From the NCBI RefSeq assembly GCF_003148885.1, contig NZ_QGHD01000030.1:1-33165 (forward strand): a DNA stretch of 33,165 nt, written 5' to 3'. Shown piece after piece: positions 1-33,165 of the stretch. Under the pieces are notes generated by a model. The model was not told the origin of the DNA. It saw only the letters and a program-made list of their open reading frames with translations, and did not search any database. Every line of letters begins with the position of its first letter. Position 1 is the stretch's first letter. Both the position numbers and the translations under genes were made by a program. Source of the stretch: Hallerella porci. Its GTDB lineage: Bacteria > Fibrobacterota > Fibrobacteria > Fibrobacterales > Fibrobacteraceae.

Positions 1-1287
1 CACAAGCATTCCCTCTACGTTCTCGCGAACAAGATTGACTGGAACAAGTTCGAGACCGAGTTTTCCAAATTGTTCAACGAAAAGAAGGGTGCGCCGAACA
101 AGCCGATCCGTCTCATGACTGGGCTCATCATCCTGAAGCACATCCGCAACGTATCGGACGAGTCCGTCGTGGAGCAGTTTCAGGAAAACGCCTATTACCA
201 GTATTTTTGCGGAGAACGGTTCTTCTCGACGGAGCAACCCTGCGACCCGAGCGAACTTGTCCACTTCCGGCACATGATTGGCGAAGCGGGCATGGACATG
301 ATCCTCAAGGAAAGTATCCTCGTCAACGATGACCACGATAAACAAGGACCGACAGGATGCGGCACGGTCTTTCTTGACACGACCGTGCAGGAAAAGAACA
401 TCACGTTCCCTACAGACGCCAAACTTGCGAACAAGATAATAGAGCAGGTACAGAAAATCGTGGAAGAACACGGCCTTCCGCAGAGACAGTCCTACAAGAG
501 AACCTTGAAGAAGGTCCATCGTGACCAGCGTTTTCGCAATCACCCGAAGAACGCCAAGAAGGCGCGCAAGGCAGATCGCAGGCTGAAGACAATCGCGGGA
601 CGGCTCGTCCGTGAAATGGAACGGAATCTTTCGAAGAAAAATCTGTCGGGTACGTACAAAGGAAAAATCGAGCTTTTCAAAAAAGTTTTGGAGCAGAAGA
701 GGTGCGACAAGGACAAGGTCTATTCGCTACACGAGCCCGAAGTAAAATGCATCGGCAAGGGCAAGGAACACAAGAAATACGAGTTCGGCAACAAGGTGTC
801 AATCGCCCGTAGCTACAGCGGCCTCATCGTCGGCGCAGTCGCGTTCAGGGACGAGTATGACGGACATACGATAGACGATACGCTTGACCATGTTGAACAA
901 ATGCTCGGCTTCAGGCCGAGCCGGGCAGCATGCGACCGGGGATACCGCGGACAAAAGGAATCCGGAACGACAAAGATCGTGATACCGGACGTTCCGAAGA
1001 AAAACGCGACCTACTACCAGAAGAAAAAGGCTCACAAGCTTTTTTGCAAGAGGGCTGGCATCGAACCAATCAATGGTCACTTGAAGAGCGACCACCGCAT
1101 GGGTCGCAACTTCTACAAGGGAATCTTTGGCGACATGCTCAACGCAAAGCTTGCAGCAGCAGCGTTCAACTTCAAGAGGGCCATGAGGCGCTTTTTTGTC
1201 CTGTTGGAATGGCTATACTGTTTTTGCCTTCTGTGGAACGGAATGAACAAAAAATGCGAACGTCCTTATCTTGCGTTCGCAAAGTGA
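1..1287 (+). CDS. IS5-superfamily transposase, 5' end outside window
   Basis: The reading frame is open from base 1, so the gene enters from outside the window. A TTG at 70 is only an internal candidate start. The N-terminal part reads like the DUF772 domain of IS5/IS1182-type transposases, with conserved wording around LMTGLIILKHI and YYQYFCGE. A DDE catalytic set is visible: Asp in FLDTT (codon near 376), Asp in CDRGYRG (near 934) and Glu in IEPINGHLK (near 1063). A basic insert lies between the first and second Asp. The C-terminus (NAKLAAAAFNFKRAMRRF) is typical of the family. It would catalyse cut-and-paste of its own element. Codon use is more GC-rich than that of the neighbours, which fits recent transfer. 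Inverted terminal repeats could not be identified because the left end is missing. Confidence 0.9.
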   Translation, partial: HKHSLYVLANKIDWNKFETEFSKLFNEKKGAPNKPIRLMTGLIILKHIRNVSDESVVEQFQENAYYQYFCGERFFSTEQPCDPSELVHFRHMIGEAGMDMILKESILVNDDHDKQGPTGCGTVFLDTTVQEKNITFPTDAKLANKIIEQVQKIVEEHGLPQRQSYKRTLKKVHRDQRFRNHPKNAKKARKADRRLKTIAGRLVREMERNLSKKNLSGTYKGKIELFKKVLEQKRCDKDKVYSLHEPEVKCIGKGKEHKKYEFGNKVSIARSYSGLIVGAVAFRDEYDGHTIDDTLDHVEQMLGFRPSRAACDRGYRGQKESGTTKIVIPDVPKKNATYYQKKKAHKLFCKRAGIEPINGHLKSDHRMGRNFYKGIFGDMLNAKLAAAAFNFKRAMRRFFVLLEWLYCFCLLWNGMNKKCERPYLAFAK

Positions 1288-1307
1288 CCTTTTTAAGGGA
1301 CGACTAA

Positions 1308-1379
1308 ATAGCAGCGAAGCTGCGCGGGGGTTTTGAGAACTTAGAGCTGAGAGCTTAGATCTTAGAAATGCTAAGCTCG
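1308..1379. repeat. Intergenic repeat, copy 1 (G-run plus GAGAACTTAGAGCTGAGA)
   Basis: A small hairpin (GCAGCGAAGCTGC) and a G-run are followed by GAGAACTTAGAGCTGAGA at 1335-1352 and several short CTTAG/CTAAG inverted motifs. The same arrangement recurs at 2135-2225. The two copies flank the 41-bp tandem array. Function is unknown. Confidence 0.7.
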
Positions 1380-1401
1380 CGTCAAAAGTTTTAAATGGAG
1401 G

Positions 1402-1933
1402 AATTTCCGAAGAGAAATAGCCTCCAAAGTTTCAGATAGACAGTTCAAATGAAATTTCCAGCCTTAAAAGTTTCAGATAGAGAGTTCAAATGAAATTTCT
1501 AGCCTCCAAAGTTTCAGATAGAGAGTTCAAATGAAATTTCTAGCCTCCAAAGTTTCAGATAGACAGTTCAAATGAAATTTCCAGCCTCCAAAGTTTGAGA
1601 TAGACAGTTCAAATGAAATTTCTAGCCTCCAAAGTTTTATATGGAGGGTTCAAATGAAATTTCTAGCGTCCAAAGTTTCAGATGGACACTTCAAATGAAA
1701 TTTCTTGCCATTATTTTTTCGGATGGAGGGTTCAAATGAAATTTCTTGTCAATATTTTTTCGGATGGAGGGTTCAAATGAAATTTCTTGCCAATATTTTT
1801 TGGGATGGAGGGTTCAAATGGAATTTCTTGCCATTATTTTTGGGATGGACAGTTCAAATGGAATTTCTTGCCATTATTTTTGGGATGGACAGTTCAAATG
1901 AAATTTCTTGCCAATATTTTGGCGGCGGGAAGT
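1402..1933. repeat. 41-bp tandem repeat array, about 12 units
   Basis: The motif GTTCAAATGAAATTTC recurs at 1443, 1484, 1525, 1566, 1607, 1648, 1689 (first base changed), 1730, 1771, 1812, 1852 and 1892. That is ten 41-bp steps, then two of 40 bp (the second with AAATGG). A degenerate unit precedes it from about 1402. Two subfamilies are evident: units before about 1690 carry CTCCAAAGTTTCAGATAGA, and later ones carry a T-rich stretch followed by GGATGGAGGG. There are no unique spacers, so it is not CRISPR. Each 41-bp unit contains an ATG whose reading frame closes 14 codons later at a TGA overlapping the next ATG (see findings). The apparent 85-residue frame across 1705-1962 arises from the repeat and is not called as a gene. 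Confidence 0.95.
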
Positions 1934-2045
1934 CACTTTTAAAAATTTTTGCCTTAATATGAACTGCTAGATCCGTTCACTTCGCCTTCGGCTCCGTTCA
2001 GAATGACACGGCGGATGTGTCTTCGGCGCGCTTAGCAGCGAAACG

Positions 2046-2129
2046 CCTAACTTTATAATTGTTAATTGTGAATTATCAATTCTGCATTATTATCCAATGC
2101 ATAATTAACAATTAACAATGCACAATTGG
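2046..2129. repeat. AT-rich palindromic intergenic repeat, left copy
   Basis: From 2046, at least 36 bp (CCTAACTTTATAATTG through TTATCAATT) are repeated exactly at 3551. The unit folds back on itself through the TAATTGTTAATTG and CAATTAACAATTA segments, giving a long imperfect AT-rich hairpin. Just upstream, 1968-2018 holds a GATCCGTTCACTTCGCCTTCGG-type GC-rich intergenic motif. The role is unknown; it looks like a dispersed non-coding repeat. Confidence 0.8.
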
Positions 2130-2134
2130 AAATA

Positions 2135-2225
2135 ATGGCGGCGAAGCCGCGCGGGGGGGGGAGAACTTAGAGCTGAGAACTTTGAACTTAGAAATCTAAG
2201 CTCTAAAATCTAAGTTCTAAGATCT
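2135..2225. repeat. Intergenic repeat, copy 2 (G-run plus GAGAACTTAGAGCTGAGA)
   Basis: This is the second copy of the element at 1308-1379. It has GGCGGCGAAGCCGC, then a longer G-run (nine G before the shared GAGAACTTAGAGCTGAGA at 2161-2178), then CTTAGA/TCTAAG inverted motifs. It lies between the palindromic repeat and the nuclease-like pseudogene. Confidence 0.65.
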
Positions 2226-2354
2226 TGCATTCCACTTTTTTCGTTTTTAAGTAAAATCTTCTTTACTTTTGGAAAATTTTTACTGATTAAAACGTTTAAA
2301 GATAAAGGCGTCATTTTGAAAATTTTAAGCAGAAATGTCTCTGTTTGAAACTCT

Positions 2355-3418
2355 ATGGAGAACAAAATGACAAATAAAAATTCTCGTCGCAGTCACGATG
2401 CATTTTTCCGTTGGCTTTTTGCCGACAAAAATCATCTGCGGGCGTTGTTGAAACTTTCCGCGAAATCCAATTTGGAGATTCAGCAATTTTTGGCAGCGGT
2501 TGATCCGAATACATTTGTGCGCATTCCCGATACTTATTCGAATGTGGACGAAACGGGCGAAGCCGATTTGGCGTTTCGGGTGAATGCCTCTTCGGGCGAC
2601 CACGCACTCGTCGGCGTTTTGCTCGAACACAAATCGGAGCCTGACGCAAATACGTTGGCGCAGATGAAAAAATATGTCAATTCGGTGATGAACGCTTACG
2701 CACAATCGCACAGCGCAACGCAAATTCGACCGTCGCCATTCTTTTTTACAACGGAAAAGTTCCGTGGGACCCGTACAAAAATTTTCCGCAGTATCCCGAA
2801 TATTTCCACAATCTTATTTTGCCGTTCAAAGCGGCGTTTGTGAATATGACGCAAATTTCGGACGATGATTGTTTGAAATGTGAAGACGTCGCAACGGCGA
2901 TGGGTGTAACCGCGATGAAATATGCATTTAACCGGAAAAAATTGTTGGCGATTCTTCCCAAATTTCAAAAAGCCTTAACGCAGATTCCTTACGATGAAGC
3001 GAAAAACTTGCTCGAAAAAATTAGTGTATATTTGAAGGAGTATTTGGGCGAAAGCATCCTCAAGGAGTTAGATATGGCATTCGTAAGCATCGGACAAAAG
3101 TACGGTTTCGTCAGCGCCGGCGATGTCTTTCGCCAAAGGCTCGCTGCAGGTAAAGCTGAGGCGCTTGCGGAAGGACTTTCCAAAGGACTTTCCAAAGGTC
3201 GTAAGGAAGGGCTTTCTAAGGGGCTTTCCAAAGGGCGGGCGGAAGGGCTTTCTAAGGGGCTTTCCAAGGGCCGTGCAGAAGGAATTCGCCAGGGGCTTTC
3301 CAAAGGTCGTAAGGAAGAAAAGCTTTCCCTCGCCAAAGCTTTCCGCAATAAAGGTTTTCCTTTAGAAACGATTGCCGAAGTCACCGGCCTCTCGATTGAC
3401 GAAATCAAAGCACTGTAA
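2355..3418 (+). pseudogene. Rpn/PD-(D/E)XK nuclease-family transposase-like gene, frameshifted
   Basis: Two overlapping frames together make one protein of about 350 residues. The first (2355-2843) begins NKNSRRSHDAFFRWLFAD and contains the nuclease-like stretch EADLAFRV...VGVLLEHKSEPD (Asp, then Glu-x-Lys). After codon QI near 2735 the homologous reading continues one frame over as STVAILFYNGKVPWDPYKNF and on to 3418. A 1-nt deletion (or 2-nt insertion) between about 2710 and 2740 would explain the break. The likely original start is the ATG at 2367, preceded by GGAG, rather than 2355. The C-terminal part carries tandem EGLSKGLSKGRAEG-type repeats (about 3160-3320) and ends in a short helical ETIAEVTGLSIDEIKAL segment, both typical of Rpn proteins. 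Intact relatives are recombination-promoting DNases. This copy is probably inactive unless frameshifting occurs. Confidence 0.85.
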
Positions 3419-3447
3419 AAAAAGAACCGCGAAAGCGGTTCTTTTTT
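3418..3447 (+). terminator. Rho-independent terminator after the Rpn-like gene
   Basis: A perfect 13-bp stem (AAAAAAGAACCGC / GCGGTTCTTTTTT) with a GAAA loop starts at the TAA stop codon and ends in six T residues. Confidence 0.9.
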
Positions 3448-3473
3448 AGTTGGAATTGATGATAATGCATAAA

Positions 3474-3616
3474 GAACAATTAACAATGCATAATTAACAA
3501 TTGAGAATTAGGCGCACCTTCGGCGCACTTGTTATAAATAGCAGCAGCTGCCTAACTTTATAATTGTTAATTGTGAATTATCAATTATGCATTGTTAGCC
3601 AATGCACAATTGAAAA
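3474..3616. repeat. AT-rich palindromic intergenic repeat, right copy
   Basis: The segment from 3551 repeats the left element at 2046 exactly for at least 36 bp. Upstream, 3478-3509 (ATTAACAATGCATAATTAAC) is a near reverse complement of 3561-3597, so the whole stretch can fold into one long imperfect hairpin. A GCGCACCTTCGGCGCAC hairpin lies between the arms. Together with the left copy it brackets the Rpn-like pseudogene. No gene is visible in 3448-3657. Confidence 0.75.
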
Positions 3617-3657
3617 GAATGGCATATTTGGCGCGAGGTTGGCTTGTAGAATTTGTC

Positions 3658-5016
3658 TTAAGCTTTTTTCCGCTTCGGTGAAACAGCGATAAAGATAAGC
3701 ACGCTCACAAGCAGCAAAAACGGGTAGAACATATAAGGGATAATGTCAAACGCATTTGTGTTGGAACCTTCGGGAGCTGCCGCTGTGATTGCCGAAAGGG
3801 CGACAAGCATCTGGGCGCCATAAGGCAAAATCCCTTGCACTATGCAGCCGAAAATATCGAGGAGCGAAGCGCTCTTTTGCGGAGAAATGCGGTATTCATT
3901 TCCCATTTGCTTTGCAATGGGAGCGGCCATTACAATGGCGACCGTATTGTTCGCCGTCGCAATATCCATCGCACTCACCAAAAGTCCCATGCCAAGTTGT
4001 CCGCTACGATGCCCCTTAAACACTTTGTGAATAAAGTCGAGCAAAGCGGCAAAGCCACCGTGAATGCGGATGAGTCCGCAGAGTGCGCTCACAAGGACCG
4101 CGACCATAATCGTTTCGTACATGCCAGAAATTCCGTTGCCGATGTGGCTAATCAGTCCAATGGATGTGAGCTCTCCGCTTCCGACCATAATGATGGATGC
4201 GGCAAAAATTCCAATGATTAAAACCATAAACACATTAATGCCGGTAAGCGCAAGCGCAAGGACTAAAATGTAGGGAATCAACTGGATTAAGTTATAATTT
4301 CCGCTCACGATTTCTTTGGCATCGGTCGCAAACGAAATCGCTGTAATGATGACAATCGCAACAATTGCAGCAGGGAGCGCAATCCAAAAATTCACGCGGA
4401 ATTTATCCTTCATCGCGCACCCTTGCGTTGAAGTGGCGGCAATTGTCGTGTCCGAAATAAAACTCAAGTTATCGCCAAACATAGCGCCACCGATTACCGA
4501 AGCCACGCAGAAGGGAACGCTAAATCCCGCTGTTCCTGCGACTTCAATTGCAATCGGCGTCACAACCGCAATCGTTCCAACCGACGTTCCCATGGCGGTA
4601 GAAACGAAAGCGGCAACGACGAAAAGTACGACGACGGCAAATTGCGCCGGAATAAAATCCAACAAAAAATACGCAGCGGCAGAAGCACTCGAACGTCCAA
4701 GAATTCCTGCAAAAATTCCCGCGCAAAGGAAAATGAGAATCATGAGAAAAATATTTCTGTCGCCGATGGCACCAGCCATAATATTCATTTTCTTGTCAAA
4801 ATTGAGTTTGCGATTTTGAATGCAAGCGACAAAAATCGCAACGAGGAAAGCGCCCACAATCGGGATGTTGTAAAATCCCATCGGAATTTTGAGAATATAT
4901 TCAAAGGTAATTCCCATGCCCAAGTAGAGCACTAAAAAGATGAGCGTCGGGAGCAAAGCTTTTGGATTGCCTTTGATGTTTTCAAGATTATCAAGAGAAA
5001 TACTTTCGTTTTCCAT
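3658..5016 (-). CDS. NhaC-family Na+/H+ antiporter
   Basis: This 452-residue inner-membrane protein has roughly eleven to twelve hydrophobic segments. The family signature appears as GGAMFGDNLSFISDTTIA followed by ATSTQGCAMKDKF, the core of NhaC-type transporters, and a second polar re-entrant region is visible at SAMDIATANNTVAIVMA. Members exchange sodium, or in some cases organic ions, for protons; the substrate cannot be settled from sequence. The start is supported by AGGA five bases upstream of the ATG. It is a single-gene unit, with no obvious partner next to it. Downstream, the right copy of the palindromic repeat separates it from the Rpn-like pseudogene. Confidence 0.88.
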   Translation of the reverse strand: MENESISLDNLENIKGNPKALLPTLIFLVLYLGMGITFEYILKIPMGFYNIPIVGAFLVAIFVACIQNRKLNFDKKMNIMAGAIGDRNIFLMILIFLCAGIFAGILGRSSASAAAYFLLDFIPAQFAVVVLFVVAAFVSTAMGTSVGTIAVVTPIAIEVAGTAGFSVPFCVASVIGGAMFGDNLSFISDTTIAATSTQGCAMKDKFRVNFWIALPAAIVAIVIITAISFATDAKEIVSGNYNLIQLIPYILVLALALTGINVFMVLIIGIFAASIIMVGSGELTSIGLISHIGNGISGMYETIMVAVLVSALCGLIRIHGGFAALLDFIHKVFKGHRSGQLGMGLLVSAMDIATANNTVAIVMAAPIAKQMGNEYRISPQKSASLLDIFGCIVQGILPYGAQMLVALSAITAAAPEGSNTNAFDIIPYMFYPFLLLVSVLIFIAVSPKRKKA

Positions 5017-5127
5017 GAGATTCCTTTTCTCAAAATGATGATGCGCGCAAAATTAGAAATTGAAAGAACTCTTAGAAACGGTAAATGGGTTTCCCCTCAT
5101 AGAAAGCGCTGCGCTTTCATTTCTCAA

Positions 5128-5155
5128 TAAAAAAGGCGGCGGTGCCGCTTTTTTA
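5128..5155 (-). terminator. Terminator of the PAS-GGDEF-EAL gene
   Basis: GCGGC-GGT-GCCGC is flanked by A6 and T6 tracts. It overlaps the stop codon of the minus-strand gene at 5153 and reads as a terminator in both directions. A second small hairpin (GAAAGCGCTGCGCTTTC) lies at 5102-5118. The rest of 5017-5127 shows nothing. Confidence 0.85.
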
Positions 5156-6817
5156 GTTTACTTTGACTTTTTCGACGAATTTTTTCTTGAATTCTTCGGC
5201 GGGAATCGGGCGCGAAATTAAAAAGCCTTGGATGAGTTCTGCGCCCGCATCTTTCATCACGGAAAGCGAATTTTCGGTTTCGACTCCTTCGGCGCAGAGG
5301 CGAATCGTTCCTTTTTTGCAGAAGTCGGAAACGAGTTTTAAAATGGTGCGGTGCTGCGGATATTTCACAAAGTTTTGCGTTAACTGGAAATCGATTTTCA
5401 AAATGTCGACGGGAATATCGCAGAGAACGATGAGAGATGCGTAACCGGTTCCGAAATCATCGAGAGCGGTGTAAACGCCGCCTTCTTTGAATTCGCGGAA
5501 AAGGGCGGCAAATTCTTCGGTCGCTTTAATGCGACAAGATTCGGTGAGCTCTAAAACGAGCGCAGAACCCGGAAGATCGTATTTCTTGAGAATGTCAAAA
5601 ACGTAATCTTTGAATCCGGGCACGCAGAATTGAATGCTCGAAACGTTCACGTGAATCTGCTGAATATTTCCGTTGATTTTTCGCCATTCGGCAAGAGTCC
5701 GCATCGCTGAATCGATAACCCAAGCGCCGACGGTCACGATGTCTTCGGTATGTTCGAGCATCGGAATAAAATCGCCGGGGCTTACCATCCCGAGTTCGGG
5801 AGTGGAAAAGCGGAGAAGTGCTTCGGCAGAAGAACAATTTCCGCCATCGGAATTGACAATCGGTTGAAAGTAAAGTTCAAAACCTTCGCATTGATTTTGC
5901 AGACTTTTTTTAATCGCTTCGCGGAGTTGCGATTGCCGCGTTTTTTGCAAATACAATTCGTCGGAATAGTAAACGAGTTCTTTGTGATTGGTCGTCTTGG
6001 CAAATTCAATTCCGTAGAAAAGATTTTGTTGTAAACGATCAACGTCGACGCCGTCCGATGGGAAAATCGTTGCGGTGCACACAAAATCCTGATCGATTTC
6101 GATGCCGTCTACGGGAACGCAGCGCAGCACATTTTGAATTGTTTGATAGGTTGCTTGAATATCGGCTTTCTTGCACGATTTGATAATAATCGAAAAGTTC
6201 GAACCTTGCATCCGAAAAATCGATGCTTCTTTGTGAACCGATTGTTTTAAAAGCGCGCCCATCGAGTATAAAAATTTATCGCCGAATGCATAGCCGTAAT
6301 CGTCGATGATTTTTTTGAAATTGAGCAAATCAAAACAGAGAATTGCGCCGCGGTCATTTTTCTTCAAACGTTCCGATAAATTATTGCGAAATTCGTGGAA
6401 GGAGCGCAGATTCGAAACGGGGTCAATTTTATTTTCGTAGCCGAGCGGGCGAATGAATCCCGCGGTATGATCCGCGTTTCCGTATTCGTCATAGTAAATG
6501 TAACTGCTGCACAAAATCCATTCGTATTTCCCCGAACTTGTCATCACACGAAATTCTAAATCGTAATGGCTATTGTGTAAACCTAAAACGGAATGGAGAT
6601 AATTGCGACATTTTTCGCGGTCTTCGGGATGGATGATACTTGTCCATAATTTTTCGAAGTGATCCAAAGAATCTTCGTTTACCCCGAAGAATTTTTGAGC
6701 TGGTTTTGACCAATGGGCAATGTTTGTTTTCATATTGCCCGCAAAAAAGTACACTGGATCGGAGCAATTTGAAAGTGCTTCAAACAGTTGCTTTTCTTCT
6801 TGGTTAAAATCGCTCAT
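5153..6817 (-). CDS. PAS-GGDEF(degenerate)-EAL c-di-GMP phosphodiesterase
   Basis: This soluble 554-residue protein has no membrane segment. Residues about 15-125 form a PAS sensor (WSKPAQKFFG, then FRVMTSSGKYEWIL). Residues about 130-290 form a GGDEF domain whose active loop reads QGSNF (204-208) instead of GGDEF, so diguanylate cyclase activity is unlikely. Residues about 305-550 form an EAL domain with the catalytic set intact: E332-A333-L334, N391, E423, DDFG at 453-456, K474, E510 and Q530. The expected activity is hydrolysis of c-di-GMP to pGpG, with PAS and the dead GGDEF as regulatory input. It is monocistronic, with its terminator overlapping the stop codon. RBS-like AAGGAAAT sits about 6 nt before the ATG. 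Confidence 0.92.
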   Translation of the reverse strand: MSDFNQEEKQLFEALSNCSDPVYFFAGNMKTNIAHWSKPAQKFFGVNEDSLDHFEKLWTSIIHPEDREKCRNYLHSVLGLHNSHYDLEFRVMTSSGKYEWILCSSYIYYDEYGNADHTAGFIRPLGYENKIDPVSNLRSFHEFRNNLSERLKKNDRGAILCFDLLNFKKIIDDYGYAFGDKFLYSMGALLKQSVHKEASIFRMQGSNFSIIIKSCKKADIQATYQTIQNVLRCVPVDGIEIDQDFVCTATIFPSDGVDVDRLQQNLFYGIEFAKTTNHKELVYYSDELYLQKTRQSQLREAIKKSLQNQCEGFELYFQPIVNSDGGNCSSAEALLRFSTPELGMVSPGDFIPMLEHTEDIVTVGAWVIDSAMRTLAEWRKINGNIQQIHVNVSSIQFCVPGFKDYVFDILKKYDLPGSALVLELTESCRIKATEEFAALFREFKEGGVYTALDDFGTGYASLIVLCDIPVDILKIDFQLTQNFVKYPQHRTILKLVSDFCKKGTIRLCAEGVETENSLSVMKDAGAELIQGFLISRPIPAEEFKKKFVEKVKVN

Positions 6818-6909
6818 TTTTTAATTTCCTTTTTTATAAAAATAAGCAGAAAAGGAAGAATCGCTAAAAATGTTGTGAGCTAGATTCTTCCAAGTTGGAA
6901 TAGAAATGC

Positions 6910-6934
6910 AAAAAAGCCGCGCGAAGCGCGGCTT
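6910..6934 (-). terminator. Terminator of carboxynorspermidine synthase gene
   Basis: The stem AAGCCGCGC-GAA-GCGCGGCTT is followed on the minus strand by a T-run. It lies about 30 nt past the stop codon of the gene at 6967. Confidence 0.85.
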
Positions 6935-6966
6935 AGAGATGAATTTTCGAATGAGATGAAAATGGA

Positions 6967-8157
6967 TTAAACCAATTTCTGCCCGAAAATTTCGTGCCAA
7001 GGAAGTCCCCATTTTCCGATTTCTTCCATGAACGGATCCGGGTCGAATTGTTCCATATTGAAGACGCCTTCGCCTTTCCATTTTCCGGTGAGCATCATCG
7101 CACCGCCGAGCATTACGGGAACGCCGGTGGTGTAGCTGACCGCTTGCGCTTTGACTTCTTTGAAGCATTCGGCGTGATCGCAGACATTGTAAACAAAATA
7201 AGTTTGCGGTTTGCCGTCTTTTGTGCCGGTGAGCTGGCATCCGATGCAAGTTTTTCCCGTGTAATTTTGGCCGAGAGTTCCCGGTTCCGGAAGAAGCGCT
7301 TTCAAGAATTCCAGCGGGATGATTTTTTGACCTTTGAATTCGACGGGATCAATGCGGGTCATTCCCACGTCTTCGAGAACGCGGAGATGAGTCAAATATT
7401 CTTGTCCGAAGGTCATCCAGAAACGAGCCTGTTTGATTTCGGGAATAAATTTGACGAGAGATTCGAGCTCTTCGTGCCAAAGCAAATAGCTTTCGCGCGG
7501 ACCGACTTGCGGATAATCGACGCTTTTGTGTTCGGACATCGGCGGAATTTCGTAGAAGTTTCCGTCTTTGTAGAATTTGCCTTTTTGTGTGACTTCGCGA
7601 ATGTTGATTTCGGGGTTGAAGTTCGTTGCAAATGCTTGGCCGTGATTGCCCGCATTGCAGTCGACGATGTCGAGAGTATCGACGGAATCGAAGTAATGCT
7701 TTTTGGCGTAAGCGGTGTAAACATTGGTAACGCCCGGATCAAAGCCCGAACCGAGAAGCGCCATAATTCCCGCTTTCTTGAAACGATCGTGGTAAGCCCA
7801 CTGCCAAGAATATTCAAAGTGCGCTTTGTCTTTGGGCTCGTAATTCGCAGCGTCGAGATAATTGACGCCTTCGGCGAGGCACGCATCCATAATCGGAAGA
7901 TCTTGGTAGGGAAGCGCTACATTCAAAACGAGTTCCGGTTTGAAATCGCGGATTAAAGCGGCGACTTCGGCGGGATCGTCAGCGTTGACTTTTGCCGTGT
8001 GAATGGGAATGTTTTTGATATCTTGAGCAATCGCATCGCACTTGGATTTTGTGCGGCTTGCTAAAAGAATTTCGGAATAGACGCTCGAGTTCTGAGCACA
8101 TTTGCGGACGACGACGTTTGAAACGCCACCAGCACCGATGATCAATACCTTGGACAT
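6967..8157 (-). CDS. Carboxynorspermidine synthase (saccharopine dehydrogenase family)
   Basis: This 396-residue NAD(P)-dependent enzyme opens with a Rossmann motif (VLIIGAGGVSNVV). It continues with family wording such as LNVALPYQDLPIMDACLAEGVNYLDAANYEP, LLGSGFDPGVTNVY and CNAGNHGQAFATNFNPEINIREV. These match the carboxynorspermidine (carboxyspermidine) synthase branch better than lysine-pathway saccharopine reductases. It would condense aspartate semialdehyde with a diamine to give carboxynorspermidine or carboxyspermidine, in the alternative polyamine pathway. The usual partner, carboxynorspermidine decarboxylase (nspC), is not in the window. The start has GGAG about 6 nt upstream. Its codon-symmetric antisense frame (6994-7956) is not a gene. 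Confidence 0.85.
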   Translation of the reverse strand: MSKVLIIGAGGVSNVVVRKCAQNSSVYSEILLASRTKSKCDAIAQDIKNIPIHTAKVNADDPAEVAALIRDFKPELVLNVALPYQDLPIMDACLAEGVNYLDAANYEPKDKAHFEYSWQWAYHDRFKKAGIMALLGSGFDPGVTNVYTAYAKKHYFDSVDTLDIVDCNAGNHGQAFATNFNPEINIREVTQKGKFYKDGNFYEIPPMSEHKSVDYPQVGPRESYLLWHEELESLVKFIPEIKQARFWMTFGQEYLTHLRVLEDVGMTRIDPVEFKGQKIIPLEFLKALLPEPGTLGQNYTGKTCIGCQLTGTKDGKPQTYFVYNVCDHAECFKEVKAQAVSYTTGVPVMLGGAMMLTGKWKGEGVFNMEQFDPDPFMEEIGKWGLPWHEIFGQKLV

Positions 8158-8184
8158 TTTTTACTCCGTTTTGAATGGTTGCAT

Positions 8185-10020
8185 TTAAAATATAGGAACT
8201 TTCACATCGAAAGATTTTGCGTTTCCCGCTTCATCTTGAATGCGGATTTTAAAAGATTTTCCAGCGGGCGGAAGTTCGCTTAAAATGAAGACGAGTTCTC
8301 GTGGCTCGGAATCGTATTCTGCGTAAATGAACGGCTTTCCGGGGGCACTTGCTTGAATGGCGTTGCCGCTTGGAATGCCCGATTCTTTTTCGATTACAGG
8401 GATGCGGAGAACGGCGGTCATTTTGCCTAAGACCATTGCGGAATCGAGACGGCTTTCGCCGAGTTCGGGCGCCGTTTTGTCATCGATAAATCCGATGTCG
8501 CGAAGTTCATCCATCGAGGCCGAGCGTTCTTTTTCTGCGGATTTTTGTTTGCTGAAAATAAACCAGCGGCGACTCGTTTCGCCCAAATAATAGAGCGGAG
8601 CGGTCGCAATTTTTTTGTCAAAGGAAACGTTCCAATCGCCTAAGAAATGCAAACCCTTCGGGTGAAATTCGTAAGCGGGAACGCTGTCGTTTTGAAGGGC
8701 GCGAATTGCGAAAACGCGAGTCCAAGGAACGTCGGCGAGAGCGCTTACGCGCGCAGCAATGCGGGCATTTTTCATTTGAAATTCGATGGAAAAATCTTTG
8801 GCGTCCGCGGGAATTTCGGCGAGACGAATCGTGTCGGATTTTTCATGTTGTAAAAGACGAATTTCATCGACGCCGGGATAAATTTCGAGCAATTTTCCGA
8901 GAGGAGTTGCTTCGGGTTTCATTTCTTCGCAGGCGTTTGCGACGAGTTCATCGCGGCTGTAAAGAGTAAATTCTGTTTTTAAAGAATCGCTTTTGCACAA
9001 ATCGAGTCCGAGCCAACTGCGACTTAAGAAAGAGAACAATTCGGGATTTTGATTTTTCCCGTGAAGCGCAGGCTTTGCGCCGTTACATTTTTCGGCAAGC
9101 GCAAGAGTCCGCGTCGAAATTTTTCCGGTGATGTCTTCGACTTCTAAAGTGAGAGTGTCGCCTTCTGTAAATTTGTATACATTTGGCAGATAATGCCAAT
9201 CGCCGGCGGTGTCCGCTTCTTCGGCCCATAATAATTCTTCGCGGATTTGAATCATGTTCGCATACGAAAGCGTGTCTTTGCGGACTTCGCTTAGAATTTC
9301 ATTTTTGCGTTTTAAAGTAATGCGGCGCACGGACATCGGATTTTCGAGAGGCTCGCGGCTGTAATCGGCGATTTTAAAAACGAAGCGCAGCGGGTCTTGA
9401 TGATTTTTAAAATCCGGCACTTCTAAGCAATTCGCTTTTAAATCTTCTTCGCCGCTGAGGCTTACATTTTCGCCTTGAAAAACCGCGGCTCCGAAAATGA
9501 AAGGCGCCAAAGTATCGCCGCAGAAAACGCCGTTTGCACAAGGATTCACGACTTTTTCGCCCGTGCGCATTTCCAAATGCAAATGCGGATTTCCAATGCC
9601 CGAGCTTCCGGTGAACGCTAATGTATCGCCTTTTTGAAAGGAAGGAATTTTGGGATTTTCTAATGCGACATCGTTTTTCTTCTTTTTATTTTGCGTTTTC
9701 CGAATGAGAGAATGGAGCGGTTCTGCAAAGTCGCTGAGATGCGCAAAGAGCCAAGTGTGTCCGCTTTCTCCTGCGAAGTAAATGACTTTTCCGTAAAAAT
9801 ACGGCGAAACTTTGACCTTGATAATTTTTCCGTTTTCGGGCGCAAGCACCGGAAAACCTTCGCGCATTTCGGTCGAATAATCAATGCCCGCGTGATAACG
9901 GGTGCCGCGATTTTCGCCAAAGGAAGAAGTTAAAAATCCGATTTTTCCAAAAGGAAAATAGAGCGAATCGGCTGCAAAAAGCGTCGCCGAAAAGAGAAGA
10001 GAAATAAGAATGAATCGCAT
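8185..10020 (-). CDS. Secreted M23-family peptidoglycan endopeptidase
   Basis: This 611-residue protein has an N-terminal signal peptide (MRFILISLLFSATLFAA). The LytM/M23 domain occupies residues about 25-165. Its zinc and catalytic set is complete: H43-x-x-x-D47 (HAGID), H94 (FAHLSD) and the HLH motif at 146-148 (GNPHLHLEM). A short basic insert (KTQNKKKKND) lies inside the domain. The remaining 440 residues look like beta-rich, Ig-like periplasmic or cell-surface domains that I cannot assign. It probably cleaves cross-links in peptidoglycan. There is no clear Shine-Dalgarno before the ATG, but the signal peptide fixes the start. A 27-nt gap to the upstream minus-strand gene's region (8158-8184) separates it from carboxynorspermidine synthase, which lies downstream in transcription. 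Confidence 0.87.
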   Translation of the reverse strand: MRFILISLLFSATLFAADSLYFPFGKIGFLTSSFGENRGTRYHAGIDYSTEMREGFPVLAPENGKIIKVKVSPYFYGKVIYFAGESGHTWLFAHLSDFAEPLHSLIRKTQNKKKKNDVALENPKIPSFQKGDTLAFTGSSGIGNPHLHLEMRTGEKVVNPCANGVFCGDTLAPFIFGAAVFQGENVSLSGEEDLKANCLEVPDFKNHQDPLRFVFKIADYSREPLENPMSVRRITLKRKNEILSEVRKDTLSYANMIQIREELLWAEEADTAGDWHYLPNVYKFTEGDTLTLEVEDITGKISTRTLALAEKCNGAKPALHGKNQNPELFSFLSRSWLGLDLCKSDSLKTEFTLYSRDELVANACEEMKPEATPLGKLLEIYPGVDEIRLLQHEKSDTIRLAEIPADAKDFSIEFQMKNARIAARVSALADVPWTRVFAIRALQNDSVPAYEFHPKGLHFLGDWNVSFDKKIATAPLYYLGETSRRWFIFSKQKSAEKERSASMDELRDIGFIDDKTAPELGESRLDSAMVLGKMTAVLRIPVIEKESGIPSGNAIQASAPGKPFIYAEYDSEPRELVFILSELPPAGKSFKIRIQDEAGNAKSFDVKVPIF

Positions 10021-10083
10021 AGAAAAAAGATAATTCGTAGGAAAATGGTTTAACGAAATCGGTTGTGTGAAAATTTGAAAAAT

Positions 10084-10100
10084 GCCACGCGGTGCGTGGC
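10084..10100 (-). terminator. Terminator of the CBM9-like gene
   Basis: The hairpin GCCACGC-GGT-GCGTGGC is followed on the minus strand by ATTTTTC. It sits 10 nt after the stop codon of the gene at 10110. Confidence 0.7.
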
Positions 10101-10109
10101 AAAATGCGA

Positions 10110-10652
10110 TTAAAATTTTTGAAAAAATCGCGGTTGATGAAAATCGGGCTTTTCGGTGTTAATCGGGAAAAGCGTCAAATAATGCGGGCGTCGTGCGCGG
10201 TCGGCGCACTTGTAAATGTTGCCGTAAAGAGTTTCTTGGGAAAGGTCAGAACAGCCGAGAAGTTTCGCGGGAATAGAAACTTTTAATTCCCACGAAACAA
10301 ATCCGTTTTCAAAAATCGGCGCAGTCACGTGGCGAAGTAAACTTGTATAATCGGTTGTTTTGAGTTCGGTTCTGTGCGCACGATCGCGTCCGCGGGCAGC
10401 GTAGCAATAACCGCGACTTGTCAATTCGAAATTGAGATAATCGTTTGAATTTAACGATTGCACAAAAATTTCAACGCAGCTGTCTTCCCAAGCGTGACCG
10501 CCGTCGCTTTTGACATTGGCGATGAAACAATCTTCGGGCTCGGTGACTTGAAACCGCACATGTAAAAAATGTTTGTCGTGAAAAAGATTGACGATAACGT
10601 GGGGAAGCGCTTCTTCGTCCGTTTCCCAAAGGCGATTGAATTTTAAAATCAT
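10110..10652 (-). CDS. CBM9-like (carbohydrate-binding family 9-like) protein
   Basis: From the ATG at 10652 this is a 180-residue protein. A longer reading to a TTG at 10694 adds only a low-complexity leader. The pattern FNRLWETDEEALPHVIVNLFHD, GGHAWEDSCVEIFVQ, YLNFELTSRGYCYAARGR and WELKVSIP matches the CBM9-like fold used as an add-on in glycan-active proteins. No signal peptide is visible, so it may be cytoplasmic or part of an uncharacterised group of stand-alone CBM9-like proteins. Its ligand is not deducible. The 54-nt gap to the deaminase gene upstream suggests a shared transcript. Confidence 0.7.
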   Translation of the reverse strand: MILKFNRLWETDEEALPHVIVNLFHDKHFLHVRFQVTEPEDCFIANVKSDGGHAWEDSCVEIFVQSLNSNDYLNFELTSRGYCYAARGRDRAHRTELKTTDYTSLLRHVTAPIFENGFVSWELKVSIPAKLLGCSDLSQETLYGNIYKCADRARRPHYLTLFPINTEKPDFHQPRFFQKF

Positions 10653-10706
10653 GACAAAAAAGTAATAAAATTTGGCGAGGCTAATTTTTCGCAAAAAAAG
10701 ATGCGC

Positions 10707-11171
10707 TCAGTATCGCGTCTTTGTGCTTTTTTGATAATCGTCAAAAAGCTTTAAGCAATCACCGCGCAGAAGAGAACGCCGGATGAGTTTTCCTTCGGAT
10801 TTGCCGTTTAAAATATCGTAGAAAACCGTGTCGCGGAAGCCGATATTTTCGGCATCTTGGATGGTGCAGCCGCTGACGATTTCGCGGATATTTGCCCACA
10901 AAATGCCGCCGAGACACATTGGGCACGGTTCCGAAGTGGTGAACAAAACGCAGCCCGAAAGATCGTGAGTTCCCAAATTTTTACAGGCGTCGCGGATGGC
11001 TTCCATTTCTCCGTGACAAGTCGGATCTTTTTTTAGGAGAACGCAGTTGTGACCGCGTCCGACGATTTTTCCATCTTTGACGATGACTGTGCCGAATGGA
11101 CCGCCTTCGCCGTTTTCTATGCCTTGACGGGCTTCGAGAATTGCTGCTTGCATCCAATTTTCGTCGTTCAT
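10707..11171 (-). CDS. Guanine deaminase-like nucleoside deaminase
   Basis: This 154-residue cytidine-deaminase-fold enzyme has a zinc site in two parts: PTCHGEMEAIR (His ligand and catalytic Glu) and TSEPCPMCLGGILWA (two Cys ligands). The N-terminal wording GGPFGTVIVKDGKIVGRGHN and the overall length match the short bacterial guanine deaminases (Bacillus GuaD type) better than tRNA adenosine deaminase. The usual HAE is HGE here. The predicted reaction is guanine to xanthine plus ammonia in purine salvage; another purine substrate is possible. The start ATG is preceded by GAGG (revcomp of CCTC at 11178). It is probably co-transcribed with the CBM9-like gene and is divergent from the outer membrane protein gene at 11287. 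Confidence 0.8.
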   Translation of the reverse strand: MNDENWMQAAILEARQGIENGEGGPFGTVIVKDGKIVGRGHNCVLLKKDPTCHGEMEAIRDACKNLGTHDLSGCVLFTTSEPCPMCLGGILWANIREIVSGCTIQDAENIGFRDTVFYDILNGKSEGKLIRRSLLRGDCLKLFDDYQKSTKTRY

Positions 11172-11286
11172 CGTTTTACCTCGGGAAAATTTCTTCTTTG
11201 TAAATTAAACTTTTTGTCGTGAAGAGAAAAATGTTTTTGGTCTTACGTAAAATATTCTAAATTTTCGCCCAACATAGGAGACAATT

Positions 11287-12045
11287 ATGTTCAAAAAAAT
11301 CACACTTGCTGCTGCAATCGCCGCTTCGTCGTCGTTTGCGACTTACACATTCTTCCCGGTCGGCGATGCTCACACCGGTCAGGCACAAATCACCGGAGAT
11401 TATTCTTGGGGTGATGAAGGCGGAGATTGGTCCTCCATGCAATTAAAGTTTAGCGCGGAATACGTCGTGATTCCAAACCTCGAACTTTCAATTAGCAAGT
11501 TGGGCTATCAGCTCTGGAACGAACCGGATGATTACGATGGAGACGATACCGATGGCTTTATGGCGATGACCTTCGGCGCTCGTTATCAATTCCACCCGAT
11601 GTTTATCGCTGCATTGGATTTGGGAATTCCTCTGAATGCCGATGAAGTTGCTGCCGTGGATCCGTTTGAACTTTATGGCGCTATTCAATTTACGACCGAC
11701 TTGATTCCGAATCTTTCTCTCGGATCGGAACTCGGTTTCCATTGGTACTTTGAAGATGAAGATGTTACATACGGTAAAATTCTTACTCTCCAAGCCGAAT
11801 TGGATTACTCGATTCCGTCTATTCATCTTACCCCGTGGGTGGGCTTTGAATACGATCAACGCGTCACGGATACAGAATATCCGGAGGTCGATGATGGCGC
11901 AGGCGATAACGAAATTACCATTTGGGTTGGCGCTCAATACGATATTTCAAAAATGCTCTTTGTAAAGGCGCAATATGTGTTTGGCCGCGGCGATGTCTTC
12001 GGCGACTATATGGAGCTTCAAGGAACGGTTGGTGTCAATTTCTAA
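11287..12045 (+). CDS. Outer membrane beta-barrel-like protein
   Basis: This 252-residue protein has a clear signal peptide ([21 protein letters not shown]) and alternating aromatic/hydrophobic beta-strand segments rich in Trp, Tyr, Asp and Gly. It ends in LQGTVGVNF, a typical barrel terminus with a final Phe. Short acidic loops ([24 protein letters not shown]) lie between strands. The specific function is unknown. TAGGAGACAATT gives a strong RBS just before the ATG. The next gene starts 14 nt after the stop, so both may share a transcript. Confidence 0.75.
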
Positions 12046-12059
12046 TTGTTGAGGCAAAT

Positions 12060-12986
12060 ATGCGGTGTCTGGTAACAGGTGGTGCAGGATTTTTAGGAAG
12101 TCATCTTTGTGAACGATTGCTGAACGATGGCCACGAGGTCATCTGCTTAGACAATTATTTCACAGGGCGTCTTGCTAATGTGAACCATCTGCGCGACAAC
12201 CGCAATTTTGAACTCATCCGCCACGATGTGACGGAACCGATTTTGCTGGAAGTGGATCGAATTTTCAATTTGGCTTGCCCTGCAAGCCCGATTCATTACC
12301 AGTATAATCCGGTGAAAACGATTAAGACGAGCGTGATGGGCGCAATCAATATGCTCGGACTCGCCAAGCGAGTTCACGCTCGGATTTTACAAGCGTCGAC
12401 GAGCGAAGTTTACGGTGATCCCATTGTGCATCCGCAGACCGAAGATTATTGGGGAAATGTCAATCCCATCGGTATCCGCAGCTGCTACGACGAAGGAAAA
12501 CGCGTCGCAGAAACTCTTTTTATGGATTATCACCGCCAGAATCAAGTGGACATTCGCATCGTTCGCATTTTTAATACATACGGCCCGCGCATGCTCGCTA
12601 ACGATGGCCGCGTCGTCAGCAATTTTATTGTGCAAGCGCTCAAGGGCGAAGATATTACGATTTATGGCTCGGGAGAACAAACCCGCAGTTTTTGTTACGT
12701 CAGCGATTTAATTGAAGCGATTGTGCGGATGATGGATCAAGATGATTGCATCGGTCCGGTGAATATTGGAAATCCGCATGAATTTACAATGCTCGAACTG
12801 GCGCAAAAAGTCATCGAACTCACGAATAGCAAAAGTAAAATTGTTTATTTGAGTCTTCCTGGGGATGATCCGAAGAAACGCAAACCGGATATTACCCGCG
12901 CAAAATTAGCCCTCAATAATTGGGAACCGAAAATCCAATTAGAAGAAGGCTTAAAAAAGACGATTGAATATTTTGCAAATCATTAA
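12060..12986 (+). CDS. UDP-glucuronate decarboxylase (UDP-xylose synthase)
   Basis: This 308-residue extended short-chain dehydrogenase starts at the ATG at 12060, with GAGG about 6 nt upstream; a longer frame from 11922 overlaps the preceding gene and is rejected. The NAD site is GGAGFLGSH. The decarboxylase-specific block is [23 protein letters not shown] followed by [14 protein letters not shown]. The catalytic Y-x-x-x-K is YDEGK, and [10 protein letters not shown] and [12 protein letters not shown] follow. It would convert UDP-glucuronate to UDP-xylose for surface polysaccharide synthesis. It follows the barrel protein gene by 14 nt. Confidence 0.92.
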
Positions 12987-13010
12987 CGCAGAAACTTTTT
13001 CGGTTCTGCG
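12987..13010. terminator. Hairpin between convergent genes
   Basis: CGCAGAA...TTCTGCG immediately follows the stop codon at 12986 and precedes the end of the minus-strand gene at 13018. The T-run is short on the plus strand, so termination strength is uncertain. Confidence 0.5.
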
Positions 13011-13017
13011 CAAAATT

Positions 13018-13557
13018 TTATTTCAAATTTTCTTTAATCAAATTTTCTAACTGTTCGTCGGTCTTTTTGGAAAGGTCGCCGATGCGGTAAAATGTGCCGT
13101 CTTTTTTCACGATAAAGACAACGGGGACATAGCCTGTGCCGTATTTCGGACCGAATTTCATATTCACATCTTGGAAAATGGGAATTGATGCGTTGAACTG
13201 ATCGATGAATAAACGGATGTCGTTTTTCTTAATGCCGCCGCCGATGGAAATGCCGATGCCCGTGAGGCCTTGCGGTTCATACTTTTTAATCAAATCTTGA
13301 ATTGCGGGAAAATGCGCTTGGCAATGCGGACATTTCGGGCTGAAGTAATAAATGAGAAGCGGTTTTTCACTGAAGTGCGCAAAGAGCATTCCCGGATCAT
13401 TCACTCCCGAAAGCGGAATCGTAAAATCGATTTTTTGTACTTCGCCTGTCGTGGAATCTTTCAATACTTCCGGCGGCTGCGCTTTGTTTGCGTTTTGGGC
13501 AAAAGCAAATACGGAACAGATAGCAACAAGCGGAAGAATACGAGAAAATAAACTCAT
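13018..13557 (-). CDS. Exported TlpA-like thioredoxin-fold protein
   Basis: This 179-residue protein has a signal peptide (MSLFSRILPLVAICSVFAFAQ) and a thioredoxin fold. The redox motif CPHC follows LLIYYFSPK, and the cis-proline loop reads TGYVPVVFIVKKDG. Between them, GLTGIGISIGGG...FIDQFNASIPIFQD resembles the TlpA/AhpC-TSA branch. It likely works in the periplasm as a thiol-disulfide reductant or in cytochrome maturation; the partner is unknown. It is a single gene, with a 65-nt gap separating it from asnS. Confidence 0.83.
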   Translation of the reverse strand: MSLFSRILPLVAICSVFAFAQNANKAQPPEVLKDSTTGEVQKIDFTIPLSGVNDPGMLFAHFSEKPLLIYYFSPKCPHCQAHFPAIQDLIKKYEPQGLTGIGISIGGGIKKNDIRLFIDQFNASIPIFQDVNMKFGPKYGTGYVPVVFIVKKDGTFYRIGDLSKKTDEQLENLIKENLK

Positions 13558-13622
13558 CTAGACCTCTATAAGAACAGAGCTAAAATACAAAAATCGATGT
13601 CGAGTAGAACAATTTTTTTGAA

Positions 13623-14921
13623 TTAGGGTTTTAACCGATGCGGAAGACGCGGGAATGCGCCGGTTTCGCGGACATGCGGCAAATTGCAAATCCAAGCGAC
13701 GGTGCGTTCTAGCCCAAGACCGAATCCTGCGTGCGGTACAGAACCGTAGCGACGAACATCTAAATACCAAGAATACACTTCGGGAGAAAGCCCTTGCTTT
13801 TTAATCGCATCTTCAAGGACGGTTAAATCTTCTTCGCGTTGACCGCCGCCGATGATTTCGCCAAATCCTTCGGGCGCAAGAATATCCATATTGCGGACGA
13901 CTTTCGGATTTTCGGCGCTCTTTTTCATGTAGAACGGTTTAATTTCTGCGGGATAATCGTAAACGACAACGGGACGATTAAAATGGCTGCCGACGATGGT
14001 TTCGTCTGGACCGCCGAAGTCATCGCCCCAAGTAAATTCTGCACCAGAATCTTGAATGATTTTGACCGCGTCCGTGTAACTTACGCGGGCGAACGGCTCG
14101 TTTGCTGTGATTTCGAGCGCTTTCGTATCGCGTTCCAAAAGTTTGAGCTCGGCGGCGTTGTGGGTGAGAACGCGTTTTGCAATTGCTTGCACCAAACCTT
14201 CGGCGAGTTCAATATCGCCATCCAAATCCATGTAAGCGACTTCGGGTTCGACCATCCAGAATTCGGTCAAATGTCTGCGCGTATTCGAATTTTCGGCGCG
14301 GAAAGTCGGGCCGAAGCAATAAGCGCGTCCGAAGGCCGCACAAGCGGCTTCCATATAAAGTTGTCCGCTCTGCGAAAGGTAAGCGGTTTCGTCAAAATAC
14401 GGCGTCGCAAAAAGAGTGCTCGAACCTTCGCATTCATTCGGCGTAAAAATCGGTGCATCGACCAAGGTAAAATCGTGCGAGTCAAAGTATTCGCGGATGG
14501 CTTGGACAATGCTGTGGCGAATGGTTAAAATCGCATGTTCCCGCGGACTGCGAATCCATAAATGCCGCCAATCCATCAAGAAATCGGTGCCGTGTTCCTT
14601 CGGAGAAATCGGATAATTTTCGGTTTTCGAAACGAGCTCAACGTGCGATGCGACGATTTCAAATCCCGCGGGCGCTTTCGGCGATTCGACGACTTTTCCG
14701 TGAACGCGAATCGAACTTTCTTGCGTCAAATGTTTAATCATTTCAAAATCTTCGGCAGGGACATCGGTTACCCCGGCGACGACTTGAACAAATCCCGTTC
14801 CATCGCGGAATTGAATAAAGCAAACTTTTCCTGAGCCGCGGACTCGTGTTGCCCAACCCGAAAGAACAACGTCTTGACCGATGAAATTTTTCAGATGACG
14901 GATGTAAAGTTTTTGAAGCAT
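13623..14921 (-). CDS. asnS: Asparaginyl-tRNA synthetase
   Basis: This 432-residue class IIb synthetase starts at the ATG at 14921 (MLQKLYIRHLKNFIGQDV); the frame runs 17 codons further up without family similarity. The N-terminal OB-fold anticodon domain covers residues about 1-105 (VVLSGWATRVRGSGKVCFIQFRDG). Class II motif 2 is FRAENSNTRRHLTEFWMVEPE, and motif 3 is AGFGLGLERTVAWICNLPHVRET. The ATP/Asn site includes GEIIGGGQREED. It charges tRNA-Asn with asparagine. The wording and the absence of an AspRS-type insertion support AsnRS over AspRS. Confidence 0.95.
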   Translation of the reverse strand: MLQKLYIRHLKNFIGQDVVLSGWATRVRGSGKVCFIQFRDGTGFVQVVAGVTDVPAEDFEMIKHLTQESSIRVHGKVVESPKAPAGFEIVASHVELVSKTENYPISPKEHGTDFLMDWRHLWIRSPREHAILTIRHSIVQAIREYFDSHDFTLVDAPIFTPNECEGSSTLFATPYFDETAYLSQSGQLYMEAACAAFGRAYCFGPTFRAENSNTRRHLTEFWMVEPEVAYMDLDGDIELAEGLVQAIAKRVLTHNAAELKLLERDTKALEITANEPFARVSYTDAVKIIQDSGAEFTWGDDFGGPDETIVGSHFNRPVVVYDYPAEIKPFYMKKSAENPKVVRNMDILAPEGFGEIIGGGQREEDLTVLEDAIKKQGLSPEVYSWYLDVRRYGSVPHAGFGLGLERTVAWICNLPHVRETGAFPRLPHRLKP

Positions 14922-15006
14922 GCCTAAAAAATAATTTTTTTTCGTTGAAGAGAATAGGGGAAATTTCCGCACAGTAATCCCGGATACCGCAATTTTTCTC
15001 GGCTTT

Positions 15007-15831
15007 ATGGGACAAATTTTCTACATTAAAAACGTGAAAAATTTCTTTCGAATTGGCATCGGGTTTTTATTAGCTGCAAGTGCGATTCTCTTTGCAGAAG
15101 AAACCGCCGTGTCAATTCCAAAAGAAAAATCGTCTAAGCCAAAAGTCATCGATGGCGGCATTCCGATCCCGCGAGAAACGACTTATCAGCAAGAAGGTTT
15201 TGGCGTTGGCCTCGGCGGGGGAATGCTTTTTCCGAGCGGTTCGCATTGTAATCGTCTCGCCTTGTGGCAAGGAACGGTGGAATATTATTACGCGAGTTAT
15301 TTGAGCGCAGGATTTTCCGCGCGGATGTACGGCGGCAATGTCGATGATAAATACGCGATGATTTATCAGCGTTATCATACGCATTTGCTGATGCATTATT
15401 TGGTGCAGCCTCGTTGGATGCTTTACGTTGGCCCGACATTTGGCTTTGAAACAACGGACTTAAATGAAATTCGACACGGCGAACACAACGGCAGCCTCGT
15501 GAACGAAAAAGACGAAGAAAAAGCCGTCGGATGCAAAAATGAATACAGCCTTGACGGCGTTTCGGGCGGGCTCACAATGGGAACGGGTTACCGCATTTCG
15601 GACGATTGGGCGGTGAATGGCGGTGCGGGAATTGAATATAATTCGGCAGAGGTTGGGCAGTTATCGATTGCGTTTGGCGCAGGATTTAATCTTCGCAATT
15701 ATGTGGGAATTTTGCAAAGAAATTTCCTCGGCGGATGGATTGTCGTCGAAGGGCTTGCGCACCGTTACATCTCCGAAGATACGGGAGCGTGGGGACTATC
15801 TATTTTCCTTGCGATGGTCTTTAACATCTAA
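15007..15831 (+). CDS. Predicted outer membrane beta-barrel protein
   Basis: This protein of about 274 residues has an uncleaved-looking N-terminus and then a signal sequence (FFRIGIGFLLAASAILFAEE). A GTG at 15034 is an alternative start that puts the signal at the very N-terminus; neither start has a good Shine-Dalgarno. The body has repeated Gly/aromatic beta-strands (GFGVGLGGGMLFPSG, YYASYLSAGFSARMYGG, WMLYVGPTFGFE, WAVNGGAGIEYNS) and a polar loop at about 157-178. It ends in LAMVFNI. It is a likely barrel protein of unknown role. Confidence 0.65.
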   Translation: MGQIFYIKNVKNFFRIGIGFLLAASAILFAEETAVSIPKEKSSKPKVIDGGIPIPRETTYQQEGFGVGLGGGMLFPSGSHCNRLALWQGTVEYYYASYLSAGFSARMYGGNVDDKYAMIYQRYHTHLLMHYLVQPRWMLYVGPTFGFETTDLNEIRHGEHNGSLVNEKDEEKAVGCKNEYSLDGVSGGLTMGTGYRISDDWAVNGGAGIEYNSAEVGQLSIAFGAGFNLRNYVGILQRNFLGGWIVVEGLAHRYISEDTGAWGLSIFLAMVFNI

Positions 15832-15881
15832 ATTTTTTGCCGAAAAAATCCCCGTCAAATAAATTGAAAATGGGAGAATGC

Positions 15882-15913
15882 AAAAAAGACTTCTCGAAAG
15901 AGAAGTCTTTTTA
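15882..15913. terminator. Bidirectional terminator between barrel gene and tRNA-Ala
   Basis: The stem AAAAAGACTTCTC-GAAA-GAGAAGTCTTTTT is flanked by A/T tracts on both sides. It serves the plus-strand gene ending at 15831 and the minus-strand tRNA beginning at 15986. Confidence 0.9.
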
Positions 15914-15986
15914 TGGAGCTAAGGAGATTCGAACTCCTGACCCCAACGCTGCCAGCGTTGTGCTCTACCAACTGAGCTATAACCCC
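15914..15986 (-). tRNA. tRNA-Ala (anticodon GGC)
   Basis: On the minus strand the gene reads GGGGTTATAGCTCAGTTGG onward, with a D-arm, the anticodon stem CAACG/CGTTG around the loop CTGGCAG (anticodon GGC), a T-arm with GTTCGAATC, and an acceptor GGGGTTA/TAGCTCC with a G-T pair. The discriminator is A. The genomic sequence continues with TAA, so the 3' CCA is not encoded and must be added enzymatically. Confidence 0.96.
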
Positions 15987-15998
15987 GTTAAGCTCCCC

Positions 15999-16028
15999 AA
16001 ATTGAGAAAAAAAATATTTTTTTGTCAA
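15999..16028 (-). promoter_or_regulatory. Candidate promoter of tRNA-Ala
   Basis: On the minus strand, TTGACA (16023-16028) is followed 17 nt later by a weak -10-like TCAATT, and then by a GGGGAG discriminator just upstream of the tRNA. A GC-rich discriminator is common in stable-RNA promoters. The -10 match is only 3 of 6. Confidence 0.4.
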
Positions 16029-16072
16029 GGGGATTTCCAATAAAAATTGAAAATCCCCGCAACTTTTCGAAA

Positions 16073-16618
16073 TTAAGCAACCGTTTCGATGGTGACGGAT
16101 TCGATGGTGACATCTTCATACGGACGATCGTTGCGGTCGGTGCGAACGCCAGCGATTTCGTCTAAGACTTCGAAGCCCGAGAAGAGTTGTCCGAATACGG
16201 AGTAACCTTCGGCAGGACCGCCGTTTTCCGGATGATCCAAAAAGTGAACGTCGTCGCCGTGGACGATGAAAAATTGGCTGCCGATAGAATGCGGCATCAT
16301 CGTTTTTGCCCAGCTGAGAGCGCCGCGCATGTGCGAAAGGCGAGAATCGTATTTGTCTGCGATGGTGGAACCCGGACCTTTTGCTGCGTAGCCACCGGTT
16401 CCGTTTTTGCGGTTAAAGTCACCGCCTTGAATCATAAAACCCGAAATAATACGGTGGAACGGAGCGCCATCGTATTTGCCTTGCTTGGCAAGTTCAATAA
16501 AATTGGTCGCACATTCGCCGACGATTTCTGGGAAAAGGCGTGCGCGCATTTCGCCGTGATTTGTTTTAATGATGGCGATGGTTTCGCCAGATTGAGGCTG
16601 TTCGAGCTGATTGAACAT
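16073..16618 (-). CDS. Peptidyl-prolyl cis-trans isomerase, cyclophilin type
   Basis: This 181-residue cyclophilin has no signal peptide, so it is predicted to be cytoplasmic. The active-site block FHRIISGFMIQGGDFNRKNGTGG holds the catalytic Arg and Gln residues. SQFFIVHGDDVHFLDHP and YSVFGQLFSGFEVLDEIAG follow as expected. It accelerates prolyl isomerisation during protein folding. The start is supported by GGAG about 8 nt upstream. The gene is divergent from pyrR, with a short shared intergenic region. Confidence 0.93.
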   Translation of the reverse strand: MFNQLEQPQSGETIAIIKTNHGEMRARLFPEIVGECATNFIELAKQGKYDGAPFHRIISGFMIQGGDFNRKNGTGGYAAKGPGSTIADKYDSRLSHMRGALSWAKTMMPHSIGSQFFIVHGDDVHFLDHPENGGPAEGYSVFGQLFSGFEVLDEIAGVRTDRNDRPYEDVTIESVTIETVA

Positions 16619-16699
16619 ATTTGAGTTCTCCAGTGTGGTTTTATTTCTAGATAAAAACTACATTTTCTTGATGAGAAAAACATGAAAAAGGAGACCGTA

Positions 16700-17263
16700 G
16701 TGAAGGATAATTGCAAACGGATCCGCCAACTTCTGGATGCGCAATCGATGGAAACGGCGTTAGACCAGATGGCTTCATCGGTGGCTCAGTTGGTTTCGTC
16801 CAAAGATAATGTCCTCGTTCTCGGCATGGCAAGCCGCGGAATTCCTCTCGCCAAAAAATTGGCGAAGCGTCTTTCGGAACGTTTTCAGTTAGAAATTCCC
16901 TGTGGGAGTTTAGATGCGACTTTTTACCGCGATGATTTTCATTATCGAAAGCCTCTCGCTGTTACCGAAATGCGGATAACGGAAATGCCCGCATCGGTCG
17001 AAGGCAAAACGGTAATTCTCGTCGATGATGTGCTTTATACCGGACGCTCAGCTCGGGCAGCGATTCAAGCGATTCTCGATATGGGACGCCCCGCAGCCAT
17101 TCGCTTCTGCGTTCTCGTCGACCGCGGACATCGGGAACTTCCGATTTCTGCCGATGTCGTCGGGCTTTCTGTTACCACGCTTCCGAACGAAGAAGTGCGA
17201 GTTTGCGTCGAACCGGATGATCCGGAATCGGCGGTGTACTTGGTTCAAGTGGAGAATGTATGA
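16700..17263 (+). CDS. pyrR: PyrR-type uracil phosphoribosyltransferase / pyrimidine regulator
   Basis: The GTG at 16700 is preferred as start because AAAAAGGAG lies 6 nt upstream; an ATG at 16682 in the same frame would add six residues. The 187-residue protein carries the type I phosphoribosyltransferase PRPP loop VILVDDVLYTGRSARAAI and the PyrR block DATFYRDDFHYR. Relatives bind pyr mRNA and have weak UPRTase activity. The leader upstream is only about 60-80 nt and shared with the divergent cyclophilin gene; I see no PyrR attenuator there. The stop overlaps pyrB as ATGA. Confidence 0.9.
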   Translation: MKDNCKRIRQLLDAQSMETALDQMASSVAQLVSSKDNVLVLGMASRGIPLAKKLAKRLSERFQLEIPCGSLDATFYRDDFHYRKPLAVTEMRITEMPASVEGKTVILVDDVLYTGRSARAAIQAILDMGRPAAIRFCVLVDRGHRELPISADVVGLSVTTLPNEEVRVCVEPDDPESAVYLVQVENV

Positions 17264-18198
17264 ATTCATCTCTTTCCATTCGTCATCTTTTGGGGTTACA
17301 AGGAGTTCCCGCGGGCGATATCCGCGCGATTCTCGATACCGCAGTGGAATTTCGTCAACTGTTGGATCGCCCCGTCAAAAAAGTGCCGTCGCTTCGCGGC
17401 CTAACAATCGTCAATTTGTTTTTTGAAAACAGCACACGGACGCGGACGAGTTTTGAACTCGCCGAAAAACGCCTCTCTGCAGACATTGTGAATTTTTCAA
17501 GCTCGAGTTCGAGTGTGCAAAAAGGCGAAACTCTTCTTGACACGTTGAAAAATATCGAATCGATGAAAATCGATGTCGTCGTCGTGCGGCACAAAGGAAC
17601 GGGAGTTTCGGGATTTCTCGCGGACCATACGAACGCAATCGTTGTGAATGCGGGCGATGGCGCTCATGAACATCCGACGCAAGCGCTTCTCGATATGTTT
17701 ACCATCGAACAAAAACTCGGAAGCCTTCAAGGAAAGCGGATTGCAATCGTCGGTGATATTCGTCATAGTCGCGTTGCCCGTTCGGATTCTTGGGGCATGA
17801 CGACTCTCGGCGCTTCGGTAACTCTCTGCGGTCCGAGCACACTTCTTCCGCGTTACCGCGAAGATTTCCCCAATGTTTCGTGGGAAACCGATGTAAAAAA
17901 AGCGGTGGCTGGCGCCGATGCGATTATCGCATTACGTTTACAAAAAGAACGGATGGAAGATTCGCTTCTCCCGAGTATGCGCGAATACCGCAATTATTTC
18001 GGCGTAACCGAAGAAGTTTTGGAACAAGCAAAAAGTTCTGTGTTAATTATGCATCCGGGTCCAATCAACCGCGGCGTGGAACTCGATTCCGAAGTCGCTG
18101 ACGGCGAACATTCTGTGATTTTGGAACAGGTGACGAACGGTGTTGCTGTTCGCATGTCTGCTCTTTATCTCCTTTCGGGAGGTCGTGCAAATGGATAA
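17260..18198 (+). CDS. pyrB: Aspartate carbamoyltransferase catalytic chain
   Basis: This 312-residue enzyme joins carbamoyl phosphate to aspartate, the committed step of de novo pyrimidine synthesis. The carbamoyl-phosphate site FENSTRTRTSFELAEKRL (STRTR at 58-62), the HPTQALLDM block and the HPGPINRGVE block are intact. It overlaps pyrR by 4 nt (ATGA), and the next gene by 8 nt. No pyrI regulatory chain follows. Instead a dihydroorotase-like protein does, the arrangement seen where ATCase forms a complex with PyrC'. Confidence 0.96.
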   Translation: MNSSLSIRHLLGLQGVPAGDIRAILDTAVEFRQLLDRPVKKVPSLRGLTIVNLFFENSTRTRTSFELAEKRLSADIVNFSSSSSSVQKGETLLDTLKNIESMKIDVVVVRHKGTGVSGFLADHTNAIVVNAGDGAHEHPTQALLDMFTIEQKLGSLQGKRIAIVGDIRHSRVARSDSWGMTTLGASVTLCGPSTLLPRYREDFPNVSWETDVKKAVAGADAIIALRLQKERMEDSLLPSMREYRNYFGVTEEVLEQAKSSVLIMHPGPINRGVELDSEVADGEHSVILEQVTNGVAVRMSALYLLSGGRANG

Positions 18199-19432
18199 TG
18201 TGATTTTGAAAAATGTCCGTCCTTTTGTGAACGGAAAATTAGAAGAAGCGACAAATGTCGCGCTCGTCGATGGCGTTTGGCGAAATTCTGCGCCCGAAGG
18301 AACGCGCGAAGTCGAAGGCAATGGCGCTTATTTAATCCCCGCATTATTTGCGCTCGGCGTCGATTTTCAAGAACCTGCCCGCGATGATATTTACACTTAC
18401 CGCGACGGTTTTAAAGCGATGCGCCGCGGCGGATTTTACGGCGGACTTTATGAAAGTTCTGCAAATCCGATCGATGGCATTCAACGTTTAATCGCCGAAA
18501 AATCTGCGCTAGAATTTAGCGGATTTAAAATGCGAATTCTCGGGGCAATCAATCAAGGCTACGAAGCAAAAGCACTCGCCGAAATGCTCGAACTCGCAGG
18601 CGTTGGTGTCGCGGGATTTGGCGACGGAAACCGCGCATTTGGCTCGATGCGATTCTTACGTCTTTGCCTCGAATACGGAGCGATGACGGGAAAACGTTTC
18701 TTCTTCTTGCCGTATGATTATTCGCTCGCCCACGGCGGTTACGTGAACGAAGGAAATTTCTCCGATATGATCGGGATGAAAGGCGTCCCCGAACAAGCCG
18801 AAACAATTCCGCTTTTCTCGCTCTTAGAAATGGCGCGTTGGCTCGGCGTTCCGCTGCACATTAAGCAAGTCACCTCGAAGGCTGCGCTCGACCTCATTCG
18901 CCGTTACCGCGAACAAGGTTTGGATGTCACCTGCGACGTCGATATTCATCACTTGCTCTTCTGCGACGAAGATTTGAAAACTCTCAATACGAATTTGAAT
19001 TTGCATCCGCCTGTGCGTTCAAACGCCGACCGCGAAGCGCTTTGGAACGGACTCGCTGACGGTTCAATTCAAGCGGTGAGCATGAATCATTTCCCCGTGC
19101 ACCGCGAAGACAAAGAAGTGAATTTCGAAGCGGCTGTGCCAGGTGCCATCTCACTTGAAGTGGCGCTTCCTGCACTTTGGAAATCGCTTACAGAACATTT
19201 GGGAATTGCCCGCGCTATCGAAGTGATTTCTTCAAAACCCGCAGAAATTGCCGGCGTCGAAAAAGCAGAACTTGCGTTCAACAAAACCGCCGAAGTCGTC
19301 CTCTTCGATCCGCAAGGAGAAACCGAAGTGACCGCAAAAACTTTCGCTGGAAGCGTTGAAAATTCGCCGTTCCTCGGACAAAAACTGCCCGGAAAAATTC
19401 TCGGATCTTGCATTGCAGGCATTTGGAGGTAA
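18191..19432 (+). CDS. Inactive dihydroorotase homologue (PyrC'-like) partner of PyrB
   Basis: This 413-residue amidohydrolase-fold protein starts at the ATG at 18191, with GGAGG 8 nt upstream and inside the pyrB end. The dihydroorotase metal site DxHxHxRE is degraded: the segment reads LGVDFQEPARDD. The usual HIxHxS is LHIKQVTS, and the catalytic Asp of ATDHAP is Asn (SMNHFP, N299). The fold otherwise aligns well (HHLLFCDEDL, HPPVRSNADREAL, ISLEVALPALW). Known PyrC' proteins are non-catalytic scaffolds needed by some ATCases; I infer the same here. A separate active PyrC must be encoded elsewhere. The next gene begins 3 nt after its stop. Confidence 0.85.
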   Translation: MDNVILKNVRPFVNGKLEEATNVALVDGVWRNSAPEGTREVEGNGAYLIPALFALGVDFQEPARDDIYTYRDGFKAMRRGGFYGGLYESSANPIDGIQRLIAEKSALEFSGFKMRILGAINQGYEAKALAEMLELAGVGVAGFGDGNRAFGSMRFLRLCLEYGAMTGKRFFFLPYDYSLAHGGYVNEGNFSDMIGMKGVPEQAETIPLFSLLEMARWLGVPLHIKQVTSKAALDLIRRYREQGLDVTCDVDIHHLLFCDEDLKTLNTNLNLHPPVRSNADREALWNGLADGSIQAVSMNHFPVHREDKEVNFEAAVPGAISLEVALPALWKSLTEHLGIARAIEVISSKPAEIAGVEKAELAFNKTAEVVLFDPQGETEVTAKTFAGSVENSPFLGQKLPGKILGSCIAGIWR

Positions 19433-19435
19433 GCA

Positions 19436-20440
19436 TTGCTGTCGATTCCGGTAGAAGTTCTCGGTTGGATTTTCCTCATTGTGACGCTGTTTTTAATCCT
19501 CGTCGTCCTTGTGGAAATTAGCCGCAACAACCGACGCCGGGAAATCGGCAAAATGTTTGCCACCGAAGAATTCGACCAAAAAATTCAAGCGTTGCAGCTC
19601 ACTTCCGAAGAGCGGCAAATGCTTGAACGCTTGGTGCGTCAATCGTCTTTTTCTAACAAAGATTCCGTTCTCAATTCACCCATTCTTTTCGAAGAAGCGG
19701 TGAATTTTGTTTATAAATTGAATCACGGCGCCGAAAACATTTCGCGTCACGACCAAGAAATCATTTCGACGCTCCGCAAAAAATTGTCGCATTTAGAAAA
19801 CGCTGCATTGTATTCTTACACATCGACGCGGCAATTTGCGATAGGGAAAAATGTTTCGTTAGTCTTGCAAGAAAACAGCAAAGAACTTTCGGTGCACACG
19901 CAGATTAATCAATTAGACGAAGTCTCGTGGGGAGTGAAAAATACGAACACATTTCTCGCTGAATATCTTAGCGGAAAACGCGTAGACGTTCGCTTAAACA
20001 TTCCCGGCGAAGCGGTTTACCACGCAAATGTTCGCGTTATTCAAGTCACTTCCGATTCCATTCTCCTCGAACATTCCACGCAACTGCACAAAGAACAGCT
20101 GCGTCGTTGGATGCGTCTTGCGGTCAATTTCCCCGTGAAATTGGAATACAAAGGAAAAATCATCGAAGGATTTCTCGTCGATCTTTCTGCGGGCGGTATT
20201 CTGCTCTCGCTTCCGAACCTCATCCCTGAATCTGCGCTCGTTCAAATTCAATTTTTGCTGCCCGGATTTGGGGAAGAAAACTTGCAAGTGCGAATTTTGC
20301 GCCAACTCCACGGAGGCACGTCCGACGCTGAAACGGGAAGAATTTCGCACAGCGCATCGTTCATCGGCGATTTTGGCGAAACACAAGAACGCGTTTTACA
20401 ATATATTTTCCGCGAAAGACGTGCACAAAAAGGAACTTAA
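19436..20440 (+). CDS. Membrane-anchored PilZ-domain c-di-GMP receptor
   Basis: The start is TTG at 19436, with GGAGG (inside the end of the previous gene) 6 nt upstream. The 334-residue protein has one N-terminal membrane helix (residues about 7-28, GWIFLIVTLFLILVVLVEI), then a helical cytoplasmic linker, a YcgR-like N-domain (about 130-215) and a PilZ domain. The c-di-GMP motifs are complete: RxxxR at 223-227 (RRWMR) and DxSxxG at 249-254 (DLSAGG). It should bind c-di-GMP at the inner membrane. It is coupled to the pyrimidine genes upstream but lies just before pilM, suggesting a role in pilus or surface control. Confidence 0.9.
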   Translation: MLSIPVEVLGWIFLIVTLFLILVVLVEISRNNRRREIGKMFATEEFDQKIQALQLTSEERQMLERLVRQSSFSNKDSVLNSPILFEEAVNFVYKLNHGAENISRHDQEIISTLRKKLSHLENAALYSYTSTRQFAIGKNVSLVLQENSKELSVHTQINQLDEVSWGVKNTNTFLAEYLSGKRVDVRLNIPGEAVYHANVRVIQVTSDSILLEHSTQLHKEQLRRWMRLAVNFPVKLEYKGKIIEGFLVDLSAGGILLSLPNLIPESALVQIQFLLPGFGEENLQVRILRQLHGGTSDAETGRISHSASFIGDFGETQERVLQYIFRERRAQKGT

Positions 20441-20445
20441 ATGAA

Positions 20446-20478
20446 TTTTTGCAAGCCTTAAGTTGCGTTTTTGCAAGC
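20446..20478. promoter_or_regulatory. Paired direct repeats upstream of the pilM promoter
   Basis: TTTTTGCAAGC occurs at 20446-20456 and again at 20468-20478, exactly 22 bp apart, which is two helical turns. The pair sits about 85 to 53 bp upstream of the predicted pilM transcription start. It could bind a regulator dimer. Confidence 0.5.
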
Positions 20479-20495
20479 AGTTACACAAAATCCTA

Positions 20496-20524
20496 TTGAC
20501 ATTCTTCTTTTGGAAAGGTAGAAT
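20496..20524 (+). promoter_or_regulatory. Near-consensus promoter of the pilMNOPQ operon
   Basis: TTGACA (20496-20501) is a perfect -35. After a 17-bp spacer comes TAGAAT (20519-20524), matching the -10 at 5 of 6 positions. The start of transcription would be near 20531, about 25 nt before the TTG start codon of pilM. Confidence 0.8.
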
Positions 20525-20556
20525 TAAGAAGTCCTTATATTTGGGTTGAGGTTACT

Positions 20557-21648
20557 TTGGCATTAAATCTTATCGCTAAAATCCGTGGCGAACGTCAAAC
20601 GATAGGCGTTGACATCGGCCACTACAGCATCAAAGTCGTTCGCGTACATCACGATCGCGGTAATAATTATCGTGTGATGGCGATGGATATGGAACCGACC
20701 CCCGAGGGTGCCTTCGCCGATAACGAAATTCAAGATGAAGCGAAGCTCCGCGAAGCGTTGATTCGTCTCATGACGCGGAATATTCCCGACGCTTCTAAAG
20801 ATGATTTAGTTACCGCTGTAGGTTGGTCTGCGGGAATTCTTGCAGATAAAAGCGTCGCCAAAGTCCCGAAAAACGGAAACGAAGACGCAATCGTCGTTCA
20901 GACCGCCCAAGCAAGACCTCCATTTGATGACCAAGATATTATGCTGGATTATCAAGTCATCGAACGCGATAACAAGGGCGAAGTCAAATCTCTCGTCGTC
21001 GCCGCCAAGAATAAAATTCTCTCGGATTATTCCAAACTTTTTGCTTCGTCGGGTTACAAACTGACCGCAATCGATGTCGATGTATTCGGTATTGCAAACG
21101 CTTACGTTGCAACGACTCCTGAAGATCGTTTAACCGAAACGGTTGCGCTTCTCGATATCGGCGAAAAGAAATCGACATTAACATTCCTCCGCGGAAAAGA
21201 ATTCCATTCTGTTCGGACCTTGACCAGCGGATCGGTAAGCTCTGTCATCGCAACCCTTTCCCGCCATTTGGGAATCGACGCGGCGATGTGCCACGAAATG
21301 TTTGAAAAAAATGATTTGACGATGGTGAAAGATCGCTCGGTTGCCGAAGTAGAATCGGCGCTGCAGCTCGCTTATGAAGAAGTCGTCAATTCCGTAGAAT
21401 TCGGTATCCGCTACTTCTCGAGCAGCGAATCGGGCGAAAAACCGGTGCGTTTACTCCTTTGCGGTGGCGGTGCAAATCTTTCGAATATCTGCGATTATTT
21501 GAAAGAAAAATTGTCCATTGAATGCGATGTTCTAAATCCGTTTACCCGCGTCCAATTTGATGCAGGAGTCGTGGACGAAGCGGGTCTTTCCGTTGCGTCT
21601 GCGAATATTTATACTCCCGCTCTCGGACTTGCGTTGAGGAAGTTCTAA
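20557..21648 (+). CDS. pilM: Type IV pilus assembly ATPase-like protein PilM
   Basis: The start is TTG at 20557, with GAGG 5 nt upstream. This 363-residue actin-like protein has the phosphate-1 motif IGVDIGHYSIKVV near the N-terminus, a second ALLDIGEKKSTLTFL motif, and RLLLCGGGANLSNI near the C-terminus. PilM sits on the cytoplasmic face of the inner membrane and binds the N-terminal tail of PilN, linking the assembly motors to the alignment complex. It is first in an operon where each gene overlaps the next by 1-4 nt. Confidence 0.95.
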   Translation: MALNLIAKIRGERQTIGVDIGHYSIKVVRVHHDRGNNYRVMAMDMEPTPEGAFADNEIQDEAKLREALIRLMTRNIPDASKDDLVTAVGWSAGILADKSVAKVPKNGNEDAIVVQTAQARPPFDDQDIMLDYQVIERDNKGEVKSLVVAAKNKILSDYSKLFASSGYKLTAIDVDVFGIANAYVATTPEDRLTETVALLDIGEKKSTLTFLRGKEFHSVRTLTSGSVSSVIATLSRHLGIDAAMCHEMFEKNDLTMVKDRSVAEVESALQLAYEEVVNSVEFGIRYFSSSESGEKPVRLLLCGGGANLSNICDYLKEKLSIECDVLNPFTRVQFDAGVVDEAGLSVASANIYTPALGLALRKF

Positions 21649-22259
21649 TGGCCAAGGGAAACAACAAGAAAAAACTTTGTGTAGAAATCAACCTTCTTCC
21701 GGTCGAAGATCGTAAGACAAAAGTTGATTTATCTTGGATCGTCGATCGACGCGTTGTGTGGCCGACTTTCGCATTTATCATTGCTGCGGTGGCAGTTTTT
21801 ATGCTGCAGTCGTATATTTCCGAAACGACTCTCGGCTTGCAAACGCAGTTAGAAGCGACGAAATCCGAAGTAGAAAAGCAACGTCCGATTTTGGATAAAA
21901 TCACCGCGCTCGATTCCAAGTTACAAGTCATCGCTCAAAAGAATAACGGCTTAAAGTCTATTCAGGTGAGCAAAAAGCGTTGGGTGATTCTTTTTGAAAA
22001 TATTTCGTCGATGATGCCGCCCAATATGTGGTTGCTTTCGCTCAACCAAGTGGCGCCTCTCGAAATGGAATTGCGCGGTGTTACCTATGATTTCTCCGAA
22101 GTCGCCGAATATATGGTCAAGCTCGAAAAGCAAGTGAGCATTAGTTCGGTCGTTCTGGTGGACATTGCAACAGTCAAAATGGAAGGAGAAGAAGCCTACA
22201 ACTTCGTCATCAAGGCTGGCATCAAAGCTGACCTCGGTTTGGAAGGAGGGGCGAAATAA
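21648..22259 (+). CDS. pilN: Type IV pilus alignment protein PilN
   Basis: The start overlaps the pilM stop by one base. This 203-residue bitopic inner-membrane protein carries the PilM-binding motif INLLP at residues 14-18, a membrane helix at about 37-54, and then a coiled coil and a ferredoxin-like periplasmic domain (MWLLSLNQVAPLEMELRGVTYDF). With PilO it forms the periplasmic dimer that links PilM to PilP. Confidence 0.93.
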   Translation: MAKGNNKKKLCVEINLLPVEDRKTKVDLSWIVDRRVVWPTFAFIIAAVAVFMLQSYISETTLGLQTQLEATKSEVEKQRPILDKITALDSKLQVIAQKNNGLKSIQVSKKRWVILFENISSMMPPNMWLLSLNQVAPLEMELRGVTYDFSEVAEYMVKLEKQVSISSVVLVDIATVKMEGEEAYNFVIKAGIKADLGLEGGAK

Positions 22260-22858
22260 TGCAATCCATTAACTGGAAAGACAAAAAGACCATCTATGCG
22301 ATTGTGATGTCGCTCGTCATCCTCGCTAGCGGTTATTTCGTTTACACCTATTTGTGGGAACCGTTTACTCTTGAGCAGCAACGTCTTGAAGGCGAATTGC
22401 AAAAAGCGGAATCGGAACTTTCGAAAATCAATGTGCAACGCGGACGTGTGGCAAAGCTCGAAGCGGACTTGGTCGCCGCTGAAAATGAATTTGTGCGTCT
22501 CAAGGAAATGTTCCCCGAAGACGAAAAAGTGCCGCTGCGTTTGCAGGATTTGTATGCGGTGCTTCGTAGCGCGGGCGTTCAAATTCAAAAGTTTAGCCCG
22601 AGCGGTAGAACGGAACGCGAATTTTTCGTCGAACACCGTTACTCGGTTTCGGTCAATTCCGGTTATCACATGCTCGGTTATTTGTTTGCAGAAATTGCAA
22701 ACTTCAATTATCCGACCGCGATTAACGACTTGAAAATCAGCCGTTATGCGGGAATCAAGCAGGAAATTGAAAAAGCGGAATCGCACGGTTGGACTCCGAT
22801 TACGATTACGGTTTCGTTTAACTTGACCACTTATACATCCAAGAAGGTTGCCCAATGA
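22259..22858 (+). CDS. pilO: Type IV pilus alignment protein PilO
   Basis: The start overlaps the pilN stop by one base. The 199-residue protein has a short cytoplasmic tail, one membrane helix (residues about 11-31), a coiled coil (about 36-80) and a periplasmic domain (LYAVLRSAGVQIQKFSPSG, then GYHMLGYLFAEIANF). It matches PilO by size, order and position. It pairs with PilN and holds PilP. Its stop overlaps the next ATG as ATGA. Confidence 0.92.
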   Translation: MQSINWKDKKTIYAIVMSLVILASGYFVYTYLWEPFTLEQQRLEGELQKAESELSKINVQRGRVAKLEADLVAAENEFVRLKEMFPEDEKVPLRLQDLYAVLRSAGVQIQKFSPSGRTEREFFVEHRYSVSVNSGYHMLGYLFAEIANFNYPTAINDLKISRYAGIKQEIEKAESHGWTPITITVSFNLTTYTSKKVAQ

Positions 22859-24813
22859 GAAAGTTGATGCTCCTTCTCTCGTTTGTTTCGGCGTTTGCTA
22901 CGATTGCAGTGGGCGCAGAAATTAAAAATGTGGAATATTCCTGCGGAGCCAAAGACTGCTCCCTGATTTTCCAATTTGCGTCGGCAAAAAATTTGCCCGA
23001 TTTCTTCCAAAAATACGATGCAGCTTCGCACAAATTAACCATCGGATTTTCGGATACAAAAATTTCGGCAGGCGATCTCGCTTTGGATGTGAACACTTCG
23101 TCAAAGGGCATTCAAAAAATGCGCATTGTGACCGATCGTTCTTTCAAAGTTCCTCTGCTGAATTTTGAATTTACCGTCGGCGCCGATATTCACAGCGACA
23201 AAAATCCGGTAAGCCTTTCTAAAGGAAAGAATTTTGTCATCGCACTTCCGAAGTCCAAAGCGTCTGCGTGGTCATTGAAAAAAATGATAGCGCAAGCCGA
23301 AAAGGCGGCGAAGGATTCTGCGGCGGCAAATGCAAAACTCGCTGAAAAAGCAAAAGCCGATAGCTTAGCGCAAGCGAAAAAGTTGGCTGCAAAATCCAAA
23401 GCAGATAGCGTCAAACTCGCAAAGGAAAACGCAGAAAAGTTAAAGAAGGCGAAGGTTGATAGCATCGCCGCTGCGAAAAAAGCAAAAGCGGATAGCGTAA
23501 AACTCGCAAAAGAAAATGCTGCAAAAGCGAAAAAGGCGAAGGCTGATAGCATCGCTGCTGCGAAAAAAGCGAAAGCGGACAGTGTAAAACTCGCAAAGGA
23601 AAATGCCGAAAAAGCGAAGAAAGCAAAAGCCGATAGCATCGCAGCTGCGAAGAAATTCAAAGCGGATAGCATTGCTGCAGCCAAGCAAGCTCGTTTAGAT
23701 AGCATCCGCGAAGTAAAGGAACAAGCGAATAAAAAAGTTGTTTCCGCTTTGATCGAAGGTATCCGCGAAATGACGGGCATTCAAGGCGAAGGCATTGAAC
23801 AATTCCGCATTGCGACCGCTTCGGAAATCAAACTTTCGATGGTGAAGGGACCGGACAAATCTTCACTCCTTTATGTCGCTGTTCCAGGTCCGAAGAAAAC
23901 GCCGATGTTCAATGTTGCCGCAAGCAATATCGTCAAATCGGTGACGTGGATGTCCACAGGTCTTCGCATTCAGTTGCAGAAAAATGTGCATCCGATGATT
24001 CTCGTTTACAAAGGCTCGTTGATTTTGCAAATCGCCAATAACGGCAAAAATTCTGGATTTGTTTGCTACATGGCAAAGCCCGAAGGCGTGTATGTGCGCA
24101 AGTGGGTGAATCCTTCGGAAAATGCCGAAACCTTTGCGGAATTTTCGAAGGGAATGGATAAGGATAAAAAGAAAATTGTGAGCGTCGCTCAGTCTTTTGG
24201 CCTGCGCCCGGTTTCTCGCAATTTAATCGTCGTCGCCGAGACAACTCCGTTTCTCGCTTCGCCGCAAGAAAATGCGCAGGTTTTGGAATCGTTAAACTTC
24301 GGCGATCATTTAGAAGATATCGAATTAGACGGTCTTTATCACAAAGTGCGTTTAGGTGCCAAAGTGGGCTATGTAAATCGTCGCGCGGTTTCGTTCCCCG
24401 ATGAACTTTCTGCAGTGCAAGCGGAACGCTTAAAACAAATTGCGATGGAACAAGGCAGCGGCTTGGATTCGAATTCTGTCCGCTTTGAACATCCGATTGA
24501 AGAACGCGTTTCTTACAGTTCTTTCGGACGTCGCGATCCGTTTGTAGAAATTAAAGGCCTTATGGATGAAGGCATTAACATCGACCAAGTGGAACTTGTC
24601 GGTATTATCTGGGAATCGGATATTCCGCTCGCCATTCTCGTCGATTCGAAAAATCCGAATGTTTCCTACACGGTCAAGGAAGGTGACCGCATCTTGAACG
24701 GTAAAGTCCTGAAGATTACTCAGACGGATGTGCTGTTCTTGTTACAAGAATTTGGGGTAAGCCGTAGATATTCCATGAGTCTGCCCGATCAAAATGGGAG
24801 TAACGCAAAATGA
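22855..24813 (+). CDS. pilP: Enlarged PilP: AMIN-like, Ala/Lys repeat, SH3-like and PilP domains
   Basis: At 652 residues this is several times the size of ordinary PilP. A signal peptide (residues 1-20) leads into a beta-rich AMIN-like domain (about 22-132). Residues about 145-295 are Ala/Lys/Asp/Ser-rich helix containing three 29-residue repeats (182-268). A second AMIN-like domain covers about 315-425 and an SH3-like segment about 457-515 (VVAETTPFLASPQENAQVL, then GYVNRRAV). The C-terminal PilP domain is about 557-642 (RRDPFVEIKGL, VELVGIIW, VKEGDRILNGKVLKI). It lacks a lipobox, so it is predicted to be soluble periplasmic or anchored otherwise. The long basic helix could span the cell wall to PilQ; the SH3-like and AMIN-like parts could bind peptidoglycan. 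These roles are inferred. Confidence 0.88.
   Translation: MRKLMLLLSFVSAFATIAVGAEIKNVEYSCGAKDCSLIFQFASAKNLPDFFQKYDAASHKLTIGFSDTKISAGDLALDVNTSSKGIQKMRIVTDRSFKVPLLNFEFTVGADIHSDKNPVSLSKGKNFVIALPKSKASAWSLKKMIAQAEKAAKDSAAANAKLAEKAKADSLAQAKKLAAKSKADSVKLAKENAEKLKKAKVDSIAAAKKAKADSVKLAKENAAKAKKAKADSIAAAKKAKADSVKLAKENAEKAKKAKADSIAAAKKFKADSIAAAKQARLDSIREVKEQANKKVVSALIEGIREMTGIQGEGIEQFRIATASEIKLSMVKGPDKSSLLYVAVPGPKKTPMFNVAASNIVKSVTWMSTGLRIQLQKNVHPMILVYKGSLILQIANNGKNSGFVCYMAKPEGVYVRKWVNPSENAETFAEFSKGMDKDKKKIVSVAQSFGLRPVSRNLIVVAETTPFLASPQENAQVLESLNFGDHLEDIELDGLYHKVRLGAKVGYVNRRAVSFPDELSAVQAERLKQIAMEQGSGLDSNSVRFEHPIEERVSYSSFGRRDPFVEIKGLMDEGINIDQVELVGIIWESDIPLAILVDSKNPNVSYTVKEGDRILNGKVLKITQTDVLFLLQEFGVSRRYSMSLPDQNGSNAK
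23398..23658 (+). repeat. Three 87-bp coding repeats in pilP
   Basis: Residues 182-210, 211-239 and 240-268 of PilP are near-identical 29-mers built on KADSVKLAKENA and KKAKADSIAAAKKA. Flanking sequence contains further partial units. The DNA repeats have diverged at third positions, so the array is not brand new. Confidence 0.9.
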
Positions 24814-26324
24814 ATAAAATCGTTCGTTGGATTCTGATTTCGCTGATGACGCTCAGCTTTGCTTCGGCGTTTGCGCAGGAAGCGGCTCCAAATAATAAAT
24901 TATACGACTTCCGGTTCGTGAATATGAACTTCAATGCCGCGTTCCAGTCGATTTCGACGATGGCGGGCGTGGACATTGTGCTTGCTCCGGATGTTTCGGG
25001 AAAAATTTCGAATCTTCAAGTGACGAAGAAGTCTTGGCAAGATGTGCTGAAACTCGTCTGCGACACGTATGATCTTACTTGGACGATTGAAGACAAGTAT
25101 GTCTATGTGCAGCGTTCGACCGCTTATCAAGAAAAGCAAAAACGCTTAGCGGATAAAGCGATGGAAGAAGAACGGAACGCTCCGCTCGTGCGCAAGAACT
25201 TCCAAGTGGAACACGCCAAAGCAGACGAACTCGTCAAAGTTCTCGAAACGATGAAGTCGAGCCGCGGTAAAATTACGACGGTGGAACGCACCAATTCCAT
25301 CATCGTTTACGATACCGAAAAGAGCCTTGCGCAGATGGAAAATGCGCTCGAAGAATTGGATGTGGAAACTCTCCAAATCATGATTACGGCAAAGCTCGTC
25401 GTCGTGTCTAGCGACTTAGCTCGTGAACTCGGTGTTGATTGGACTGCGAAAATGGGAACGACTGCACTTACACCGGGTGTTGCTGGAACGCCAACAGGGA
25501 GTGTTGCTGGAGCATCTCGGACAAGTGTTGCGATGCATTCCTTACCGAACAATGGCGTTTCTCCGGGCGTTACGAATGCTACGACCGCAATTTCGGCAAG
25601 TGTTTTGGATAATAATGTACAAGTTGCCGTGGCGAGCATCCTTTCGGACGCATCGACAGAAGTGCTTGCGACTCCGCAAATTTCGACGATGGATAACGTG
25701 GAAGCGCAAATCTTTATGGGCGACCAGATTTCAATCCGCGTGATCGATGATGACGGTGAATCTTCGACGAAGATGGTGGAAACCGGCATTAAATTGGTGG
25801 TGACTCCGCATGTTTCGGGCGATAACCGCATTATGTTGGATTTGCATCCGCAGAATGACTCTTACCGTTACGATGAAATGGGACAAGTTGTGATTAGTAA
25901 GCAAGAAGCCGAAACAAAAGTCGTCGTCGGCGATGGCGAAACGGTTGTTATCGGCGGCTTAACTCGTAACGAACATCAAGAAACCGAATCGGGAATTCCG
26001 TTCCTCATGGACATTCCGGTTCTCGGCAATCTTTTCAAGTACACAAAGAAAACGGTGACGAAAAACGACCTCGTCATCTTTGTGACGCCGCGGATTATTC
26101 ATAATTATGTGGGCAAATTCCCGCTTTCCGAAGCGCCGAAAACCAAGGTAGTTCCGGCGGCAGATGCAGAAAAGCAAGTTGCTCCGGTTGCAAAGCCCGT
26201 TCAAGCTCAGCCGCAAGAAGCGCAAGCTCAGCCCGCAGCAGAAGCCGCACCGCAGCCGAAAGAAGATGAAGCTGCAGTCGCGGGCGATTCAGTTCCCGCA
26301 GGAAGTGCCGAAGAAGGCTGGTAA
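24810..26324 (+). CDS. pilQ: Type IV pilus secretin PilQ (short form)
   Basis: The ATG overlaps the pilP stop as ATGA. The 504-residue protein has a signal peptide (residues about 1-22), an STN domain (about 30-105; FNAAFQSISTMAGVDIVLAPDVSG), a secretin-N domain (about 130-190), and the secretin beta-domain (about 195-435) with EVLATPQISTMDN, VVIGGLTRNE and IPVLGNLF. A Pro/Ala/Gln-rich tail follows (about 445-504). Usual PilQ carries one or more N-terminal AMIN domains and is longer; here they are absent, while the neighbouring PilP has AMIN-like domains. It forms the outer-membrane pore for the pilus. It is the last gene of pilMNOPQ, followed by a strong terminator. Confidence 0.94.
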   Translation: MNKIVRWILISLMTLSFASAFAQEAAPNNKLYDFRFVNMNFNAAFQSISTMAGVDIVLAPDVSGKISNLQVTKKSWQDVLKLVCDTYDLTWTIEDKYVYVQRSTAYQEKQKRLADKAMEEERNAPLVRKNFQVEHAKADELVKVLETMKSSRGKITTVERTNSIIVYDTEKSLAQMENALEELDVETLQIMITAKLVVVSSDLARELGVDWTAKMGTTALTPGVAGTPTGSVAGASRTSVAMHSLPNNGVSPGVTNATTAISASVLDNNVQVAVASILSDASTEVLATPQISTMDNVEAQIFMGDQISIRVIDDDGESSTKMVETGIKLVVTPHVSGDNRIMLDLHPQNDSYRYDEMGQVVISKQEAETKVVVGDGETVVIGGLTRNEHQETESGIPFLMDIPVLGNLFKYTKKTVTKNDLVIFVTPRIIHNYVGKFPLSEAPKTKVVPAADAEKQVAPVAKPVQAQPQEAQAQPAAEAAPQPKEDEAAVAGDSVPAGSAEEGW

Positions 26325-26350
26325 AATTTAATTTTGCAATAAAGCACCAA

Positions 26351-26377
26351 AAAGCACGGAAAAACCGTGCTTTTTTT
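26351..26377 (+). terminator. Terminator of the pilMNOPQ operon
   Basis: GCACGG-AAAAA-CCGTGC is followed by seven T, about 26 nt after the pilQ stop. Confidence 0.95.
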
Positions 26378-26494
26378 CGTGGAATCAAAATAAATGAATT
26401 AAATTAAGTCGTAAGTTAAAAATAAACGAATTTTCGAAAAAAAAAACGATTTTATACTATTTTAGATAAGAAACCGTTTCTGAATGGAAAGACA

Positions 26495-28330
26495 ATGGCT
26501 TCTTGCGTTAAAATAGAAAATTTGCATTTTTCAAATTCTTCTCTTCTGTTTGAAAACGGAAAGTTTTTCTGCATAAATCTTCAAGAAAAAACGTGTAAAG
26601 AAAAAATTTTTTGGAATGAAAAAAAGCGAATTGATTGTATTTTTATAGTAGAAAGCATCGTTTTGGGCTTTCTCAATTTTTGGATGTTTAAGGAAGCGGA
26701 AATGCACTCTATTTTGGTTGGAATTCAGTGTCTCGGAATCGCAATTTTAGCGGGTGAATTGGTGTATGCAAAATTGCATGCGCCGTCTTCTAATCAGAAT
26801 TATATGTCGGCGTTTATTGCGTGCACTTTCATGGTCTTTGTCGGCTATTTAATTGAAATGACTGCGACCACTGTCGATGTGGCGTTAATCGGGAAAAAAA
26901 TTAGTTACTTGGGAAAGCCTGCAGCTATTCTTTTGCCCGCATTTTTTGTCGCAAAAATTTGCAAAGTGAAAATCCCGCAAGGAATTAAAATTTCGCTGTT
27001 TCTTTATTCGGTGATAATTATTCTGATGGCGGTGACTTGTAATTATCATTATCTCTATTATACAAGTTATGCGCTGGACACGAGTGGGGTAGTTTCAAAG
27101 CTCAAAACGACGCCCGGAATTTTTTATCACAGTTTTTCGGTTTTAACAATCGGGGGAATTCTTTTTACGGCGGGAGTTTTGGTGCGCGCATTTCGCCATG
27201 TGAAAAGTTCTTGGGAAAAAGACAAACTTTTATTGATTTGTTTCATTCCTTTGGTGGGAATTCTTTGCAAATCGGTGTCGATGAGCGGAATTCTCGGCGA
27301 TTTTGATATTTCGTATGCGGCTTCTTTAGTAAGCTCCCTTTGCTTGTTATTATTCTTTGCCAAGTACAGCATTTTTGATGTGGTCGCCTTGAGCAAAGAC
27401 GCCGCCTTCGATGAACATCCGAGCGGATTTGTCGTTTTGGATAAACGCGATCAAGTCGTCTTAAAAAATAAAATGGCGATGAAACTTTATCCCGAAATTT
27501 TTGAACGCTTCGGACCCGATGACATTATCAAAAAATTGAAATCGCTGAGCAATCAAACTTTTAGTTTGCCGTCAAATAAAATTTTACGCGTAATCATTTA
27601 TCCGATTGTGAAAAAAGGAATGGAACGCGGAAATGTCATCGTCTTGCGCAATGTAACGGAAACGCAGACATATCAACATCGCTTAGAAGTGGAAGTGCGA
27701 AACCGCACCAAAGAAATCAAAGATTTGCAGCGTTCGGTGATTATGGCTTTTGCGAATGTCGCTGCAGTGCGAGATGTTTGCCCGCAAGATCATGTTAAAA
27801 ATACGAGTGAATGCGTCGAAGTCATCGCGAAAAGTTTGAAAGCGCATGGCGATTACGCAGAAATTCTCACGGACGAATATATTGCGAATTTGAAAAATGC
27901 AATGCCGCTGCACGATATTGGAAAAATCGCAATCTCGGATTCGATTTTGAAAAAGTCATCTGCATTAACGGATGCCGAAGTGGAAATTTTCAAAACGCAC
28001 ACGCAAATCGGCGCCAGACTTTTGGAAGAAAATTTAGCGGGATTGGAAGATGAAAATTTTGTCCGCATCGCCAAAGAAATTGCGAAATATCATCACGAGC
28101 GTTGGAATGGTAACGGCTACTTCGGCATGAAGGGCGAAGAAATTCCGTTGAGTGCGCGCATTGCGGCAATCGCCGATAGTTTTGATTATTTAATTGCCAA
28201 TCCGCAGTTTGCAAAAACAATGACCCAAGAAGAAGCGGTTCAAAAAATTCAAGTGCTGCGAGGTGCTGATTTTGAACCGTGCATTGTAGATGCTTTCGTG
28301 CGGGAAATTTCAACGATTTGGAAAAGTTGA
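26495..28330 (+). CDS. Membrane HD-GYP-type c-di-GMP phosphodiesterase (GYF variant)
   Basis: This 611-residue protein has an N-terminal region with about seven to eight membrane helices (residues about 47-300), a PAS-like domain (about 305-390), a coiled coil (about 390-415) and an HD-GYP domain (about 420-611). The metal residues are present: H433, H473-D474 (LHDIGKI), H502 (THTQIG) and HHE at 533-535. The hallmark GYP is GYF (541-543, WNGNGYFGMKGEEIPL). It probably hydrolyses c-di-GMP in response to a membrane or extracellular signal. A weak promoter (TTTTCG at 26431, TATACT at 26453) lies upstream. The next gene starts 22 nt later, so both form an operon. Confidence 0.85.
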   Translation: MASCVKIENLHFSNSSLLFENGKFFCINLQEKTCKEKIFWNEKKRIDCIFIVESIVLGFLNFWMFKEAEMHSILVGIQCLGIAILAGELVYAKLHAPSSNQNYMSAFIACTFMVFVGYLIEMTATTVDVALIGKKISYLGKPAAILLPAFFVAKICKVKIPQGIKISLFLYSVIIILMAVTCNYHYLYYTSYALDTSGVVSKLKTTPGIFYHSFSVLTIGGILFTAGVLVRAFRHVKSSWEKDKLLLICFIPLVGILCKSVSMSGILGDFDISYAASLVSSLCLLLFFAKYSIFDVVALSKDAAFDEHPSGFVVLDKRDQVVLKNKMAMKLYPEIFERFGPDDIIKKLKSLSNQTFSLPSNKILRVIIYPIVKKGMERGNVIVLRNVTETQTYQHRLEVEVRNRTKEIKDLQRSVIMAFANVAAVRDVCPQDHVKNTSECVEVIAKSLKAHGDYAEILTDEYIANLKNAMPLHDIGKIAISDSILKKSSALTDAEVEIFKTHTQIGARLLEENLAGLEDENFVRIAKEIAKYHHERWNGNGYFGMKGEEIPLSARIAAIADSFDYLIANPQFAKTMTQEEAVQKIQVLRGADFEPCIVDAFVREISTIWKS

Positions 28331-28352
28331 GTTGGCGAATGGAGTTTGCGTT

Positions 28353-30647
28353 ATGTTAACAGTTTACTTTGTAGGTATTTTGATTTTTCTCGGCGTCATG
28401 AATTGGATGGCGTTTGGCGTTGTCAAACGGAAATCCGTTGTGCTGAAAACGCTGTGGAATGTGGTTTTGTTCATCAATCTCGTCGTAATTTCGAGCGTCC
28501 TTTCGACATTTATTCCGAATCATTTTGCGGCGGTGTTCTCGCGGAGCGTGCATTATATCGCAACGCAGTGGATGCTTTTTTATGTGCTGCTTTTCTTTGA
28601 ACGTTATACGAAAAAATCCGAAGATTATAAATACGTTCGTCGAATTACTTTTGTCGTTTCAATTATCAATAGCGTTTCGCTTTTGCTCAATCCATTCTTC
28701 GGGCACATCGTCATCGGTGAATGGACGCAATCTATATCGGGAATGTCTTTTTGGGAATTTATCAATGTAAAACCTGGCTATTACATTTTCCATTTTATTT
28801 ACATCACAATTCTTTCGCTGTTTATTTTCTTGAGTTTAATTCATCGTGTGGTAATCGCATCGCAGCATACTCGTATGAAATATATGACGACTCTCGTTTT
28901 AATTTCGTCGAGCATTCTTCTCGAAGTGATTGCATCGTATCGCAGCGAACATCTTTACGATTATCCGCTCTTTGCTTATATGCTTTCGATGATTTTAATC
29001 ATCTATTATGCACTTTGTTATGTGACAAAATCTGTCGTCGAAAAAACGTTGACGCAGATTATGCTCGAAACCGATATTGGAACAGTTTGCTTCGACGCCG
29101 AAGAAAAATGCATTTACGCAAACGATGCGATGAAAAAAATTTACGGCGAAAAAATGAAATTAAACGACTACGAAGAAATTTGTAAAACGGATTTATTCGG
29201 CGTTTCCTTGAATAAGCAAATCGAAAAATCTTTTGAAAAAGAAGTTGTCACGCCTTTGGGAAAACGCTATTTCGATGTTTCGTTCCGCAAATTAAAAGAC
29301 GAACATGGAAATGATATCGGCTGTTATTTCTTGTATCAAGATAAAACCGCCTTTATGAAAAAAGCGCTTGACGATTGCTATCGTTTAACTCACGACGAAA
29401 TCACCGGATTTTATAATCGTCGCCGTTTCATTGAAATCGTAGACAAAAATCATCGGCGTCATCGCGATGACGAATATTACATTGTCTGCACCGATATTAA
29501 AGATTTTAAACTTTTGAACGATCTTTTTGATCGCATCACCGGAAACGATGTGCTGCGGAGAATGTCGGAAATTTTTGCAGAAATTATGCCGAAAAGTGCA
29601 GTTTGCGCAAGGCTTCAGAGCGACCGTTTTGCGTTCTATTTGAAAAAAGATGAATTTAATCGTTTAAAATATTTGAATGCGATTGGGACCATTTCTAAAC
29701 TCCTTGCCGAAAAAGATTATCAGATTCTAGTGCACACGGGAATTTACGAAACGAAGGGCTGCGAAGAATCCGCTTCGACGATGTGCGATCGCGCGCACAT
29801 GGCAATTTCGCTCATCAAAGAAGATTACAATAAAAAAATTTCGTTCTATGATAAAAAATTCTTGGTGACGGCGCTCCGCGAAAAACGTTACACGAGTGAA
29901 TTTGAAGTGGCACTTTCTAAGCGGCAATTTAAAATGTATTTGCAAGCGCAAGTGACGCCGAACGGAAATGTCTGCGGCGCCGAAGCGCTTGTGCGTTGGA
30001 TTCATCCTGAAAGCGGACTTATCCCGCCGTATGAATTCATCAGTGTTTTTGAAAAATCAGGATTGATTCATAAATTGGATTTATTTATTTGGGAAGAAGC
30101 GGCGAAAAAATTAGCGGAATGGAAAAAAGAAGGCCGCGACGATTTGCATATTTCGGTGAATATTTCGACGAAAGATTTTCAGCATTTGGATTTATTCGCC
30201 ACATTTACGAATCTTGTGCGCAAATATGGAATTTCTCCGCAAAAATTAAAGTTGGAAATTACAGAAAGTTCGATGATGTTGGATTTGGAAAAGCAACTTT
30301 TGCTGATTGATAAACTGCAAAATTTCGGATTTGACATTGAAATCGATGACTTTGGCAGCGGCTATTCTTCGCTCAATATGCTCAAATCGATTCACGCCAA
30401 TGTGCTGAAATTGGATATGGGATTTTTGCGCAATATCAAAGAAGTCGATGCTTTGCGCGCTAAAGATATTTTGAAATCGACTGTCAATTTGGCAAAGGTT
30501 TTGAAAATGACGGTGATTACCGAAGGCGTTGAAACTTTGGATCAAGTTGAATTTTTAACGCAAGCGGGCAGCGATTATTTCCAAGGTTATTATTTTGCAA
30601 AGCCAATTTCTGTCGGCGACTTTGAAGAAAAATTCTTAAAACAATAA
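28353..30647 (+). CDS. 7TM-PAS-GGDEF(degenerate)-EAL phosphodiesterase
   Basis: The start ATG at 28353 has GGAG 9 nt upstream; an in-frame ATG at 28290 lies inside the HD-GYP gene and is rejected. The 764-residue protein has seven membrane helices (residues about 1-226, like histidine-kinase N-terminal 7TM domains) and a PAS-like domain (about 235-335). A GGDEF domain (about 340-500) has QSDRF (422-426) in place of GGDEF and so is presumably inactive. The EAL domain (about 510-762) has its catalytic residues: E544-A545-L546, N603, E635, DDFG 665-668, K686, E724 and Q744. It should degrade c-di-GMP. It pairs in an operon with the HD-GYP protein. Confidence 0.9.
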   Translation: MLTVYFVGILIFLGVMNWMAFGVVKRKSVVLKTLWNVVLFINLVVISSVLSTFIPNHFAAVFSRSVHYIATQWMLFYVLLFFERYTKKSEDYKYVRRITFVVSIINSVSLLLNPFFGHIVIGEWTQSISGMSFWEFINVKPGYYIFHFIYITILSLFIFLSLIHRVVIASQHTRMKYMTTLVLISSSILLEVIASYRSEHLYDYPLFAYMLSMILIIYYALCYVTKSVVEKTLTQIMLETDIGTVCFDAEEKCIYANDAMKKIYGEKMKLNDYEEICKTDLFGVSLNKQIEKSFEKEVVTPLGKRYFDVSFRKLKDEHGNDIGCYFLYQDKTAFMKKALDDCYRLTHDEITGFYNRRRFIEIVDKNHRRHRDDEYYIVCTDIKDFKLLNDLFDRITGNDVLRRMSEIFAEIMPKSAVCARLQSDRFAFYLKKDEFNRLKYLNAIGTISKLLAEKDYQILVHTGIYETKGCEESASTMCDRAHMAISLIKEDYNKKISFYDKKFLVTALREKRYTSEFEVALSKRQFKMYLQAQVTPNGNVCGAEALVRWIHPESGLIPPYEFISVFEKSGLIHKLDLFIWEEAAKKLAEWKKEGRDDLHISVNISTKDFQHLDLFATFTNLVRKYGISPQKLKLEITESSMMLDLEKQLLLIDKLQNFGFDIEIDDFGSGYSSLNMLKSIHANVLKLDMGFLRNIKEVDALRAKDILKSTVNLAKVLKMTVITEGVETLDQVEFLTQAGSDYFQGYYFAKPISVGDFEEKFLKQ

Positions 30648-30670
30648 GTGTTGAAAATTGACGAAAGAAT

Positions 30671-30694
30671 GCGCGCCTTTGGCGCGCTCTTTCA
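30671..30694 (+). terminator. Terminator of the HD-GYP/EAL operon
   Basis: GCGCGCC-TTT-GGCGCGC is followed by TCTTTCATTTT, about 24 nt past the stop codon. Outer GAAAG/CTTTC bases extend the pairing. Confidence 0.85.
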
Positions 30695-30714
30695 TTTTGC
30701 GGAGCATTCGGTAA

Positions 30715-30747
30715 TTGACATTGTTTGTCAAAAGGTGTTTCTATATT
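30715..30747 (+). promoter_or_regulatory. Promoter/operator P1: TGACA-N5-TGTCAAA-N11-class element
   Basis: TTGACA-N5-TGTCAA forms an inverted repeat at 30715-30731. After TGTCA (30726-30730) and 11 further bases comes TATATT (30742-30747). The predicted start, near 30754, leaves a short leader before AAGGAG at 30761 and the ATG at 30773. The same arrangement occurs at 31154-31185. Confidence 0.55.
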
Positions 30748-30772
30748 TATAGCATCAACAAAGGAGATGTAT

Positions 30773-31144
30773 ATGATGAACACGCAGATGAATTCGGTAG
30801 TGGTTTGGACTCAGCATGCAATGCAACGCGCGGCAGAACGTTTAATTCCATCGGATTTGGCGAATTTAGGATTGGCGTTTTGCAAAAAAGTGACGCGTGG
30901 TCATTATATATTTCACGGCAGAAAGGATATGAATGCGCGGGATTATCAACAATTAGATCCGCGTATCAAGAAAAAAGTGGACAAAATGCATCGCGACATT
31001 TGCTTTGTCATCGAAGAAAATACATTGCTCACCATTTTTTATGTAGAAAATCGGGTGAACAAAAAATTTTCCCAGATTACAAAACATAAAGAGAAGCAAA
31101 ATGCGACAAGACGTGAATGGATGAATTTAGCAAAAGCGTGTTAA
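30773..31144 (+). CDS. Small protein of unknown function, DUF4258-like pattern
   Basis: From the ATG at 30773 this is a 123-residue protein. AAGGAG at 30761-30766 gives the ideal 6-nt spacing to 30773, whereas the ATG at 30767 is too close and the frame open from 30725 lies inside the promoter. The opening WTQHAMQRAAERLIPSDLANLGL resembles the HAxxRxxERGI motif of DUF4258-type proteins, some of which sit in toxin-like loci. Positions ICFVIEENTLLTIFYVENR form beta-strands near the end. There is no signal peptide or membrane helix. I do not recognise a function. No antitoxin gene adjoins it, but a candidate small RNA follows. Confidence 0.65.
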   Translation: MMNTQMNSVVVWTQHAMQRAAERLIPSDLANLGLAFCKKVTRGHYIFHGRKDMNARDYQQLDPRIKKKVDKMHRDICFVIEENTLLTIFYVENRVNKKFSQITKHKEKQNATRREWMNLAKAC

Positions 31145-31153
31145 TTTTATTTG

Positions 31154-31185
31154 TGACAAATGTTGTCAAATCGCAGTTGTATATT
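31154..31185 (+). promoter_or_regulatory. Promoter/operator P2, same architecture as P1
   Basis: TGACA (31154-31158), five bases, TGTCAAA (31164-31170), nine bases, then TATATTT (31180-31186) match P1 base for base in layout. Spacer bases differ between the two sites, so this is not a simple duplication. It would start a transcript near 31192. Confidence 0.5.
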
Positions 31186-31191
31186 TGTAAA

Positions 31192-31290
31192 GTGTGAAGA
31201 AAGCGTTTCTTCTATCGAAAAAGTTTCCCGATATCATTTCGGGCGAGAGGGCAGCAAATAGCGCGGGATTTTCCCGCGCTATTTCAATTT
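31192..31290 (+). ncRNA. Candidate small RNA with three hairpins
   Basis: Just downstream of P2 there is no open reading frame, but there are three consecutive hairpins. The first is GAAGAAA-GCG-TTTCTTC (31196-31212), a perfect 7-bp stem. The second is CCCGA...TCGGG (31227-31243). The third is a 13-bp perfect stem AAATAGCGCGGGA-TTT-TCCCGCGCTATTT (31256-31284) ending in TTTC, which looks like a terminator. A transcript of about 95 nt is predicted. It matches no RNA family I can recognise. The last hairpin may simply terminate transcription of the small gene at 30773. The rest of 31291-31383 shows nothing. Confidence 0.4.
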
Positions 31291-31383
31291 GTCTGCATTT
31301 TACGAATAAAGTTTTAGACTGCGTTTTGCGTTTTGCAAAAGGAAATATTTATTTTTGAATTAAATGGAAAGGAAATTTTGGGA

Positions 31384-33003
31384 ATGAAAATTTTTAATTC
31401 AGTTGCATTTTTTGGTATCATTTTTACGGCTGCTTTCTGGGTGGGATGTTCTCAAACTGCTTCGAGATCGACTTCTGACGATTTGGCTGTTGAAAGTTCC
31501 AGTTCGGAAAAGTTGAATGGAGAAAGCAGTTCTAGCACAAAAAGCTCCGAGAGCAAAAGGGAAAGTTCGAGTTCTAAAGAAAATTCTAGCAGCAGTGTTA
31601 TCGATGCGGAAAATTGCATCGGCGATTCGGGAAAAGCTTGGGATGGCACCACGGCAAAAAATTTTGCATGCGGAAATGGAACAGCGAAAAATCCTTATGT
31701 GATTTTAACCGCAGAACAACTCGCTTATTTTTCATTTGTTACAAACGCAAGCGATAAAAAATACGACGGAAAATATTTTAAGCTCGGCGCAGACATTGTA
31801 TTAAACGAAGGCGAAATCATTGACGAAAATGGCGCACTTCAAGCGGACACGGCACAGCTTCACAAATGGACGTCGGTGGGAAATTCAAAAATCACATTCA
31901 GTGGAAGTTTTGATGGAGCAAATCATTCGATTCGTGCCATGTTTATAAGCACCACAAGTAAATATAACGGCTTGTTTGGAAATTCCAAAGGAACCATCAA
32001 AAATTTAACGCTCAAAAATTCTTGGGTTGAAGGCGGTGAAAATACAGCCGGTGTTGTCGGTTACAATACAGGAATCATTGAAAATGTGACAAATGAATCG
32101 AGCGTGACAAGTCAAGAAAAATGCGTTGGCGGCGTTGTCGGAGAAACTTATTATCACGGTTCATTTGAAAATTCAACTTTAAAAAATGTAAAAAATCGTG
32201 GAATGATTGTTGGAAACCTCAATGTAGGCGGGATTGTTGGCTGTGCAAATTATGTTACGATAAACCGAGCTGAAAATTTTGCTGACATTCAAGGCTACGG
32301 ATTTGTGGGTGGCATTGCGGGAGCAATTGGTTCCAATTCAAAAAATAATTTGCAGAATTTAAAGAATGCAAATAAAATTACGGGAACCGATTTTGTCGGA
32401 GGCATTGCAGGCTCTTGTGGTGGAAATTTATCGTCTTATCATAATTCTAGGATGCCATCTTATTACTGTTCACAATATTCTACTTGCGGAAAAATTTCAA
32501 ATGCAAAAAATACAGCCTCAATTGAAGGCAAAAATTATGTCGGCGGTGTGATCGGCGTTTTATGTAGCGGTGAATTTTCTTCGCTCAGCAATACCGCAGA
32601 TGTTGTCGGAGAATACGGCGTTGCGGGCGTTATCGGAGCAGTCGGAAATTCCACTTCTGAAGCATTATACAATATCGGAAACATTTCGGGCTCAACTTAT
32701 GTCGGTGGCATTTTTGCAAGCCAAAGCGAAAGCGTTTCTAGTGCTGCATACACCACAGGGAAAGTCGAAGGTGATTCTTTAGTTGGGTTAATGATTGGGA
32801 ACAATTACAATTCAACGATTGCAGATTACTATTATTTAGAACAAAGTAATCAAGAAGCTTTTGGTAAAAATGATGGCGGAGGCGTTGCAACTCCAAAGTC
32901 TGAAAAAGAAATGAAGTCAAAAAATTTCGCAGAACTTTTAGGCGAAAGTTTCGCATACGATTCAAATGAACGTTTTCCGATTTTAACTTGGGAACAAAAC
33001 TAA
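31384..33003 (+). CDS. Serine-linker GLUG-repeat surface lipoprotein
   Basis: The ATG at 31384 starts a lipoprotein signal (MKIFNSVAFFGIIFTAAFWVGC); an earlier in-frame start at 31333 is rejected because it would bury the signal. After the lipid Cys, residues about 25-75 are a Ser-rich tether (SSSSEK, SSSSTKSS, SSSSKENSSSS), a style common in Fibrobacter surface proteins. The rest is a long run of GLUG-like beta repeats (NTAGVVGYNTG, CVGGVVGE, NVGGIVGCANY, FVGGIAGA, YVGGVIGV), probably a beta-helix. Paired Cys occur in NCIGDSGKAWDG...NFACGNG. A role in adhesion or surface binding is inferred. The IS256-type element begins within 2 bases of its stop. Confidence 0.85.
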   Translation: MKIFNSVAFFGIIFTAAFWVGCSQTASRSTSDDLAVESSSSEKLNGESSSSTKSSESKRESSSSKENSSSSVIDAENCIGDSGKAWDGTTAKNFACGNGTAKNPYVILTAEQLAYFSFVTNASDKKYDGKYFKLGADIVLNEGEIIDENGALQADTAQLHKWTSVGNSKITFSGSFDGANHSIRAMFISTTSKYNGLFGNSKGTIKNLTLKNSWVEGGENTAGVVGYNTGIIENVTNESSVTSQEKCVGGVVGETYYHGSFENSTLKNVKNRGMIVGNLNVGGIVGCANYVTINRAENFADIQGYGFVGGIAGAIGSNSKNNLQNLKNANKITGTDFVGGIAGSCGGNLSSYHNSRMPSYYCSQYSTCGKISNAKNTASIEGKNYVGGVIGVLCSGEFSSLSNTADVVGEYGVAGVIGAVGNSTSEALYNIGNISGSTYVGGIFASQSESVSSAAYTTGKVEGDSLVGLMIGNNYNSTIADYYYLEQSNQEAFGKNDGGGVATPKSEKEMKSKNFAELLGESFAYDSNERFPILTWEQN

Positions 33004-33004
33004 C

Positions 33005-33060
33005 AGACTCTATCCATAAAACTGTGTCATTCACCACCAAGCATCATTTGAAAAATGATG
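33005..33060 (+). mobile_element. Left end of an IS256/Mutator-type element
   Basis: From about 33005 the sequence AGACTCTATCCATAAAACTG has the look of an IS256-family terminal inverted repeat, followed by the transposase start at 33075. A perfect 8-bp hairpin (CATCATTT-GAA-AAATGATG, 33042-33060) lies between, possibly limiting external read-through. The right end is outside the window. Confidence 0.6.
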
Positions 33061-33074
33061 TAAATTGAGGAACT

Positions 33075-33165
33075 ATGATGACACACGAAGAATATAAAGA
33101 GATGATCAAAAAAGCAGCATCTCAGTTCAAAACAGGAAAGCCAATTTTTGGCAAAGACGGAGCAT
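33075..33165 (+). CDS. IS256-family transposase, N-terminal fragment cut by window edge
   Basis: The frame starts at ATG 33075 (a second ATG follows at 33078), with GAGG about 5 nt upstream, and is open to the last base. About 30 residues are visible: MMTHEEYKEMIKKAASQF, then KTGKPIFGKDGA. The GKPxxGKDG block shortly after the start is the usual N-terminus of Mutator/IS256 transposases. The DDE residues lie outside the window. Confidence 0.7.
   Translation, partial: MMTHEEYKEMIKKAASQFKTGKPIFGKDGA

Follow-up and report, generated by a model that had tools for sequence, protein, structure and literature searches.

An enlarged PilP in the Fibrobacter class and its possible role as a wall anchor of the type IVa pilus machine

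The pilP-like gene of Hallerella porci encodes a protein of 652 residues, in which a C-terminal PilP homology region follows three additional folded domains, the first two of them separated by a long charged helix. The enlargement is shared with relatives in the class that contains the cellulose digester Fibrobacter, and the PilQ secretins of this class lack AMIN domains at every locus that we inspected. We lean slightly toward the explanation that PilP in the Fibrobacter class serves both as the usual link between PilO and PilQ and as an anchor to the cell wall.

The pilus machine is wider than the pores of the wall, and its anchoring and placement call for an explanation; the accepted clue, albeit with exceptions, is the presence of AMIN domains on the secretin (PMC10653833). 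In Pseudomonas aeruginosa, the AMIN domains of PilQ bind peptidoglycan and are required for recruitment of the machine, and the PilP homology region contacts the N0 domain of PilQ (PMC5285504). In Myxococcus xanthus, polar PilQ requires its AMIN domains, and a survey of ten species linked secretin AMIN domains with polar pili, again with exceptions; the AMIN domain of AmiC binds the septal wall (PMC10653833). For Fibrobacter, Table 4 of PMC4704652 includes PilM, PilN, PilO and PilQ but no PilP, and the pilus gene set has been termed incomplete (PMC3079729). The enlarged size of PilP may explain its absence from these inventories. We found no description of an enlarged PilP from the Fibrobacter class in the open-access literature.

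The pilP locus

The DNA analyzed, referred to in the following as the window, is a stretch of 33,165 nucleotides from H. porci (contig NZ_QGHD01000030.1). It includes a pilM-N-O-P-Q cluster, of which the five genes and the PilP features described below are on the forward strand. The product of pilM (20557–21648) matched Pfam PilM_2 (E = 2e-38) and scored over the cut-off for TIGR01175, pilN (21648–22259) matched Pfam PilN (3e-12), and pilO (22259–22858) matched Pfam PilO (2.5e-12). The 504-residue PilQ secretin (24810–26324) was identified by Pfam and by NCBIfam TIGR02515 (6.7e-81), and comprises a signal peptide, an N0 domain, one Secretin_N domain and the secretin domain. Between pilO and pilQ, the list of open reading frames has a frame at 22855–24813, exactly as in the original prediction of a PilP expanded to 652 residues. 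It is joined to both neighbors by 4-base ATGA overlaps, one between the end of pilO and the start of pilP and the other between the stop of pilP and the start of pilQ. The window protein had no match in Pfam, even at an E-value of 1, and the NCBIfam scan gave nothing useful; its assignment as PilP therefore needs its fold, its relatives and its position.

The pilM-N-O-P-Q order is repeated among the relatives, where a PilZ-domain gene usually precedes pilM. In the window, this gene is found at 19436–20440, just upstream of pilM, and most loci of the class have it at the corresponding position, raising the possibility of a c-di-GMP link to the pilus machine. Directly after pilQ follow 7TM-HD and 7TM-GGDEF-EAL signaling genes (26495–30647). 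Elsewhere in the window there is an intergenic tandem array between open reading frames at 1418–1912, with 12 copies of a 41-bp unit and 90% matches, and a 36-bp/12-bp tandem repeat at 3169–3317.

Conservation and distribution

A protein search matched 35 of 41 related genomes, one of them a one-contig genome (G002). A search across GTDB genomes yielded 79 loci, labelled without exception as Fibrobacter, Fibrobacterales, Fibrimonadales or otherwise Fibrobacterota. Every one of the 79 contains an open reading frame with the RDPF motif, and in 75 the N-terminus is complete. These full-length relatives range from 379 to 694 residues, with a median of 617, and include that of the isolate F. intestinalis ATCC 43854 (L031). 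In class-level relatives from three further families, PilP is 468–774 residues long and the gene order is unchanged.

The original prediction had pointed to a sequencing fusion of two genes as an error that might lie behind the long protein. The contigs of some relatives do end inside the repeat described below, but the same frame is open in the 75 full-length relatives, which come from independent projects and include ATCC 43854 and the one-contig genome, and an assembly fusion, for which the chance is practically nil, was rejected because the frame is conserved in independent assemblies. The long PilP is not a sequencing fusion, nor is it peculiar to this locus. The contigs that end within the Ala/Lys repeat belong to several metagenome-assembled genomes (L033, L034, L061 and L064), suggesting that this repeat probably breaks short-read assemblies.

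In a genome from another class of the phylum (G094), PilP is a 157-residue protein (L149) with an N-terminal membrane segment and a weak T2SSC/PilP match, encoded inside its own pilus cluster. Since the relatives within the class are long and this one is of ordinary size, we place the enlargement within the class containing Fibrobacter, with the other classes represented in this comparison by that one genome. When the PF04351 profile was run over 121 genomes of the phylum, it found the small form in G094 alone; the control genomes also had no match, so the profile is useless for a survey of length. Outside the phylum, the size of PilP was judged from Escherichia coli HofP (134 residues), the 172-residue M. 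xanthus chain and published papers.

Neither an enlarged PilP nor a PilQ of the window type was found in four genomes of one genus of the class (g13); as both proteins are missing, these genomes say nothing either way. One genome labelled Fibrobacter succinogenes (L105, RUG14205) has a divergent pil operon resembling the one in G025, which belongs to another family of the same taxonomic order, and its species label is therefore probably wrong.

Domain organization of PilP

The protein consists of a signal peptide, a β-sandwich at residues ≈22–133, an Ala/Lys helix, a second sandwich at 300–417, an SH3 domain at 455–515 and the PilP/GspC region at 551–645. An AlphaFold2 model built from a 49-sequence alignment had confident domains at ≈21–131, 303–417, 456–508 and 579–642, a long helix of lower confidence at 141–293 and a disordered stretch at 536–570. 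Structure prediction, which had been proposed as a check on the AMIN and SH3 folds, thus yielded folded domains.

Residues 1–21 (22855–22917) form a predicted signal peptide of the signal peptidase I type. Among 76 N-termini, 68 have Ala or Gly at position -1 together with a small residue at -3, and the uncharged run has a median length of 15. The absence of a lipobox, previously noted for the window protein, was borne out: its first cysteine, at position 30, lies beyond the predicted cleavage region, and a lipobox scan found no convincing lipobox in the 75 other full N-termini.

The C-terminal assignments are solid. When the whole model was compared with the PDB by Foldseek, PilP came first (3jc8, 3.5e-4), followed by 2lc4, and 2y4y was matched with a TM score of 0.71. 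The model of another protein, from the Fibrimonadales, again matched 3jc8, 2y4y (TM 0.74), 2lc4, 2ivw and GspC (3oss), as well as SH3 structures. The best match of a C-terminal profile in the PDB was M. xanthus PilP (E = 0.036). The window protein did not match Pfam PF04351, and 7 of 49 relatives matched it weakly (best 0.036), with L148 at 0.01; we take this score as a matter of detection threshold, the assignment being carried by fold and locus. The region covers residues 551–645 (24505–24789) and includes the invariant RDPF motif. It is C-terminal, as predicted, and is nearer to 95–100 residues than the 85 or so first given, comprising the DPF segment at 554–563 and a β-sandwich at 576–645.

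The presumed SH3-like segment is a bacterial SH3 domain, at residues 455–515 (24217–24399). The modeled fold matched 2krs (TM 0.71) and 9ovi (TM 0.77) by Foldseek, along with SH3-bearing wall peptidases. The window protein itself had no match to an SH3 profile; Pfam SH3_3 (SH3b, PF08239) was matched in 33 of 49 relatives at E-values up to 1 (best 3.3e-6), and the class-level relative L145 exceeded its gathering score, with 34.4 bits against a cut-off of 27.

The two sandwich domains had both been called AMIN-like, which is weakly supported for the first. Domain 1 (residues 22–133; 22918–23253) was modeled with pLDDT mostly above 90, and the whole model matched AmiC (4bin) with an E-value of 0.053 and a probability of 1.00, over 124 columns with an rmsd of 4.8. 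Domain 1 and the helix are naturally absent from the Fibrimonadales protein, and AmiC was not among the first 50 Foldseek matches for its model; by subtraction, the AmiC match is assigned to domain 1. Pfam AMIN (PF11741) was matched in a single relative (E = 0.007–0.015), and among 11 domain-1 segments one matched at 0.0072. Comparison by hhalign gave no significant match of domain 1 to a small profile of true AMIN domains or to domain 2. An AMIN identity for domain 1 is plausible, under a weak label. Cys30 is kept in 39 of 41 sequences and Cys35 in all 41, and in the model both are located at the ends of neighboring strands, which suggests a disulfide bond.

Domain 2 (residues 300–417; 23752–24105; pLDDT mostly above 82) is a β-sandwich for which no AMIN match was obtained by profile or by fold comparison, leaving an AMIN identity unproven. 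By Foldseek, its likeness to small heat-shock sandwiches, though weak, exceeds that to AMIN, and such sandwiches were also matched in the Fibrimonadales model where domain 2 should be. One profile match involving domain 2 was discarded as circular, as it came from two alignments that both held domain-2 sequences of close relatives.

The linker helix (residues 141–293; 23275–23733) is composed of 153 residues, 32% Ala and 27% Lys, with a net charge of +24. Its hydrophobic period is 3.66 residues (≈11/3), with a borderline peak of 15.8 against a 95th percentile of 15.6 in shuffled sequences. The 29-residue repeats described previously were recovered by TRF as an 87-bp unit in 3.2 copies at 23391–23670, with 82% matches. 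If straight, the modeled helix would be ≈23 nm long; pLDDT spans 50–90 overall and is 50–65 over most of the length, and the helix may be discontinuous. Among the relatives, the linker ranges from 46 to 195 residues, and in some (L093, L075) it is a Pro/Glu/Lys sequence instead of an Ala/Lys helix. In two families (f3 and f5), the Ala/Lys stretch is positioned between SH3 and PilP, and in the Fibrimonadales, which have only domain 2, SH3 and PilP, it is missing together with domain 1. Given this variability and the low pLDDT, spanning of the wall by the helix is only a possibility. The linker looks like a spacer, in which presence and length would count rather than sequence.

The repeat also has a counterpart elsewhere in the H. 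porci genome. A 501-residue FKBP-type peptidyl-prolyl isomerase with a lipoprotein-like N-terminus (G000:C24:3002–4504, in L150) bears at its C-terminus an Ala/Lys/Asp-Ser repeat of the PilP type, with 75% DNA identity over 264 bp, which is at least as close to the repeat of the window PilP as are the PilP repeats of congeners.

A freely variable linker, and a similar repeat in an unrelated lipoprotein, would be expected if the expansion were mostly neutral, with a fast-growing low-complexity linker and accreted domains on an ordinary PilP of unchanged function. We consider this improbable: the folded domains retain 30–50% identity across genera, with near-invariant residues that include the two cysteines, and the order of SH3 followed by PilP is maintained in most families of the class. 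At the same time, no added module is universal, since the Fibrimonadales lack domain 1 and the linker, and one family (G028/G030) gave no SH3 match.

Wall-binding domains in PilQ and other proteins

The PilQ N-termini inspected ranged from Fibrobacter to the f3 family. In all of them, N0 begins within a few tens of residues of the signal peptide, and no AMIN domain was found in PilQ at any class locus inspected. Complete PilQ proteins are mostly 416–545 residues long. A search with Pfam AMIN over 168 genomes of the phylum, which divergent AMIN domains such as PilP domain 1 would escape, gave matches in three genomes: two amidase-like proteins and a protein of G040, none of them a PilQ. The G040 protein (L152, G040:C49), from another class of the phylum, is a stand-alone tandem AMIN protein of 315 residues with a C-terminal hydrophobic segment. 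The lack of AMIN domains in PilQ, a point missed in the original prediction, is what lends the wall-anchor explanation most of its weight.

The H. porci genome also encodes a LysM protein of ≈389 residues (G000:C1:28013–28147, L157), for which the best PDB matches were 6ve2_O and TsaP in 3jc8, with E-values of ≈1e-12. PilP therefore need not be the sole anchor. This protein also supports a different explanation, in which the TsaP-like protein does the anchoring and PilP does not bind peptidoglycan, its added domains being protein-binding modules that lengthen and stiffen the link from PilNO to the secretin or recruit other envelope proteins. Domain 2, with no evidence for an AMIN fold, would fit such a role, and SH3 folds bind peptides as well. 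On the other hand, domain 1 and SH3 are of types often tied to wall binding or to wall enzymes, as seen in the matches to AmiC and to SH3-bearing wall peptidases, and PilQ itself carries no wall module. We regard protein binding without wall binding as possible but rather doubtful. A wall anchor on PilP and a TsaP-like LysM anchor may also both be operating.

Discussion

We propose that the enlarged protein is the PilP subunit of a type IVa pilus machine. The C-terminal homology region would bind the N0 domain of PilQ and, together with PilN and PilO, align the inner- and outer-membrane parts, while the exported modules, namely the AMIN-like sandwich, the second sandwich, SH3 and the variable charged helix as an adjustable spacer, would tether this link to peptidoglycan. 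The added modules would thus take over, on the PilP side, the task that in Pseudomonas and Myxococcus falls to the AMIN domains at the N-terminus of PilQ. More tentatively, wall binding and positioning may have shifted from the secretin to PilP across the class, with PilP first recognizing the wall and setting the site of pilus assembly. If so, the rule by which polar pili go with AMIN-bearing secretins fails in this class unless PilP is counted. In a lineage that combines an AMIN-free secretin with an AMIN-like and SH3-containing PilP, nature provides a test of whether the pore itself has to carry the wall module.

With the PilP of other type IVa pili (PF04351; PDB 2IVW, 2LC4 and 3JC8), the window protein has in common its place in the operon, its C-terminal fold and the DPF motif region, and the PilO–PilQ link is predicted for it as well. 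It differs in length, ≈650 residues against 172 for the 3JC8 chain and 134 for E. coli HofP, in its three additional folded domains and its long charged helix, in falling below the Pfam cut-off and in having no lipobox. A lipobox is typical of the studied proteobacterial PilP proteins, whereas Thermus PilW and the 157-residue form from the other class are likewise not lipoproteins. In Pseudomonas and Myxococcus, the same machine carries its periplasmic AMIN modules on PilQ; here, an AMIN-like module is on PilP and PilQ has none. TsaP represents anchoring of the pilus secretin through peptidoglycan as well, but is a separate LysM protein. In TonB and TolA, too, periplasmic domains are set apart by a long Ala/Lys helix or a Pro-rich spacer; PilP, however, lacks their membrane anchor and energy-coupling partner, and is likened to them as a spacer by resemblance. 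GspB/OutB and GspC of type II secretion are also homology-region proteins that contact the secretin. They belong to another machine, have other extra domains and use a transmembrane segment as their inner-membrane anchor, but OutB, like the PilP proposed here, both touches the secretin and is attached to peptidoglycan (PMC9239104).
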